In this document: in pieces, positions 1-64,000 of the stretch
How positions within the stretch are numbered: the stretch's first letter is position 1
Layout of the letters: each line of letters begins with the position of its first letter
Source of the DNA: Geothrix sp.
GTDB taxonomy: Bacteria; Acidobacteriota; Holophagae; Holophagales; Holophagaceae
NCBI RefSeq assembly: GCF_020622065.1
Contig: NZ_JAHRYQ010000002.1
Coordinates: 1,113,905 to 1,177,904 of the forward strand
Length of the DNA stretch: 64,000 nt
Direction of reading: 5' to 3'
The notes under the pieces: generated by a model
What the model saw: only the letters and a program-made list of their open reading frames with translations
Database searches by the model: none
What the model was told of the DNA's origin: nothing
Program-made: the position numbers and the translations under genes

Positions 1-134
1 CCCGGGCCTGGAAGCTGCTGGCCGACCGCCTGAGCCCCCTGGACCTGGCGGAGCTGCCCCCGGCGCCTGAATCCTTGCGCACCCTCACCCGCCCGCCCCG
101 CAAGGGACGGGAGGCCGCCAAGGGCGGCGAGTAG
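1..134 (+). CDS. C-terminal fragment of an unidentified protein
   Basis: An open frame enters from the left edge and ends at a TAG at 132-134, giving about 43 C-terminal residues. The visible tail is Leu/Pro-rich, then basic (ending KGREAAKGGE). No domain is recognisable in so short a piece. It runs convergently toward the DUF192 gene, with only 7 bases between the two stop codons. GC-rich codon use like the neighbours supports real coding. Function cannot be assigned. Confidence 0.5.
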   Translation, partial: RAWKLLADRLSPLDLAELPPAPESLRTLTRPPRKGREAAKGGE

Positions 135-141
135 GCGTTCG

Positions 142-624
142 CTACTTCTTTTTCGCCTTGGGTACCGGCGCGCCGCCCCGGAGGCTGCGGCCGTCATCCA
201 GCACCAGGTCCCAGCCCAGGCGGTCGCCCTTCCTCAGGCCAAGGCGCTTCAGCGTTCCCGCGGCGAACTCGATGAAATGGCGGGCGGGCACATTGCCGCC
301 GTAGGTGGGGCAGTCGTCGCCGCGCATGGGACTGCAGGGCGGCACATGCTCGGCGGTCTCCACCACCCGGCCCTCGGCATCCACCCACGCCACATCCAGG
401 GCGATGAGGCAGTTCTTCATCCAGATGGCGTGACTGCCGTCCTCACCGTAGACGAAGAACATGCAGCGGTCCTTGGCCAGGCTCTGCCGGTACATCAGCC
501 CCTTGGCCTTCTCCGGCTCCGTGGCGGCCACTTCGGCCAGAAAGGCCGTCTGCTTGAAGGCCACGGTGCCCCCGCCCCCCGCCAGCAGCGGAAAGGACAG
601 CAGGGCGGCGTACAGCATGCGCAT
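142..624 (-). CDS. DUF192 family exported protein
   Basis: About 160 residues. A short hydrophobic N-terminus (MRMLYAALLSFPLLAG) looks like a signal peptide, so the product is probably exported. The rest matches the DUF192 pattern: the GLMYRQSL and FVYGEDG segments, a WMKNCLIALDVAWVD core and a C-terminal FIEFAAGTLKRLGLRKGD strand. DUF192 proteins are small beta-barrel domains of unknown function. The frame is open further upstream, to 684, but the start at 624 is preceded by AAGGAG at ideal spacing, so it was preferred. No operon partner is evident. Confidence 0.85.
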   Translation of the reverse strand: MRMLYAALLSFPLLAGGGGTVAFKQTAFLAEVAATEPEKAKGLMYRQSLAKDRCMFFVYGEDGSHAIWMKNCLIALDVAWVDAEGRVVETAEHVPPCSPMRGDDCPTYGGNVPARHFIEFAAGTLKRLGLRKGDRLGWDLVLDDGRSLRGGAPVPKAKKK

Positions 625-757
625 GTCGACTCCTTGAAACCCATTATCAATGAAGTGCCGGAAGCCGCGCGGGGGTTCGGTCATTCATGATACCTCGCAA
701 GGTGTGGCACCATGATCGAGGATGCCGGAGCGCTCCGCTTCGCGCCCTTGGAGACCC

Positions 758-3196
758 ATGCGCCCACTCGTCCCGCTCGTGCTTCTTCTCCTTGGCGGGC
801 TGGCCGTGGCCTCCCCGGGCCCCGCCACGGGCCTCCAGGCGCTGCGCACGACCGAGCCCATCCACCTGGACGGGCGCCTGGATGAATCCATCTGGCGGCG
901 GGTGCCTGCAGCGTCGGGCTTCACCCAGGAGTGGCCCCTCCGCGGCCAGCCCGCGCGGCAGCGCACCGAGGTGCGGGTGCTCTACGACGACCACTACCTC
1001 TATGTGGGCGCCCGCATGGATCACAACCAGGCCCTGGAGGGCGGCTCGGCCCGCGTGGTTCGCCGCCTCCATCGCCGGGACCAGGACAGCATGGGCGACT
1101 GGTTCGGCGTGGCCCTGGACTCCAACCACGACCGCCGCACCGCCCTCGTCTTCGAGGTGAATGCGGCGGGGGTGCAGAAGGACCAGGTCATCTACAACGA
1201 CAGTTCCTTCGATCCCAGCTGGGATGGCGTCTGGGAAAGCGCGGTGAGCGTGGACGCGAAGGGCTGGAGTGCCGAGCTGAAGATCCCTCTCTCCCTGCTG
1301 CGCTTCAAGGGCGATGGCGGCCCTCAGACCTGGGGCGTCAACTTCAGCCGCGTGGATCAGGGCACCGTGCGGGAATCCAGCCGCTGGCAGGTGGTGCCCC
1401 GGGGCGAGAACGGCTTCGTGAGCCGCTTTCCCGAGCTCACAGGTCTGGAGGGCCTCCATCCCCAGCCCCGCCGGGAATACATGCCGTACCTCGGACTCTC
1501 GCGGAAGTTCGAGACGAGCCGCAGCTACGACGACCGGCGCGGAGAGTCGCGCGTGGGCCTGGACGCCCGCTGGGGCCTCAACTCTCATGCCCAGGTGGAT
1601 CTGTCCGTGAGGCCCGACTTCGGCCAGGTGGAGGTGGACCAGACCGTGCTGAACCTGAGCACTGTGGAGACCTTCTTCCCGGAGAAGCGGCCCTTCTTCC
1701 TTGAGGGCATGGATATCTTCCGCGTGGCGGGACCCGACCTCTTCTACAGCCGCCGCATTGGACATGGACTGTCCGATCCTGACCTGAACCCCGGCGAGTC
1801 CCTGCAGGACCGCCCTAACGCCACCGACATCACCGCCGCGGCAAAGTACACCGCCAAGTACGCCACGGGCACCAATGTGGGCCTGCTGGGCGCCAGCGTG
1901 GAGCCGGCCCGCGCCACGATCCAGGACGCCGGCGGGGGACGGTTCCGCCGCGAGATCTCGCCCCTCACCAACTTCGGCGTGATGCGCGTTCAGCAGCTGA
2001 TGGACACCCGCGGCAGCTACCTCGGCGGGTTCGTCTCAGAGATGCGGCAGGCGGGACCGGAGGGACGCATCGCCCAGGTCCAGGCCTTGGATGGCGTGTA
2101 CACCACGCTGGATCGAAGCGGTCTCCTGGAGGCCACCTTCGTTCGGAGCCAGGCCGGGCCCAGAGATGCCCAGGAGCAGGGCTGGCGCGGCCGGCTGCGC
2201 GCCCACCAGGAGTGGCGCAGCGGGTGGAGCATGGAACTCCAGGCCATCAACGCCGGACGGAACTACAACCCCAACGACATCGGCTACCTGAACCGCTCCG
2301 ATGAGCAGAAGGTGTACGCCGAGGTGGCCCGCCGCTGGGACCAGACCTTCGGCGTGCTGCGGAGCCGAGAGTGGGGACTCGGCTACACCGCCGCCCGGGA
2401 CCAGGCGGGCCACGCCTTCCTCCGCAGCCTCAACACCTGGGCCCGCACCGACTTCACGAACTTCGTCTCCCTATGGGGCGGCGGCGGCGTGGACCTGGCC
2501 GCCGAGGACGACCGGGAGCTGCGCACCTACGCCGACCCCCGGAAGAAGTACCTGGAGCGACCCAGCCTCCCCTGGGCGAACCTCGGCATCGACACCCCGG
2601 GCAACCGTCCCTGGTACCTCCGGCTCACGACCAGCCGCTCCTGGCAGGAGGGCGGCCCCTCCACGGACGCCACGCTCTTCCAGATCCTCAAGCCGGCCTC
2701 CTCGGTGGAGGTCCAGATCTCCACCTCCGTCACCCGCGACGAGGGTGAACTGAAGTGGCTGGAGACGCCCGCCGCCACACCCATCGTGGGCCTCCGGCGC
2801 CTCAGCCAGCTCAACCAGACCCTGCGGGTGGCCTACGCCTTCACCCCCAACCTCACGGTCCAGGTGTTCAGCCAGTGGCTGACCGCCAACTGGAACCATC
2901 GGGACCTGAAACACTACGCCGACGACCAGACGCTGGCCCCGGGGCTCCCGGACGACCAGCCCGCCGGCACCACGCCCCAAACCGCCTTCAGCTACCGCAC
3001 CTGGAACCTGAATCTCATCACGCGCTGGGAGTTCCGCCCCGGATCAGCCTTCTTCCTGGTCTACACCCACGGTGCGAGTACGGACGCCCTCATCAACGAC
3101 CGCGCCACCCTCTCGCCCCGGCCCGACCTCGCCGTCCTGCGGCACCTGCCCTCGGACGATGTGGTCCAGGCCAAGGTCAGCTGGCTGTTCCGGTAA
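758..3196 (+). CDS. DUF5916 / CBM9-like outer-membrane-type protein
   Basis: About 812 residues. A signal peptide (LVPLVLLLLGGLAVAS) is followed by a carbohydrate-binding-family-9-like sandwich at about 30-210 (IHLDGRLDESIW, WSAELKIPLSLLRF). The long C-terminal region is rich in alternating aromatic/polar strands, as in an outer-membrane beta-barrel, and the protein ends in an aromatic residue plus Arg (SWLFR). The FFPEKRPFFLEGMDIF segment is a hallmark of DUF5916. Family function is unknown; membership suggests an outer-membrane protein. An in-frame ATG at 722 exists, but GGAG just upstream of 758 and the signal peptide favour 758. The 3' end overlaps the convergent aminotransferase gene by 20 bases. 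Confidence 0.85.
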   Translation: MRPLVPLVLLLLGGLAVASPGPATGLQALRTTEPIHLDGRLDESIWRRVPAASGFTQEWPLRGQPARQRTEVRVLYDDHYLYVGARMDHNQALEGGSARVVRRLHRRDQDSMGDWFGVALDSNHDRRTALVFEVNAAGVQKDQVIYNDSSFDPSWDGVWESAVSVDAKGWSAELKIPLSLLRFKGDGGPQTWGVNFSRVDQGTVRESSRWQVVPRGENGFVSRFPELTGLEGLHPQPRREYMPYLGLSRKFETSRSYDDRRGESRVGLDARWGLNSHAQVDLSVRPDFGQVEVDQTVLNLSTVETFFPEKRPFFLEGMDIFRVAGPDLFYSRRIGHGLSDPDLNPGESLQDRPNATDITAAAKYTAKYATGTNVGLLGASVEPARATIQDAGGGRFRREISPLTNFGVMRVQQLMDTRGSYLGGFVSEMRQAGPEGRIAQVQALDGVYTTLDRSGLLEATFVRSQAGPRDAQEQGWRGRLRAHQEWRSGWSMELQAINAGRNYNPNDIGYLNRSDEQKVYAEVARRWDQTFGVLRSREWGLGYTAARDQAGHAFLRSLNTWARTDFTNFVSLWGGGGVDLAAEDDRELRTYADPRKKYLERPSLPWANLGIDTPGNRPWYLRLTTSRSWQEGGPSTDATLFQILKPASSVEVQISTSVTRDEGELKWLETPAATPIVGLRRLSQLNQTLRVAYAFTPNLTVQVFSQWLTANWNHRDLKHYADDQTLAPGLPDDQPAGTTPQTAFSYRTWNLNLITRWEFRPGSAFFLVYTHGASTDALINDRATLSPRPDLAVLRHLPSDDVVQAKVSWLFR

Positions 3197-4403
3197 GCCA
3201 GGCGGCCAGGCGATCCGCATCCTCTTCGGTGTGGAAGCCGTGGAAAGCCACGCGCAGGTAACCCTCGCGCACCGAGGCGAAGATGCCCCTCCGGTAGCCG
3301 GCCTGCAGCAGGGCCTGGAGATGATCTGCGCCCGCGTCTCCATCCCCACCCCCGTGGTGGAAGGCCAGGAACGATCCCAGTCGTCCCGCCGCCAGCAGGT
3401 TTCGGAGTCGAATCGCCTCCTCCGCCCAGGGCGAATCCATCAGGGCTTCCAAGAGGCGGCTCTGGAGGTGGGCGGCATGACCCGCAATGGTCGCCACGCC
3501 CGCGCCGTTGATCAGGCGCAGAGACTCCAGCAGGGCCGTGGCCTGGAGCAGGTTCGGCCCACCGGGCTCGAGGGCGCGGCCGTCCGGCAGCCAATCCCGG
3601 TCGAAGTCCGTGGAGGGGCGGGAGAAGTCCGTGGCATCCTCCACCGACAGCCAGGTGCCCGAAGGCGACAGTGACTGTCTAAAATGCGCTTCAGTCCACA
3701 GGAAACCCATGCCCTGGGGCGCCAGAAGACCCTTGTGACCGCTGGTCGCGAAGGCCGAGAGGCCCTCCAGGTCCACCGGCACCGTGCCCGCCGCCTGGAT
3801 GCCATCCACCACGAGATGCACGCCGCGCTCGCGACAGGCCTTGCCCAGGCGCTGCAGGTCCAGCTTGAGGCCATCCTGGAAGCGCACCCAGGAAAGCGCC
3901 AGAATGCGGGTGCGCGGGCCCAGGGCGGCGATGAGCCGCGCCTCGGGGTCCGCCCCAACCGTGGGCGGCAGACTCGTCCAGGCCTCGCGGCCGGCCCGGT
4001 GGCCCTCCCAGAGGGGCACCTCGCGGAAGCCCACACCCCTCGCCTTCAGGGCCAGCCAGGGCCAGGCATTGGACGGAAATTCGCCTAAGGGGGCCAGAAC
4101 CTCGTCGCCAGGCTGCCAGGGGAAGCCCTGGGCCACGGCCACCAGGCCCGAGGAGGTGCTGGGATGCAGGCTGATGTCGTCGGCACGGCCGCCCAGGAGG
4201 GTTGCGGCCTCGGTCCGCAGCGCCGCTGGAATTCCCTGGAAATCCTCCACCCAGCGGACTTCCCAGGGCCGCAGCTCCTTCTGCAGGAAGGCCTGGACGG
4301 CGATCACCCCCGCACGGGGCACCGGCCCCTCCGAGCAGTGCATGACCCAGAGGTGTTCCCTGTCCAGATGGAACAGGGCGGGGTTGAGAGGCGGCGCGTT
4401 CAT
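3177..4403 (-). CDS. Class V aminotransferase (kynureninase/cysteine-desulfurase fold)
   Basis: About 408 residues, PLP-dependent fold type I. Visible features are the substrate/PLP-binding start HCSEGPVPRAGV, a DISLHPSTSSGL loop, the VDGIQAAG motif with the PLP-contacting Asp, and the Schiff-base Lys in SGHKGLLAPQG. The substrate cannot be deduced; class V members include cysteine desulfurases, kynureninases and serine-glyoxylate aminotransferases. The start at 4403 is chosen because its ATG overlaps the thyX stop (ATGA), which implies translational coupling. Longer upstream frames run through thyX and are not credible. No sulfur-carrier partner is nearby, so a cysteine desulfurase role is not favoured. 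Confidence 0.8.
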   Translation of the reverse strand: MNAPPLNPALFHLDREHLWVMHCSEGPVPRAGVIAVQAFLQKELRPWEVRWVEDFQGIPAALRTEAATLLGGRADDISLHPSTSSGLVAVAQGFPWQPGDEVLAPLGEFPSNAWPWLALKARGVGFREVPLWEGHRAGREAWTSLPPTVGADPEARLIAALGPRTRILALSWVRFQDGLKLDLQRLGKACRERGVHLVVDGIQAAGTVPVDLEGLSAFATSGHKGLLAPQGMGFLWTEAHFRQSLSPSGTWLSVEDATDFSRPSTDFDRDWLPDGRALEPGGPNLLQATALLESLRLINGAGVATIAGHAAHLQSRLLEALMDSPWAEEAIRLRNLLAAGRLGSFLAFHHGGGDGDAGADHLQALLQAGYRRGIFASVREGYLRVAFHGFHTEEDADRLAAWLTGTAS

Positions 4404-5080
4404 CCCTTCCCTGAGGCCAGCAGGGCCTTCAGGCCCACCGGATAGAGGGGTTCCACCACCGACCGAACGGCGGCCGCGTACTGCTGGATCTCCCACTGGG
4501 CGTGGCTGTCGGCCCGCAGGCGGATGAAGTGCGCCACGGCCTGGAGGCTCACGGTCCAGTAGACCTCCGAGTAGAGCGCCACGGGCAGCACGCAGCGGGC
4601 CTGCTCCCGGCAGACGCCCAGGGAGAGTAATTCTTTGTAATGCGCCACGGCGCCGCGGCAGCTCTCCAGGTAGCTTGCCAGGGCCCGGGCGCCGTCGGCC
4701 CCGTCGATCTCGCCCTCGCTGCCCTGCTTGTTCACCTTGGCCTGGCGCCGGAAGACCGCGGGCACGAAGAATTCATCCTCAGGGAACTCCACATACCGGC
4801 CGCTGATCTCGTTGAACTCGGAGCCGATGCGGTGCTTCATCCACTGGCGGAAGACGAAGATGGGCGCCTTCACATGCAGCGTCAGCGCCGTGTGGCGGAA
4901 GGGCGAGGTGTGCTCGTGCTCCGCCAGGTAGTCGATCAGCTTGGCGTCACCCGCTTCGAAGGCCTCCTTCTTCTTCCCGAAGGACACCCGCGCCGCGTTC
5001 ACCACGGACAGGTCCGATCCCATGTGGTCGATGAGGCGGACGAAGCCTTTGTCCAGCACCTTGATCTCGGAATGATTCAT
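4400..5080 (-). CDS. thyX: Flavin-dependent thymidylate synthase ThyX
   Basis: 226 residues. ThyX makes dTMP from dUMP using FAD, NADPH and methylene-tetrahydrofolate. The ThyX signature (HRxxSxNExSxRY) is present at residues 83-96 as HRIGSEFNEISGRY, although the usual leading Arg is Lys (KHR). The frame stays open well upstream, but the start at 5080 has GGAG about 6 bases before it and matches normal ThyX length. Divergent from the transaldolase gene, with 79 bases between. The stop overlaps the start of the class V aminotransferase. No thyA is in the window. Confidence 0.95.
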   Translation of the reverse strand: MNHSEIKVLDKGFVRLIDHMGSDLSVVNAARVSFGKKKEAFEAGDAKLIDYLAEHEHTSPFRHTALTLHVKAPIFVFRQWMKHRIGSEFNEISGRYVEFPEDEFFVPAVFRRQAKVNKQGSEGEIDGADGARALASYLESCRGAVAHYKELLSLGVCREQARCVLPVALYSEVYWTVSLQAVAHFIRLRADSHAQWEIQQYAAAVRSVVEPLYPVGLKALLASGKG

Positions 5081-5159
5081 GACAGACTCCGGGCTTCCAG
5101 CTTCCCGCGGGCCCTGGGAGAATGGAAGGGTCCAGCATGAGCAGGGCCGGGAGTGACCC

Positions 5160-5807
5160 ATGAAGTTTTTCATCGACACCGCCAACATCGACGAGATCAA
5201 GCGCATCAACGCCCTGGGCGTGCTGGACGGGGTGACCACCAACCCCAGCCTCATCGCCAAGGAGACGGGCAAGCCCTTCGAGGCGATCATCGCCGAGATC
5301 TGCGGCATCGTGGACGGCCCCATCAGCGCCGAGGTGATCGGCCTGGAGGCCCCCGCCATGATCGAGGAGGGCCGCCGCCTCGCCAAGATCCACAAGAATG
5401 TGGTGGTCAAGCTGCCGCTGATCGCCGAGGGCCTGAAGGCCTGCAAGGCGCTCACGGCCGAGGGCATCCACACCAATGTGACCCTTTGCTTCAGCGCCAC
5501 CCAGGCCCTCATGGCCGCCAAGGCCGGCGCCACCTATGTGTCGCCCTTCGTGGGCCGGCTGGACGACATCAACCTGGACGGCATGGAGCTGATCCGCGAG
5601 ATCGTGGCCATCTTCGAGAACTACGGCTTCGCCACCCAGTGCCTGGCCGCCAGCATCCGCCAGCCCCGCCATGTCACGGACGCGGCCCTGGCCGGCGCCC
5701 ATGTGGCCACCATCCCCACCAAGGTCTTCGACCAGATGCTGAAGCACCCCCTCACGGACAAGGGCGTGGAGGGCTTCCTGGCCGATTGGGCGAAGAGCGG
5801 CCGCTGA
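5160..5807 (+). CDS. tal: Transaldolase (short Fsa/TalB-like subfamily)
   Basis: 215 residues, typical of the short single-domain transaldolases (MipB/TalC/Fsa group). The N-terminus [14 protein letters not shown] and [11 protein letters not shown] are the phosphate-end motifs. The Schiff-base Lys lies in [26 protein letters not shown] and [10 protein letters not shown] complete the TIM barrel. The sequence resembles the transaldolase branch more than E. coli fructose-6-phosphate aldolase, so the likely job is in the non-oxidative pentose phosphate pathway. GGGAG precedes the ATG. The stop overlaps the next start (TGATG). Confidence 0.93.
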
Positions 5808-6286
5808 TGCGCCGAGCCCTCGCCCTCCTCGCGGCCCTGGCCCTGACGGCCTGCCAGGCGCCGGTGGCGGAGACGCCGAAACCCGCCGCACCGGCACCAA
5901 CTCCAACCCCAGCGCCAGCCCCGGCGGCCTGCGTCTTCTGCAAGATCGTGGCGGGGACGGCCCCCTCGCGGAAGGTTTACGAAGACAAGTATGTCCTGGC
6001 CTTCTGGGACATCCGGCCCCGCGCCAAAGTGCACCTGCTGGTCATCCCCAAGCAGCATGTGGCCAGCCTCAAGGAGCTGGACGAGCTGCCCGTGGAGACC
6101 CGCGCGGCCCTGCTCAGCGCCTGCGTGAAGGTGGCCCGGGACCAGGGGATCCTGGACGAGGGTTTCCGCGTCATCTCCAACGCCGGAAAGGACGCCAGCC
6201 AGAGCGTCTTCCACCTCCACTTCCATGTGGTGGGCGGCGAAAAGCTCCGCGAGGACGCCATCACGAAAGATCCGGCGGAACGGTAA
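5807..6286 (+). CDS. HIT-family lipoprotein
   Basis: 159 residues. The N-terminus has a lipoprotein signal with lipobox LTAC, then a Pro/Ala-rich linker, then a complete HIT domain (CVFCKIVAGTAPS ... HLHFHV). The nucleotide-binding His triad is at residues 136, 138 and 140. HIT proteins hydrolyse or transfer nucleotidyl groups and are normally cytoplasmic, so a predicted membrane-anchored form outside the cytoplasm is unusual. The ATG overlaps the transaldolase stop by one base, indicating coupling. An alternative start just before CVFCKI would give a cytoplasmic protein, but no Met is present there. Confidence 0.85.
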   Translation: MRRALALLAALALTACQAPVAETPKPAAPAPTPTPAPAPAACVFCKIVAGTAPSRKVYEDKYVLAFWDIRPRAKVHLLVIPKQHVASLKELDELPVETRAALLSACVKVARDQGILDEGFRVISNAGKDASQSVFHLHFHVVGGEKLREDAITKDPAER

Positions 6287-6297
6287 GACATCCGGCG

Positions 6298-6313
6298 GAT
6301 TCGTGACCGAATC
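6298..6313. promoter_or_regulatory. Short inverted repeat upstream of the aspartase fusion
   Basis: GATTCG and CGAATC flank a 4-base spacer, between the HIT stop and the aspA-fusion start. No T-tract follows, so an operator or leader hairpin is more likely than a terminator. A GATACCAT sequence (6327-6334) downstream could be a -10 element. No regulator can be named. Confidence 0.3.
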
Positions 6314-6369
6314 GTAAAAAGGGCCCGATACCATGGCCGAAGGCCCGGGACCGGGCCGGAGGCCTTCAC

Positions 6370-8229
6370 ATGGATGCGATCACATCTGTCCTTCGCCGCT
6401 GCGAAATCTTTTCCGGGCTGTCCGACGCGGACCTGAGCCTGATTGCCAAGGCCGCGCGCCGCCGGGAAGTGCCAGCCGGCACCTGCCTCTTCCGCCAGGG
6501 CGAGGCCCGCATGGGCGCCACGGTCATCGCCGAGGGCCGCGTGGAGATCTCCCGCGACAACGGCGAAGGCGCCGAGCCCGTGGTGATCCTCGGCCCCGGG
6601 GATGTGGCGGGCGAACAGTCCTTCCTCGCCGTCAGCATGCACACCGCCACCGGCCAGACGCTCACGCCCGCTGTGCTGCTGGACCTGGACCGCGAGGCCG
6701 TGCTCGGCAGCCTGGGCCAGGATGGCGCCGCGGCCATCGCCGTGCTCAGCAAGGTTGCCAATGTCCTGCACCAGCGGCTGCTCTACTCGGCCACGCCCCG
6801 CACCGGCCGCGAGCAGGCCTACGCCAGCGGCCGCACCCGCCGCGAGACCGACCTCATCGGCCCCCTGGAGGTGCCCGAGGACGCCCTCTTCGGCGTGCAG
6901 ACCCTGCGCGCCGTGCACAACTTCCCCATCACGGGCGTGCCCACCAGCCACTTCCCGGCCATGATCCGCGCCCTGGCCATGGTCAAGCAGGGCGCCGCCC
7001 GGGCCAACGCCAAGCTCGGCCTGCTGGACGCACCCATCGCGGAGGCCATCGACCGGGCCTGCCAGGAGATCATCGACGGCCACTGGCACGGCCACTTCCC
7101 CACCGACATGGTGCAGGGCGGCGCCGGCACCTCCACCAACATGAATGCCAACGAGGTGATCGCCAACCGGGCGCTGGAGCTGCTGGGCCACGCGCGCGGC
7201 GAGTACGCCTTCTGCCACCCCAACGACCATGTGAACCTCGGGCAGAGTACGAACGATGTCTATCCCACGGCCCTGCGTCTCAGCACCATCTTCATGCTGA
7301 AGAACCTGCTCGAGGCCATGAACCGCCTCAAGGCGGCCCTGCACGCCAAGGGCCGCGAGTTCTCCGATGTGATCAAGATGGGCCGCACCCAGCTGCAGGA
7401 CGCCGTGCCCATGACCCTGGGCCAGGAGTTCGAGGCCTACGCCGTCACCACGGGGGAGGACATCCAGCGCCTGCAGGAGACCGCCCGCTTCTTCCTCGAG
7501 GTGAACATGGGCGGCACGGCCATCGGCACGGGCATCTGCGCCGATCCCCGCTATCCGCAGCTCGTGGTCGAGGAGTTGTGCAAGGTGACGGGTCTGGACA
7601 TCGTCCTGGCGGAGAACCTCGTCGAGGCCACGCCCGATACCGGCGCCTTCGTCATGTTCTCCGGTGTCGTGAAGCGCGCCGCGGTGAAGCTCAGCAAGCT
7701 CTGCAACGACCTGCGCCTGCTCAGCAGCGGTCCCCGCTGCGGCTTCGGCGAGATCAACCTCCCCCCCATGCAGCCCGGCAGCAGCATCATGCCCGGCAAG
7801 GTGAACCCTGTGATCCCCGAGGTGGTGAACCAGGTGGCTTTCCAGGTCATCGGTAACGACCTCACCATCACCCTCGCCGCCGAGGCTGGCCAGCTCCAGC
7901 TGAATGTGATGGAGCCCATCCTGGCCTACAGCCTGGCCACCAGCATGCGCAACCTCACGGCCGCGGTGAATGTCCTCACCACCAAGTGCATCGTGGGCAT
8001 CACCGCCAACCGGGAGCGTTGCCTCGACCTCGTGGAGCACAGCATCGGCATCGTCACCGCCGTGATGCCCGCCATCGGCTACAAGCGCGCCACCGAGGTC
8101 GCGAAGGAGGCCCTGGAGACCGGGCTGCCCGTGCGGGAGCTGATCCTGCGCAAGGGCTACCTCACCCCGGCGGAGCTCGATGAGGCCTTCAGCCTCGAGG
8201 CCATGACCCAGCCGAGGCCCCTCCGCTAG
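6370..8229 (+). CDS. aspA: Aspartate ammonia-lyase with N-terminal cyclic-nucleotide-binding-like domain
   Basis: 619 residues, about 150 longer than ordinary aspartases. Residues 1-130 form a Crp-type cupin (IFSGLSDADLSLIAKAA, GEGAEPVVILGPGDVAGE). The phosphate-binding cassette is altered: the canonical Arg before A-T is missing (SMHTATGQ). From about residue 155 a complete class II fumarase/aspartase follows: GGAGTSTNMNANEV, GQSTNDVYPTA and the flexible-loop signature GSSIMPGKVNP at about 470. The C-terminal region (AAEAGQLQLNVMEP, NSIG-like EHSIGIVTAV) resembles AspA more than FumC. It interconverts aspartate and fumarate plus ammonia. GGAGG sits 7 bases before the ATG. Confidence 0.88.
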   Translation: MDAITSVLRRCEIFSGLSDADLSLIAKAARRREVPAGTCLFRQGEARMGATVIAEGRVEISRDNGEGAEPVVILGPGDVAGEQSFLAVSMHTATGQTLTPAVLLDLDREAVLGSLGQDGAAAIAVLSKVANVLHQRLLYSATPRTGREQAYASGRTRRETDLIGPLEVPEDALFGVQTLRAVHNFPITGVPTSHFPAMIRALAMVKQGAARANAKLGLLDAPIAEAIDRACQEIIDGHWHGHFPTDMVQGGAGTSTNMNANEVIANRALELLGHARGEYAFCHPNDHVNLGQSTNDVYPTALRLSTIFMLKNLLEAMNRLKAALHAKGREFSDVIKMGRTQLQDAVPMTLGQEFEAYAVTTGEDIQRLQETARFFLEVNMGGTAIGTGICADPRYPQLVVEELCKVTGLDIVLAENLVEATPDTGAFVMFSGVVKRAAVKLSKLCNDLRLLSSGPRCGFGEINLPPMQPGSSIMPGKVNPVIPEVVNQVAFQVIGNDLTITLAAEAGQLQLNVMEPILAYSLATSMRNLTAAVNVLTTKCIVGITANRERCLDLVEHSIGIVTAVMPAIGYKRATEVAKEALETGLPVRELILRKGYLTPAELDEAFSLEAMTQPRPLR

Positions 8230-8241
8230 GCCACGGCCCGC

Positions 8242-8268
8242 TCTGCGCTAGCCATGTTCTGCGCTAGC
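8242..8268. repeat. Tandem TCTGCGCTAGC direct repeat
   Basis: Two identical 11-base copies (8242-8252 and 8258-8268), 16 bases apart, lie just before the DUF4410-like gene. Each contains the palindrome GCTAGC, and a partial third copy overlaps the aspartase stop codon. The second copy reads TAGCAT, a possible -10 element. It may be a regulator site or chance. Confidence 0.35.
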
Positions 8269-8297
8269 ATGGGGGCTTCCAAATCCCTGGAGTCCCC

Positions 8298-8999
8298 ATG
8301 CCCCGTTTCCTCATCGTGTTGATGGGCCCTGCCTTGTGCCTGTGCGCCCAGGCGCCGCTCCCTCCGGCTCCCGAGCCCACCGCCCCAGTTGCGGCTCCCG
8401 TGGTCGCCCCCGCGCCACTGGCGACCTCGACCACCCCGACGCCCAAAGCGGCGGTCCCGAAGGCACCCCTGCAGGACGATGGCCTGCTCGATCCCTCCTG
8501 GTTCGGCGAGGGCATCGCCTTCACCAAGGGCGATGATGTGGACTTCTTCTGGATCAAGCCCGGACTCGACCTCACGGGGCGCTCCCTCCACATGCGGCCC
8601 TGGGAGGATCCCGCCATGCTCCGCAAGGGCCGGGACGGGAAGGACAACGCCAAGGCCACCGAGTTGACGGACAGCTTTCCGGGCATGCTGCGGGGAGCCC
8701 TGACGGGCGCCTTCAACGGCCGGGCCAAGGTGAGCCGCACCGAAGGCGACCTGGTGCTCACGGGCCGCTTCGTGGACGCCAATGCGGGCAGCAAGGCGGC
8801 CAAATGGCTCATCGGCCTGGGTGCCGGCAGCGAGACCGCCACCTGGGACCTGAAGGTGCTGGACCCGAAGACCGGGGAGCTCCTCCTGGCAGTCCACCAC
8901 CGCGCCATCAGCGGCACGGCCATGAGCAACATCCAGGACAAGCTGGTGAAGTGGGCAGACAAATTCGCCTCCTTCGTGGCGGTCCGCGCCCTCAAGTAG
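8298..8999 (+). CDS. Exported protein of unknown function, DUF4410-like
   Basis: 233 residues. A signal peptide (FLIVLMGPALCLCAQA) is followed by a Pro/Ala/Thr linker to about residue 55, then a globular domain. The C-terminal half (GRFVDANAGSKAAKWLIGLGAG, WDLKVLDPKTGELLL) resembles the DUF4410/DUF3313 pattern of a Gly-rich loop before a strand ending in TGE. Role unknown, probably periplasmic or surface. GGAG lies 5 bases before the ATG. No clear operon link to its neighbours. Confidence 0.7.
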   Translation: MPRFLIVLMGPALCLCAQAPLPPAPEPTAPVAAPVVAPAPLATSTTPTPKAAVPKAPLQDDGLLDPSWFGEGIAFTKGDDVDFFWIKPGLDLTGRSLHMRPWEDPAMLRKGRDGKDNAKATELTDSFPGMLRGALTGAFNGRAKVSRTEGDLVLTGRFVDANAGSKAAKWLIGLGAGSETATWDLKVLDPKTGELLLAVHHRAISGTAMSNIQDKLVKWADKFASFVAVRALK

Positions 9000-9021
9000 G
9001 CCTCCGGCCGGCGAACGGCAA

Positions 9022-9056
9022 CGACCCCAGACTTCCGCGCCGGGTCTCCGGGGTCG
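9022..9056. terminator. Stem-loop after the DUF4410-like gene
   Basis: CGACCCC (9022-9028) pairs with GGGGTCG (9050-9056), and an inner AGAC/GTCT extends the stem past a two-base bulge. No T-run follows, so it is only a possible terminator or mRNA-end structure. Confidence 0.35.
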
Positions 9057-9064
9057 GCTAAACT

Positions 9065-9092
9065 GGCGACTGATCCCCCCTGGTCAGTCGCC
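9065..9092. promoter_or_regulatory. Perfect 9-bp inverted repeat before the carboxyltransferase
   Basis: GGCGACTGA and TCAGTCGCC are exact reverse complements around a 10-base spacer. They lie just after a TAAACT (-10-like, 9058-9063) and 23 bases before the start codon. This could be an operator or a leader hairpin. The responsible regulator is unknown. Confidence 0.45.
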
Positions 9093-9115
9093 TTCGTCGG
9101 TACCCCGGAGTCTCC

Positions 9116-10654
9116 ATGTCCCTCGAAAAGAAGATCGAGATCCTCAAAGCCAAGCATGCCCAGGCCCTGGCCGGCGGGGGCGAGGCGCGGGTCCAGAAGC
9201 AGCATGAGGGCGGCAAGCTCACGGCCCGGGAGCGGGTGGCGGCCTTCCTCGACGAGGGCTCCTTCGAGGAGATGGATGCCCTCATGGTCCACCGGGCCTG
9301 GGGCGTGGAGAAGATCCCAGGCGATGGCGTGGTGACCGGCTTCGGCCGCGTGGACGGCCGCCCCGTGGCGGTCTTCGCCCAAGACTTCACGGTCTTCGGC
9401 GGATCGCTCAGCGAGGCCTACGCCAAGAAGATCTGCAAGGTGATGGACCTGGCCATGAAGGTGGGCTGCCCGGTCATCGGCCTCAACGACAGCGGGGGCG
9501 CCCGCATCCAGGAGGGCGTGGTGAGCCTCGGCGGCTATGCCGACATCTTCCTGCGCAACACCCTCGCCAGCGGCGTCATCCCCCAGATCAGCCTCATCAT
9601 GGGCCCCTGCGCGGGCGGCGCGGTCTACAGCCCGGCCATCACGGACTTCATCACCATGGTGAAGGGCACGAGCTACATGTTCGTGACAGGGCCCGATGTC
9701 ATCAAGACCGTCACCCACGAAGAAGTCACAAAGGAGGAACTGGGCGGCGCGCACACCCACGCGGCCAAGAGCGGCGTGGCCCACTTCGTCTGCGCCAGCG
9801 ACCTCGCGGCCCTGGCCCACACCCGTGAGCTGCTCTCCTTCCTCCCCAGCAACAACCTCGGCGAGGCACCCCGACGCGCGCCCAAGAACCCCATGCCTCT
9901 GGAGAATCCCGAGCTCGACAAGGTGGTGCCGGACGATCCCAGCAAGCCCTATGACATCCGCGACATCATCCGCGGCGTGGTGGACGACGCGCACTTCTTC
10001 GAGGTACACGAGGCCTTCGCGCCGAACCTGGTCGTGGGCTTCGCCCGCATCGACGGCCGCAGCATCGGCATCGTGGCCAACCAACCCGCCTTCTACGCGG
10101 GCGTGCTGGACATCGCGTCGAGCGAAAAGGGCGCCCGCTTCGTGCGCTTCTGCGACGCCTTCAACATCCCGCTGATCACCTTCGAGGATGTACCGGGCTT
10201 CCTGCCGGGCGTGACGCAGGAGCACGGCGGCATCATCCGCCACGGCGCCAAGCTGCTCTTCGCCTACTGCGAGGCCACGGTCCCCAAGATCACCGTCATC
10301 ACCCGCAAGGCCTACGGCGGAGCCTACTGCGTGATGGCCAGCAAGCACATCCGAACGGACTTCAACTTCGCCTATCCCACGGCGGAGATCGCCGTCATGG
10401 GGGCCGAGGGCGCCATGAATGTCCTGCACGGCAAGTCCATCGCCATCGCGCCCGATCCGGCCGCCCGCAAGGCGGAGCTCGTGGCCGAGTACAACGAGAA
10501 GTTCGCCAATCCCTACATCGCCGCGGAATTCGGCTTCGTGGACGAGGTGATCCTCCCCCGCGAAACCCGCCAGAAGCTGGTCAAGGCCCTGGCCTTCCTC
10601 GAGACCAAGCGCGACAGCATGCCCCCCAAGAAGCACGGGAACATCCCCCTGTAG
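9116..10654 (+). CDS. Acyl-CoA carboxylase carboxyltransferase subunit (PccB/MmdA type)
   Basis: 512 residues, full length for biotin-dependent carboxyltransferase beta/alpha fused-crotonase subunits. The N-terminal half carries the acyl-CoA site ([28 protein letters not shown]). The C-terminal half carries the carboxybiotin site ([33 protein letters not shown]). It would carboxylate propionyl-CoA or decarboxylate methylmalonyl-CoA, depending on partners. No biotin carboxylase or biotin carrier gene is adjacent, so the complex cannot be specified. GGAG precedes the ATG by 5 bases. Confidence 0.92.
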
Positions 10655-10662
10655 GAGCCTCA

Positions 10663-11742
10663 TTGCGCGCTGCCCTCCTCGCCTTCTCCACCCTGAGTCT
10701 CGTCGCCCAGGATGAACGGATCTTCACGGAATCCATGGCCCGGCTCGAACGGGAGGATCCTGCGGGGAAGAAGGACCTGGAGGACGCCAGCCCCATCCGC
10801 CTGGCCGCCCTGACCCTGAACCCGGCCAAGGCCACCGAGCAGGCCCGGTTCGCGGCCGCCTCGTGGCTCTGGGCCACCAACCTCATTCGCGGTTTTCGGC
10901 ACGGCAAGGAGCAGACCTACCTGCAGGCCGCCCGCACGCAGGCCGATCTCCTGAAGGCCTGGACGCTGCTCGAGACCGTCGGCGCCGGCCAGGCCCGCGC
11001 CCGGGACGGCCTGCGGCTGGAGCTGGCCTGGCGGCTGCTCGATCTCGACCGGATGCGGACCGCCTACGCGGCCGTGTCCGCCCAGCCTTCCCCGAACATG
11101 CGCGAGCTGGCCCACTGCTTCTTCGTGGCCGCCCACCTCGGCGACTGGGCCGGCATGAAGAAGCATGGCCAGGCCCTGGTCGCCTCGGGGGGGAAGCTGG
11201 AGGGCCTCCACGCCGCGGCCGAAAACACCCTGACCATGTTCGACTACGAGTCGCTGCTCAAGGCCGTCGAGACCGGACATCCCGGCGCCCCCGCGGGGCC
11301 CCTGTCCGTCCAGAGCCACCGGATCTCCAAGTGGCGGGTCCGGGTCACGGGCATCTCGGGCAGCCACAAGGCCATCGTCAAAGAGGCTGAATCCTGGTCG
11401 AAGGACTGGGTGGACCGGCCCGACTCGACAGTCGATCTCCTCCAGGTGGGCGCCGCCGCCCACTGGGTCGAGAGCGGCACCCAACCCCCGGTCTCGGGAT
11501 TCCTCAACGCGGCCCGGCTCTACCTCGTCGGCTACCGGGATACCCAGGGCGGCCCGACGGGCGATGCGGGCCGCCAGGAACAGATGTGGGACATGCGGCA
11601 GGACGCCCAGAACCCCAGCCGGTGGCGCGGCACCAATACGCTCACGGCCCGGGTGGTGGGGGCGGATCCCAAGGTCGGTCCCGCCCTTCGGGTGACCTTC
11701 GAGGTGGAGTGGGACATGCGCTCCACGGAAACCTACCGCTAG
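10663..11742 (+). CDS. Hypothetical exported protein
   Basis: 359 residues from a TTG start 8 bases after the carboxyltransferase stop. AGGAG spans the stop codon, which supports this start and co-transcription. The N-terminus (RAALLAFSTLSLVAQ) looks like a signal peptide. The middle is Ala/Leu-rich and helical, like a helical-repeat protein. The C-terminal part (WRVRVTGISGSHKAIVKEAES, LRVTFEVEWDMRSTETYR) looks beta-rich. No family is recognised. Confidence 0.6.
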   Translation: MRAALLAFSTLSLVAQDERIFTESMARLEREDPAGKKDLEDASPIRLAALTLNPAKATEQARFAAASWLWATNLIRGFRHGKEQTYLQAARTQADLLKAWTLLETVGAGQARARDGLRLELAWRLLDLDRMRTAYAAVSAQPSPNMRELAHCFFVAAHLGDWAGMKKHGQALVASGGKLEGLHAAAENTLTMFDYESLLKAVETGHPGAPAGPLSVQSHRISKWRVRVTGISGSHKAIVKEAESWSKDWVDRPDSTVDLLQVGAAAHWVESGTQPPVSGFLNAARLYLVGYRDTQGGPTGDAGRQEQMWDMRQDAQNPSRWRGTNTLTARVVGADPKVGPALRVTFEVEWDMRSTETYR

Positions 11743-11805
11743 GCGCCGCCCCAACTCTGAGCCGACCCCGAGCTGACTCGAGACCCACTCCGTAAAGGGA
11801 TTCCC

Positions 11806-12678
11806 ATGCACCGAGCCTTCGTCGACGACCATGGCGCCGTCCGCAACGGCTGGAAGATCCTGGGGTTTTTCGCCCTCATGCTGCTGTTCAGCCTCCTCAC
11901 GGGCGGCCTTCATCTTCTGCTTCCGGGCCGCTGGAAGACGCTGATTCCGGGGCAGTGGATCGGCACCCTGTCGGTGCTGGGCGTGTCCTGGATCTGCCTG
12001 CGGATCGAAGACGCGCCCCTGACCTCCCTGGGCCTGCGCCTCGACCGGCGCTTCGTCCGAGACCTCGCCCTGGGTTCCCTGGGCGGGTTCGGCCTGATGG
12101 TGATCACGGCAGCCATCGTCTGGGGGGCCGGCGGCGTGCACTGGGTCCGGACCGCCGGCATCGGCCCCGCCGACCTCCTGAAGGGGGCCTGGCTGTACCT
12201 CGCCGTGGCCTGCTTCGAAGAGATCCTCTTCCGCGGCTACCCCTTCCAGCGGGCGGTGCGGGGCCTGGGCTTCCCCCTGGCCCAGTTGGCCTTCGCCGCC
12301 TTCTTCGCCTTGGGCCATTGGGGCAACCCCGGCATGGCCGGGGCCACCAAGGCCTGGGCCACGCTGAACATCGCCCTGGCGGCCCTGCTGCTGGCCTTCT
12401 GCTGGCGCCGCACGGGCAGCCTGGCCCTGCCCATCGGCGTGCACCTGGGCTGGAACTGGACGCAAGGCAACCTGCTCGGGTTCGGCGTGAGCGGCACGAC
12501 CAACCAGGGCTGGTGGACCCCGGCCTTTCTTGGGCGTCCCGACTGGCTCACCGGCGGCGCCTTCGGGCTGGAGGCCAGCCTGATCTGCGGCCTCGTCTGC
12601 ACGGCGGCCATCACCGGGCTGTGGCGCTGGCGGGGAATCAGGGCTGGTGCCGGTGCTTCCACTGCTTCGGGGTCTTGA
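11806..12678 (+). CDS. CPBP-family intramembrane metalloprotease
   Basis: 290 residues with about eight hydrophobic segments. It carries the CPBP/Abi motifs: the EExxxR motif at residues 138-143 (EEILFR), a Phe-rich segment ending in His at 171 (FFALGHW), and a third motif with His (LPIGVHLGWNW). Family members are membrane-embedded glutamic/metal-type proteases of the CAAX/Rce1 clan; bacterial substrates are mostly unknown. The 3' end overlaps the convergent acetyltransferase gene by 41 bases. Confidence 0.85.
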   Translation: MHRAFVDDHGAVRNGWKILGFFALMLLFSLLTGGLHLLLPGRWKTLIPGQWIGTLSVLGVSWICLRIEDAPLTSLGLRLDRRFVRDLALGSLGGFGLMVITAAIVWGAGGVHWVRTAGIGPADLLKGAWLYLAVACFEEILFRGYPFQRAVRGLGFPLAQLAFAAFFALGHWGNPGMAGATKAWATLNIALAALLLAFCWRRTGSLALPIGVHLGWNWTQGNLLGFGVSGTTNQGWWTPAFLGRPDWLTGGAFGLEASLICGLVCTAAITGLWRWRGIRAGAGASTASGS

Positions 12679-13144
12679 TCCCGGCACTCATCACCAGGCG
12701 CATCTCGCTCGTGGGCATGAAGCCCAGGCGCTGGTACAGCCCCTCGGCCTCCAGGCTGGCGTGCACTTCGAGGATCTCCAGACCCAGCTCCCGCGCCAGG
12801 TCCAGCACCGCGTCCGTCAGGCGCGCCGCCAGGCCCCGGCGGCGGTGGGTGGGCTCCGTGTAGATGTTGAAGAGGTAGCCCCGCACGGACAGCGGCGTCA
12901 CAGGGGTGGGGATCGCGTCCCGCATCAGCAGGAGGACGCTGGCCACGGCGCGGCCGTCCTCCTCCACGATGAATCCGCGGCACTGGCCCGTGTGGAGCCA
13001 GGTGCGGAGCTGGGGGCGGAAGGCCTCGGCCATGCGCGAGAGGCCCTCATCCGTGCCCACTTTCATGGTCCGGAACATGGCCAGGCGATGGGCCACATGG
13101 ATCTCCAGGTCGGCGGGCGTGGAGGGTCGGAGGGTCGCGTTCAT
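12638..13144 (-). CDS. GNAT family N-acetyltransferase
   Basis: About 168 residues. The GNAT fold is clear: an N-terminal RPSTPADLE strand, then the acetyl-CoA pyrophosphate loop THRRRGLAARL (R/Q-x-x-G-x-A motif) and the C-terminal EAEGLYQRLGFMP. Substrate unknown. The start at 13144 is chosen because GNAT domains normally begin as MNATLRPST. An in-frame ATG at 13174 would add ten residues and overlap the divergent metallo-hydrolase start. No strong ribosome binding site is visible for either. Confidence 0.82.
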   Translation of the reverse strand: MNATLRPSTPADLEIHVAHRLAMFRTMKVGTDEGLSRMAEAFRPQLRTWLHTGQCRGFIVEEDGRAVASVLLLMRDAIPTPVTPLSVRGYLFNIYTEPTHRRRGLAARLTDAVLDLARELGLEILEVHASLEAEGLYQRLGFMPTSEMRLVMSAGIKTPKQWKHRHQP

Positions 13145-13172
13145 GGCGCTAGTGTAGGAGGTATCCTGATCC

Positions 13173-13952
13173 ATGCACTATGCAGCTCTCGCCTCCGGTT
13201 CCAAGGGGAACTGCCATGCCCTGTCGGACGGGAGCCGGACCCTGCTCATCGATGCGGGCATCTCCCTGCTCCAGATCCGCCAGCGCCTGGGCGCCCTGGC
13301 CTGGGATCCCGGCCTGGTGCGCGCCGTGGCGCTCACCCACGAGCACTCGGACCACATCGGAGCCGTGGGGGTGATCCTGCGTCGCACCGACTGGTCCATC
13401 CTGGCCACCGCCGCCACCCGGACCGCCGTGCAGCGGGCGCAGGGTCTCGAGATCCCCGCCTCGCGCTGGATCGAGGTGGAGGCCGGGCACCCCTGCGACT
13501 GGGACGGCTGGCGGGTGCTCCCCTTCGCCCTGCCCCATGACGCCGAGGACCCCGTGGCCTACCGCGTGGAGGCCGGAGGCATGGCGGCGGCGGTGGTCAC
13601 GGACCTGGGGCACCCCACAGCCCTGGTGGCGGACCACCTCCAGGAGCTGGACCTCCTGGTGCTGGAGGCCAACCACGATGTGGAGATGCTGCGGGAGGGC
13701 AGCTATCCGCCCCAGCTCAAGGCCCGCATCCTCAGCCGGGTGGGACACCTCAGCAACGCCGCCATGGCCGAGCTGCTGACCCGGGTCCTGTCGCCCCGGC
13801 TGAAGCAGGTGGTGCTGGCGCACCTGAGCGAATCGAACAACCACCCCAACCTGGCCCGCTTCGCCGCCGAGGAGGCCCTGCGGGGCGCCGCCACGGCCCT
13901 GCACCTGGCCCACCAGCGGGAACCCCTCGCCCTCCCTTCCGCCGCCATCTGA
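13173..13952 (+). CDS. MBL-fold metallo-hydrolase (YycJ/WalJ-like)
   Basis: 259 residues. The metal-binding THEHSDHIG motif is at 55-63, with further ligands in LPHDAEDP, VTDLGH and LAHLSESNNHP. The opening ASGSKGNCHAL is characteristic of the YycJ/WalJ branch, proposed 5'-3' exonucleases. It would act in the cytoplasm. AGGAGGT lies upstream of the ATG. It starts a run of four plus-strand genes (LolA-like, FHA, TPR); the functional link is unknown. Confidence 0.85.
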   Translation: MHYAALASGSKGNCHALSDGSRTLLIDAGISLLQIRQRLGALAWDPGLVRAVALTHEHSDHIGAVGVILRRTDWSILATAATRTAVQRAQGLEIPASRWIEVEAGHPCDWDGWRVLPFALPHDAEDPVAYRVEAGGMAAAVVTDLGHPTALVADHLQELDLLVLEANHDVEMLREGSYPPQLKARILSRVGHLSNAAMAELLTRVLSPRLKQVVLAHLSESNNHPNLARFAAEEALRGAATALHLAHQREPLALPSAAI

Positions 13953-13962
13953 TGGATGCCTG

Positions 13963-14643
13963 ATGATCCGACGCCTGTCCTTCCTCTTCTGCCTGGCCCT
14001 GTCCCAGGTGGCCCCGGCCGCCCCGCCCCCCCTGCGGGAGGCCGTGGAGCGCTTCGATGCGGCCCAGGCCCAGGTGCAGACCCTCCAGTGCCCCTTCACG
14101 CTCACCCTGCGCCGCGCCCTGCTGAAGACCCCCTCGGTCACCAAGGGCACCCTCTACCTGCAGGGCTCGGACTTCGTCCATTTCGCCTTCCAGCCGCCAG
14201 AGGACCTAATCCTGCACCTCACCCCCAAGGCCCTTGTCTCCTATAGCCCCGGTGCCGGGGAGGGCGAGTTGATGAAGATCGGCCTGATTCGGAACGCCGA
14301 TCGCAAGTTCCTCGGCCTGGGCCAGAAGCTCAGCTACCTCTCTGAGTATTTCCAGATCCGCCTCGAGGAGACGCGGGACCTGCCCGGAACTTGGTTCCTG
14401 GCCATGGTGCCCCGGACACTATCCATGCGGAAGCGGATGCAGGCCCTGAACCTCTGGGTGGACAAGGAGACCTGGCTGCCGAGGCAAGTCCAGTGGATCG
14501 AGCGCAGCGGCGACTCCTGGCTGGTGGAGCTGGGGGCCCTGCGAACCAACCAGGCCCTGCCCGCCGCCGTCACGGGCTTCAAGCTCCCCGAGGGCATCCC
14601 CGTGCGCAGCGACTTCAGCTTCTTCGCCACGCGGAAAAAGTAG
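13963..14643 (+). CDS. LolA-like outer-membrane lipoprotein carrier protein
   Basis: 226 residues with a signal peptide ending near PAAPPP. The mature part has the LolA-like pattern: an amphipathic helix (REAVERFDAAQAQVQTLQ), a KGTLYLQGSDFVHFAFQPPEDL strand pair, and the MRKRMQALNLWVDKETWLPRQ segment common to LolA relatives. It probably carries lipids or lipoproteins across the periplasm. LolA homologues outside Proteobacteria vary in cargo, so the exact partner is uncertain. It follows the metallo-hydrolase gene by 10 bases. Confidence 0.75.
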   Translation: MIRRLSFLFCLALSQVAPAAPPPLREAVERFDAAQAQVQTLQCPFTLTLRRALLKTPSVTKGTLYLQGSDFVHFAFQPPEDLILHLTPKALVSYSPGAGEGELMKIGLIRNADRKFLGLGQKLSYLSEYFQIRLEETRDLPGTWFLAMVPRTLSMRKRMQALNLWVDKETWLPRQVQWIERSGDSWLVELGALRTNQALPAAVTGFKLPEGIPVRSDFSFFATRKK

Positions 14644-14675
14644 GGCTACACTTCAGAGGCGCTTTCGAGGGTCCG

Positions 14676-15332
14676 ATGATCGTGGTGTGCCAGGCCTGCC
14701 AGGCCCGCTTCCAATATGACGACAGTCGCTTCGGCGGCGTCCGGACGAAGCGTTTCAAGTGCCCGAAGTGCAGCCATGTCTTCGAGGTGGTGAACCCGGC
14801 GATGGGGGCCCTGCCGGTGGGGGAAACGCTCACCCATCCCTTCACTGGGCCCGTCCCCGAGGTGGGTTCCGAACCAGGGCCCGACCGGCTCCCTGAGCCG
14901 GGCGCTGAGCCCACCCCGCAGACCCCGATCCCCCCCGCCCGCACCACGGCCCGCCGGGATCGCGAAGCCATGCTGGTGGCCGCCGGCCTCCAGAAGCCGG
15001 GGCTGCCCTCCGGCTACCGCTTCAGCCTGGCCTTCCTCAGCGGCCCGCAGGCCTCCACGGTGCAGGTGCTGGACCGCCCCCGCGTCGTCATCGGCCGGGA
15101 AGAGGGCGATGTCATCACCCGGGATCCCGAGACCTCGCGCTGCCACGCGATCCTGGAGATCCACGGCGACGGCACGGTGTGGATCACGGACCAGCAGTCC
15201 ACCAACGGCACCCATGTGAACGGGGAACGCATCTCGGAACCCGTCCAGCTCGCCAGTCAGCAGGAGTTCACCTGTGGAAACAGCACCTTCATGCTGTTGG
15301 TGCGCAACATCGACGAGTTTCCGCTGAATTGA
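14676..15332 (+). CDS. Zinc-ribbon plus FHA domain protein
   Basis: 218 residues. The N-terminus has a CxxC...CxxC zinc ribbon (CQAC, CPKC) of the MJ0042 type. A Pro-rich linker leads to a C-terminal FHA domain at about 120-210, with the phosphothreonine-binding signature GREEGD ... SRCHAILE ... STNGTHVNGERI. FHA domains bind phosphothreonine peptides, so the protein may respond to Ser/Thr kinases, none of which is in the window. The start at 14676 has CGAGGG upstream; the longer open frame overlaps the LolA-like gene and is rejected. TACACT at 14647 could be a -10 element. Confidence 0.82.
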   Translation: MIVVCQACQARFQYDDSRFGGVRTKRFKCPKCSHVFEVVNPAMGALPVGETLTHPFTGPVPEVGSEPGPDRLPEPGAEPTPQTPIPPARTTARRDREAMLVAAGLQKPGLPSGYRFSLAFLSGPQASTVQVLDRPRVVIGREEGDVITRDPETSRCHAILEIHGDGTVWITDQQSTNGTHVNGERISEPVQLASQQEFTCGNSTFMLLVRNIDEFPLN

Positions 15333-15338
15333 GCCTCC

Positions 15339-17177
15339 ATGCCGAACGACGCCCTGCCGCCTGATCCCTATGCGCCCTACCTCCGCCAAGCGGACGAGCT
15401 CTTCGCCCGCGACGAGATCGTCAAAGCGGGCCAGATCTGGCAGGCCATCCTCAAGCAGCAGCCCACCCACACCGAGGCCCGCGAACGCCTGGTGACCGTC
15501 CGGAAGCGGCTGCTGGCCCTGCAGGGACCCCCGCCGGAAGCCGTGGCCGCCCCGGAACCCGTTCGCCCGCCCGCAGACAGGATCCCACAGGAACCCGTGG
15601 CCCTCCCCCCACCCAGGTCTGCACCGGCGCCTGCACCAGCGCCTTCTCCCACACCCCTCCCGGCCTTCGTCCCAACCCTCGCCCCGGCCTCCGTCCCCGA
15701 ACCGGCCTCGGCTCCCGTGGAGCTCAACCGCCTGGTGATCGAGGGCTGCACCCTCTACGACATGGGCCAGCTGGAGGATGCCCTCCACAAGTGGGAGCAG
15801 GTCCTGGCCCTCGACCCCGACCACGCCCTCGCCCGGAACTACGCGAACGGCGCCCGCCGCGAGTTGGGGCTCCCCCCGCTGCAGGCTCCCATGGCCCCTC
15901 CCCCGGCGGATTCGCCCATCGCCTTCGGGGATGACGATGTGGCCCGGCTCCTCCGCGAGGCCGTCCAGCTCTACGACATGGGGCTCACGGAGGAGGCCAT
16001 CTCCAAGTGGGAGCGGGTCCTGGTCCTCGAACCTCACCGCGAGGAGATCCAGGACTACCTGCGCCAGGCCCGGCAGGAGGTGACCCAGAACGCCCTGACC
16101 CCCGCAGCGCAAACCGGCTCGACGGTCCGGGCCGCCGTGGCGGAGGCCGAGGCCCTGGACCTCAAGCTCCGCCAAGCCGACCACCTGCTGTCCCTTCAGC
16201 GCCACGAGGAAGCGGCCTTCACCTATCAGCAGGCCCTCAGCCTGTCACCCGGCCACCCGAGGGCTCTGGAGGGTCTCCAGCGGTGCCGCCAGCCCGCCGG
16301 CCGCGCCCAGGGCCCCAGTCCGACCCTGCTCCCGCCCCCGGGCCCCGTCGTCGAGCCCCAGGCCCTATCGTCCCACCCCATCACCATGGTCGAGGAGGAG
16401 CCCCTCTCCGCCCCTCCCGACCCCGGCGCGGTGGCGCCACCCGCTTCCCTGCTCAAGGCCGCCCGGGCGCCGCGGGGGGGCCTCTCCCTGCCCGGTCGCC
16501 TCCAGGGGGCCTCGGACCGGCTGCCCTGGCTGAAGAGCCCCAAGACGCTCGCCCTGCTCGGAGGCGGGCTGCTGGTGCTGATCGTGGGGATCGTCGGCCT
16601 GCGCAGCTACCGTCAGGACCAGGCGTTGAAGGAGGCCGTCAAGGCGGCCCGGACCGCCGCCGTGGCCCCGGTGCTCCAGCAGGCCCAGGCGCCGGATCTG
16701 GCGGAGGCGCCCGCAGACATCCGCGAGGAGGCGGAAGCCGCCCTCGACCGGGATCCCCTCCGCGCCTACCTGCGGGCCCAGACCCTCGTCACCCAGCATC
16801 CCTCGGAAGCCGCCGGACCCCAGCTGCTGGAAAAGGCCCGGGCCGGCCTGGCCGGCGGCGTTACGGGCGCCAGCCTCCCTGAGTTCCAAAAGCACCTGCA
16901 GAACGGCGACCTCGAGGCCGCCGCCAAGGTCATCGACGCCCTGCTGAGGGCCCAGCCCGACGATGCGGACCTGCGGGCCCGCGCCGCCCGCCTCCAGCTC
17001 CTGCTCTGCTCGGCCCACGCCGGGCAGGCCAAGTGGGAGGAGGCCGCCGAGGACCTGCGCCGGGGCCGCGCCCTCTTCCCCGGCGACAAGAGCTGGCAAT
17101 CCCGCCTCAAGCTCCTAGAGCGCGTGAAGACCCTGCCCAAGGCCCAGCAGGCCGCATGGCTCCCGCTCCTCGGATAG
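15339..17177 (+). CDS. TPR-repeat membrane protein
   Basis: 612 residues. The N-terminal half has several tetratricopeptide-like units. Two are very similar (LVIEGCTLYDMGQLEDALHK and LREAVQLYDMGLTEEAISK), separated by Pro/Ala-rich linkers. A single membrane segment lies at about 402-424 (TLALLGGGLLVLIVGIVGL). A C-terminal helical-repeat region follows, presumably on the other side of the membrane. TPRs mediate protein-protein contacts. It starts 6 bases after the FHA gene and probably acts with it. Confidence 0.75.
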   Translation: MPNDALPPDPYAPYLRQADELFARDEIVKAGQIWQAILKQQPTHTEARERLVTVRKRLLALQGPPPEAVAAPEPVRPPADRIPQEPVALPPPRSAPAPAPAPSPTPLPAFVPTLAPASVPEPASAPVELNRLVIEGCTLYDMGQLEDALHKWEQVLALDPDHALARNYANGARRELGLPPLQAPMAPPPADSPIAFGDDDVARLLREAVQLYDMGLTEEAISKWERVLVLEPHREEIQDYLRQARQEVTQNALTPAAQTGSTVRAAVAEAEALDLKLRQADHLLSLQRHEEAAFTYQQALSLSPGHPRALEGLQRCRQPAGRAQGPSPTLLPPPGPVVEPQALSSHPITMVEEEPLSAPPDPGAVAPPASLLKAARAPRGGLSLPGRLQGASDRLPWLKSPKTLALLGGGLLVLIVGIVGLRSYRQDQALKEAVKAARTAAVAPVLQQAQAPDLAEAPADIREEAEAALDRDPLRAYLRAQTLVTQHPSEAAGPQLLEKARAGLAGGVTGASLPEFQKHLQNGDLEAAAKVIDALLRAQPDDADLRARAARLQLLLCSAHAGQAKWEEAAEDLRRGRALFPGDKSWQSRLKLLERVKTLPKAQQAAWLPLLG

Positions 17178-17201
17178 AGACCCCAACGCCCGTTTCTTGG
17201 C

Positions 17202-18350
17202 TTACTCCACCCACACTTCGGGCGGCACGGGGTGGCTCAGGAAGTGGGTCATCCCCTCATTCAAGCCGTAGGCGCCGGTGGTGCCGAAGGCCAGCAGATC
17301 CCCCGGGGCCAGCTCTGGCAGGCGCACTTCGCCCAGGCGGTCGAGACTGGTGCAGAGGGGGCCGGCCAGCGTGTAAGGCTGGGTCCCACGCCCCTTGCCC
17401 ACGGCCCTCACCGGGAAGGGCTGGCCGGTAAGGAGGGGCCGGATCAAGTGGTTGATGCCGCCCTCCAGGATGGCGAAGCGGGTGCCGCGGCTCTCCTTGA
17501 TCCGCACCACGCGGGCCAGGTAGATTCCGCAGGGGCCCGCCAGGAAGCGGCCCGGCTCGAGGATCAGCTCGCCCGTGAACCAGGGATGTTCCATCAGAAT
17601 TTCGGACAATCCTTGTCCAAAGGTCCTCAGGTCGAGCGGGGCTTCGTCCGGCGCGTAGGGCACACCCAGCCCGCCGCCGAGATCGATCTGCTCGAAGGTC
17701 ATGCCGTGGGATTCGTGCAGGCGCTTCGCCAGGCTCAGCACGGCGCCGTGGATGGTCCGCAGCTTGGCCGCGTCCCGCTGGTTGCTGGCGGCGAAGACAT
17801 GCAGACCCCGGATGCGGACATGGCGGAGCTTTGCGGCCTTCTGAAGCAGGGCCGGGACCTCCTCCTCGTCCACGCCGAACGCCGATGGCCCACTGCCGCC
17901 GATGATGCGGTTGCCCTCATCGATGTCGAAGGCCGGGTGCACCCGCAGGTTCACGGCTACTTCGCGATCCGCCATCGCATCGAGCCGGGCGAGGTCCTCG
18001 AAGCCTTCCGCCTGCACCCGAACGCCCATGACCAGGGCGCGAAGCAGCTCGGTTTCCCGCTTCCCGGGCCCGGCGAAGAAGGTGCGGCCGGGGGGCAGCT
18101 TCAAGGCCTCCACCCGCTCCAGCTCGCCGATGGAGGCACAGTCGAAGCTGGCACCCAGGGCGGCGAAGCACGCCAGCAGCCGCGGATGCGGGTTCGCCTT
18201 CACCGCATAGGCGAGGCGCACCCGGGGCGGCAGCACCGCACGCAGGGCGGTGAACTGCTCCGTCGCCACCGCGCCGGAGTAGGCAAAGCAGGGCGTGCCG
18301 TGGGCCTCGGCCAGGGACCGGCATTGGGCATCGTCAAACGCGAAAAGCAT
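17202..18350 (-). CDS. PLP-dependent decarboxylase, DAP/ornithine type (probable LysA)
   Basis: 382 residues, fold type III decarboxylase. The PLP Lys lies in YAVKANPHP, the phosphate-binding Gly loop in DLGGGLGVPY, and EPGRFLAGPCG and GPLCTSLD form the C-terminal active-site elements with the conserved Cys and Asp. Its place at the end of a DAP-pathway cluster suggests diaminopimelate decarboxylase, the last step to lysine. The GPLCTSLD motif departs from the CESGD form of classical LysA and resembles BtrK/exosortase-associated decarboxylases, so the substrate needs caution. A palindromic repeat separates it from the aminotransferase. Confidence 0.75.
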   Translation of the reverse strand: MLFAFDDAQCRSLAEAHGTPCFAYSGAVATEQFTALRAVLPPRVRLAYAVKANPHPRLLACFAALGASFDCASIGELERVEALKLPPGRTFFAGPGKRETELLRALVMGVRVQAEGFEDLARLDAMADREVAVNLRVHPAFDIDEGNRIIGGSGPSAFGVDEEEVPALLQKAAKLRHVRIRGLHVFAASNQRDAAKLRTIHGAVLSLAKRLHESHGMTFEQIDLGGGLGVPYAPDEAPLDLRTFGQGLSEILMEHPWFTGELILEPGRFLAGPCGIYLARVVRIKESRGTRFAILEGGINHLIRPLLTGQPFPVRAVGKGRGTQPYTLAGPLCTSLDRLGEVRLPELAPGDLLAFGTTGAYGLNEGMTHFLSHPVPPEVWVE

Positions 18351-18363
18351 AAAAACCCCTAAC

Positions 18364-18486
18364 CCCAGAGAACGCAGACGACGCAGAGAAGGACGGGCCG
18401 GACTCTTGGGCCAACCCCTCCATCAGATTCTTCCCTGTGCATCCCTGTTTCATCCGGCATTCCTCTGCGATCTCTGCGGCTAAACC
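18364..18486. repeat. Interspersed imperfect inverted repeat (CGCAGAG family)
   Basis: The left arm (18364-18392) has two CGCAGA-GA units. The right arm (18461-18486) reads, in reverse complement, CCGCAGAGATCGCAGAGGAA. The arms bracket a GC-poor spacer. The composition is unlike the surrounding genes and resembles the dispersed intergenic palindromes known from many bacterial genomes. It fills the gap between the decarboxylase and aminotransferase genes. Confidence 0.6.
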
Positions 18487-18491
18487 TCGTT

Positions 18492-19607
18492 TCAGTGCTT
18501 CCAGTAGGGGGCCAGCCGCCGCACGCCCTCCCTCAGCTGCTCGGGCGTAGCGGCGAAGCTGAGACGGGCGTGACCGCGGCCGCCTTCGCCGAAGGCGAGG
18601 CCGGGGATGAGCACGACCTTGGCCTCATCCCGCAGCTTCAGGCAGAAAGCCAGGGGATCGGCGTGCGCGGACTCCGGCAGAGCCATGAAGTGGTAGAAGG
18701 TGCCGTCGGGGGGCGTCACGGTGTGGCCCAGCTCTTCACGCAGGGCCGAGGCCAGGGCTTCCCAGCGCAGCTGCACGGCGGCGCGGGCCTCGGCCAGGAT
18801 GGCGTCCGAGTGTTCGAGGAGCGCCAGGGCCGCCCACTGGGCCGGTGTGGCCGTGCCCGTCACCGCGTAGCCATGGACCACGCGGGCAGGGGTGAGCCAG
18901 GCGGGATCGCCCACGGCCCAGCCCACACGCAGGCCCGGCGCGCCCCAGCCCTTGCTCACCGAGCTGGTCACCACGCCGCGATCGGTGACATCGCGCAGGC
19001 TGGGCGCCCGCACGCCGAAGTGGAGGTCGCGGTAGACCTCATCCGAAATGAGCAGAATGCCCCGGGCCACGCAGGCCTCGGCCACGCGCTTGAGGGCCGC
19101 GAGATCGCCCCCGCCGCCCGTGGGGTTGGAAGGCAGGTTGAGGATCACGGCGGAGGCCTCTGGCGTGGCGTCCAGCACCCGGATGAGGGCCTCGGCATCG
19201 AGCCGGAACCGGTCCTTGGACAGCGGATAGGTCACGGGCTCGGCACCCGCGATGCGGGCCAGGGCCGGATAGGCCACGAAGCCGGGGTCGGGCATGAGGA
19301 CCTTCGTGCCGGGCTCCACCCAGGCCTGGAACAGCGAGAAGAGCGCCCCCTGGGAACCGGTGGTGATGAGCACCTCCTCCACCTGGGCGCCGTGGAAGGC
19401 GGCCACGGCCTTTCTCAGCTCCAGCAGGCCCACATGGGGCACATAGGCGCAGGGGCCGGGATCGCGCAGCAGCGCCCGCCGGGCCACCTCCGGCAGGTTC
19501 CAGGTGGGTTCGCCCAGGCCCAGGGGGATGGCCCCGGGCGGCGTGCCGTCCGTGATGGCTCGGATGGGCGAGGGCTTCAGCAGGGACAGGCGGGTGGCGG
19601 GATTCAT
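18492..19607 (-). CDS. Class I/II aminotransferase (candidate DapC role)
   Basis: 371 residues, fold type I. Visible features are GEPTWNLP near the N-terminus, the cofactor loop TTGSQGALFSLF, NLPSNPTGG with the conserved Asn, ISDEVYRDL, and the Schiff-base Lys in SSVSKGWGAPGLRVGW. The C-terminal Arg is in HARLSFAA. Sequence alone gives an aspartate-aminotransferase-like enzyme. Position between dapD and the decarboxylase suggests it supplies the N-succinyl-2-amino-6-ketopimelate transamination step, which is otherwise missing. GAGGT precedes the ATG at good spacing. Confidence 0.82.
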   Translation of the reverse strand: MNPATRLSLLKPSPIRAITDGTPPGAIPLGLGEPTWNLPEVARRALLRDPGPCAYVPHVGLLELRKAVAAFHGAQVEEVLITTGSQGALFSLFQAWVEPGTKVLMPDPGFVAYPALARIAGAEPVTYPLSKDRFRLDAEALIRVLDATPEASAVILNLPSNPTGGGGDLAALKRVAEACVARGILLISDEVYRDLHFGVRAPSLRDVTDRGVVTSSVSKGWGAPGLRVGWAVGDPAWLTPARVVHGYAVTGTATPAQWAALALLEHSDAILAEARAAVQLRWEALASALREELGHTVTPPDGTFYHFMALPESAHADPLAFCLKLRDEAKVVLIPGLAFGEGGRGHARLSFAATPEQLREGVRRLAPYWKH

Positions 19608-19630
19608 CGGGACCTCAAAAGCAACAGATC

Positions 19631-19704
19631 ACCACCAAGACACCAGGGCACCAAGTAAAGACAAAGGGTTTTTGCCGTTCTTGGTGCCTTCGCGGCCTGG
19701 TGGT
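19631..19704. repeat. Interspersed imperfect inverted repeat (ACCACCAAG family)
   Basis: The left arm 19631-19655 and the right arm 19680-19704 match at 20 of 25 positions as reverse complements. Each outer end is ACCACCA and each inner end is GGCACCAAG. The A/T-rich spacer contains AAAGACAAAGGGTTTTT. This is a typical dispersed CCACCAAGRCACCAAG palindrome. It lies between dapD and the aminotransferase and could fold in the operon transcript. Confidence 0.7.
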
Positions 19705-19725
19705 TTTCATTTCGTCACCACCGCC

Positions 19726-20547
19726 CTACCGCAGCGCCTGTTCCAGGGCCGTGGCCGCGTCGGTCCTGTCGTCGCGGTACTTCACGATGCAGGGGGCCGA
19801 TACCTGGAGCCCGCGGGCCTTGGCATAGTCGCCGGAGGCGGGCCGGGAGCCCGGCACCACCACGGCGCCTTCGGGCACCTCCTGGCGCAGCTCGCGGCCA
19901 TTCACCAGGTCGTAGATCACGGTGCTGCCCGTGATGACCACACCCGAGGCCAGCACCGCGCGTCGGCGCACCACGATGCCCTCGAAGAGCCCCACCAGTC
20001 CGCCCACGAAGGCGTCATCCTCCACGATCACCGGCCGGGCGCCGGCGGGCTCCAGCACGCCGCCGATCTGGGCGGCGGCCGACAGGTGCACGCGCTTGCC
20101 GATCTGGGCGCAGCTGCCCACCAGGGCGTGGCTGTCCACCATGGTGCCCTCATCCACGAAAGCCCCCACATTCACATACGCGGGCGGCATGAGCACCACG
20201 CTGCGGGCAATGTGGGCGCCGCGCCGCACCGATGATCCGCCCGGCACGAGGCGCACGCCATCCTCCAGTCCGAAGTGGCGGACCGGATAGGCGGTCTTGT
20301 CGAACATGGGAAAGCCGGGACCCGGCATCTCCACCAGGTTCGTCCGGCGGAAACCGCAGAGGATCGCCTGCTTCACCCAGGTGTTGGCCACCCAGGTGCC
20401 GTCATCCTGGCGCTCGGCGGCCCGGATGGTGCCCGTCTCCAAGCCCACCAGGAGTACTTGGTGCATGGCGGGGGCTTCGGGATCCGCCGCCAGGACCTCC
20501 GCCGGACGGTTGAAGAAGCTGTGGATGGAATCCAGATCGACAACCAT
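19726..20547 (-). CDS. dapD: Tetrahydrodipicolinate N-succinyltransferase DapD
   Basis: 273 residues, essentially the E. coli DapD length. It succinylates tetrahydrodipicolinate in the succinylase branch of lysine synthesis. The left-handed beta-helix hexapeptide region is clear (RRGAHIARSVVLMPPAYVNV, GTMVDSHALVGSCAQIGK, VHLSAAAQIGGVLEP). The VNVGAFVDEGTMVDSHALVGSC core is diagnostic. The ATG shares one base with the dapA stop (TGATG), which fixes the start. Confidence 0.95.
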   Translation of the reverse strand: MVVDLDSIHSFFNRPAEVLAADPEAPAMHQVLLVGLETGTIRAAERQDDGTWVANTWVKQAILCGFRRTNLVEMPGPGFPMFDKTAYPVRHFGLEDGVRLVPGGSSVRRGAHIARSVVLMPPAYVNVGAFVDEGTMVDSHALVGSCAQIGKRVHLSAAAQIGGVLEPAGARPVIVEDDAFVGGLVGLFEGIVVRRRAVLASGVVITGSTVIYDLVNGRELRQEVPEGAVVVPGSRPASGDYAKARGLQVSAPCIVKYRDDRTDAATALEQALR

Positions 20548-21449
20548 CACACCACTCCAGGGAAGGTGCCCTCGGTCGAGAGGCAGAGGGCTTCGGCCAG
20601 GCGTGTGCGCGTGGCGGGTTCGGCAGGAACCAGGGGCAGGCGCAGGCCGTCTTCGCAGAGGCCCAGGAGCTTCAGCACTGCCTTCAGGGGGATGGGATTG
20701 CTCTCCACGAAGAGGGCGTCCATCAGGGGCAGCAGCTGCTGGTGCAGGCGCAGGGCCTCGACCCCGTTCCCCTGCCGGGCGGCGGCGATCATGGCCGCAG
20801 TCTCGCGAGGCAGCACATTGCCCAGCACCGAGATGAGACCAGAAGCCCCCACGGCCAGGGAGGCCACGGCCAGGTTGTCGTCGCCGGACAACAGCAGCTT
20901 GCCCTTGGGCAGCTGTCGCGCGATCTCCCCGATCTGGGCCAGGTTGCCGCTGCTCTCCTTCACGGCCACCACCTGGGGATTCTCCCAGAGGCGGGCCAGC
21001 ACGGCCGGGGTCACATTCAGCCCCGTGCGGCCCGGCACATTGTAGGCAATGATCGGCAACCCCGGTGCCGCGTCGGCCACCGCGGCGAAGTGCGCCACCA
21101 GGCCAGCGGGCGTGGGCTTGTTGTAGTAGGGCGTCACCACCAGGGCGCCCTGGGCTCCCAGGGCCTGGGCGCGCTGGGTCATGGCCGCTGCCTGGCGCGT
21201 GGCGTTGTGTCCCGTGCCCACGACCACGGGGCGGCCGCTGCTCTCCTCGAGACAAGCCGTGATGATGGCGTCGCGCTCCGCATCCAGGATCGTGGCGGCT
21301 TCCCCCGTGGAGCCCAGGGGTACCAGGAAGTCCACTCCGCCTGCCACCACATGCCGCACCAGCTTGCGGAAGGCGGGCAGGTCCACCTCGCCCGAGGCGG
21401 TAAAGGGCGTCGCCAGGGCGACGGCGAGTCCGGAGAAATCGAGGGTCAT
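20547..21449 (-). CDS. dapA: 4-hydroxy-tetrahydrodipicolinate synthase DapA
   Basis: 300 residues, a TIM-barrel class I aldolase. It condenses pyruvate with aspartate semialdehyde. Motifs: LATPFTASGEVD, LGSTGEAATI, YYNKPTPAGL with the catalytic Tyr, YNVPGRTGLN, and the Schiff-base Lys in VVAVKESSGN. GGAGG stands 6 bases before the ATG, which itself overlaps the dapB stop (ATGA). Confidence 0.96.
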   Translation of the reverse strand: MTLDFSGLAVALATPFTASGEVDLPAFRKLVRHVVAGGVDFLVPLGSTGEAATILDAERDAIITACLEESSGRPVVVGTGHNATRQAAAMTQRAQALGAQGALVVTPYYNKPTPAGLVAHFAAVADAAPGLPIIAYNVPGRTGLNVTPAVLARLWENPQVVAVKESSGNLAQIGEIARQLPKGKLLLSGDDNLAVASLAVGASGLISVLGNVLPRETAAMIAAARQGNGVEALRLHQQLLPLMDALFVESNPIPLKAVLKLLGLCEDGLRLPLVPAEPATRTRLAEALCLSTEGTFPGVV

Positions 21450-22168
21450 GGTTTGCCTCCGAAGGCGAAGAGGGGATCGAGCAGGTCGGCGGCCAGGTCT
21501 TCCATGGTGAAGACGCCCTTGCGGCCCTGAAGCCAGTGGGCCGCCGCCAGAGCGCCTTGGGCGAAGGGCGCCCGGGACCGGGCGATGTGCGTCAGCTCCA
21601 GCAGCTCGGCGGGGGCATCCAGCCCCACCGTGTGGGTGCCGAATTCCGCCCCGGCCCTCACGACGCCGATGCTCAGCTGATGCGGCGCTGGCGTGCCCAA
21701 AGTCCATTCGGTTTTGCGGGGACAGCCCCGCAGGAGGGCCGCGGCCAGCGTCTTGGCCGTGCCGGAAGGTGCGTCGGCCTTGAGGCGGTGGTGGCGCTCC
21801 ATCAGGAAGGGATCCCGCGCGGGATCGAGGGCCGCGAAGCGCCCCAGCACCGTGGCGAAGCGGGCCATGAGGGCCACCGAGAGCGAGAAGTTGGAGGCCG
21901 CCAACACGCCGATGCGCCCCGCCACACGATCCTCCAGGTCGGGCACCGACCAGCCCGTGGTGCCGATCACGAGGTCGGTTCCCGTCTCCAGGGCCCAGGC
22001 GAGATGGGCCTCGACGGCCTCCGCCACGCTGGCATCGATGGCCACGGCCACGGGGCCGGTCGGGCGCCCTTCGCGGTCCACCTGCCAGGCCAGGGCCTCC
22101 CCGGCCTCCGCGGCGATGGCTGAACCCAGACGGCCCTTCCCGAAGAGGCCAAGGCGGGGTGCCGTCAC
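21446..22168 (-). CDS. dapB: 4-hydroxy-tetrahydrodipicolinate reductase DapB
   Basis: 240 residues, about 30 shorter than E. coli DapB. The N-terminal nucleotide-binding loop is LGLFGKGRLGSAIA. The catalytic segment HHRLKADAPSGTAKTLA holds the His and Lys of the family signature, and VIGTTGW and AASNFSLSVALM are also present. Translation begins at a GTG that overlaps the lysC stop (GTGA). The shortening appears to fall between the nucleotide loop and VIGTTGW, as in other compact DapB forms. Confidence 0.93.
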   Translation of the reverse strand: MTAPRLGLFGKGRLGSAIAAEAGEALAWQVDREGRPTGPVAVAIDASVAEAVEAHLAWALETGTDLVIGTTGWSVPDLEDRVAGRIGVLAASNFSLSVALMARFATVLGRFAALDPARDPFLMERHHRLKADAPSGTAKTLAAALLRGCPRKTEWTLGTPAPHQLSIGVVRAGAEFGTHTVGLDAPAELLELTHIARSRAPFAQGALAAAHWLQGRKGVFTMEDLAADLLDPLFAFGGKP

Positions 22169-23505
22169 GCCGCACCCCCCACCAGCACGCGATGCAGGCG
22201 CCGCAGGGCCTCGGAACTCTGGTCCTGGCGGACCACCAGGCTCAGGTTGATCTCGTTGGCGCCCATGCTGATCATCTCCACATTGATGTCGCCCAGCGAG
22301 GACAGCAGCTGCGCGCCCAGGCCCGGCGTGGACTTCAGCCGCTCGCCCACGGCGGCGATGATGGCCCGGCCCTCGTGGATCTCCACCGTGGCGAAGGCCG
22401 ACAGGTCCTGGATCAGGGGCTTCAGCGGCACATCCGCCTCCACCGTGAGGGAGACGCTCACCTCGGCCGTGGCCACGAGGTCGACGCTCACGCCGCGGCG
22501 GCCGAACACTTCGAACAGCCGCGCCAGGAACCCGCTCTGGGCCAGCATCCGGGAGCTGCTCACCGTAAGCACGGTCACCGGGCCCCGGCTGGCCAGGGCC
22601 GTGATGGGACGGCCCGTGCGGACCTCGGCCGAGATCGTGGTGAAGCGGCCTTCGGGTTTCTGCGTGTGGCGCACGGTGACAGGGATGCGCGCTTCCACCG
22701 CGGGCTGGATGGTGGCCGGGTGGAGCACCTTGGCGCCGAAAGCGGCCAGCTCGGCGGCCTCGGCGAAGCTCAGCTCGGGAATGGGCAGGGCCTCGGGCAC
22801 GATGCGCGGATCGCAGGTGAGCACGCCCTCCACATCCGTCCAGATCTGCACCTCCGCCGCGCCCAAGGCCGCCCCGAAGAGGGCGGCGGAATAATCGCTG
22901 CCACCCCGGCCCAGCGTGGTGGTGAGCCCATCCTCCGTGGCGCCGATGTAGCCCTGGGTCACCACGGCCCGGCCCGGGCCCAGGAGGGGCTTCAGGTGGT
23001 CGGCAGCCAGGGGCCGGATCGCCTCCTGCTGGGGCACGGCCTCCCCGAACACGCCGTCCGTACGGAGAACCGTGCGGGCATCCACCCAGGCACCCCCCAC
23101 GAAGGCCGCGAAGATGCGCGTGGACAGCCGCTCGCCCAGCGAGGCGATGGCATCCATGCTCCGGGGGCTCAGCTCGCGGAGCAGGGCCACGCCCCGAAGC
23201 AGCAGCTCGAGCTCCCCGAAGAGGTCCGTCAGGGCCACATCCAGGCTTTCGGGCACGGCGCCGTCGAACAGCTCCGCGGCGGCCTTCCGGTGGGAGGCCA
23301 TGAGGCCCCGCTGCTGCTCCATGGCGCCGGCCAGGTCGCCCGCTTCCGCGGCCCTCGCCGCCCCGAAGAGGCCGTTGGTGGTCTTGCCCATGGCGGACAG
23401 CACCACCAGGGGCGACTGGGGCAGGGCCGACCGCACCAGGCTCGCCACCTGGCGCATGCAGGCCGCATCGGCCACACTGCTGCCGCCGAACTTGAGGACG
23501 ATCAT
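22165..23505 (-). CDS. lysC: Aspartate kinase LysC (class III, monofunctional)
   Basis: 446 residues, close to E. coli LysC (449). It phosphorylates aspartate at the entry of the pathway. The N-terminal kinase motif is MIVLKFGGSSVADA; ATEDGLTTTLGRGGSDYSAAL is the substrate/ATP region. Two C-terminal ACT domains begin near residue 300 (VTVLTVSSSRMLAQSG, VEMISMGANEINLS), so feedback control by an amino acid is likely. The ATG overlaps the asd stop (ATGA), which excludes the longer upstream frame. Confidence 0.94.
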   Translation of the reverse strand: MIVLKFGGSSVADAACMRQVASLVRSALPQSPLVVLSAMGKTTNGLFGAARAAEAGDLAGAMEQQRGLMASHRKAAAELFDGAVPESLDVALTDLFGELELLLRGVALLRELSPRSMDAIASLGERLSTRIFAAFVGGAWVDARTVLRTDGVFGEAVPQQEAIRPLAADHLKPLLGPGRAVVTQGYIGATEDGLTTTLGRGGSDYSAALFGAALGAAEVQIWTDVEGVLTCDPRIVPEALPIPELSFAEAAELAAFGAKVLHPATIQPAVEARIPVTVRHTQKPEGRFTTISAEVRTGRPITALASRGPVTVLTVSSSRMLAQSGFLARLFEVFGRRGVSVDLVATAEVSVSLTVEADVPLKPLIQDLSAFATVEIHEGRAIIAAVGERLKSTPGLGAQLLSSLGDINVEMISMGANEINLSLVVRQDQSSEALRRLHRVLVGGAA

Positions 23506-24557
23506 CGGAGGTACCCCTTCGCATGGGCCAGCTCGGCGTTCAGGATGCTGCCTCCGGCCGCCCCGCGCTCCGTGTTGTGGCCGAGGAGCGCGAACTTCAC
23601 ACCGAGGATGGGGCAAGCCCTCAGGCGGCCCACATGCACGCTCATGCCGCCATCCGTCTCCACATCGCGGCGTACCTGGGGGCGGTCCTCCAGGGTGTGG
23701 ACATGCACGGGCACGGCGGGTGCCGAAAAGAGCTTCAGTCGCTGGGGTTCAGGTTTCCAGCTCAGCCAGGCCTCGCGCACCGCCTCCAGGGATGGGTTGC
23801 CTTTCAGCTTCACGCTGACGGCCTCCGTGTGGCCCTCGATGACGGGTACCCGATGGCAGAGGGCGCTCACCCGCATGGGCGCCAGCTCCACTTCGCGGCC
23901 GGTGAAGCGACCCAGCATCTTGGGCGTCTCCTCCTCCACCTTCGGCTCCTCGTTGCGGATGAAGGGGATCACATTGCCCAGGATGTCCAGGCTGGCCACG
24001 CCGGGGTAGCCGGCGCCGCTGATGGCCTGCATGGAGGTCATCAGCACGGCCTCCACACCGAAGGCCTCCTGGAGCGGGGCCAGGGCCATGACCAGCACCG
24101 TGGCCGTGCAGTTGGCGTTGGTGACGATGCCGCCGCTCCAGCCGTGGTGATGGCGCTGCACCTCGAGCAGGCCCAGATGATCGGCGTTCACCTCGGGCAC
24201 CAGCAGGGGCACTTCCGGCGACATGCGGAAGGCCGCCGCGTTGGAGAACACCATGGCCCCGGCCCGGGCGAAGGCCGGCTCCAGCTCCGTGGCCGGCGCC
24301 GTGTCGAGGGCGCTGAAGATCACCGGCGACAGGGCGAATTCCGGGGTGCCCTCGGCCATCACCTGGTCGCCCAAACCGCCATAGGGCTCGCCGTCCAGGC
24401 GCCAGGCGCAGGCGTCGCGGTAGCGCTTGCCGGCGCTGCGTTCGCTGGCCGCGAGGTGTTCCACGCGGAAGAGGGGGTGGTTCGCCAGGCGCCGCACAAA
24501 GCGCTGGCCCACGACGCCAGTGGCGCCCAACACGGTCACGGGGATTTTCGAGGACAT
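23502..24557 (-). CDS. asd: Aspartate-semialdehyde dehydrogenase
   Basis: 351 residues. It reduces aspartyl phosphate to the semialdehyde using NADPH. The N-terminal GATGVVGQRF loop binds NADP. The catalytic Cys lies in NANCTAT, which with SGAGYPGVASLDI marks the archaeal/fungal-type Asd branch rather than the E. coli type. The catalytic His is in the HRVPVIEGHTE segment. The start is 3 bases after the dapE stop. Confidence 0.95.
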   Translation of the reverse strand: MSSKIPVTVLGATGVVGQRFVRRLANHPLFRVEHLAASERSAGKRYRDACAWRLDGEPYGGLGDQVMAEGTPEFALSPVIFSALDTAPATELEPAFARAGAMVFSNAAAFRMSPEVPLLVPEVNADHLGLLEVQRHHHGWSGGIVTNANCTATVLVMALAPLQEAFGVEAVLMTSMQAISGAGYPGVASLDILGNVIPFIRNEEPKVEEETPKMLGRFTGREVELAPMRVSALCHRVPVIEGHTEAVSVKLKGNPSLEAVREAWLSWKPEPQRLKLFSAPAVPVHVHTLEDRPQVRRDVETDGGMSVHVGRLRACPILGVKFALLGHNTERGAAGGSILNAELAHAKGYLR

Positions 24558-24560
24558 GGT

Positions 24561-25595
24561 TCAGTCTCCCAGGAAATGCAGGGCCAGCCGGTGATTCAGA
24601 TCCACGCCGGCTTCCAGATCGGCGAGGGCGAGGCACTCCTCCAGCGTGTGCGCCACGCGGATGCTGCCGGGCCCCGCCAACACCACGGTGCGATCCGGCA
24701 CCAGCGCCCGCAGGGTGGGCGCATCGGATCCGAAGGGCATGGCCGCCTGCTCGAAGCCAGGAATCTCCGGATAGCGATCCGGGGGTTCGTCCAGGCGCAG
24801 GTCCACCGAACCTTCGGGCGGCGCCAGGCGGCGGACCTCCTCGGCAAAGGTGCTGCCGGGCAGCGTGCGCACCAGCAGGTCGGCCACCGCCGAGGCTGGC
24901 ACGGAGTTGAGGGCCTCGCCCCCGCGCAGCAGCCCGAGGTTCCACACCTCGGGACCCAACCGGGGATCCGCGGGCCGGGGCTGCTCGCGCAGCCGCTGGA
25001 GCCAGTCCAGCAGGGGCCAGGTGGCGTCGTGGCCCAGCTCCGGGCTGCCGCTGTGGGCGGCCCGACCTGCGCAGTGGAGGCAGAGGTGCTGGGCCCCGCG
25101 CTGACCCGAGGCCAGCTTCAGCTCCGTGGGCTCGCCGTTGATGAGCGCCCTCAGGTCCCGCAGGCGGTCCGCCAAGCCCAGGGCCGCGGTGGCTCCCGCG
25201 CTGTCGGTCTCCTCGCCCACCACGCCCAGCCAGGCGAGGCCTTCGCGGCCTTCGGCCAGCAACCTCCGTACGGCGCCGAGCTGGGCCACAATCTGGCCCT
25301 TGGCGTCGCAGGTCCCGCGGCCATGCAGCACCTCTCCCTCCAGCCTCGGCGGCAGGAAGGGCGGCACCGTATCCAGATGGGTGGAGAAGAGCACCGCCGG
25401 TCGCCCCCAGACCGCCAGCACATTGGTTCGACCCTCGGCCACGGGCTGCTCGTGGATCGTCGCGCCGAGTCCCTGCAGCAGGGCCCGCAGGGCCGGCAGG
25501 CCCGCATCCTCCCGGCCCGAAGTGGTCTCCTGGGCGCAAAGCTGTCGCAGGCTGCCTGTGAGCCAGCTTCGGAGATCGGCGGTGGTGGCGTTCAT
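24561..25595 (-). CDS. dapE: M20-family deacylase, probable succinyl-diaminopimelate desuccinylase DapE
   Basis: 344 residues. M20 metallopeptidase motifs: THLDTVPPF (first metal His and catalytic Asp), GRGTCDAKGQ (bridging Asp) and GEETDSAG (general-base Glu and ligand). A dimerisation domain follows (AGRAAHSGSPELG). Related enzymes remove acetyl from ornithine or lysine carriers, but first place in a DAP operon containing dapD argues for succinyl-DAP desuccinylation. GAGG precedes the ATG; the frame open to 25688 runs into the riboswitch leader and was rejected. Confidence 0.85.
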   Translation of the reverse strand: MNATTADLRSWLTGSLRQLCAQETTSGREDAGLPALRALLQGLGATIHEQPVAEGRTNVLAVWGRPAVLFSTHLDTVPPFLPPRLEGEVLHGRGTCDAKGQIVAQLGAVRRLLAEGREGLAWLGVVGEETDSAGATAALGLADRLRDLRALINGEPTELKLASGQRGAQHLCLHCAGRAAHSGSPELGHDATWPLLDWLQRLREQPRPADPRLGPEVWNLGLLRGGEALNSVPASAVADLLVRTLPGSTFAEEVRRLAPPEGSVDLRLDEPPDRYPEIPGFEQAAMPFGSDAPTLRALVPDRTVVLAGPGSIRVAHTLEECLALADLEAGVDLNHRLALHFLGD

Positions 25596-25630
25596 GGAAA
25601 CCTCGGCGGGCCGACGGTGCCATCTGGAAC

Positions 25631-25653
25631 GCGGTGGGAGGGACTCCCGCCGC
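25631..25653 (-). promoter_or_regulatory. Expression-platform hairpin downstream of the riboswitch
   Basis: A 10-position stem with one mismatch and a 3-base loop (GCGGCGGGAG / CTCCCACCGC on the minus strand) lies between the aptamer and the dapE ribosome binding site. No U-run follows. Control may therefore be by a non-canonical terminator, Rho, or alternative pairing rather than a classic intrinsic terminator. Confidence 0.5.
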
Positions 25654-25655
25654 CG

Positions 25656-25840
25656 CTCCTCAGGCCCTCCGCGCCGGGTGACCGGCACGACAGCCGCCGG
25701 GCTTTCGCCTCAGCGTCCAGGGGCCGCGCCGATGACTCGCGATCCCTTCGGCGATCCTCCCCTTTCCCGGCAGGTCATCGGGGTCATCCCCCTCGCCGTC
25801 GGTACTGATGGGGACCGCTCCTCCATCGGAAGGTCCACCT
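25656..25840 (-). ncRNA. Lysine riboswitch (L-box)
   Basis: Read on the minus strand, the dapE leader contains the conserved L-box blocks in order: AGGAGCGG followed by CAGTA, then AAAGGGGAGGATCGCCGAAG (almost identical to the AAAGGGGAGCGUCGCCGAAG block of known L-boxes), TCATCGGC, GGCGGCTGTC, and a terminal GGAGGGC. GGACCTTCC at the 5' side can pair with GGAGGGCC at the 3' side as P1, with one bulge. Lysine binding would repress the operon. No similarity search was possible, but the ordered motifs and the position upstream of dapE-asd-lysC make this a strong call. Confidence 0.88.
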
Positions 25841-25870
25841 TCCCACGGCCAAGCCCCCTTTTGCAAGCCG

Positions 25871-26395
25871 CTACCGGAGGTCGCTCAGCAAGGCCTCGCC
25901 GCGGGGCCAGGGGCCGTGGCCCGAAGCCTGGTTCAGGTGGCCGCAGGGCCCCAGGTCCACGAAGCGCGCTCCCCAGTCCGCCGCCAAGGCGCGGGCCCGG
26001 GCCGGCGCCAGAAAGGGGTCGTCCGAGGAGGCGGCCAGGATGGCGGGAAAAGCCAGCCGCAGCCGGGGGATGGGTCCGAAGGCCCTCAGCACCGCCAAGG
26101 CATCGGCTCGCTCCACATCTGCGGGGGCCGCCAGCAGCGCGCCCCGGATTTCCCGGTCATGGCCCTCCGCCCAGTGGACGATGGCCAGGCAGCCCAGCGA
26201 ATGCCCCACCAGGATCGGCGGTTCCTGGCAGTCGGCGATGGCCTCGTCCAGGGCCTCCACCCACGCCGCCTTGATCGGGTGTTCCCAGCTGGGCATCTCC
26301 ACCCGTTTCATGCCGCCCAGGCTGCCCTCCCACAGGCTCTGCCAGTGGCCAGGGCCGGAACTCTGATAGCCAGGGACGGTCAGGATCGTGGGCAT
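25871..26395 (-). CDS. RBBP9/YdeN-type alpha/beta hydrolase
   Basis: 174 residues, the usual length for the small serine-hydrolase family RBBP9/YdeN. N-terminal LTVPGYQSSGPGHWQSLWE is characteristic. The nucleophile Ser is in LVGHSLGCL, the acid in ASSDDPF, and the His in CGHLNQASGHGPW. Substrate unknown. A G-run (GGGGGG) lies 3 bases before the ATG. It is co-directional with the lysine operon but upstream of its riboswitch, so probably separate. Confidence 0.85.
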   Translation of the reverse strand: MPTILTVPGYQSSGPGHWQSLWEGSLGGMKRVEMPSWEHPIKAAWVEALDEAIADCQEPPILVGHSLGCLAIVHWAEGHDREIRGALLAAPADVERADALAVLRAFGPIPRLRLAFPAILAASSDDPFLAPARARALAADWGARFVDLGPCGHLNQASGHGPWPRGEALLSDLR

Positions 26396-26455
26396 GGTCC
26401 CCCCGAAGATGGCTCCATGGAACGCCCTTGGATCCTGAAGATCAAGCGCGGAAGC

Positions 26456-27052
26456 TCAGACCTTGGGGCCGGGCACCAGGGCGTCGGCCAGGCGCCGCAC
26501 ATAGCCGCTGAGGTCTGTCACCGCCGCCACCGCTTCCGGGGTGGTGCGCAGCAGCTGGAAGTAGCCGGCGTAGGCGGCGTAGGCCAGCAGCGCCCGCTCG
26601 CGCGCCTCAGCCTCGGAGAGCCCCAGGGCCCGGAAGGCCTCCACGCCGAAAGCCAGGCGGCGCTCCGTGGCGCGGCGAAGGAAGGGGGCCACCCGAGCAT
26701 CTCCGCTCGAGACCGCCAGCGCCGCGAAGAACAGCCCGTTCTCCAGATCTTCAAAGGCGGCGAAGAGCAGCACCCGCAGGCGGCGCCGGGGATCTGCGAT
26801 GCCCCCGTAGCGGGCGACCACATCGGTGCTCTGATCCTGCTCCCACGCCTCCAGGGCCGCGCGGATGAGGGCATCCCGATTCTCGAAGTGCCAGTAGAAG
26901 CTCCCCTTCGTGACGCCCAGCGCCTGCGCCAGCGGCTCCACGGCCACCGCCGAGACGCCCTCCCGGATGATCAGGGCCTGCGCCGCCTGGACCCAGGCCT
27001 CGGGCGAGAGGGGCGTCGCGGGGCGGGGGGGCTTTTTGCGGGAGACGGGCAT
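26456..27052 (-). CDS. TetR-family transcriptional regulator
   Basis: 198 residues. The N-terminal helix-turn-helix (IIREGVSAVAVEPLAQALGVTKGSFYWHFENRDAL, split here by its two helices) is typical of TetR. The C-terminal helical domain is presumably ligand-binding. The start at 27052 has AGGT upstream and gives normal TetR length; the open frame to 27214 is rejected. A palindrome 29 bases upstream is a plausible operator. Divergent from a lipoprotein gene, which may be its target. Confidence 0.88.
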   Translation of the reverse strand: MPVSRKKPPRPATPLSPEAWVQAAQALIIREGVSAVAVEPLAQALGVTKGSFYWHFENRDALIRAALEAWEQDQSTDVVARYGGIADPRRRLRVLLFAAFEDLENGLFFAALAVSSGDARVAPFLRRATERRLAFGVEAFRALGLSEAEARERALLAYAAYAGYFQLLRTTPEAVAAVTDLSGYVRRLADALVPGPKV

Positions 27053-27080
27053 GCAGACCTGGGCCGGGACCCGCAGGCTA

Positions 27081-27098
27081 CCATACCCATCCGTATGG
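27081..27098. promoter_or_regulatory. Palindromic operator candidate for the TetR regulator
   Basis: CCATAC and GTATGG flank a 6-base spacer in the divergent gap between the TetR and lipoprotein genes. Perfect arms, size and location fit a TetR-family operator controlling one or both promoters. Confidence 0.5.
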
Positions 27099-27194
27099 CC
27101 CATCCACCTCAGGCCATGACCTCTCCACCCGCCGGTCGGTTGAGGCTGGGGGACCGTGCACGGAAACTGGGGCGACATCTCCGGGGGAGGTCCC

Positions 27195-27845
27195 ATGCGA
27201 TCGCTCCTCTGCACCCTGCTGCTCCTGCTTGGAAGCCTGGACTGCGCCCGGATCTATCGGCCCGTGGCCCTGCTGGCGCCGCCAGTGGAGGTCCAGCGCG
27301 GAGAGTTGTCGGGACGCCTCGCCCTCCTGCCCTGGGGGGACAACTCCGGCTATGCCCGAAAGGCCCTCGACGCCCACCTGCGCGTGGCGGTCCTGAGCCT
27401 TGAGAATGCCTCCGACCAGGGCGTAGAGGTCCTGGGCCTGCAGCTGCCGGACGAGGCTGGCACTCTGACTCCCGAAGCCGCCCTGCTCCTGGTGCGACAG
27501 CGGAGCGCCGCCTACCTCCTCTACCCGATCCTTCCGGGAATCCTGGCCATTGCCAGCGGCGGCGACCGCATCGGCCAGGCTATCTTCGGTGCTCTGGGGG
27601 TCGTGGGCCTGGGAACCGGCATCCCGAATGCGGTCGTGGCCTCTCGGAGCAACCGCCGCCTGGGCGACTTCTTCCGGGATGAGGCCTGGGTGCCCGGATC
27701 CCTGCCACCGGGCCGGAGCCGCCGTGGCCTGGTGTTCATCCGGAGCCGCGATCCCCAGGCCCCGCTGCAGGTCCGGGTCCTCTACCGGGGTCCCGCCGGC
27801 GATCGCAGGCTGGACCTCACCTGCCCGGGAATTCCGCCCCGCTGA
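27195..27845 (+). CDS. Hypothetical lipoprotein
   Basis: 216 residues. A lipoprotein signal (LLCTLLLLLGSLDC, lipobox Cys near residue 17) is followed by a strand-rich region and one hydrophobic stretch (AYLLYPILPGILAIASGG, then AIFGALGVVGLGTGI), possibly membrane-inserted. No family is recognised. GGGGGAGG lies 4 bases before the ATG, fixing the start inside a longer open frame. Divergent from the TetR gene and upstream of thiG. Confidence 0.7.
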   Translation: MRSLLCTLLLLLGSLDCARIYRPVALLAPPVEVQRGELSGRLALLPWGDNSGYARKALDAHLRVAVLSLENASDQGVEVLGLQLPDEAGTLTPEAALLLVRQRSAAYLLYPILPGILAIASGGDRIGQAIFGALGVVGLGTGIPNAVVASRSNRRLGDFFRDEAWVPGSLPPGRSRRGLVFIRSRDPQAPLQVRVLYRGPAGDRRLDLTCPGIPPR

Positions 27846-27890
27846 ACGAGGGGGGTCCGCCGGAGCTAGACTGAAGGTTCGGAGCGCCCC

Positions 27891-28667
27891 ATGTCCCTGG
27901 TCATCGCCGGCAAGACCTTCAACAACCGCCTCGTCCTCGGTACGGGCAAGTACAAGGATTTCGCCACCATGCAGGCCTGCTACCGGGCCGCGCGGGTGGA
28001 AATGGTCACCCTGGCCGTGCGCCGCTTCGACCTCAGCGCCAAGGGCGAGGACAACATCCTCAACTGGATTCCCAAGGACATCGCCCTGCTGCCCAACACC
28101 GCCGGCTGCTACACCCGCGAGGACGCCCTGCGCGTGGCGCGCCTGGCACGCGAAGCGCTCGACACGAACTGGGTGAAGCTCGAAGTCATCGGTGATCCAA
28201 AGAGCCTCTACCCCGACAACGAGGAAACCCTGGAAGCCGCCAGGATCCTCGTGAAGGAGGGCTTCACGGTGCTGCCCTATGTGAACGCCGATCCCATCCT
28301 CGCCAAGAAGCTCTGCGATGCGGGCTGCGCCGCCGTGATGCCCCTGGGCAGCGCCATCGGCTCGGGCCTGGGCGTGCAGAACCCCATGACGCTGCTGCTG
28401 ATCAAGGAAGTGGTCGAGAGCTATCAGCTGCCCATGATCGTAGATGCCGGCGTGGGCACGGCCTCCGATGCGGCCCTGGCCATGGAGCTGGGTGCCGATG
28501 GCGTGCTGCTCAACACCGCCGTGGCCGAGGCCGGGGAGCCCACCAAGATGGCCCAGGCCATGGATCACGCCGTGATCGCCGGACGGCTCGCCTTCGAGAG
28601 CGGCCGCATGCCCAAGCGCCTCTATGCCAGTGCCAGCAGCCCCATGGCGGGCGTCATCGGGCGATAG
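27891..28667 (+). CDS. thiG: Thiazole synthase ThiG
   Basis: 258 residues, a standard ThiG. It builds the thiazole phosphate of thiamine from deoxyxylulose phosphate, dehydroglycine and ThiS thiocarboxylate. Motifs: [22 protein letters not shown], the Schiff-base Lys in [24 protein letters not shown] and [12 protein letters not shown]. Neither thiS, thiF nor thiH is adjacent, so it stands alone. GGAG precedes the start. A strong terminator follows directly. Confidence 0.94.
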
Positions 28668-28671
28668 CAAT

Positions 28672-28718
28672 CCCAAAAGAGAAGCGCCCGGCACACGGCC
28701 GGGCGCTTCTCTTTTGGG
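28672..28718. terminator. Bidirectional terminator between thiG and the aminotransferase
   Basis: A perfect 21-bp stem with a 5-base loop (arms 28672-28692 and 28698-28718), with AAAAGAGAAGCGC and GCGCTTCTCTTTT at its shoulders. The tails give a T-run on each strand, so it can end transcription of both convergent genes. Confidence 0.9.
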
Positions 28719-28727
28719 GGGTTTCCC

Positions 28728-29879
28728 TTACCGGACCGGAGCCGCTTCGCGAAGGCCGACTTCCGTCAGGGCCGCCGCCAGGTGCGCCACGGTGCGGTCC
28801 ACATTGTGCAGCTTCTCCAGCCCGAACAGGCCGATGCGGAAGGTCATGAAGTCCGCCGGTTCGTCGCACTGCAGCGGCACGCCGGAGGCCACCTGCAGGC
28901 CCGCGGCCAGGAACTTCTTCCCGGACTGGATGTCGGGGTCCGTGGTGTAGCTCACCACCACGCCCGGAGCCTTGAAGCCCTCGGCCGCCACGCTGGGCAG
29001 GCCGCAGCTCTCCAGCAGGGCGCGGGCCTTGGCGCCCAGATCCGCCTGCTCGGCCTGCAGCTTGTCGAAGCCGTAGGCCTCCATCTCCTGCATCACCGCG
29101 CATACCTTGGCCAGGGCATCCGTGGGCATGGTGGCGTGGTAGGCGTGGCCGCCCTTCAGGTAGGCGTCCATGATCGCGGACCACTTCTTGAGGTCGCAGG
29201 CGAAGCTGGTGCTGGTGCTGGCTTCCATCACGCCCTTGGCCCTTTCGGAGAGCATGACCATGGCGCAGCAGGGGCTGCCGCTCCAGCCCTTCTGGGGGGC
29301 GCTCACGAGGACATCCACACCGAGGGCCTCCATGTCCACCCACATGCAGCCCGACGCGATGCAGTCCAGCACGAACAGCCCGCCCACGGCGTGGGTCGCC
29401 TCGGCCACAGCCTTCAGGTAGTCATTGGGGAGGATGATGCCGGCGGCGGTCTCCACATGCGGGGCGATCACCACGGCGGGCTTCTCCGCGGCGATGGCGG
29501 CCACCACTTCCGCGATCGGCGTCGGCACCCAGGGGGACTGCCGATCCGTGCCGGTGCGCCGCGCCTTGAGCACGACATGCGAGGCGGGAATCCCGCCCAT
29601 GTCGAAGATCTGCGACCAGCGGAAGCTGAAGAAGCCGTCCCGGATCACCAGCGCCTTCTTGCCCGTGGCGAACTGCCGGGCCACGGCCTCCATGCCGAAG
29701 GTGCCGCTGCCGGGGACGATCACGGCGGCCTGGGCGTGGTAGACCTTCGCGAGGATGCGGTTCATCTCCCGCATCACCTGCTGGAAGCGCTTGGACATGT
29801 GGTTGAGCGCGCGGTCGGTGTAGACCACGGAGAATTCCAGCAGTCCGTCCGGGTCGACATTGGGAAGCAGTGCGGTCAT
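28728..29879 (-). CDS. Class V aminotransferase (alanine/serine-glyoxylate type)
   Basis: 383 residues. PLP features: the GSGTFGMEAVARQF loop, VLDCIASGCMWVDMEALG with the conserved Asp, and the Schiff-base Lys in SAPQKGWSGSPC. This pattern belongs to the alanine-glyoxylate/serine-glyoxylate/phosphonate aminotransferase group; the exact amino donor is unclear. GAGGAGG precedes the ATG at 29879, so the longer open frame is rejected. Last gene of a permease-cupin-aminotransferase operon. Confidence 0.85.
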   Translation of the reverse strand: MTALLPNVDPDGLLEFSVVYTDRALNHMSKRFQQVMREMNRILAKVYHAQAAVIVPGSGTFGMEAVARQFATGKKALVIRDGFFSFRWSQIFDMGGIPASHVVLKARRTGTDRQSPWVPTPIAEVVAAIAAEKPAVVIAPHVETAAGIILPNDYLKAVAEATHAVGGLFVLDCIASGCMWVDMEALGVDVLVSAPQKGWSGSPCCAMVMLSERAKGVMEASTSTSFACDLKKWSAIMDAYLKGGHAYHATMPTDALAKVCAVMQEMEAYGFDKLQAEQADLGAKARALLESCGLPSVAAEGFKAPGVVVSYTTDPDIQSGKKFLAAGLQVASGVPLQCDEPADFMTFRIGLFGLEKLHNVDRTVAHLAAALTEVGLREAAPVR

Positions 29880-29898
29880 GGCGAATCCTCCTCGGAAT

Positions 29899-30309
29899 CT
29901 ATTTAAGCCAGTTGATGTCCGTGCCAGCAGGGAGGTGCGGCGTGAAGATCGACAGGTACTGGAGATCCTCCTCCAGCGCCCGGGTGTCGTGGACGATGCC
30001 CCGGGGGCAGACATGCACATCGCCGGCCTTCACGGGTTTCCACTCGCCGTTGACCATAATCTCGCCCTTGCCCCCGACCACGATCACATACTCGTCGCAG
30101 ACCGTGTGGAAGTGGCGGCCGATGGTGGTGCCCTTCACGGCGGTCCGGATCATCATCTGCGTGCGCGGGCACTCGTAGACCACTTCGCTGTCCACGCCCT
30201 TCTCGGGCAGGGAACGCTTGGCGTAGTAGTCGCGCAGGTTGATCAGGACGGCCACATCCGGGGTGGAGTCGATGAGGCCCTTCAGGGTTTCCAGTTCACA
30301 GGTCGTCAT
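29899..30309 (-). CDS. Cupin-domain protein
   Basis: 136 residues forming one cupin barrel. Metal-ligand motifs are visible: GRHFHTVCDEYVIVVGGKGE (His-x-His ... Glu) and PRGIVHDT (His). Small cupins act as isomerases, dioxygenases or sensors; the substrate is unknown. AAGGAG stands before the ATG. It sits 19 bases upstream of the aminotransferase and 44 downstream of the permease, so all three are probably one transcript. Confidence 0.82.
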   Translation of the reverse strand: MTTCELETLKGLIDSTPDVAVLINLRDYYAKRSLPEKGVDSEVVYECPRTQMMIRTAVKGTTIGRHFHTVCDEYVIVVGGKGEIMVNGEWKPVKAGDVHVCPRGIVHDTRALEEDLQYLSIFTPHLPAGTDINWLK

Positions 30310-30353
30310 GGCGTGTCTCCTTCATGGCGTGAGGTTGGAGGGCGGGTTTCCCA

Positions 30354-32015
30354 TCAGCTGACGGCCGGAGCCGTGGGCAGAATCCAGGGGATGACGAAGG
30401 CCTGCAAGAGCACCACGACGATCACGATCCCCAGAAGGATCAGGGAATACTTAAGGGTCTTCCTGAAAATGTCCGTCTCCCGACCCACGAGCCCCACCGC
30501 GGCGCAGGCCACGGCAATGGACTGGGGGGAGATCAGCTTGCCCATGACGCCGCCGAACAGGTTGGCCGAGGTGGTGAGCACGGGGTTGAAGCCCAGGTGC
30601 CCGGCGGTGACCTGCTGGAGCTTGCCGAACAGGGCCGCCGACGAGGTCACCGAGCCCGTGAGGAACACACCCACCAGGCCGATGATGGGGGAGAAGATCG
30701 GGAAGGCCATGCCCGTGAGAACCGCCATGGCCAAGCCCAGGGTGAAGGACATGCCTGAGTAGTTGGCCAGGAAGCCCAAGCCGATCACCGAGGCCAGCGT
30801 GATGAGGGCGAACCGGAGCTGCATGAAGGTCTTCGCGAAGACCTTGGCGCCGGTGGCGGGACTGATGCCCAGCACGACCATGGAGATCAGCGACGAGAGG
30901 AACATGGCCGTGCCGGGGGCCGTGAGCCACTGCCACTTGTAGCTGGCGCCGTAGACGGCAGGCTTGGCGACGATGGGCGCGGCCTTGAAGACGACGCCGT
31001 CCAGCCAGGGCCAGTGGGGCACGGCCAGGAACCAGTGGTGGGTCTTCTCGGCGTAGTTCTTGAAGAAGGGCGTGCCCCAGAGACCCATGACGATCATGAG
31101 GATGAGGAAGGGGGACCAGGCCTTAAATATTTGGCCCGCCGTGTGGCGGACGCCTGTGGCCGGGTTCGCGGCCTTGTCCTCCTCGAAGGTCCAGGTGGTC
31201 TTGGGCTGCCAGAAGCGGATGAAGATCACCAGGCAGAGCAGCGACACCACGGAGGCTGTGATCGCGGGCAGCTCGGGCCCGAAGTAGGTGGAGATCACCA
31301 ACGAGGTGGCGCCGTAGCTGATGCCGGCCACCAGCGCCGCCGGAATGACTTCCAGGGCCCGCTTGAAGCCCACCATGACGACCACCATGAAGAAGGGAAT
31401 GATCAGGGCCATGAAGGCCATGTCGATGCCGATGGCACGGGCCATGGTCGTGGCGGGAATGCCCGTCACGGTGGACATCATCATGGTCGGGACGCCCACG
31501 GGCCCGAAGGGCACGGGCGGCGTGTTGGCCACGAGGCAGATGACGGCGGCTGGCAGAGGGGGAAAGCCCAAGCCGATGAGCATGGCCGCGGCCACCGCCA
31601 CCGGAGCGCCCTGCCCGGCCACGCCTTCCATGAAGGCGGAGAAGGAGAAGGCGATGAGCAGCGCCTGGATCCGGCGATCCGGAGACAGGGATGAAATCGA
31701 GCCTTTGATGATCTCGAACTGTCCCGATTCCACCGTGAGGTTGAAGAGGAAGACCGCCGTCAGGATGATCCAACCGATGGGAAAGAGACCCGTCACCATG
31801 CCCAGGGCGGAGGCCGACAGCGCGGCGCTGAGCGGCATCCGGTAGACGAGCACGCTGATGATGATCGTGAGAAGCAGCGTGAGTAGCCCCGCCACATGGC
31901 CCTTCATGCGCTTCACGGCCAGGGCCCAGAACAAGAAGAAGATGGGGATGGCCACCACCAGGGCGGTGAGGAGCAGGCTCCCCTGAAGCGCGGCGTAGTT
32001 TTGGTTCCACTGCAT
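30354..32015 (-). CDS. L-lactate permease family transporter (LctP-like)
   Basis: 553 residues with about 13-14 membrane segments. Family markers are FSFSAFMEGVAGQGAPVAVAAAML, SPIIGLVGVFLTGSVTSSAALFGKLQ and NLFGGVMGKLISPQSIAVACAA, all highly characteristic of LctP. It would import lactate or a similar short hydroxy/keto acid with protons. The downstream cupin and class V aminotransferase suggest a substrate that is later transaminated, not necessarily lactate. AAAGGA precedes the ATG. Confidence 0.9.
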   Translation of the reverse strand: MQWNQNYAALQGSLLLTALVVAIPIFFLFWALAVKRMKGHVAGLLTLLLTIIISVLVYRMPLSAALSASALGMVTGLFPIGWIILTAVFLFNLTVESGQFEIIKGSISSLSPDRRIQALLIAFSFSAFMEGVAGQGAPVAVAAAMLIGLGFPPLPAAVICLVANTPPVPFGPVGVPTMMMSTVTGIPATTMARAIGIDMAFMALIIPFFMVVVMVGFKRALEVIPAALVAGISYGATSLVISTYFGPELPAITASVVSLLCLVIFIRFWQPKTTWTFEEDKAANPATGVRHTAGQIFKAWSPFLILMIVMGLWGTPFFKNYAEKTHHWFLAVPHWPWLDGVVFKAAPIVAKPAVYGASYKWQWLTAPGTAMFLSSLISMVVLGISPATGAKVFAKTFMQLRFALITLASVIGLGFLANYSGMSFTLGLAMAVLTGMAFPIFSPIIGLVGVFLTGSVTSSAALFGKLQQVTAGHLGFNPVLTTSANLFGGVMGKLISPQSIAVACAAVGLVGRETDIFRKTLKYSLILLGIVIVVVLLQAFVIPWILPTAPAVS

Positions 32016-32067
32016 ACGCTTGGTCCTTTCTTGTTGTGGTTGGGATGGGACCCACTATGAGTGCTTG

Positions 32068-32110
32068 GCGTTATTAACGATGTGATCGTCGTCAATTGTT
32101 GTTGCCAAAG
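32068..32110 (-). promoter_or_regulatory. AT-rich promoter region of the permease operon, with short dyad
   Basis: In an otherwise GC-rich leader, the minus strand shows TTGACG followed by an A/T patch (GTTAATAACG). It also contains the dyad ACGAT-CAC-ATCGT (32073-32085), a possible operator. Spacing to a clear -10 is not ideal, so the promoter is tentative. Confidence 0.35.
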
Positions 32111-32209
32111 AATTCAGGCCTCTTTTGGCTCCTCCCGCGGGGACTTGGATCCCCACCTCCGCCCCAGGGAGGACGCCCTCCGGGAGATGGACCTGGGGGA
32201 TAATGGCCC

Positions 32210-32851
32210 ATGTCCGACTTCGACCTCCCGCTCCTGGAATGCCGCATCCTGGGCTGCCTGCTGGAGAAGCAGCTGAGCACGCCGGACGCCTATCCTTTGT
32301 CCATGAACGCGCTGCTCAACGCCTGCAACCAGTCCAGCAACCGCGCCCCAGTGCTGACGGTGACGGAACCGGAGGTCCAGGCCTCGGTGGAGGCCCTCCT
32401 TGCCCGCGGGCTGGCCGAGCACTGGCCGGGCCGGGTCCTGAAGGTGGCGCACACCGCCAAGCCCACCTGGAACCTCTCTGTTCAGGAGGCGGCCCTGCTG
32501 GCAGAGCTGCTCCTCCGGGGGCCCCAGACGCCCGGCGAGCTGCGCACCAACACGCGGCGGATGTATGCCTTCCCCGACCTGGCGGAGCTGGAGGGCTGCC
32601 TTGGCGCGCTCCTGGAGGCCGAACCGCCCCTCATCCAGCGACTCCCCCGGGCGCCCGGGGCCCGCGAAGCGCGGGTGGCGCACCTGCTCTCGGGCCCGGT
32701 GGAGGGCCAGGCTCCGGCCCAAGCCCCCACCCAGGATGCCGCTCCCGCCCGTTCCGGTCGGCTCGACCAGCTGGAAGGCGAAGTCGCCACCCTGCGCGAC
32801 GAGCTTATGGAACTCCGGGAAGCTTTCGAGGCCTTCAAGGCCCAGTTCTAG
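32210..32851 (+). CDS. YceH/DUF480 family protein
   Basis: 213 residues, matching the YceH family length. The N-terminal winged-helix repeats carry the hallmark LLEKQLSTPDAYPLSMNALLNACNQ (shown in part) and RAPVLTVTE, and the second wing has LLLRGPQTPGELRTNT. The C-terminal 30 residues form a likely coiled coil (LEGEVATLRDELMELREAFEAF). Function unknown; the winged-helix fold suggests nucleic-acid or protein binding. GGGGGATAATGG is upstream. Confidence 0.9.
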   Translation: MSDFDLPLLECRILGCLLEKQLSTPDAYPLSMNALLNACNQSSNRAPVLTVTEPEVQASVEALLARGLAEHWPGRVLKVAHTAKPTWNLSVQEAALLAELLLRGPQTPGELRTNTRRMYAFPDLAELEGCLGALLEAEPPLIQRLPRAPGAREARVAHLLSGPVEGQAPAQAPTQDAAPARSGRLDQLEGEVATLRDELMELREAFEAFKAQF

Positions 32852-33291
32852 ACCTCGCGGAAGGGCACCCGGAGGCGGCGCAAGCCCTCCACCAGGTCGC
32901 CGTGGTGGCTGGGCTCCACCTGGAGCACCAGGTGGAAGGGCCGGGGCGCCAGGTCCTCCGCCACGGCTTCCAGCACAGCCATCAGCGTGACGCCGTCCGA
33001 AGGCGGCGCATCCTGGAGCAGCTGGTCCGCGTCGAAGACCAGGAAGGTCCCGCCCGCGGGCAGGTCCGACAGGCTGTCTCGGAGGCTGTCCCAGGTGCCG
33101 CCGAAGTAGGGAGGAAACTGGGCGGCCGCCGCCCATTCGTCCAAGAGCCCCGCCCGGGTCCGCATGCGGCTCCCCCGCAGCCAGCGAAGGGGCTCCGCCG
33201 CCGGAACGGCCTCCGCCAGTGCGGCGGCTGCCCCGCGCCACACGCAGAGGTGCGGCCCTTCGGCGGAGGTGAGGAAGGTCCAGTCGCTCAT
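32848..33291 (-). CDS. Barstar-like ribonuclease inhibitor
   Basis: 147 residues. The barstar signature is clear at about 59-75: FPPYFGGTWDSLRDSL. D68 and D72 correspond to barstar Asp35 and Asp39, which plug the barnase active site. No signal peptide, so it acts in the cytoplasm. Its ATG overlaps the stop of the upstream ribonuclease gene (ATGA), giving coupled production of enzyme and inhibitor. It is larger than B. amyloliquefaciens barstar (about 90 residues), with extra segments at both ends. Convergent 4-base overlap with the YceH gene. Confidence 0.85.
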   Translation of the reverse strand: MSDWTFLTSAEGPHLCVWRGAAAALAEAVPAAEPLRWLRGSRMRTRAGLLDEWAAAAQFPPYFGGTWDSLRDSLSDLPAGGTFLVFDADQLLQDAPPSDGVTLMAVLEAVAEDLAPRPFHLVLQVEPSHHGDLVEGLRRLRVPFREV

Positions 33292-33704
33292 CGGACCTCG
33301 ACGAAGGTGCGGTAGTGGTCGACCGTGTACCAGACCCGCCCGTCGCTGCCCGTGACCAGGCGCTCGGTGCCCCGGTTGCGGCCCTCGGCCCGGGGATGCA
33401 CATCCCACTCCCGGTACTCGATGCGCTTCCGGCGGGCGTCGTAACGGGGGAGTGCACCCTCGTAATTGCCGAAGATGCGGCCGCCCACATAGCCGGGCTG
33501 GGCGTAGCCGTGCTGCCGGATGTAGGCCAGGGTCTCGCGGGCGTGGGGGGGGAGGGGGTCCGCTGGAGCCACCTGGACCTGCGCGGCCGGGGCCGACGGG
33601 GCTGAAGCTGGGCCCTGGGGTCCGCAGGCCGTGAGCGGCAACAGAGCGGCCAGGGCGACCAGGCCGGCGGCCAGGTGCGCGAGGGTCCTCCGCCAGCGAG
33701 TCAT
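33288..33704 (-). CDS. Barnase-type guanyl-specific ribonuclease, lipoprotein
   Basis: 138 residues. A lipoprotein signal (lipobox LTAC, Cys27) is followed by a Pro/Ala linker and a C-terminal N1/T1 ribonuclease domain. The catalytic residues align with barnase: E99 in EYREWDV (Glu73), R111 and R115 in RNRGTERL (Arg83, Arg87) and H130 in DHYRTF (His102). The enzyme would cleave RNA after guanosine outside the cytoplasm. GGAGG lies 4 bases before the ATG. Paired with barstar, which overlaps its stop. Confidence 0.88.
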   Translation of the reverse strand: MTRWRRTLAHLAAGLVALAALLPLTACGPQGPASAPSAPAAQVQVAPADPLPPHARETLAYIRQHGYAQPGYVGGRIFGNYEGALPRYDARRKRIEYREWDVHPRAEGRNRGTERLVTGSDGRVWYTVDHYRTFVEVR

Positions 33705-33738
33705 GCGACCTCCAGGATTGCGGTTTGCAAGTGTACTG

Positions 33739-35034
33739 CTACCCGGCCTGGTTGGCGGTGGTGATGGTTTCCAACCCATGGGCATCCGGCCCCGTCTCCG
33801 CCTGGCGCAGCAGGTAGGCGAAGAGGAAGCCGAAGAAGCCGAGGCTGCTGAAGATCCACATGCCCAGCCGGTATCCCGCGGGATGCGCGGCGCTGGCGGC
33901 GGCATGGTCGTTGGCCCAGCCGATGAGGAAGTTGAAGCCCGCCAACCCCACATTCTGGATGAGCGTCATCAGCCCATAGGCTGTGCCCAGCTTCTCCTCC
34001 GGCACCAGGTAGGCCACGGAGGGCCACATGACCGCCGGGATCAGGCTGAAGGCGATGCCCATCATGGCCATGGGCACGAAGAGGCTCACCTGCGTGTAGG
34101 CCATGAGCAGGTAGACCGGGATCAGCAGCAGGCTGCCCAGCATCATGAAGAGGGCCCGCTTGCCCACGCGATCCACCATCAGCCCGAAGAGGGGCGTGCC
34201 GATCATGGCGAAAAGGGTGAGCATCGAGGACAGGAAGCCGCCGGTTTCGCGGGTCACCCCGTGCGCATCCTGGAAGAACTTCACGGCAAAGGTCTGGAAG
34301 GGGAAGATGCCGCTGTAGAAGGTGATGCAGAGGGCCACCACATACCAGTAGGTGGGGCTGAACTTCAGCAGGTCGCCCCAGACCACCTTGTCCGTGCCAC
34401 CCTGCCCGCCCAGGGCGTAGCGCTTCGCCGCGCCGTTCTCCATGAGCCAGTAGACGCCCGCGGCGATGACGCACACCGCACCGAAGACTGTGGCGATAAG
34501 AAGGGGCGTGCGCCAGGAGCCGAAGGCCCAGCGGGCCCAGGTGGGGCTGTTCAGGGCCGCGAAGGAGCCCAGCCGCGCGATGAGCAGGTTGATGCCGAAG
34601 GCGAAGCTCAGTTCCTTGCCGCGGAACCACTGGGCCACCGCCGCCGTGACGGCCACGATGAGGCTCTCGGCCCCCAGGCCGAAGACCAGGCGGCCCGAGG
34701 CCATGACCCATAGCTTGGGGCTCAGCGCCGTGAGGAGGGCGCCCATGAAGCAGAGGACGGCGAACAGGAAGGTGGCCTTCTTCACGCCGATGCGGTCGAT
34801 GAGGATGCCGCCCACCAGCACCATGATGATGTTGGGCACGCTGTAGATCCCCTGGAGCAGCCCGATGTTGCCATCCGTGAAGCCCAGCTGCTTCTGAAGC
34901 ACATCTGCCAGGGGGCTGATGGCGTCATAGACATAGTAGTTGCCGAACATGGCCAGGCTGATCACCACCAGCACCAGCCAGCGGAAGGCCGCCGGCGGAG
35001 CCGGCAGGGCGCGAGTGGGGGCTTCGGTGGACAT
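33739..35034 (-). CDS. MFS transporter
   Basis: 431 residues, about 12 membrane segments. MFS features include GGILIDRIGVKKATF (motif A between TM2 and TM3), GRLVFGLGAESL and a second-half motif A (GLMVDRVGKRALFM). The arrangement resembles the MFSD1-like branch, but the substrate is not predictable. GGAG precedes the ATG at 35034. A Fur-box-like sequence and A/T-rich stretch lie upstream. The barnase gene starts 34 bases downstream of its stop. Confidence 0.85.
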   Translation of the reverse strand: MSTEAPTRALPAPPAAFRWLVLVVISLAMFGNYYVYDAISPLADVLQKQLGFTDGNIGLLQGIYSVPNIIMVLVGGILIDRIGVKKATFLFAVLCFMGALLTALSPKLWVMASGRLVFGLGAESLIVAVTAAVAQWFRGKELSFAFGINLLIARLGSFAALNSPTWARWAFGSWRTPLLIATVFGAVCVIAAGVYWLMENGAAKRYALGGQGGTDKVVWGDLLKFSPTYWYVVALCITFYSGIFPFQTFAVKFFQDAHGVTRETGGFLSSMLTLFAMIGTPLFGLMVDRVGKRALFMMLGSLLLIPVYLLMAYTQVSLFVPMAMMGIAFSLIPAVMWPSVAYLVPEEKLGTAYGLMTLIQNVGLAGFNFLIGWANDHAAASAAHPAGYRLGMWIFSSLGFFGFLFAYLLRQAETGPDAHGLETITTANQAG

Positions 35035-35085
35035 GCAACTCCCGGGCGGTTTCACCCGAGGATGACACGGCTCCGGGAGGCGCTT

Positions 35086-35126
35086 CAAATAGAACTGATT
35101 CTCATAAAAATTAACATGTCTTAACA
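35086..35126. promoter_or_regulatory. A/T-rich divergent promoter region with Fur-like half site
   Basis: The only strongly A/T-rich patch in this gap. On the minus strand it reads ATGAGAATCA, one base from the Fur-box core ATGATAATCA, and then TTCTA. TTAACATGTCTTAACA next to it is a 10-base-period direct repeat. It lies between the MFS gene and the metalloprotease and may control either. Speculative. Confidence 0.25.
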
Positions 35127-35220
35127 CCTCTACCCGGCCCCGGCAGTCCTAAGCTCGAGCATCCCCTTCTTTCCCACCCTCTTTCCTTCTTTCCTGGAGC
35201 CTCGGCTCCCCGGAGGTCCC

Positions 35221-36894
35221 ATGCCCTCTCGTTTCGCCCTTCGTCTCGCCGCGGCAGCGGTTCTCGTGGTTCCCGCCTTCGCCGCCCGTCCCGCGGACAG
35301 CCCCCTGGCTGACGAGGCGCGCCGCCACCTGGACGCCCGGGTCTACCAGCTGGGCCTGGATCGCGACCACGGGTTCTCGCCCAAGAGCGTCTTCGAGGAA
35401 CCCACCGGCGAGGCCCACATCCGCATGCACCAGCTCTACAAGGGCGTGCGCGTCTTCGAGGGCGAGTCGGTCGTGCACATGCGCGGGGGTGCCGTCACGG
35501 ACCGCACCGACGCGCTGGTCCGCGGCCTCAACCTGAATGTCGTCCCCACCCTGGCGCACGGCGAGGCCCTGGCCGTGGCCCACCAGTCCCTGGCCCCGAA
35601 AGGCGCCTACGCCCACGCACCCACCTCCGAGCTCGTGGTCGCCACCCTTACCCGGGACATTGAGACCCCCCGCGGCACCCGCACCCTTTCCCGCCCGGCC
35701 CTGGCCTACCACATCCACACCGAGCTGGAGAACGGCGCCGAGGAGACCCGGCACACCGACTTCCTCGTGGACGCCCACACCGGCGCGATCCTTGAAAGCT
35801 GGAGCACCCTCCACACGATCAGCGGCACGGGCAACTCCCAGTTCTCGGGCACGGTCGCCATCAACACCACGGCCAACGGCGCGACCTACGACCTGCGCGA
35901 CACCACGCGCGGCATGAACTACGCCACCTACAACCTGAACCACGCCACCACGGGCACCGGCACCCTCTACAACGACGCCGACAACACCTGGGGCGACGGC
36001 GCCAACTATGTGGCCGGGGGCAGCACCACCACCGCCAACGGCCAGACCGCGGCCGTGGACGCCCACTACGGCGTGGGCCTCACCTACGACTTCTACAAGA
36101 ATGTCCTGAGCCGGAACGGCATCGACGGCAACAACGGCGCCACCTACAGCCGCGTGCACTACAGCTCGGCCTACGACAATGCCTTCTGGTCCGACAGCTG
36201 CTTCTGCATGACCTACGGCGACGGCTCCTCCTTCAAGTCCCTCGAGTCCATTGATGTCGCCGGCCACGAGATGAGCCACGGCGTCATGGCCCGCACCGCG
36301 AACCTCACCTACCGCGGCGAGTCCGGCGGCCTGAACGAGGCGAACTCCGACATCTTCGGCAGCATGGTCGAGTTCATGGCCCATGGGGGCGGCACCAACA
36401 CTGTGCCCAACTACACCAGCATCACCGGCACCATCCAGGTGAACTACGGCTCCGTGCCCGCCGCCAACTACCTCATCGGCGAGCAGCTGGCCACGAACGC
36501 CTTCAACAAGCCCCTGCGCTACATGTACAAGCCCAGCCTCGACGGCTCCAGCCCGGATGCCTGGTCCAAGACGCTCGGCCGCCTGGATGTCCACTACAGT
36601 TCCGGCGTGGCCAACCACTTCTTCTTCCTCCTCGCCCACGGCAGCCAGATCGACGCCTTCTCGGGCAACCTCCAGTCCCCCCTGGCCAACGGCGTCACCA
36701 GCATCGCCGGCATCGGCAACGATCTGGCCGCCCGCATCTGGTACAAGGCCATCACGGCCTACATGACCAGCAGCACCAACTACGCCGGCGCCCGCGTGGC
36801 CACCCTGAATGCCTGCACCGCTCTCGGCTACCCCTCGGGCAGCTCGGTCTACACGACCGTGAACAATGCCTGGCTGGCCGTGAATGTGAAGTAG
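35221..36894 (+). CDS. Secreted M4 (thermolysin-family) metalloprotease
   Basis: 557 residues: signal peptide (1-21), FTP and PepSY-type propeptide (to about 200), then the catalytic domain. The zinc motif HEMSH is at 349-353, with the third ligand Glu in GGLNEANSD near 373. The thermolysin-type catalytic His appears to be in DVHYSSGVANHFFFLL. It is secreted and self-processed in the family. GGAGG precedes the ATG, after an unusual pyrimidine-rich leader. A perfect-palindrome terminator follows. Confidence 0.93.
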   Translation: MPSRFALRLAAAAVLVVPAFAARPADSPLADEARRHLDARVYQLGLDRDHGFSPKSVFEEPTGEAHIRMHQLYKGVRVFEGESVVHMRGGAVTDRTDALVRGLNLNVVPTLAHGEALAVAHQSLAPKGAYAHAPTSELVVATLTRDIETPRGTRTLSRPALAYHIHTELENGAEETRHTDFLVDAHTGAILESWSTLHTISGTGNSQFSGTVAINTTANGATYDLRDTTRGMNYATYNLNHATTGTGTLYNDADNTWGDGANYVAGGSTTTANGQTAAVDAHYGVGLTYDFYKNVLSRNGIDGNNGATYSRVHYSSAYDNAFWSDSCFCMTYGDGSSFKSLESIDVAGHEMSHGVMARTANLTYRGESGGLNEANSDIFGSMVEFMAHGGGTNTVPNYTSITGTIQVNYGSVPAANYLIGEQLATNAFNKPLRYMYKPSLDGSSPDAWSKTLGRLDVHYSSGVANHFFFLLAHGSQIDAFSGNLQSPLANGVTSIAGIGNDLAARIWYKAITAYMTSSTNYAGARVATLNACTALGYPSGSSVYTTVNNAWLAVNVK

Positions 36895-36910
36895 GGCCCT
36901 CCGACTCTTC

Positions 36911-36944
36911 AACGAGAAGGCGCCCCGCGGGGCGCCTTCTCGTT
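36911..36944 (+). terminator. Terminator after the M4 protease
   Basis: A perfect 17+17 base palindrome: AACGAGAAGGCGCCCCG and its reverse complement, followed by TTTC. It starts 17 bases after the stop codon. Symmetry would let it act on both strands. Confidence 0.85.
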
Positions 36945-36986
36945 TCGCGGGTTCCCTGTGGTCGCCGGGTGACGGATAGTGGGGGG

Positions 36987-37709
36987 ATGACGGCCCCTTC
37001 CCGGCGCATCTGCCCCAGCTGCCAGACCCGCCTCTCACCCCTCGCGGCGGAGTGCCCCGAATGCGGGCTGGCCCTGGCGCCGCCCCGGCAGGGCCGCCCC
37101 CTGCTCTTCCAGGCCTCCGCCCTGGCCCAGGCCTCCTTCGCGCCGCCGCCCCGGGCCCTGACGGCCCCCGCCCTGGGCCGCGTACCCCCCGTGGCCGTGG
37201 AGGTCGCACCAGAGGAGCTGGAACGCCCTGAAGCCGGCGGAACGCCTTCGATTTCACCGCGCCGGCCCGCCCAGGCGGCCCTGGGCGCCCAGGAACCCGT
37301 CGCCAGCTTCTGGCCCCTCGTGAAGGTGGAGGCCACCGAGGCCCTGCTCCTGGTCCTGGTGCAGGTGCTGGCCTTGGCGCTGCCGGCCTGGCTGCTGGGC
37401 GTGGCCCCGAACCGGCTGCTGCTGGGGGCCTGGCCCCTGGTGCTGCCCTACCTGTTCTCTGTGTCCTGGATCCTGTTCATGGCCCCCCTGGTCCTCGCCG
37501 GCCAGACGCCCCTCATGGGGTTCTTCGGCGTGACCCTTCCCGAGAACCAGCCCGAGCGGCGGATGGCCTTCTCCCTCGTCCATCTGCTGTCCGTGGCCTG
37601 CTTCCCTTTGAGCTTCCTCTGCATGGTGCTGAGCCCCCGCCACCAGACCCTGGGCGAGCTCCTCAGCGGCCAGGAGCTGCTGGCCCGCCCCGTCGCCCGG
37701 ATGCGCTGA
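36987..37709 (+). CDS. Zinc-ribbon and RDD-like membrane protein
   Basis: About 240 residues. The N-terminus has a double-zinc-ribbon half (CPSCQ ... CPECG). A Pro/Ala-rich linker leads to three or four membrane segments, and the end (SPRHQTLGELLSG) resembles the RDD family. Function unknown. The start at the ATG 36987 has a G-run just before it; an in-frame GTG at 36969 adds six residues and cannot be excluded. Confidence 0.7.
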   Translation: MTAPSRRICPSCQTRLSPLAAECPECGLALAPPRQGRPLLFQASALAQASFAPPPRALTAPALGRVPPVAVEVAPEELERPEAGGTPSISPRRPAQAALGAQEPVASFWPLVKVEATEALLLVLVQVLALALPAWLLGVAPNRLLLGAWPLVLPYLFSVSWILFMAPLVLAGQTPLMGFFGVTLPENQPERRMAFSLVHLLSVACFPLSFLCMVLSPRHQTLGELLSGQELLARPVARMR

Positions 37710-37721
37710 GGGCCCCGCGCC

Positions 37722-39644
37722 CTACTGGGGGAGATGCATGGGCACGGAGGTCACGATGACGCCCGACCGCATCAGCAGGGCGGCCTTGAGGCGCAGGGCG
37801 CTCTGGTTGTGGAGGAACTGCTGCCACCACTTCGAGGTGATGAACTCCGGCAGGATGACCGTGAGCGCCAGTTCCGGTTCCGCGGCATGGATCCGGTCCA
37901 CCTCCCCCAGAACGGGCTCCACGAGCTTGCGGTAGGGGCTCGGCAGGCAGCGCAGGGGCACGCCCATGCCGTAGATGATCCAGTCGGCCCGCAGCTTCTC
38001 CATGGCCGGGCTCTCCCGGGTGCCGTCGGAGCCGAGATCCACCGTGAGGGCCTCCACGCGGTCTCCCGCGATGAGCCGGGCATACAGAAGCGACTGCACC
38101 ACACCCCGGTGGATGCCGTTCACCAGCACCAGGGCGTGGTGCTTGGTTGGCAGGAAGGCGTCCGTGCGGCTGGCGGCCAGCCGGGACTTCACGCCCACAT
38201 AGTGGCGACGGATGCTGAAGTGGACGACCACCAGCACGGGCACCAACAAGATCACGATCCAGGCCCCGTGGATGAACTTGGTGAGGGCGATGTCCAGCAG
38301 CACCACCAGGGCCGTGACGGCCCCCAGGCCGTTCACCATCGCCTTGGCATGCCAGCGCGGGCCCTTCACCTTGCGCCAGTGCGCCACCATGCCGGTCTGG
38401 CTGAGGGTGAACCCCATGAACACGCCCGCCGCGTAGAGGGGCAGCAGGATGTCCGTATTGGCGTGGAAGAGCCAGACCAGCAGGCCGGAGAAGAAGAAGA
38501 GAATGAGGATGCCGTTGGAGAAGACCAGGCGGTCGCCCTGGCTGGCGAACTGGCGCGGCAGGAAGCCGTCCCGGGCCTGGAGGGCCGCCAGGCGGGGGAA
38601 GTCCGCGAAGGCCGTGTTGGCCGCCACCACCAGGATGGCGAAGGTGAAGCCCTGGGCCAGGTAGTACATCAGCTTCGGAAGGCCGTGGCTCACATCGCCG
38701 AGGATGGCCTTGTTCAGCTTGGACAGCAGCGTCTCAGCCACCACCGCCGGATTCGTGCTGTGCTGGTAGGTCACCCCGTACTGGTGGGCCAGCAGGGTGA
38801 TGCCCAGAAACATCGTTCCCAGCAGCAGCACCATCCAGATCATGGTCTTGGCGGCGTTGGGCCCCACGGGATCCCGAAAGGCCGTCGTGCCGTTGCTGAT
38901 GGCCTCCACCCCCGTCAGCGCCGTGCAGCCCGCGCTGAAGGCCCGCATGAAGATCCAGACCATCGACACCCCCGCAAGGTGGGCGCCCTGGGCCACGGCC
39001 TGCTGGGCCTGCGCGGGCGAGGGGCCCTCCCCGAGGAGCAGGCGGAGGATGCCATAGCCCATCACCAGGAAGATGCTCACCACGAAGCCGTAGGTGGGAA
39101 TCGCGAAGAGATGGCCGCTCTCCTGGATGCCCCGGAGGTTCATGATGGCGATGAACCCGATGGCCAGGAGCGTCAGGGCGACATTGTGTCCCGCCAGGGC
39201 CGGCACGGCGGCCGTGATGGCGGCGATGCCCGACGAGGCGGACACGGCCACGGTCAGGATGTAGTCGATGAGAAGGGAGGCCCCGGCCGTCAGGGCGGGG
39301 ATGTCGCCCAGGTTCTCCTTGGCCACGATGTAGGCGCCGCCCCCGCCCGGATAGGCCAGGATGGTCTGCCGGTAGCTGATGGCCAGGATCGCCAGCAGCG
39401 CCACGATGCTGAGGGCCACCGGGATGGACCATCCGAAGATCCCCGCGCCCACCAGCGCCAAGCCGCCGGCCACCGGCACCAGCGCCCCGGAGAGCGAGGC
39501 CAGGATCTCCTGCGTGGCATAGGCCACGGAGGAGATCGCGTCCGAGCTGAACACGGCCAGAGCCACCGGGTTGCTGATCTTGGTGTGCTGCGTCTCGTCG
39601 CTGGATAACCGCCGTCCCAGGAGGATCCGCCTCAGGCTCTGCAT
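37722..39644 (-). CDS. KimA-like APC-family potassium permease (copy 2)
   Basis: 640 residues: about 12 membrane segments, then a C-terminal cytoplasmic domain of about 160 residues. The sequence follows Bacillus KimA (YdaO) closely: SSDAISSVAYATQEI, SYRQTILAYPGGGGAYIVAKENLGD, DYILTVAVSASSG, AFSAGCTALTGVEAISN and LPLYAAGVFMGFTLSQTGM. KimA imports K+ with protons and is inhibited by c-di-AMP. The assignment to K+ is by family. It follows its paralogue by 21 bases. Confidence 0.85.
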   Translation of the reverse strand: MQSLRRILLGRRLSSDETQHTKISNPVALAVFSSDAISSVAYATQEILASLSGALVPVAGGLALVGAGIFGWSIPVALSIVALLAILAISYRQTILAYPGGGGAYIVAKENLGDIPALTAGASLLIDYILTVAVSASSGIAAITAAVPALAGHNVALTLLAIGFIAIMNLRGIQESGHLFAIPTYGFVVSIFLVMGYGILRLLLGEGPSPAQAQQAVAQGAHLAGVSMVWIFMRAFSAGCTALTGVEAISNGTTAFRDPVGPNAAKTMIWMVLLLGTMFLGITLLAHQYGVTYQHSTNPAVVAETLLSKLNKAILGDVSHGLPKLMYYLAQGFTFAILVVAANTAFADFPRLAALQARDGFLPRQFASQGDRLVFSNGILILFFFSGLLVWLFHANTDILLPLYAAGVFMGFTLSQTGMVAHWRKVKGPRWHAKAMVNGLGAVTALVVLLDIALTKFIHGAWIVILLVPVLVVVHFSIRRHYVGVKSRLAASRTDAFLPTKHHALVLVNGIHRGVVQSLLYARLIAGDRVEALTVDLGSDGTRESPAMEKLRADWIIYGMGVPLRCLPSPYRKLVEPVLGEVDRIHAAEPELALTVILPEFITSKWWQQFLHNQSALRLKAALLMRSGVIVTSVPMHLPQ

Positions 39645-39665
39645 CCCTCGCTCCCGGACAGCAGG

Positions 39666-41555
39666 CTACTCCACGATGGGCTCCAGGTGGTAGGGGATCG
39701 AGATCACCACGGTCTTGGGCTTCATCAGGAGCGTGCCCTTGATGCGCCAGGCGGTCTGGTTGTGCAGCAGGTTCGCCCACCAGTGGCCCGTCACGAATTC
39801 CGGCAGGATGACGGTGATGGTGTACTCCGGCTCCACGCGCCGCATGCGATCGAGCTCCTCCACGATGGGTTCGACGATCTTGCGGTAGGGGCTGCGGATG
39901 GAGCGCAGGGGGATGCCTTCGCAGTAGCGGGGCCAGTCCGAGCGCAGGCGCTCCAGGGCGGCGCTGTCGCGGCCGTTCTCGTCGGGGAAGTCCACCGTGA
40001 GGGCTTCCACCTCACCGTGGTCCGCGATGACCTTGGCGTAATTCAGGGACTGCACCACGCCCGAGTGGATGCCGGAGACCAGCACCACCACGCGGTTCTT
40101 GCGGGGGCTGATGAAGTCGGCGCGGCTGCCCGCCAGGATCGACTTCACGCGGATGTAGTGCCGGTGGATGTTGAAGAAGGTCATCACCATGAGGGGCAGG
40201 ACCAGCACCACCACCCAGGCCCCGTGGGTGAACTTGGTGACGATGATGACCATCATCACGACCAGCGTCGTCAGGCCGCCGGCTCCGTTGATGACCGACT
40301 TGAGGGCCCAGTGGTGGCCGCGGAGCTTGAGCCAGTGCCGCACCATGCCCGTCTGGCTGATGGTGAAGCCCAGGAACACGCCCACCGCATAAAGCGGCAT
40401 CAGGTGGTGCTCACGGGCGTTGAACAGCCAGAGGAGGACGCCCGAGAGGAGGGAGAGGATGAAGATGCCGTTGGAGAACACCAGGCGGTCCCCCTGGCTG
40501 GAGAACTGCCGGGGCAGGAAGCCGTCCCGGGCCATCATGGCTGCCAGCCGCGGGAAGTCCGCGTAGGCCGTGTTGGCCGCCAGGCAGAGGATCAGCATGG
40601 TGAAGGTCTGCATCAACAGGTAGACCGCATGCGGGAGACCGGCGTCATTGCCCAGGATCCGCCGCCCCAGCATGGAGAGGAGTGATTCACCCTCGCCGAG
40701 GTAGACGATCCCGAAGTGGTTCGCCAGCCAGGTGATGCCCAGGAACATGGCGCCCAGCATCAGCACCATGGCGATCATGGTCTTGCCCGCGTTCCGCGCG
40801 GTGGGCTCCCGGAAGGCGGACACGCCGTTGGAAATGGCCTCCACCCCGGTCAGGGCCGTGCAGCCCGCACTGTAGGCCTTCATGAACACCCAGATGGCCA
40901 GCCAGCCCGGAAGGGGGGGCGCCGCCACGGCGTGGTGCTCACCGATGGAAACGCCCCCCGTGAAGTAGCGCCAAAAGCCGAGCCCGATGATCAGGAACAT
41001 GGAGATGACGAAGCCGTAGGTGGGCACCGCAAAGACCGCACCGCTCTCCTTGACCCCGCGCAGGTTCACGAGGCCGATGAAGGTCACCACCGCGAGGGCG
41101 ATCGCCACGCGGTGGATGTCCGCCGCCGGAAAGGCGCTGGTGATGGCCGTGACGCCGGCGGACACGCTCACCGCCACCGTGAGCACATAGTCCACCAGCA
41201 GCGAGGCCCCGGCCACCTGGGCCGGCACCTCGCCCAGGTTCTCCTTCGCGACGATGTAGGCGCCGCCTCCGCTGGGATACGCGAAGATCGTCTGCCGGTA
41301 GCTGACGGTCAGGATGGTCAGCAGCAGCACGATGCCCACGGCCACGGGCCAGGACCAGGACAGCACCGCCGGCCCGAAGGCCGCCATGGCCATGTAGGGG
41401 GCCAGCGCGGCCATGATTTCGCCCGTGCCATAGGCCACGGAGGAGAGCGCATCGGAGCTGAACACCGCCAGGGCCACGGGGTTGCTGATCCGGGCTTCGT
41501 GGCTTTCCTCGCTGGCAAGACGGCGGCCCAGGAGAAGTCTTCGGAAATTGGGCAT
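39666..41555 (-). CDS. KimA-like APC-family potassium permease (copy 1)
   Basis: 629 residues with the same layout as its neighbour. Shared blocks include SSDALSSVAYGTGEI, SYRQTIFAYPSGGGAYIVAKENLGE, DYVLTVAVSVSAGVTAITSAFPA (given in part) and MPLYAVGVFLGFTISQTGM. Compared with copy 2 the loops differ most after TM6. This copy is slightly closer to Bacillus KimA in the ITSAFP segment. AGGA precedes the ATG. No ydaO riboswitch precedes it; the EamA gene ends only 15 bases upstream. Confidence 0.85.
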   Translation of the reverse strand: MPNFRRLLLGRRLASEESHEARISNPVALAVFSSDALSSVAYGTGEIMAALAPYMAMAAFGPAVLSWSWPVAVGIVLLLTILTVSYRQTIFAYPSGGGAYIVAKENLGEVPAQVAGASLLVDYVLTVAVSVSAGVTAITSAFPAADIHRVAIALAVVTFIGLVNLRGVKESGAVFAVPTYGFVISMFLIIGLGFWRYFTGGVSIGEHHAVAAPPLPGWLAIWVFMKAYSAGCTALTGVEAISNGVSAFREPTARNAGKTMIAMVLMLGAMFLGITWLANHFGIVYLGEGESLLSMLGRRILGNDAGLPHAVYLLMQTFTMLILCLAANTAYADFPRLAAMMARDGFLPRQFSSQGDRLVFSNGIFILSLLSGVLLWLFNAREHHLMPLYAVGVFLGFTISQTGMVRHWLKLRGHHWALKSVINGAGGLTTLVVMMVIIVTKFTHGAWVVVLVLPLMVMTFFNIHRHYIRVKSILAGSRADFISPRKNRVVVLVSGIHSGVVQSLNYAKVIADHGEVEALTVDFPDENGRDSAALERLRSDWPRYCEGIPLRSIRSPYRKIVEPIVEELDRMRRVEPEYTITVILPEFVTGHWWANLLHNQTAWRIKGTLLMKPKTVVISIPYHLEPIVE

Positions 41556-41570
41556 TTCAGGATTCCTGCA

Positions 41571-41981
41571 TCAGCGGGCCATCAGCCACAGGCCAGACAG
41601 CGTGGCGGCGAGCCCCACCAGCTTGGTGGGCTGGAGCTGTTCGCGGAAGAGAAGAAAGGCCAGAAGCGCCACCACCACGAAATTCGCATTCATGATGCCG
41701 ACGGCCACGGCCGCCTTGGCGCCGCGGGCGAAGCTTTCGTTGACCGAGATCAGGGCCAGGGCCGTGAAGAGGCCCGCCCCCACGGCCCAGGCCGCGCCGG
41801 CGGGCGGCGTCGAAGGCCGGCCCCGGTACAGCCAGTAGGCCAAGGCCAGCGGCACTTCGCCCACGACCACCCAGAACAGCACGCCCGCCGGGCTGAGCCC
41901 GTGATGGCTCGCGGCCTTCATGCCCAGGTTGCCCAGGCCCATGAGGACCATCGCTGCCATCGCCCATCCCAACCACGCCAT
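41571..41981 (-). CDS. EamA/DMT-type small membrane protein
   Basis: 136 residues, about five hydrophobic segments (LGWAMAAMVLMGLGNLGM, VLFWVVVGEVPLALAYW, VALLAFLLFREQLQPTK). The terminal EQLQPTKLVGLAATLSGLWLM is characteristic of EamA domains. It is a single EamA unit, so it would need to dimerise to transport, like other half-size DMT members. Start at 41981 with GGAG upstream. Directly precedes the two KimA-like genes. Confidence 0.78.
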   Translation of the reverse strand: MAWLGWAMAAMVLMGLGNLGMKAASHHGLSPAGVLFWVVVGEVPLALAYWLYRGRPSTPPAGAAWAVGAGLFTALALISVNESFARGAKAAVAVGIMNANFVVVALLAFLLFREQLQPTKLVGLAATLSGLWLMAR

Positions 41982-42061
41982 GCCGTTCAATCTCCAGGGA
42001 AAGACAGTATGGCGGTGGTTGCCGTCTGTGGGGACAAGGGTTGACGGAGGCCACAGGGGAT

Positions 42062-42973
42062 TCACGCCCCGGTCGGCAAGCTGGCCAAAGCCTCCACCAC
42101 ATGGCGCTGGTCCGGCGCCAGGGGCCAGACCCAGCGGTCCCGGCGATGCGGATCCCGCCCCGCCGCCCTCAGCGCCGCCCCGACATCCAGGCCCATCAGG
42201 GGATCGCTTACCTCCAGACCCTCGACACCTCCCCGCAGCTGGGCCATCCAGGGGTCGGTCCAGGGCCCCAGCTCCAGCGAACCGGGACCGAAGGCCACGC
42301 CCCGGTCATGGACCAGCCAGAGTGCCGCCCCGCTCCCGGCGAGGGTTTCCAGGAACGCCTCCAGGGCCCGCCGCGTCCAGGCCTCCAGGGCTTCCGCCAG
42401 GGGATCGGACCGCTCGGCATCCGCCGCCCAGGGCGAGGCCTTCCCGAAGGCCCCCTCCACCACGCGCTCGGCCACGGCGCCGAACTGGCCCATCACATTG
42501 GCCGCCAGGATGGTTCCGGGCCGGTGGACCTCGATCCAGGCCCGGAGCGCCGCGGGATCCGGGCGCAGGAAGGGCACCAGCCCCGCCAGGCGCAGGGCGG
42601 CGGTCTGGGGGTCCCGGTGCCGGCCCGACCAGGGCTCGGCCACGGCGCGCCGAGCCGCTGCCGCCAGGTCCCCCAGGCCTCCCGTCAAGTCCTCGAACAC
42701 CCAGGGGGCCCAGCGGCGGTGGCGCAGGGCGGTGCGGGCGCGGCTCCAGGGATCCGCATCCCAGCCGGTGGTCCCGGTGGGGGCCAGGCCCCAGGGCACC
42801 TCCAGGCCCGACCCCGCGCCCAGGATCAGCACGGGGCGCGCGGGGTCCGCCGCCTGCAACCCCTCGCCCAGGAAGCCCCGCACCCGCGCCAGATGAGGGC
42901 CCCAGGCGGTTCGGTCCCGGGCCAGGAAGGCGGTCTGCTCCAGGCGCAGCAACCTGGATAGCGGCTTGGACAT
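42062..42973 (-). CDS. Hypothetical protein with methyltransferase-like N-terminus
   Basis: 303 residues. VLILGAGSGLEVPW near residue 48 resembles the SAM-binding motif I of Rossmann methyltransferases, and GWDADPWSRARTAL could hold the acidic loop. The later part is Trp- and Ala-rich with no recognised family. Catalysis is uncertain. AGGA sits just before the ATG. Divergent from lipA. Confidence 0.55.
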   Translation of the reverse strand: MSKPLSRLLRLEQTAFLARDRTAWGPHLARVRGFLGEGLQAADPARPVLILGAGSGLEVPWGLAPTGTTGWDADPWSRARTALRHRRWAPWVFEDLTGGLGDLAAAARRAVAEPWSGRHRDPQTAALRLAGLVPFLRPDPAALRAWIEVHRPGTILAANVMGQFGAVAERVVEGAFGKASPWAADAERSDPLAEALEAWTRRALEAFLETLAGSGAALWLVHDRGVAFGPGSLELGPWTDPWMAQLRGGVEGLEVSDPLMGLDVGAALRAAGRDPHRRDRWVWPLAPDQRHVVEALASLPTGA

Positions 42974-43012
42974 TCCTGCATGTTACGGAAAACTGGAGGA
43001 TCTGGAGGCCCG

Positions 43013-43939
43013 ATGGCCCGTTTCTCGAAGCGCGTTGGCCGTGAAGTGCTGGAGGGCCACCCCCGTCTCCCCGAATGGATCACCAAGGAGCGGGTGAAGC
43101 TCAGCGACCTGCACGGCATGAAGCGGGACCTGCGCGACTCGCACCTGCACACCGTCTGCGAAGAGGCCCGCTGCCCCAACCGCACTCATTGCTTCACCCA
43201 CGGCACGGCCACCTTCCTGCTCATGGGCGAGGTCTGCACCCGGGCCTGCGGCTTCTGCAGCATCCAGAGCGGCAAGCCCCGGGCCCTGGATGCCCGGGAA
43301 CCCCTTGAAACGGCCGAGCGCGTGGCCGCGCTCGGCTTGCGCTTCGCGGTTCTGACCTCCGTGAACCGGGACGACCTGCCCGATGGCGGCGCGGCCCACT
43401 TCGCCGAGACCGTCCTCGCCATCCGCCGCCGCAACCCGGGTGTGGGCGTGGAGGTGCTGGTGCCCGACTTCCTGGGCGACCTCGAGGCCGTGGCCCGCGT
43501 GGTGGCCGCCGGTCCCGCCGTGTTCAACCACAACACGGAAACCGTGCCCAGCCTCTATCCCGAGGTACGACCTGCGGGACGGTTCGAGCGTTCGCTCCGG
43601 GTGCTGGCGCACGCGAAGGAACTGGGAACAGCCCTGTATGGCCACGCCTTCCGCACCAAGAGCGGACTCATGTTGGGGCTGGGTGAAACCGAGGCCGAGT
43701 TGATGACCACCTTCGAGGCCCTGGCCAAAGCCCAGGTGGACATCCTCACCCTGGGGCAGTACCTGCGCCCCACGCGCCACCAGCTGCCCGTGAAGCGCTA
43801 TGTGCACCCGGACGAATTCGCCGACCTGGGAGCCAAGGCCAAGGCCTTCGGCTTCGCCACGGTCTACGCCGGTCCCCTGGTGCGCTCCAGCTTCAACGCC
43901 CACGAGGTGGCGGAGATGGAGGGCATCAGCATCGCCTAG
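43013..43939 (+). CDS. lipA: Lipoyl synthase LipA
   Basis: 308 residues. It inserts two sulfurs into octanoyl-carrier domains by radical SAM chemistry. The auxiliary cluster motif is CEEARCPNRTHC, the radical SAM motif is CTRACGFC, and the C-terminal RSSFNA contributes the Ser ligand. GGAGG is 4 bases before the ATG at 43013; the start upstream at 42980 is not credible. lipB is not in the window. Confidence 0.96.
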   Translation: MARFSKRVGREVLEGHPRLPEWITKERVKLSDLHGMKRDLRDSHLHTVCEEARCPNRTHCFTHGTATFLLMGEVCTRACGFCSIQSGKPRALDAREPLETAERVAALGLRFAVLTSVNRDDLPDGGAAHFAETVLAIRRRNPGVGVEVLVPDFLGDLEAVARVVAAGPAVFNHNTETVPSLYPEVRPAGRFERSLRVLAHAKELGTALYGHAFRTKSGLMLGLGETEAELMTTFEALAKAQVDILTLGQYLRPTRHQLPVKRYVHPDEFADLGAKAKAFGFATVYAGPLVRSSFNAHEVAEMEGISIA

Positions 43940-43952
43940 GCTTCAGGCCGGC

Positions 43953-44597
43953 TCAGTCCCGCCGGGGTTCCACGACGATGGCCGCGGGTTCGGCGGGACA
44001 AGCGAAGACGCAGAGGCCGCAGCCCGTGCAGATGTCGGCGTCCACCACCGGGTGGGGGAGGGCATCCCCCTCGCCGGCCACCATCCGAAGGGCCTCCTCC
44101 GGATAGGGGCAGCGGTCCACGCAGACGCGGCAAGCCCGGGCCTCGCGATCCAAGGTGCCCCAGGTGGCACAGAGGCCCGGCTTCACGCGGGCCGTGCCCA
44201 TGCGGACGGCCCGCGGACCGTCCAGCTCCGAGCCGTCGACCTGGACAAGCCGCGGCCAGACCAGGGCCTCGTCATCGCATTCCGCCACGCAGGGCAGCGT
44301 CGTGCACAGGAAGCAGGGGACGCTGCGGGGATCGAGGTAGGGGGTGCCGAGGGCCAGCCCGGCCGCGGGTCCGGCCTTGAGGATGGCATTCTCGGGGCAG
44401 GCCCGCATGCACTTGTCGCAGCGGGTGCACTTGGTGAGGAAGGCCAGCTCGTCCAGGGCCCCGGGCGGACGCAGAAGCTTGGGCCCCAGGCCCGTCACCG
44501 CCTCTTCGATCCGATTGGCCACGAACCCCGCGAACAGGGTGCCCAGGGACTTGAAGAAGTCCCCGCGCTCCTGGGGTTCGTCGAGTTTCTTGGCCAT
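43953..44597 (-). CDS. Multi-[4Fe-4S] ferredoxin-type protein (NapF/NapG-like)
   Basis: 214 residues with four Cys-rich cluster motifs: CTRCDKCMRACP (about 57), CFLCTTLPCVAEC (about 94), CRVCVDRCP and CTGCGLCVFACP. This arrangement is typical of MauM/NapG-like electron-transfer proteins. No signal peptide or Tat motif, so it is probably cytoplasmic. No oxidoreductase partner is adjacent. No clear ribosome binding site precedes 44597. It is convergent with lipA, separated by 13 bases. Confidence 0.85.
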   Translation of the reverse strand: MAKKLDEPQERGDFFKSLGTLFAGFVANRIEEAVTGLGPKLLRPPGALDELAFLTKCTRCDKCMRACPENAILKAGPAAGLALGTPYLDPRSVPCFLCTTLPCVAECDDEALVWPRLVQVDGSELDGPRAVRMGTARVKPGLCATWGTLDREARACRVCVDRCPYPEEALRMVAGEGDALPHPVVDADICTGCGLCVFACPAEPAAIVVEPRRD

Positions 44598-44604
44598 GAT
44601 TGCG

Positions 44605-45435
44605 TCAGTCCATCAGCCCCAGCACCCGCATCGCAGGCCTCAGGATGCCCCACAGGACGGGGTCGAAGCCCAGGGTGAGGACACCGGCCTTCCCGTCGCC
44701 TGTGAGATCCAGGTGGGCCAGCAGGTCGGCGCTCACGGCCACATCGCGGGAGCTGGGCGGGGCCTCCACCCACTTCACGCCGGCGGGAGCATCCTTCCTG
44801 GCCAGGGACTGGCCCTCCAGGGCACGGATCTGAAGCACCAGCAGGTCCCCATGGAAAGAGGGGACCCGGATCTCCAGCAGGCGCCCTCGGCCTGCGACGG
44901 GAGCCACGGGCACCACCTCGAAGGCCTGGCGGTAGCCCAGCTTGGCCAGATCCGGATCCTCGCCGTTGAGGATGGCGAGGGTCTGCTCCACGAGGCCATC
45001 CAGGCCCCGGTCGCCCATCCAGGCCACCGAGCGCAGGTGGGTGCCGCCCACTTCGCCCAGGCCGGTCAACAGGGCCGGCAGCAGGGCCAGCACCTGCTCC
45101 AGGGCGGGCCGGCCCCGGAGGGCCATCGTGCCCTTGGGCCAGGGGCCCGCCAGGGGCATGGGGTCGGTCTTCGGCTCGGGCTCCGCCCGCAGATCCAGGA
45201 TGCGGCCCGGGAAGGTCGCCAGCAGCGCCGGATCCGGCGTATCCGCCAGGATCACGGCATCCAGGCCCTCCAGGAGCGCCTGGCTCGGCGCGAAGACCAC
45301 CAGGTCGCCCACCTCCTCTTCCACAGAGAGCGCGCCAATGGAAAGGGGCACCACGGACGCGTCCCGGGCCTCCAGGGCACCCACGAGTTCCCGGCCCAGC
45401 ATCGTCTGGGCACCGATCACGGCGAGTTTCAGCAT
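44605..45435 (-). CDS. Asd paralogue without the catalytic Cys (USG-1-like)
   Basis: 276 residues. The fold follows aspartate-semialdehyde dehydrogenase: an N-terminal Rossmann start MLKLAVIGAQTMLGREL, a dimerisation-type segment (GLDGLVEQTLAILNGE) and a strand HGDLLVLQIRAL. The catalytic Asn-Cys motif is replaced by GTMALRGRPAL, so it cannot act as a dehydrogenase. It resembles the USG-1 type proteins found in other bacteria. AAAGG is upstream of the ATG, 17 bases after the purB stop. Role unknown. Confidence 0.65.
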   Translation of the reverse strand: MLKLAVIGAQTMLGRELVGALEARDASVVPLSIGALSVEEEVGDLVVFAPSQALLEGLDAVILADTPDPALLATFPGRILDLRAEPEPKTDPMPLAGPWPKGTMALRGRPALEQVLALLPALLTGLGEVGGTHLRSVAWMGDRGLDGLVEQTLAILNGEDPDLAKLGYRQAFEVVPVAPVAGRGRLLEIRVPSFHGDLLVLQIRALEGQSLARKDAPAGVKWVEAPPSSRDVAVSADLLAHLDLTGDGKAGVLTLGFDPVLWGILRPAMRVLGLMD

Positions 45436-45452
45436 GGTCAAACCTTTCGCGG

Positions 45453-46904
45453 TCAAACGCGCACGGCGGCTTCGTCGGCCGGGGCGTGGTCCTTCAGGGC
45501 GGCGGCCACGGGGCCCGCCAGGAACTGGCGCACCTGGTCTCCGGCGCGGCCGGTGAACCGGCGCGCGTCCAGCAGGGCCGCCAGTTCGGCTTCGGTCATG
45601 GCCCAGGCGGGATCCTCCGCCAGCAGCTTCAGCAGCTCGTTGGGACGGCCTTCGGCCTTGATGCGACGCCCCGCTTCGAGGGCGGCGCCACGGAAGCGCT
45701 CGTGGAGATCCTGGCGATCGCCGCCGCGCTTGACGGCCTCCATGAGGAGCACCTCGGCGGCCATGAAGGGCAGCTCCTGGCCGAGGCGCGCCTCGATCAT
45801 CTTCGGGTAGACCACGAGGCCCGAGGCCACATTGCGGAAGAGCACCAGAATGGCGTCCACCGCCAGCAGGCCTTGGCTGATGGTGAGGCGGCGGTGGGCG
45901 CTGTCGTCCAGGGTGCGCTCCATCCACTGGCTGGCGCTGGTCTGATAGCTGGAGGGCATGAGGCCCAGGACGAAGCGGGCGAGGCTGTTGATGCGCTCCG
46001 AGCGCATGGGATTGCGCTTGTAGGGCATGGCGCTGGAGCCGATCTGCTTCGACTCGAAGGGCTCCTCGACCTCTTTCAGGTGCTGGAGCAGGCGCAGGTC
46101 GCAGGCGAATTTCGAGGCGGAAGCCGCGATGCCGCAGAGTACCTGGCCGATGCGATCCTCCAGCTTGCGGGTGGCCGTCTGGCCGCTGACGGGGATCGCG
46201 GCAAAGCCCACCTTCTCGCAGAAGCGCTGTTCCAGGGCCTCCACCTTCGCGCCGTCGCCTTCGAAGAGTTCGAGGAAGCTGGCCTGGGTGCCCGTGGTGC
46301 CCTTCACGCCGCGCACGGGGGTGGTGCGGATGAGGTGGTCCAGGTCCTCCAGATCGAGCAGCAGGTCTTGGATCCACAGGGTGGCGCGCTTGCCCACGGT
46401 GGTGGGCTGGGCGGGCTGGAAGTGGGTGAAGCCCAGCGTGGGCTGGTCCTGCCACTGGGCGGCAAAGGCCGACAGGGCCGAGATCGCGTCCTGAAGGCGC
46501 CGCCGCAACAGGGTCAGGGCCTCCTGTGCGATGAGCAGGTCCCCGTTGTCCGTCACGAAGCAGCTGGTGGCGCCCAGGTGGATGATGGGCCGCGCGCCGG
46601 GCGCCTGCTCGCCCCAGGCGTGGATGGCGGCCATGACATCGTGGCGCAGGGCCGCTTCGTGGCGGGCGATGGCCTCGAGATCCACGGCGTCCTGGGTGGC
46701 CTTCAGCTCGTCGACCTGGGCCTTCGTCACCGGCAGCCCCAGCTCGGATTCGGCTTCCGCCAGGGCGATCCAGAGCCGCCGCCAGACCCGCTGGCGGTAC
46801 AGCGGCGACAACAGGCGCACCATGGCCTTGCTGGCGTACCGGCTGGCCAGGGGGTGCTCGAATCGCTCCAGCTCGGGACCATCGTGGGGCGGGAGAAAGG
46901 GCAT
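45453..46904 (-). CDS. purB: Adenylosuccinate lyase
   Basis: 483 residues, longer than the bacterial short form and closer in length to the eukaryote-like branch. It cleaves SAICAR and adenylosuccinate in purine synthesis. The active-site loop signature is GSSAMPYKRNPMRSE. TSCFVTDNGD and GFTHFQPAQPTTVGKR carry the catalytic His and binding residues. The start at 46904 has GGAG 6 bases upstream; a longer frame to 46931 is not supported. Divergent from glyA. Confidence 0.94.
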   Translation of the reverse strand: MPFLPPHDGPELERFEHPLASRYASKAMVRLLSPLYRQRVWRRLWIALAEAESELGLPVTKAQVDELKATQDAVDLEAIARHEAALRHDVMAAIHAWGEQAPGARPIIHLGATSCFVTDNGDLLIAQEALTLLRRRLQDAISALSAFAAQWQDQPTLGFTHFQPAQPTTVGKRATLWIQDLLLDLEDLDHLIRTTPVRGVKGTTGTQASFLELFEGDGAKVEALEQRFCEKVGFAAIPVSGQTATRKLEDRIGQVLCGIAASASKFACDLRLLQHLKEVEEPFESKQIGSSAMPYKRNPMRSERINSLARFVLGLMPSSYQTSASQWMERTLDDSAHRRLTISQGLLAVDAILVLFRNVASGLVVYPKMIEARLGQELPFMAAEVLLMEAVKRGGDRQDLHERFRGAALEAGRRIKAEGRPNELLKLLAEDPAWAMTEAELAALLDARRFTGRAGDQVRQFLAGPVAAALKDHAPADEAAVRV

Positions 46905-47022
46905 AAGAACTCCGGCCCTCCAGTGTCGCACGGCCGCGGACCTGTGATTCCGCTCACGAAGAGGCTTCCTTGGCCCTGGCGCACCGCGGCTAGGATAGGG
47001 GCATCACCCGGGAGCCCCCGCC

Positions 47023-48261
47023 ATGTACGAAGTCATCCGAACCTCCGACCCCGCCGTGTTCCAGGCTCTCGAGCTGGAGGTGCAGCGCCAGCGGCACCAC
47101 CTGGAACTCATCGCGTCGGAAAACTACGCCTCCCGCGCCGTCATGCAGGCCATGGGCTCCCACTTCACCAACAAGTATGCGGAAGGCTACCCCGGCAAGC
47201 GCTACTACGGCGGCTGCAGCCAGGTGGACATCGTCGAGAACCTGGCGCGCGACCGGGCCAAGCAGATCTTCGGCGCCGAGCATGCCAATGTGCAGCCCCA
47301 CAGCGGCGCCCAGGCCAACATGGCCGTCTACCTCGCGGCCCTGAAGCCCGGCGACACCGTGATGGGCCTGGATCTGGCCCACGGCGGCCACCTCACCCAC
47401 GGCCACCCCCTGAACAGCTCCGGCATCCTCTACAAGTTCGTGCCCTACCATGTGCGCCAGGAAGACGAGCGGGTGGACATGGACGAGGTCCGCACCCTGG
47501 CCCGCCAGCACCGGCCCAAGATGATCGTCGTGGGCGCCTCGGCCTACAGCCGCACCTGGAACTTCCCCCTCTTCCGCGAGATCTGCGACGAGGTGGGTGC
47601 CCTGCTCATGGTGGACATGGCCCACATCGCCGGCCTGGTGGCCACGGGCCACCACCCGAGCCCCGTGCCGCACGCGGATTATGTCACCACCACCACCCAC
47701 AAGACCCTGCGGGGCCCCCGCGGTGGCCTGATCCTCTGCAAGTCCCAGTACGCCAAGGATCTCGACCGTGCCGTCTTCCCGGGCGTCCAGGGTGGCCCGC
47801 TCATGCATGTGATCGCCGCCAAGGCGGTGGCCCTGCACGAGATCATGCAGCCCGAGTTCAAGGCCTACAGCGGCCAGGTCATCTGCAATGCCCACGCCCT
47901 GGCCAAGGGCCTGCAGGAGCGTGGCTGGCGCATCGTCAGCGGCGGCACGGACAACCACCTGTTCCTGGTGGACCTGCGCGACCACGAGCTGCTGGGCCAC
48001 GAGGCCGAGAACTGCCTGCACCGGGCCGGCATGACCACCAACAAGAACGGCATCCCCTTCGACCCCAACCCGCCCCTCAAACCCTCCGGCGTGCGCCTGG
48101 GCAGCCCCGCCCTCACCACGCGCGGCATGAAGGAGGCGGAAATGGACCAGATCGCCCGCTTCTTCGATGTCACCCTGCGGCACCGCGGCGATGAAAGCAC
48201 CTTCGCCCGCGTCCGGCAGGAAGTCTTCCACCTGACCGATCAGTTCCCCATCCCTGAATAA
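47023..48261 (+). CDS. glyA: Serine hydroxymethyltransferase
   Basis: 412 residues. It interconverts serine and glycine with tetrahydrofolate. Diagnostic motifs: [12 protein letters not shown], the YYGGC substrate Tyr/Gly stretch, [12 protein letters not shown], the Schiff-base Lys in [14 protein letters not shown], and [13 protein letters not shown] lies 8 bases before the ATG, and a TAGGAT (46992-46997) upstream could be the -10. Divergent from purB, a common one-carbon/purine pairing. Confidence 0.96.
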
Positions 48262-48264
48262 CCG

Positions 48265-50331
48265 GTGGCGGGTCCTCTCCGCTCGTCCAGCTCTCCCCCA
48301 GGCCGCTTCGGCGACCCGGGGGGGCTCGGCCCGGGGAAGCGGATCCTCTGTATTCTCGGCCTCGCCCTGATCTACCTGGGCGCCGCCAAGACGCCCTTCC
48401 CCTCAGGCCTCCCTTTCCAGGCCTACCTCTTCTGGCCTGCCGCCGCCGTCGCCCACACGGCCTTCTTCATCCTGGGCGCCGAGGCCGTCTGGGGGCTGGC
48501 GCTGGGCTCCCTGGCCCTGAATCTCGGCGGCTGGCTGCCCTGGCCCCATGCCCTGGCCATGGTCGTCCTCCAGACCCTCGAGCCGCTGATCGCCTGGCGG
48601 ATCCTGGTGCGCCTGGGGGTTGGCCGGCCAGACCTGCGCCAGGTCCGGGACCTGCTCCGCTGGCTCGGGGTCTCGGCGGCGGCCAGCGCCTTCTTTTCGG
48701 CGGGGCTGGGGGCCCAGGTGGTGGGCCTCGCCCACCGGGATGGGGGGTTCAGGGATCCCCTGGCCACCAGCCTCTCCTGGTTCCTGGGGGATCTCACCGC
48801 CCTGCTCTGCCTGGGCCCCGTCCTCCTCCACGCCTTCATCCCCCGAGAGGCGGACCCGGAAGCGACCGCCCTCTCTCGGTTGAGACACCCCGTTCTGGAG
48901 GGACTCACCCTGGCAGGCCTCTGCCTGCTCCTGTTGTTCGGGGCCCGGATCAACCCGGGGCTCTCGCGTGATGTGGGCCTGGCCCTCCAGTTCGCCCTGG
49001 TGCTCCCGATGCTGGGGGTCGCCCTCCGCTTCGGCCCCCGCGGCACCTCCTGGGGCGTGGCCCTGCTCTCCCTCAGCATGCTCGCGCTCCTCTGGGTCCA
49101 GGGCCGGGCGCTTCCCCAGGAGGCCTTCCGCTTCTCCCAGCTCTACCTCATGGTCCTGGCCCTCGCGGCCCTGATCACGGCCGCCGCCGCCGAGGAGGCC
49201 CGCGCCGCCCGCCGGGCCCTGGAGGTGCGGGAGCTCCAGGGCCAGCGCATGGAGGCCGTGGCCACCCTGGCGGGGGGCCTGGTGCACGGATTCAACAACC
49301 AGCTGACCGTCCTGCTGGGCAACCTGGATCGCCTGCGGCTGCTGCCGCCGGGCTCCCCAGAGGCCACCATCGCCACCGGCCGGATGGAGGATGCCACCCT
49401 CGCCATGGAGCGCACGGTTCACCAGCTGAAGGCCCTGTCGCACCAGGCCCCCCTTCGGGCCTTCTCGCTGCCCCTCCGCGAGGCCCTCGCGCCCTTCCTC
49501 CTGGAAACGGCCGCCCTGCCCGACCGCATCGACTTCCAGGTCGATCTTCAGGAGGGCCTGGTGGTCGGCCTGGATCCCGAGCTCCTGCGACAGGCCCTTC
49601 AGCTTCTGGTGGCCAATGCCGTGGAAGCCCTCTCGGGCGCCGGCCAGATCCAGCTCCGCGCCGAGCGGGAGGATCCCTGGGTCCGCCTGATCCTCGAAGA
49701 TGACGGCCCGGGCATGACCCCCGAGGTGCTGCGCCGGGCCTGCGACCCCTTCTTCACGACCCGTTCCGTGGGCCGGAACCGGGGGCTCGGGCTCTCCATC
49801 GCCTTCTCCCTCGCCCGGCAGATGGGCGGCTGGCTCACCCTCCACAGCCGCCCCGGAGAAGGGACCCGCGCCGAGCTGGGCCTGCCCCAGGGGAAGGCCC
49901 TGGAGCCCCTTTCGGTCCCCCCCCTCGCCCCGCTGCGGACCCGGCGGATCCTTCTGGCCGACGACGAGGCCGGCATCCGCGAGCTCACCCAGGAGGTCCT
50001 CCAGGACCACGGGTTCGAGGTCGTGGCGGCCGCGGACGGCCAGGAGGCGCTGGAGGCCTTCGAGGCCGATCCTTCGGGCTGGGACCTGGTCATCCTCGAC
50101 CTGGTCATGCCGAGGCTCCACGGAGCCGATGTGCTCAGCCGCATCCGGAGCTCCCGGCCCAACCTCCCGGCCCTGCTCATCAGCGGGTACAACGCCGAGG
50201 CACGGCCCGGCCTCCTGGAGGGCCCGTACCAGCGCTTCCTGGCCAAGCCCTTCCGGATCCGCGACCTGGTGGCGGCCATGGAAGAGCTGGGCCTGCTGAG
50301 CCCCGAGGCGGGTCCCTCCCATGACCGCTGA
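48265..50331 (+). CDS. MASE1-type hybrid histidine kinase
   Basis: About 688 residues. The N-terminus has about 8-9 membrane segments of MASE1 type. The phosphoacceptor motif AGGLVHGFNNQLTVLLGNL is near residue 340, followed by a complete HATPase domain (N box QLLVANAVEAL, G1 EDDGPGMT, G2 NRGLGLSIAFS). A C-terminal receiver domain has the acidic pair LLADDEAG and the phospho-Asp in VILDLVMPRLHG. The H-x-x-N-N motif and fused receiver place it among hybrid kinases with no adjacent response regulator. The GTG start 3 bases after glyA lacks a visible binding site and is uncertain. Confidence 0.85.
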   Translation: MAGPLRSSSSPPGRFGDPGGLGPGKRILCILGLALIYLGAAKTPFPSGLPFQAYLFWPAAAVAHTAFFILGAEAVWGLALGSLALNLGGWLPWPHALAMVVLQTLEPLIAWRILVRLGVGRPDLRQVRDLLRWLGVSAAASAFFSAGLGAQVVGLAHRDGGFRDPLATSLSWFLGDLTALLCLGPVLLHAFIPREADPEATALSRLRHPVLEGLTLAGLCLLLLFGARINPGLSRDVGLALQFALVLPMLGVALRFGPRGTSWGVALLSLSMLALLWVQGRALPQEAFRFSQLYLMVLALAALITAAAAEEARAARRALEVRELQGQRMEAVATLAGGLVHGFNNQLTVLLGNLDRLRLLPPGSPEATIATGRMEDATLAMERTVHQLKALSHQAPLRAFSLPLREALAPFLLETAALPDRIDFQVDLQEGLVVGLDPELLRQALQLLVANAVEALSGAGQIQLRAEREDPWVRLILEDDGPGMTPEVLRRACDPFFTTRSVGRNRGLGLSIAFSLARQMGGWLTLHSRPGEGTRAELGLPQGKALEPLSVPPLAPLRTRRILLADDEAGIRELTQEVLQDHGFEVVAAADGQEALEAFEADPSGWDLVILDLVMPRLHGADVLSRIRSSRPNLPALLISGYNAEARPGLLEGPYQRFLAKPFRIRDLVAAMEELGLLSPEAGPSHDR

Positions 50332-50749
50332 CGGCCTCTTCGTCTACGGGACCCTCCGCGAGGGCGGGCCCCGGCATGCCTGGCTCCGCCGGACCGACCC
50401 CGAGGGCCTCACGGGAGCCTGGGTCGCCGGTCGCCTCTTCCACCTGCCTGCGGGCTATCCCGCCCTGGTGGCCGGTGCCGAGCCCGGGGCCCCTCCCCCG
50501 GGGCCCGGCTGGGTCCGGGGGGACTTCGTGGGCTATGATTCCGAGGATGACCTGGAGTCCGCCCTCGCGGACCTCGATCCGCTGGAGGGCGTGGAGGAGG
50601 GTCTCTTCACCCGCCAGATCCTGCCTGTCGTCCTGGAGGGGGGCCACCGGTACCAGGCCTGGGTCTATGTGTTCCATGTGGAACGCCTGCCCCGGCTGGA
50701 GCGGGAGGCCGTGGAAGTGCCGGACGGGGACTGGGCCGCCTACCTCTAA
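50321..50749 (+). CDS. Gamma-glutamylcyclotransferase-like (AIG2/GGCT fold) protein
   Basis: 142 residues. The family signature FVYGTLREGG is at the N-terminus, with the catalytic Glu plausibly in DPLEGVEE and a VYVF strand near the end. Substrates of bacterial members range over gamma-glutamyl-amines and glutathione fragments; none can be chosen. It overlaps the kinase 3' end by 11 bases. A parS-like sequence lies inside its 3' half. Confidence 0.85.
   Translation: MTADGLFVYGTLREGGPRHAWLRRTDPEGLTGAWVAGRLFHLPAGYPALVAGAEPGAPPPGPGWVRGDFVGYDSEDDLESALADLDPLEGVEEGLFTRQILPVVLEGGHRYQAWVYVFHVERLPRLEREAVEVPDGDWAAYL
50671..50684. other. parS-like site 1
   Basis: GTTCCATGTGGAAC, a palindrome one base from GTTCCACGTGGAAC. 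It lies inside the gamma-glutamylcyclotransferase-like gene. See the other two sites at 53431 and 62190. Confidence 0.55.
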
Positions 50750-50751
50750 CA

Positions 50752-50783
50752 AAAAACGGTGCGGATGGCTCCGCACCGTTTTT
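50752..50783. terminator. Bidirectional terminator between GGCT-like gene and gyrA
   Basis: A 14-bp perfect stem AAAAACGGTGCGGA / TCCGCACCGTTTTT with loop TGGC. A- and T-runs at its feet make it usable from both convergent genes. Confidence 0.9.
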
Positions 50784-50811
50784 CATCGGCCCAGGGGACT
50801 GGGGCTTTCCC

Positions 50812-53418
50812 CTAGAGTCCCAATTTCGGCTGTTCGCCGCTTTCATCCGGCCCCGGGTGGGCCGCCTCGGCCTCGGCGAGATCCTCTTCTTCATCCAGGG
50901 CCATGGCGCTGGCGTCGATCTTGGCGAGACCCACGACGCGGTCGTCGGCGCTGGCCAGCTTGAGGAGGCTGACGCCCTGGGCATTGCGGCCCGTCTTGCG
51001 CACTTCGTCGATGAGGAAGCGGATGACCATCCCCTCCTGGCTGATGAGGAGGCAGCCTTCCCCGGGCTTGACGAGCTTGAAGCCCACCACCTGGCCGTTG
51101 CGGACGCCGGCCCGGATGTTGATGACGCCCGTGCCGCCGCGCCCCTGGAGGCGGTAGTCCTGGACGAGGCTGCGCTTGCCGTAGCCCTTCTCGCAGACTG
51201 TCAGCAGCATGCCGTGGTCCTCGGTGCTCTCGTCGGGTTCCACGCCTTCCGGCAGGTCCGGCAGGGGATCGGCCACTTCCATGTCCACGATGTGGTCGCC
51301 CTTCGCCAGCTTCATGCCCCGCACGCCCGTGGTGGCGCGGCCCGTGGCGCGGACATCCTCTTCGGGGAAGCGGATGGCCTTGCCCTGGGCCGTGGCCAGG
51401 ACGATCTGCTGGGTGCCCGTGGAGCGGCGCACCGCCACCAGGCTGTTGCCCTCATCGATGTTGAGGGCAATGAGGCCGTTGGTCCGGATGTTGGCATAGG
51501 CGGCCAGGCTGGACTTCTTCACCGTGCCATCGCTGGTGGCGAAGACCAGGGTCTCGCCCTCGGGGAAGTCCCGCAGGGCCATGAGGGTCACCACATTCTC
51601 CCCGTCCTTCAGGGAGATGAGGTTGCGGATGTGCTTGCCCCGGGTGGAGGCGGCGGCTTCCGGCAGGTCGTAAACCTTGAGGGCGTAGACGATGCCTTTA
51701 TCCGTGAAGGCCATGAGGGTGTCGTGGGCCTTGGTCATGAAGAGCTGTTCGACGAAATCCTCGTCCTTGGTCTTCATGCCCACCTTGCCCTTGCCGCCGC
51801 GCCGCTGGCGGCGGTAGGCGGTGAGGTCGGTGCGCTTGATGTAGCCCGCCTTGGACATGGTGACGACCATCGGGTCGTCCGGCACCACATCCTCCATGCG
51901 GATCTCGCCGGAGTAGCCCACGATCTCGGTGCGGCGGTCATTGCCGAATTGGTCGGCCACCTGCTGCAGCTCCTCCTTGATGACCTGCAGGAGCAGCTTG
52001 TCGTCGGCCAGGATGGCCTTGAGCCTGGCGATCTGCTTTTCGAGCTCGGCCAGCTCGTCGAGGATCTTCTCCCGCTCCAGCCCGGTGAGCCGCTGGAGGC
52101 GCATGTCCAGGATGGCCTGGGCCTGCACGGCGGAGAGGCAGAGGCTGGGATCCTTCTTGATGGCGGCGGCGGTGGCGAAGGCCCCCGCCATGAGGCCGGC
52201 CTTGGCCTCCTCGGGGCTCTTGGCGCCGCGGATGAGCTTGATGACCGCATCCAGGTGGTCCAGGGCGATCTTGAGGCCCATGAGGACATGGTGGCGGTCT
52301 TCGGCCTTCCGCAGCTGGAACAGGGTCCGGCGGGTCACCACCTCGCGGCGGAAGCCGATGAACTCCTGCAGCACCTCCCGCAGGGTGCAGATGCGGGGCT
52401 GGCCGTTCACGATGGCGAGCATGGTGATGGGGAAGCTGTTCTGGAGCTGAGTCTGCTGGTAGAGCTGGTTCAGAACGATGTCGCTGGGCTCGTTCTTCTT
52501 CAGCTCGACGACGAGGCGGATGCCCTCGCGGTCCGATTCATCGCGCAGGTCGCTGATGCCGTCGATCTTCTTCTCGCGCACCAGCTCGGCGATCTTCTCG
52601 ATGAGGGTGGCCTTGTTCACCTGGTAGGGCAGTTCCGTGAAGACCAGCTGCTCGCGGTCGCCGGCCCGACGGATCTGCTCCACATGGGACTTGGCCCGCA
52701 CCACGCAGCGGCCGCGGCCCGTGCGGTAGGCGTCCAGCACCCCCTCGGTGCCCAGCATGATGCCGCCGCCGGGGAAATCCGGGGCCTTGATGTGGGCCAT
52801 GAGGCCCTCGAGGCCCAGGCCCGGATGGTCGATCAGGTCCACCAGGGCGTGGCAGCACTCCCGCAGGTTGTGGGGGGGGATGCTGGTGGCCATGCCCACG
52901 GCGATGCCCTGGGAGCCGTTCACCAGGAGGTTGGGGAAGCGGGCGGGCAGGGTCAGGGGCTCCTGCATGCTGCCGTCGTAGTTGGGGCCGAAATCCACCG
53001 TGTCCTGGTCGATGTCGCCCATCATCTCGTTGGCGAGGCGGGACAGGCGGGCCTCGGTGTAGCGCATGGCCGCGGCGGAATCGCCGTCGATGGAGCCGAA
53101 GTTGCCCTGGCCGTCCACCAGCACATGGCGCATGGAGAAGGGCTGGGCCATGCGGACCAGGGTGTCGTAGATGGCGGAGTCGCCATGGGGATGGTACTTA
53201 CCCATCACATCGCCCACGGTGCGGGCGGACTTCTTGTAGGCCCGGTTCCAGTCGTTGCCCGCCTCCTTCATGGCGAACAGCACCCGACGGTGCACCGGCT
53301 TGAGGCCGTCGCGGACATCGGGCAGGGCCCGGCCCACGATGACGCTCATGGCGTAGTCCAGGTAGGACTTCCGCATTTCTTTTTCGATTTCCAGGGGCTC
53401 GATACGGTTCGGGTTCAT
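50812..53418 (-). CDS. gyrA: DNA gyrase subunit A
   Basis: 868 residues. It breaks and rejoins DNA to introduce negative supercoils with GyrB. The catalytic Tyr is Y120 (AAMRYTE). The quinolone-region residues S81 and D85 are wild type ([15 protein letters not shown]). The GyrA-box QRRGGKG in the C-terminal pinwheel domain confirms gyrase rather than topoisomerase IV. The stop-to-start gap from gyrB is 54 bases and holds a parS-like site. Confidence 0.97.
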
Positions 53419-53430
53419 GTGGCTTCCGGT

Positions 53431-53444
53431 GTTCTACGTGGAAC
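53431..53444. other. parS-like site 2
   Basis: GTTCTACGTGGAAC, one base off the symmetric form, in the gyrB-gyrA gap immediately before the gyrA start. Flanks are T and T. Confidence 0.55.
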
Positions 53445-53472
53445 TTTGCTCGACATCCTGCAAAAACAGAAC

Positions 53473-57214
<3,742 letters not shown>

Positions 57215-57428
57215 GAATCACCCTTGATGATGCTGATGCCCGGGGCAACCTGTGGAAAGACGACTCAAAGCCCTATCCTACCGGAGTTTCCCTGCCTGGG
57301 ACAGGCTGTGGACAACCCCGTGGGGGCTGAGGAGAAGGGGGGTTTCGGGTGGCGAGAACCCGGTGCCGGAACACCGTGTGGAATGGGGGTTGTGCGGTTC
57401 TGTGGATATCTGATTAACAGCCGCATTG
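57215..57428. other. Candidate oriC with DnaA-box-like sequences
   Basis: The dnaA-dnaN gap (minus-strand operon) contains TGTGGATAT (57401-57409) and TGTGGACAA (57307-57315), each one mismatch from TGTGGATAA. Weaker TGTGGAAAG (57251-57259) and TGTGGAATG (57377-57385) are also present. All are in the same orientation. The A/T-richer end near 57400-57428 (GATATCTGATTAAC) could be the unwinding element. The location matches origins in many bacteria. The dnaA-rpmH gap is the alternative. Confidence 0.6.
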
Positions 57429-58805
57429 TCAATGGATGCTGTTCAGCAGGGCCTGGACCATCCTGTGGAATTCAGGATCGCGCTTCATGCGCTCCCGCAC
57501 GGACCCGATGGCGTTCATGACGGTCGAGTGGTGCATGTTGAACGAGCGGCCGATGTCCATGAAGGGAATGGACGCGATCTCGCGGGCCAGGTACATCGCA
57601 ACCTGGCGCGGAAGCAGGATGGCCTGCTGCCGGGAGCGCTTCTTCATCAGGTCCACAAAGGGGACATTGAAGGTCTCCGCCGTCATGCGGAAGATGCGCT
57701 CGGGGGGGATCGCGGCGGTGGGCTCTTCCCCGCTCTGGCCCTGGAAGGCCGCGTGGGCGACCTCAAGGGAGGGCGGCACGCCAACCAGGCTCGCCTGGAA
57801 GATGACGCGGGTGAGGAAGCCCTCCAGGTCGCGCACGCTGCCCTTGGCCTTGTGGGCGATGAAGGTGAGCACATCCTCGGGGATGGGCGGCACATTCTTG
57901 AAGTCCGCGTCCTCCAGTTTCTTCTTCAGGATGGCGATGCGCGTCTCGAAGTCCGGCGGCTGGATGTCCGCGGTGAGGCCCCACTTGAAGCGGGTGATGA
58001 GCCGCTCATGGCAGCCCTCCAGGCGCTGGGGCGGCTTGTCCGAGGTGATGACGATCTGCTTTCCGTTCTGGAGGAGGTACTCGAGGATGTAGAAGATCTC
58101 CTCCTGCGTGCGCTCCATCTTGCCGAGGGTCTGCACATCGTCCAGCAGGAGCACATCGTTCTGCTGGTACTTCTTGCGCATGGGTTCGGTGTTCTTGGCC
58201 CGGATGGCGACGGTGAGTTCGTTGAAGAAGTGGTCCACCTTGAGGTAGGCCACCCGCAGCTTGGGGCTCCGCGCCAGCAGGCCCTTGCCGATGCCCACCA
58301 TGAGGTGCGTCTTGCCGAGCCCCGCGCCGCCGTAGATGAACAGCGGGTTCATGCTGAGGGGCGTGGCGGCCTTGCCGTAGTTGTCCACCACCGCCTTGGC
58401 CGCCGCGAAGGCCAGCTGGCTGCCGGGGCCCTCCACGAAGCGGTCCAGCGTGTAGCGGTTGAAGAGGTGCGGAAAGGACACCGGCGGCTCGGTGGCCGCA
58501 GCCCCGGCTGAGGCCGAACCTTTCCGCGCCGGAGCCTTGGGGGCCGCGGGAGCGCCGCTGACCTGGAACACGAGGCGCAGGTCCGCCAGCCCGCCCTGGG
58601 CCAAAGCATCGTTGAACTCCTCGGGGAGCTGCTGCTCGATCCAGAGCTTCGCCGCCGCGCTCGGGACCTGGATCCACAGCGCCCCGTCCTCGACCTTGTG
58701 CGGCTCGCAGGGGGCGATCCACTCCTTGAAGCTGGCTTCCGGGAGCTGCTTGGAAAGCCCGAGTCGGATGGTGTCCCAGAGGGCGGCGGGATCGGCGGAT
58801 GGCAT
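57429..58805 (-). CDS. dnaA: Chromosomal replication initiator DnaA
   Basis: 458 residues. Domain I (1-85) and a short linker precede AAA+ domain III with Walker A GGAGLGKTHLM at about 158 and Walker B VLLLDDVQ. The C-terminal DNA-binding domain IV has the signature region MDIGRSFNMHHSTVMNAI, with MHHSTV instead of the more usual RDHTTV. Start at 58805, where GGTGAA lies upstream; the frame stays open further into the promoter gap. First gene of the dnaA-dnaN-gyrB-gyrA group. Confidence 0.96.
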   Translation of the reverse strand: MPSADPAALWDTIRLGLSKQLPEASFKEWIAPCEPHKVEDGALWIQVPSAAAKLWIEQQLPEEFNDALAQGGLADLRLVFQVSGAPAAPKAPARKGSASAGAAATEPPVSFPHLFNRYTLDRFVEGPGSQLAFAAAKAVVDNYGKAATPLSMNPLFIYGGAGLGKTHLMVGIGKGLLARSPKLRVAYLKVDHFFNELTVAIRAKNTEPMRKKYQQNDVLLLDDVQTLGKMERTQEEIFYILEYLLQNGKQIVITSDKPPQRLEGCHERLITRFKWGLTADIQPPDFETRIAILKKKLEDADFKNVPPIPEDVLTFIAHKAKGSVRDLEGFLTRVIFQASLVGVPPSLEVAHAAFQGQSGEEPTAAIPPERIFRMTAETFNVPFVDLMKKRSRQQAILLPRQVAMYLAREIASIPFMDIGRSFNMHHSTVMNAIGSVRERMKRDPEFHRMVQALLNSIH

Positions 58806-58974
58806 GGGTTCACCGGATGCGGTGGAGGAGCAGGAGGGGTTGGCGCCGACGCGGCGCCTCCGCGCAGGCACGGGCATCGAGAGGGCGGGTTGCGACGCCA
58901 TCGGCCACGACAAGCTCGCGGGGAGGATCCCAAATCTAGCACCCCGCGGGAGGGATGGGAGGATGGAAATGCCC

Positions 58975-59003
58975 TTGAGTCCTGGGACCACCGCTGATAC
59001 CCT
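58975..59003 (+). promoter_or_regulatory. Candidate promoter of rpmH-rnpA-yidC
   Basis: TTGAGT (58975-58980) and TACCCT (58998-59003) are 17 bases apart, about 49 bases before the rpmH start. The divergent 58806-59051 region also must carry the dnaA promoter, for which no clear pair was found. Confidence 0.5.
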
Positions 59004-59051
59004 CGAAGGTTCGTCCTCCTCCCCGGGAGGAGAGACCCCCGAGGTGGAATG

Positions 59052-59186
59052 ATGAAGCGCACCTTTCAGCCCAACAATCGCCGCCGCGCGAAGACCCACG
59101 GCTTCCTGAGCCGCATGAAGACCAAGAACGGCCGCCTGGTGCTCAAGCGCCGCCGCGCGAAGGGCCGCCACGTCCTGGCGGTCTGA
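59052..59186 (+). CDS. rpmH: 50S ribosomal protein L34
   Basis: 44 residues: the basic L34 sequence [20 protein letters not shown] and so on, ending in KGRHVLAV. Conserved start MKRTFQP. The preceding in-frame ATG at 59049 would add one Met; GAGG at 59041 fits the chosen start better. Too short for simple ORF filters but unmistakable. Begins the rpmH-rnpA-yidC-jag-mnmE operon. Confidence 0.97.
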
Positions 59187-59196
59187 CGCCGCTCCC

Positions 59197-59589
59197 GTGA
59201 TCTTCAAGGGCCGATTCCGTACGGTCCGCCAAAGGGACCACGCGGTACCTACGCCCCTGCCCCGGCCCCTGCTGGGGCCCGAGGCGTTTTTGGACATCCG
59301 GGCCTGGCGCCGCACTGGCGACGGCTCGGGTGATGACCTGGGTCAGCCCGGACCCCTGCTCCTCGTGACTTCGCCCCGCAAGACGGGCCGCGCCGTCCAA
59401 CGCAACCGCTTCCGTCGTCAGGTGCGGATGGCCTTCCTCGGTCTTTCCGAGCGAATCGCCGGCCGCCCCTGGATCGTCTGGGTGCGGCCTGCGCGCCTCG
59501 CCCCTCCCCTCGACAGGCTCACCCTCCGGGATATCGAAGGCCAGCTCGCGCTGGCCCTTCGCCGTCTCCCCCCCGTGGACACCCCATGA
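59197..59589 (+). CDS. rnpA: Ribonuclease P protein component
   Basis: 130 residues from a GTG start 10 bases after rpmH. The RNA-binding signature SPRKTGRAVQRNRFRRQVRMAF corresponds to the RnpA motif (in parts). It supports RNase P RNA in tRNA 5' maturation. The N-terminus is longer and more Pro-rich than usual. The stop overlaps yidC (ATGA). Confidence 0.92.
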   Translation: MIFKGRFRTVRQRDHAVPTPLPRPLLGPEAFLDIRAWRRTGDGSGDDLGQPGPLLLVTSPRKTGRAVQRNRFRRQVRMAFLGLSERIAGRPWIVWVRPARLAPPLDRLTLRDIEGQLALALRRLPPVDTP

Positions 59590-61121
59590 AAAACCGCAAT
59601 GTCCTCCTGTTCGTGGTCGGCAGCCTGATCCTGCTCGCCGGCCAGTTCTGGGTCAGCTCCCGGTACGCCAAGCCTGTGCCCAGGGTTGAAGCCCCGGTGG
59701 TCGAGGCCCCCAAGGCGCCCGCCCAGCCAACCGCCCCTGTGCAGGCTCCGGCCCCTGCGGCCGTGTCGGGTGTTCCGGCTGCGGACCCGGCGGCCATGCA
59801 CACCCTGTCCACGACGGACTTCCGCCTCACCTGGCAGGTGGCCACGGGCGCCCTCAAACAGGCCGTCTGGCTGCAGGACGGCACGAAGTTCTTCCCCGAC
59901 ACCTTCGCGGGGCTGGCCGCCTTCCAGGGCCAGGGCTTCGAGACGGTGCGCGAGGAGAAGGGTGCCGAGGGGACCACGGTCATCTTCGAAAATGCCGCCG
60001 GCGACCGGCTGAGCTATGCCGTCCCCCAGAAGGGCCTGACCCTCCGGGTGGAGGGGACCACGCCTCGGAACGCGCCCGTGCTGCTGGTGGCGAACCCCGC
60101 CTCCGACGAGCCCGTGAAGCACCTGGGCCGCGTGTTCTCGCTCACGGAGAAGTCGGTCGAGGCCGTGACCTGGGCGGAGATGCTGCATGACCCCTTCTTC
60201 AGCTTCATGGGGGCCAAGCGCAAGGTGCTGCCGCCCTCGGCCGAGCGCCTGGGCCTGGATGCGGGCCTCGAGAAGGACGAGAAGAACCAGCGCAACCACT
60301 ACTTCGCCGCCCTCTGGAAGCTGCCCCGGCCCGCCGGTCGCGACGCCTCGGGCTATCAGCTGTTGCCCGAGAACGGCCACCTGAGCGCCGCCCTGTATCT
60401 GGGGCCCAAGCAGGCCGAGACCCTCACGGCCTTTGAAAAGCCCTACACCAAGGTCATCGACTACGGCTTCTTCGGCGCCGTGGCCCACCTGCTCTTCTGG
60501 ATCCTGAAGAAGGTCCACGCCCTCGTGGGCAACTGGGGCTGGGCCATTGTGATCTTCACGGTGATCATCCGCCTCGCCACCTGGACGCTGAACACCAAGC
60601 AGACCATCTCCATGCTGCGCATGAAGGACTTCGAGCCCCACCAGAAGGCCATCCAGGCCAAGTACGAGAAGTTCGGCAGCGACATGACCAAGAAGGCCGA
60701 GATGCAGAAGGAGCTCATGGAGCTCTACAAGAAGAACGGCCACAACCCCATGGGCGGTTGCCTGCCCATGCTGCTGCAGATGCCCATCTTCCTGGCCCTC
60801 TGGTCCATGCTGAACGCCGTCTTCGAGCTGCGCCACGCGCCCTTCTTCGGCTGGATCACCGACCTGTCCGCCAAGGATCCCTACTACATCTTCCCGGTGC
60901 TCATGGGCGCGTCCATGTTCGCCCAGCAGGCCGTGACGCCCGCGGTGGGCGACCCCGCCCAGCGCAAGATGATGCTGGTGCTCATGCCTGCGATGATGAC
61001 CTTCTTCTTCGCGCAGAGCCCCGCCGGGCTTACGATCTACTACTTCGTGTTCAACATGATCGGCCTCGCCCAGACCTGGTGGATCATGCGGTCCTACAAG
61101 CCCCAGGCGATCACGGTCTAG
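59586..61121 (+). CDS. yidC: Membrane protein insertase YidC
   Basis: 511 residues. An N-terminal membrane segment (VLLFVVGSLILLAGQFW) is followed by a periplasmic beta domain (about 60-290), as in Gram-negative YidC. From about residue 298 the conserved 60KD-IMP domain follows: NWGWAIVIFTVIIRLATW with the groove Arg, KYGSD-like KFGSDMTKKAEMQKE, MGGCLPMLLQMPIFLALW, and PAGLTIYYFVFNMIGLAQ. It inserts inner-membrane proteins. Confidence 0.96.
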   Translation: MKNRNVLLFVVGSLILLAGQFWVSSRYAKPVPRVEAPVVEAPKAPAQPTAPVQAPAPAAVSGVPAADPAAMHTLSTTDFRLTWQVATGALKQAVWLQDGTKFFPDTFAGLAAFQGQGFETVREEKGAEGTTVIFENAAGDRLSYAVPQKGLTLRVEGTTPRNAPVLLVANPASDEPVKHLGRVFSLTEKSVEAVTWAEMLHDPFFSFMGAKRKVLPPSAERLGLDAGLEKDEKNQRNHYFAALWKLPRPAGRDASGYQLLPENGHLSAALYLGPKQAETLTAFEKPYTKVIDYGFFGAVAHLLFWILKKVHALVGNWGWAIVIFTVIIRLATWTLNTKQTISMLRMKDFEPHQKAIQAKYEKFGSDMTKKAEMQKELMELYKKNGHNPMGGCLPMLLQMPIFLALWSMLNAVFELRHAPFFGWITDLSAKDPYYIFPVLMGASMFAQQAVTPAVGDPAQRKMMLVLMPAMMTFFFAQSPAGLTIYYFVFNMIGLAQTWWIMRSYKPQAITV

Positions 61122-61131
61122 GAGGTCAGCC

Positions 61132-61596
61132 ATGCGGAAGAGCGGCGCCAGTCTGGAATCCGTGCCCGAACTCATCGCCCGCTGGTCGGCCCATCTGGGT
61201 CTGGCGGTGGAGGCCAAGGCCGCGCCCTCGGGCGACGAGGAGGCCTTCCCCAACCGCCTGGCCCTCTCGGGCCCGGATGCGGGCCGGTTCGCCGCCGAGC
61301 GCGGCGTGGCGCTGGATGCCCTGCAGTTCCTGGTCCACGAGGCCCAGGGGGAACGCGAGGACCAGAAGCTGGCCTACCTCGATGTGAAGGGCGTGCGGTT
61401 GTTCCGCATGCAGGAAGTCATGGCCATGGGCCGGTTCGCCGCCGACCGGGCCCGCGAGCTGGGCAGCCACACCCTGGGTGCCCTCAGCGCCCGCGAGCGC
61501 CGCTGGGTGCACCTGGTGGTGAGCCGCGAGGAGGGCCTGGGCACGGAAAGCGAAGGCACCGGAACCTTCAAGCCCGTGAAGGTCTTCCGGAAGTAG
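61132..61596 (+). CDS. jag: Jag/KhpB-like KH-R3H RNA-binding protein
   Basis: 154 residues. The C-terminal R3H domain is clear (LSARERRWVHLVVS, then GTESEGTGTFKPVKV), preceded by a KH-like region (ALQFLVHEAQGEREDQKLAYLDV). The N-terminal Jag domain appears absent or much shortened. It binds RNA and in other bacteria works with KhpA. GGAGG precedes the ATG at good distance. Classic position between yidC and mnmE. Confidence 0.85.
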   Translation: MRKSGASLESVPELIARWSAHLGLAVEAKAAPSGDEEAFPNRLALSGPDAGRFAAERGVALDALQFLVHEAQGEREDQKLAYLDVKGVRLFRMQEVMAMGRFAADRARELGSHTLGALSARERRWVHLVVSREEGLGTESEGTGTFKPVKVFRK

Positions 61597-61605
61597 ACTG
61601 GCCCG

Positions 61606-62925
61606 GTGCATCCGGCCCCCGATCCCATCTGCGCCCCCGCCACGGCCCTGCTGCCCTCGGCGGTGGCCCTGGTGCGGGTGTCGGGGGCGGACCTGCGGGC
61701 CCCCCTGGCTCCCCTCCTGGCCCTGCCCGAGCCCCGGCGGGCCTCGCTCCGCACCCTCCGCTGGGATGGTTTCCGCGAGAAGGCCCTGGTCCTGTTCTTC
61801 CCCGGCCCCGCCAGCTACACGGGCGAGGACCTGGTGGAGTTCCAGGTTCACGGGAACCCCCGGCTGGTCCGGCGCCTGGTGGCCCACCTCGGCACCCTGG
61901 GCATCCGGTTGGCGGAACCCGGGGAGTTCACCCGCCGGGCCCTCCTGAACGGCAAACAGGGGCTCCTGGAGGCCGAGGCGCTGCGGGACCTGGTGGCGGC
62001 GGAGACCGACACGCAGATCCGCCTGGCCCAGGCCCGGGCCGGCGCCGTCCCGGACTGGGTGGCGGCGGCCCGCCAGGCCCTGACTCCCTGGATGGCCCAG
62101 GCCGAGGCGGCGGTGGACTACGGGGAGGACGAAGGAATCTCTGTGAATATGGGGCGCTTAATTGAAGCGCTTGCCCCGATCCGCGCCCGGTTCCACGTGG
62201 AACAAGCCCGCGCCCGGGCCGCGCGGCACCTGCAGCATGGCCTCCGTCTGGCCCTGGTGGGCCGGCCCAATGCCGGGAAGAGCACCTTGTTCAACGCCCT
62301 GGCGGGGGAGGACCGGGCCATTGTCACGGACATCCCGGGCACCACCCGGGATGTGCTGGAGGTTCGCTGCGAGTGGCGGGACCTGCCCCTCCGCTTGTTC
62401 GACACCGCGGGCCTGCGCGAAACGGCGGATCCGGTCGAGCGCCTGGGCGTGGCCCGGGTCCGACCGGTGCTGGAGGGGGCCGACCTGGTGCTCCACCTCC
62501 GGCCGATCCAGGATCCCGACCCCGATCCTGTGCTCCAGGAGGCCCTGGCCCCCTTCGCGGGCAAGGTTCTGGAGGTCCGGACCTTCGCGGACCAAGCTGA
62601 ATCCGCGAGCCCGGTCTCCGGCGTGGCCATCGCCGCGCACCAGGGGGACCTGGACGCCCTGGAGACGGCATTGAAGGACCGGGTGCTGGGCGGTCTGGCG
62701 CCGGACGCCTGTCTGGGGGCCCTGGCCACGGACCGCCAGGTGGAGCTGCTGGATGACCTGGCCCGGCAGCTGGACCTCCTGCTGGCCCTGCCGCCGGCCT
62801 GCCCCCCGGAGCTGCCTGCCTCCCTGCTCCAGGGAGCCTGGGGCCTGCTGGCCCGGCTCACGGGGGAGGACCGCGCCGAGAGCGCCCTGGACGAGCTCTT
62901 CAGTGGATTCTGTCTCGGGAAATAG
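61606..62925 (+). CDS. mnmE: tRNA modification GTPase MnmE
   Basis: 439 residues from a GTG start. The N-terminal folate-binding domain has GPASYTGEDLVEFQVHGN and FTRRALLNGK. The G domain has G1 GRPNAGKST at about 219, a TTRD segment and G3 DTAG. The C-terminus ends FCLGK (usual FCIGK) with the essential Cys. The NKxD G4 motif is not visible where expected (VRTFADQAE instead). With MnmG it modifies wobble U34 of tRNAs; mnmG is not in the window. A parS site lies in its coding sequence. Confidence 0.93.
   Translation: MHPAPDPICAPATALLPSAVALVRVSGADLRAPLAPLLALPEPRRASLRTLRWDGFREKALVLFFPGPASYTGEDLVEFQVHGNPRLVRRLVAHLGTLGIRLAEPGEFTRRALLNGKQGLLEAEALRDLVAAETDTQIRLAQARAGAVPDWVAAARQALTPWMAQAEAAVDYGEDEGISVNMGRLIEALAPIRARFHVEQARARAARHLQHGLRLALVGRPNAGKSTLFNALAGEDRAIVTDIPGTTRDVLEVRCEWRDLPLRLFDTAGLRETADPVERLGVARVRPVLEGADLVLHLRPIQDPDPDPVLQEALAPFAGKVLEVRTFADQAESASPVSGVAIAAHQGDLDALETALKDRVLGGLAPDACLGALATDRQVELLDDLARQLDLLLALPPACPPELPASLLQGAWGLLARLTGEDRAESALDELFSGFCLGK
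62190..62203. other. parS site 3 (perfect palindrome)
   Basis: GTTCCACGTGGAAC with flanking G and A, matching the widely conserved ParB site TGTTNCACGTGNAACA at all but the first flank base. It lies inside mnmE, encoding FHVEQ. Coding capacity does not require the symmetry at synonymous positions. Confidence 0.8.
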
Positions 62926-63736
62926 GCTCCGGGGGCTGGACGAGGCGGGCGGGCCGCCGCATGAAGCTGCGGAGGTGCCACTCCTGGGGGAAGGGATGCT
63001 CCTTCCAGAGGGCGATGGGTCCCGGAACCCCGAAAAGGTAGCCCTGGAGCAGGGTGACCCCCATCCAGCGGGCGATGCGGAAGTCCTCCACGCTCTCCAG
63101 GTTCTTCGCCAGAACCCGTCCGCCCATCTTGCGGGTCATGTCCACCAGGGCCTCCAGGATGGCCTGCCGCCGGGGGTCGCGGAGCAGCCCCCGGGTCAGG
63201 AGGGGGCTCAGCTTCAGGATGTCCGGCCGGATCTCCAGGATCTGATCCAGGTTGGTCTCGCGCACCCCCACATCGTCCAGCGCCACGCCCACCCCGTGGG
63301 CCCGGAGGTCCTCCAGGACATCGAGGTGCTCCGTGCCCTGCCCCGACCCGCTCTGGACATTCAGCTCCAGGATCAGCCGGGTGAGGGGGATGCCGGCCTC
63401 GGCCGCGCATTCGGCCAGGAAGACCGGAAATTCGGGAAGCAGGGCCAGGGTGGAGGTGTGGACATTGAGGGACAGGAGGGTGCTGTCCGGCAGCTCTCCG
63501 CCCGCCCTCAGCACCCGGGTGAGGCAGGCCACATCCAGGAGGGTGCGGTCCATGGCCCCGTCCCCGGGCGCGCCCATCAGGTCCGGGGTGCCGAGGAAGG
63601 ACTCGTCGGCACCGTGGGCGAAGCCCTCGAAGGCCGTCAAGCGCAGCACATCGCCCCGGAGCTCGAGGATCGGCTGGAAAAAGGCCTGGAGGTTCCGAGT
63701 GACGGCCAGCTGTTGCGCGGATTGGAACAGGGTCAT
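62900..63736 (-). CDS. Degenerate EAL-domain protein
   Basis: About 278 residues. The EAL (c-di-GMP phosphodiesterase) fold is recognisable: the AFFQPILEL start, SLNVHTSTLAL, LILELNVQS, VALDDVGVRETNLDQIL, DILKLSPLL and TLLQGYLFGVP. The EAL signature itself reads EGF, and the loop normally AEGVE reads AKNLE. Catalysis is therefore doubtful, and it may be a c-di-GMP receptor or protein-interaction domain. The start at 63736 has GGAG 7 bases upstream; an in-frame ATG at 63838 adds 34 residues. Convergent 26-base overlap with mnmE. Confidence 0.72.
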   Translation of the reverse strand: MTLFQSAQQLAVTRNLQAFFQPILELRGDVLRLTAFEGFAHGADESFLGTPDLMGAPGDGAMDRTLLDVACLTRVLRAGGELPDSTLLSLNVHTSTLALLPEFPVFLAECAAEAGIPLTRLILELNVQSGSGQGTEHLDVLEDLRAHGVGVALDDVGVRETNLDQILEIRPDILKLSPLLTRGLLRDPRRQAILEALVDMTRKMGGRVLAKNLESVEDFRIARWMGVTLLQGYLFGVPGPIALWKEHPFPQEWHLRSFMRRPARLVQPPEPISRDRIH

Positions 63737-63946
63737 GCCTGGCTCCGGTGACCATACCTTGCCCTCCGGGGCGGAAACCCCCGGAGTCGATAGACGGAAC
63801 TCCCAGGCCGGAAGGGTCCGGTCCAGCAGCCACACCATCAGGCTCGTGTGTAACGGCAAACATAGAGACGCGGTTGCCTTTAACAAGCCAAAAACAGGAA
63901 AGATGGCTTGAAAAACAAGGACTTTTTGTTGGTGTTTTTTCGATCT

Positions 63947-64000
63947 ATGAAACACCTCCTGGAATCGCTGGGTTTGCCCGGAGGCCCGGATGGACCGCAG
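63947..64000 (+). CDS. Possible N-terminal fragment of a gene leaving the window
   Basis: ATG at 63947 opens a frame (MKHLLESLGLPGGPDG...) that runs to the window edge, 18 codons. An A/T-rich region precedes it (63860-63945), as expected of a promoter, but no good binding site is adjacent (an AAGGAC lies 20 bases up). Too short to assign. Confidence 0.35.
   Translation, partial: MKHLLESLGLPGGPDGPQ

Follow-up and report, generated by a model that had tools for sequence, protein, structure and literature searches.

Operons under the control of lysine riboswitches have been tabulated in PMC5584792, and with regard to Acidobacteria this table holds a single entry, asd-lysC in Candidatus Solibacter usitatus. 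None of the tabulated operons starts with or contains dapE, and the word dapE is absent from the main text of that paper. As to the aptamer itself, 21 nucleotides of the five-way junction and the pocket are named as highly conserved in the available part of PMC3764141. For the lysC riboswitch of Escherichia coli, the available part of PMC5234074 discusses an anti-P1 stem and reports mRNA cleavage or decay (RNase E) beside the control of translation. Here, we describe an element from the genus Geothrix, on which no paper was found in the open-licence literature, and compare it with these systems. The term window denotes the whole stretch of DNA analyzed, which has a length of 64 kb.

Identity and Conservation of the Aptamer

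An initial annotation had interpreted the minus-strand leader of dapE as a lysine riboswitch (L-box) and had proposed a search with cmscan. This search returned a complete lysine aptamer (RF00168, model positions 1–182) with 65.4 bits and an E value of 7.7e-15 in the 64-kb window, the gathering score of RF00168 being 30. The span originally assigned, 25656–25840, proved correct within a few bases (25833–25654 by cmscan), and the conserved blocks AAAGGGGAGGATCGCCGAAG and TCATCGGC are both present in the sequence. At gathering thresholds, the 64 kb contain no Rfam match besides RF00168, and the genome (3.35 Mb, two contigs) harbors the aptamer as a single copy (E 9.4e-17 in the genome search). 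Judged from its sequence, the element belongs to the lysine riboswitches of class RF00168 and thus adds a further member to a known class. The following parts of the aptamer are referred to below:

25654..25833, minus strand: lysine riboswitch aptamer, P1–P5, full-length RF00168, conserved-nucleotide pattern in 38/38 leaders
25823..25831, minus strand: P1 5′ strand (UUCCGAUGG), CC:GG and GG:CC pairs with 25664–25658
25658..25664, minus strand: P1 3′ strand (CCUGAGG), possibly common to a competing stem

A full or partial aptamer match is present in 39 of 47 Geothrix genomes. The comparisons within the genus comprise the 38 readable leaders, G414 being left out as its aptamer lies at a contig end without a readable gene. 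When the 21 positions described in the available part of PMC3764141 were mapped onto these leaders via the Rfam consensus, a single spacing-tolerant pattern that includes all of the conserved junction and pocket nucleotides fitted 38/38. A chance match that is not a riboswitch is refuted by both E values, in the window and in the genome, and by the conservation of position and pocket in the relatives.

The kissing interaction between loops L2 and L3 is represented in the window by the complementarity of GAUGAC with GUCAUC. Among 28 sequences, the mean number of complementary L2-L3 bases amounts to 5.14 for a leader's own loops versus 4.31 for swapped loops. The changed loops of L060, L061, L135 and L143 stay complementary to an extent that swapped loops do not reach, while the test is not distinguishing for L054, L055, L073, L081 and L136, for which some swapped loop is equal or better. 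P1 is short and consists of GG:CC and CC:GG flanking a 3 × 3 internal loop. Its four G-C pairs are formed in 99.3% of cells with hardly any variation, and in the Rfam alignment of P1 three of six pairs are non-standard.

Putative Promoter and Predicted Transcript Start

Upstream of the aptamer, promoter-like elements were recognized:

25861..25866, minus strand: putative -35 element TTGCAA, with TTG 16–19 from the -10 element in 38/38 Geothrix leaders
25837..25845, minus strand: putative weak extended -10 element TGG-GAAGGT, from the alignment of Geothrix leaders

In all 38 leaders, the second and sixth bases of the -10 hexamer are A and T, respectively; the hexamer is preceded by TG in 36 of them and sits five bases upstream of the P1 strand in every case. 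It is also retained in G182, a relative that lacks the riboswitch. A standard consensus sigma-70 scan found no promoter, and the putative -35 element must therefore be regarded as a weak match. From the spacing of the conserved promoter-like elements, the transcript probably starts near 25830, right at the border of P1. A further hairpin, GGAAGGU...ACCUUCC, which had emerged from alignment and folding, was set aside because its conserved part fits the -10 element and would precede the presumed start of the transcript.

Genes Downstream of the Riboswitch

The gene order originally given, dapE-asd-lysC-dapB-dapA-dapD, is accurate; the operon was drawn too short, since genes for an aminotransferase and LysA also follow. 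The description as a near-complete DAP operon stands, with dapF as the only step outside the cluster. In named genomes, close relatives of the encoded Asd belong to Geothrix species and to MAGs of Holophagaceae, in line with the assignment to Geothrix. The cluster comprises:

25601..25604, minus strand: Shine-Dalgarno sequence GAGG of dapE, five bases before AUG
24561..25595, minus strand: dapE (ArgE/DapE family deacylase), best NCBIfam matches below curated cut-offs
23502..24557, minus strand: asd, TIGR00978 over cut-off
22165..23505, minus strand: lysC, lysine-sensitive type aspartokinase 3, NF006570 just over cut-off
21446..22168, minus strand: dapB, TIGR00036 with 102 bits, cut-off of 122 not reached
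20547..21449, minus strand: dapA, TIGR00674 over cut-off
19726..20547, minus strand: dapD, NF008808 over cut-off, ATG overlapping the dapA stop (TGATG)
18492..19607, minus strand: PLP-dependent aminotransferase, candidate DapC, matching many aminotransferase families, all below cut-off
17202..18350, minus strand: lysA (diaminopimelate decarboxylase), TIGR01048 with 244 bits, cut-off of 298 not reached

Start and stop codons overlap or nearly touch at the asd-lysC, lysC-dapB, dapB-dapA and dapA-dapD junctions. Gaps of 118 and 141 bases precede the aminotransferase gene and lysA, respectively, in the window. Both genes occupy the same place in all 32 complete Geothrix clusters, in which the gap before the aminotransferase gene ranges from -4 to 290 bases and that before lysA from 11 to 1910 bases; lysA may thus be separate in some of them. 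As the aminotransferase matches families only below cut-off, the name DapC is a guess from context. The genome encodes three aspartate kinases including the LysC described here, one of the other two residing in an 849-aa frame. In view of these two additional enzymes, the operon-encoded LysC may be the lysine-specific aspartate kinase.

The sole DapF-like match in the genome (C2:1080737-1081405) is located on the same contig as the operon and outside the cluster. It is split in two within one 344-aa frame and scores 63.7 bits against a cut-off of 114.65; on the basis of this weak match the frame might encode a divergent DapF.

Distribution and the dapE-First Arrangement

RF00168 was detected in 43 of 396 sampled genomes of the phylum, 42 of them above cut-off, and in 58 of 77 genomes of the family Holophagaceae. 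Fourteen of the 19 aptamer-less genomes of the family were rescanned under laxer settings, with every first-look candidate scored and E values admitted up to 1, and none of the 14 yielded a match. Outside of Holophagaceae, no relative of any of the eight operon genes was found in G131 and G074.

In Geothrix, dapE is the first gene behind the aptamer in 38/38 readable leaders, and all eight genes follow in the same order in 32 of the 38 clusters, the other six ending with the contig. The arrangement had been called less usual, which holds true in comparison with the operon table of PMC5584792 and fails within Geothrix, where it is the rule. Leaders with dapE directly behind the aptamer are also found among other Holophagaceae and, elsewhere in the phylum, in family f66. 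Within the Holophagaceae genus g2, lysC comes first in G087, G390, G426 and G428, and asd in G427. Outside of the family, lysC is the first gene in f22 and f70, dapE in f66 and asd in G385 of f86. The distant f66 leaders (L068, L070) have no terminator-like U-run between the lysine aptamer and the start of dapE.

Two genomes of genus g9, G308 (L056/L057) and G332 (L058/L059), contain two lysine aptamers each, one before lysC-dapB-dapA-dapD-aminotransferase-lysA and the other before dapE. The pattern looks as if the operon had been split and the switch kept by each part.

Absence of a Terminator

Two hairpins follow the aptamer:

25631..25653, minus strand: hairpin H1 (GCGGcGGGAGuccCUCCCaCCGC), supported by covariation and not followed by a U-run
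25588..25632, minus strand: predicted sequestering hairpin with GCGUUC:GAACGC, AUGG:CCAU, ACC:GGU and UCGG:CCGA

In the stem of H1, four pairs are changed on both sides among the 38 relatives, a value reached by one of 500 shuffles for the stem tested as a whole. The initial annotation had already pointed out that the hairpin after the aptamer lacks a U-run, and the scans bear this out with no terminator-like site in 25550–25950 and none in 16900–25700. The longest T run between aptamer and start is four in the 38 Geothrix leaders, and 20 other Holophagaceae leaders contain no run of five or more T. An intrinsic terminator of the Bacillus type, i.e., a GC hairpin with a U-run, was rejected as the scans provided no site.

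The lysC-first leaders from f22 and f70 (L063, L064, L065, L067, L069, L071 and L072) all have at least five T in a row after the aptamer (7/7). Read by eye, these U-runs appear to be parts of intrinsic terminators after hairpins, with the limitation that T runs carry less meaning in those of the leaders that are AT-rich.

Transcription could also be affected without a U-run, via Rho or via pausing at H1, and translation would then be influenced only indirectly. H1 is strong, covarying, GC-rich and placed directly after P1, and buried translation starts in the ribB and mgtA riboswitches are linked with Rho in the available part of PMC5234074. The U-runs of lysC-first relatives outside the family likewise speak for such an action, as they indicate that this aptamer is able to bring about termination within the phylum. 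On the other hand, the lack of a U-run extends over 38 leaders from Geothrix and 20 from other Holophagaceae, the distance from aptamer to AUG is only about 60 bases, mostly structured, and the conserved stretch is centered on the start codon, and we therefore hold an effect via Rho or pausing to be unlikely.

Predicted Sequestration of the dapE Start

The second hairpin is predicted to bury the Shine-Dalgarno sequence, AUG and codons 2 and 3 of dapE, the GAACGC partner of GCGUUC being made up of the G of AUG and codons 2 and 3. In the 38 leaders, the hairpin is paired in 94.4% of cells versus 35–42% for slid versions. Its outer helix is paired in 100% with changes restricted to one-sided wobble; for the AUGG helix, the paired cells amount to 82.9%. 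Two-sided covariation was found nowhere in the hairpin among the 38 leaders, and its conservation could consequently be in part a conservation of coding or Shine-Dalgarno sequence. Consensus folding of the whole leader for 23 sequences did not provide a clean picture.

In the window, the Shine-Dalgarno sequence is unpaired to 0.05 versus 0.37 in shuffles (0/60 as low) and AUG to 0.02 versus 0.57 (2/60 as low). Mean values for the 38 related leaders and their shuffles are 0.06 versus 0.30 for the Shine-Dalgarno sequence and 0.37 versus 0.60 for AUG, which means that in many relatives AUG remains partly accessible. Among the eight genes of the operon, dapE has the lowest accessibility of the Shine-Dalgarno region (0.17 versus 0.26–0.55), while the AUG of dapD is more buried than that of dapE (0.28 versus 0.35).

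We consider it probable that the lysine riboswitch lowers the expression of dapE-asd-lysC-dapB-dapA-dapD-aminotransferase-lysA at plentiful lysine by repressing translation. Lysine would keep P1 closed, such that GUUCC after H1 would be free to form the basal pairs of the sequestering hairpin and thereby cover the start codon. With this hairpin closed, dapE would not be translated, and the downstream genes with overlapping ends would follow. When lysine is lacking, the P1 3′ strand would pair with GUUCC and extend H1; with GUUCC taken up in this way, the sequestering hairpin would be left without its base and ribosomes could start. That the main output upon lysine binding is mRNA cleavage or decay, reported for E. 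coli lysC as mentioned above, appears quite improbable, given that visual inspection of the leader revealed no single-stranded stretch rich in AU.

Possible Switching Between Two States

In the model proposed, GUUCC would be exchanged between two partners. Besides closing the sequestering hairpin, this sequence can extend H1 by pairing with GG(A/C)GC, which overlaps the P1 3′ strand, with GGC further along able to pair with GCC. The GUUCC:GG(A/C)GC stem would be an anti-P1 stem. When the P1 3′ strand is free, eight of the 38 leaders, that of the window among them, favor the competing stem, and the other 30 favor sequestration by 0.2–7.6 kcal/mol. A C-U mismatch position in the competing stem is unpaired in 33/38. 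In equilibrium folds of 23 leaders, the Shine-Dalgarno sequence is almost equally buried with the P1 3′ strand blocked or free, the largest change between the states being 0.10 (L032).

Step-wise folding of the window with P2–P5 fixed resulted in a preference for P1 until GUUCC is made and for the open state thereafter, the latter by up to 10.4 kcal/mol. The open-state peak exceeds 2 in 38/38 leaders with a mean of 8.1. Shuffled window platforms attain 7.0 ± 2.3 kcal/mol, and four of 60 reach 10.4, so that the preference for an open P1 during synthesis is weak and not special.

A start-site hairpin that is constant and sets a low basal level, combined with a decaying or weak riboswitch, would agree with equilibrium folds that do not separate two states, with a switch test that barely beats shuffles and with G182 and G300, which have dapE in hand and lack the aptamer. 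Against this stand the full or partial aptamer match kept in 39/47 Geothrix genomes and the pocket nucleotides fitting 38/38 readable leaders, a picture that does not suggest decay, and a constant hairpin is accordingly a very remote prospect. Lysine-dependent switching of the dapE start, weakly supported by these folds, is put forward as the best reading.

G182 (L153:380-480) represents a natural loss of the riboswitch. Its leader retains the promoter-like sequence, the first part of the aptamer, and the Shine-Dalgarno sequence and AUG of dapE, while the whole segment that begins with P2 and ends with the 5′ arm of the sequestering hairpin is gone, apparently by internal deletion, and GAACGC reads GAACAC. 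This is what relief from start-site pairing would look like, in one MAG. In G300, dapE is also present without the aptamer.

Six lysC-first leaders from Holophagaceae were examined (L053, L062, L130, L131, L056 and L059), and all of them contain a frame of 16–22 codons between aptamer and lysC (6/6). The TGA of this short frame overlaps the ATG of lysC (ATGA), and most of the frames have a Shine-Dalgarno-like sequence. The riboswitch may thus control the short upstream frame and, by coupling, lysC in these lysC-first organisms. A more far-reaching proposal, which we put forward tentatively and with more doubt than conviction, is that the lysine riboswitch of the Holophagaceae is a purely translational switch with the first dapE codons incorporated into the platform: GUUCC would be exchanged between the stem competing with P1 and the helix formed with AUG and codons 2 and 3, and in the lysC-first sister genera the short upstream frame overlapping lysC (ATGA) would have become the regulated start.

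Comparison With Known Lysine Riboswitches

The Geothrix element resembles the lysine riboswitches (L-box) of class RF00168 in its full-length aptamer, the pocket nucleotides, the L2-L3 complementarity and its place before genes of lysine synthesis; it differs from the class in a short and weak P1 and in the absence of a U-run. While the operons listed in PMC5584792 start with lysC, asd, lysA or dapA, the first gene in Geothrix is dapE. Control by a lysine riboswitch is hereby extended to a dapE-first operon in Geothrix and its family, with the prediction that in these iron-reducing bacteria lysine jointly lowers the synthesis of DAP and of lysine itself.

As far as the available part of PMC5234074 shows, the E. 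coli lysC riboswitch likewise has no intrinsic terminator, and an anti-P1 stem together with a buried start is proposed in both cases. The two differ in that the Geothrix riboswitch heads an eight-gene operon starting with dapE and in that AUG and codons 2 and 3 are themselves predicted to be part of the sequestering helix. The platform is thus predicted to be of the translation type as in E. coli lysC, and would be unusual mainly as the head of a dapE-first operon in Acidobacteriota.

With regard to the genes controlled, the Thermotoga operons asd-dapF-dapA-dapB-dapD-lysC-lysA-amidohydrolase (PMC5584792, Table 1) are similar in that a near-complete DAP operon lies behind one lysine riboswitch. 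Gene order and first gene are different, and dapF is located inside the Thermotoga operon and outside the Geothrix cluster.

The lysC-first Acidobacteriota with at least five T after the aptamer in 7/7 leaders have the phylum, the RF00168 aptamer and the DAP genes in common with Geothrix, which lacks such T runs. Within one phylum, the same aptamer would thus be linked to platforms with a U-run in some lineages and to start-site pairing in another, and the occurrence of two platform types on the same aptamer makes a change of platform testable.
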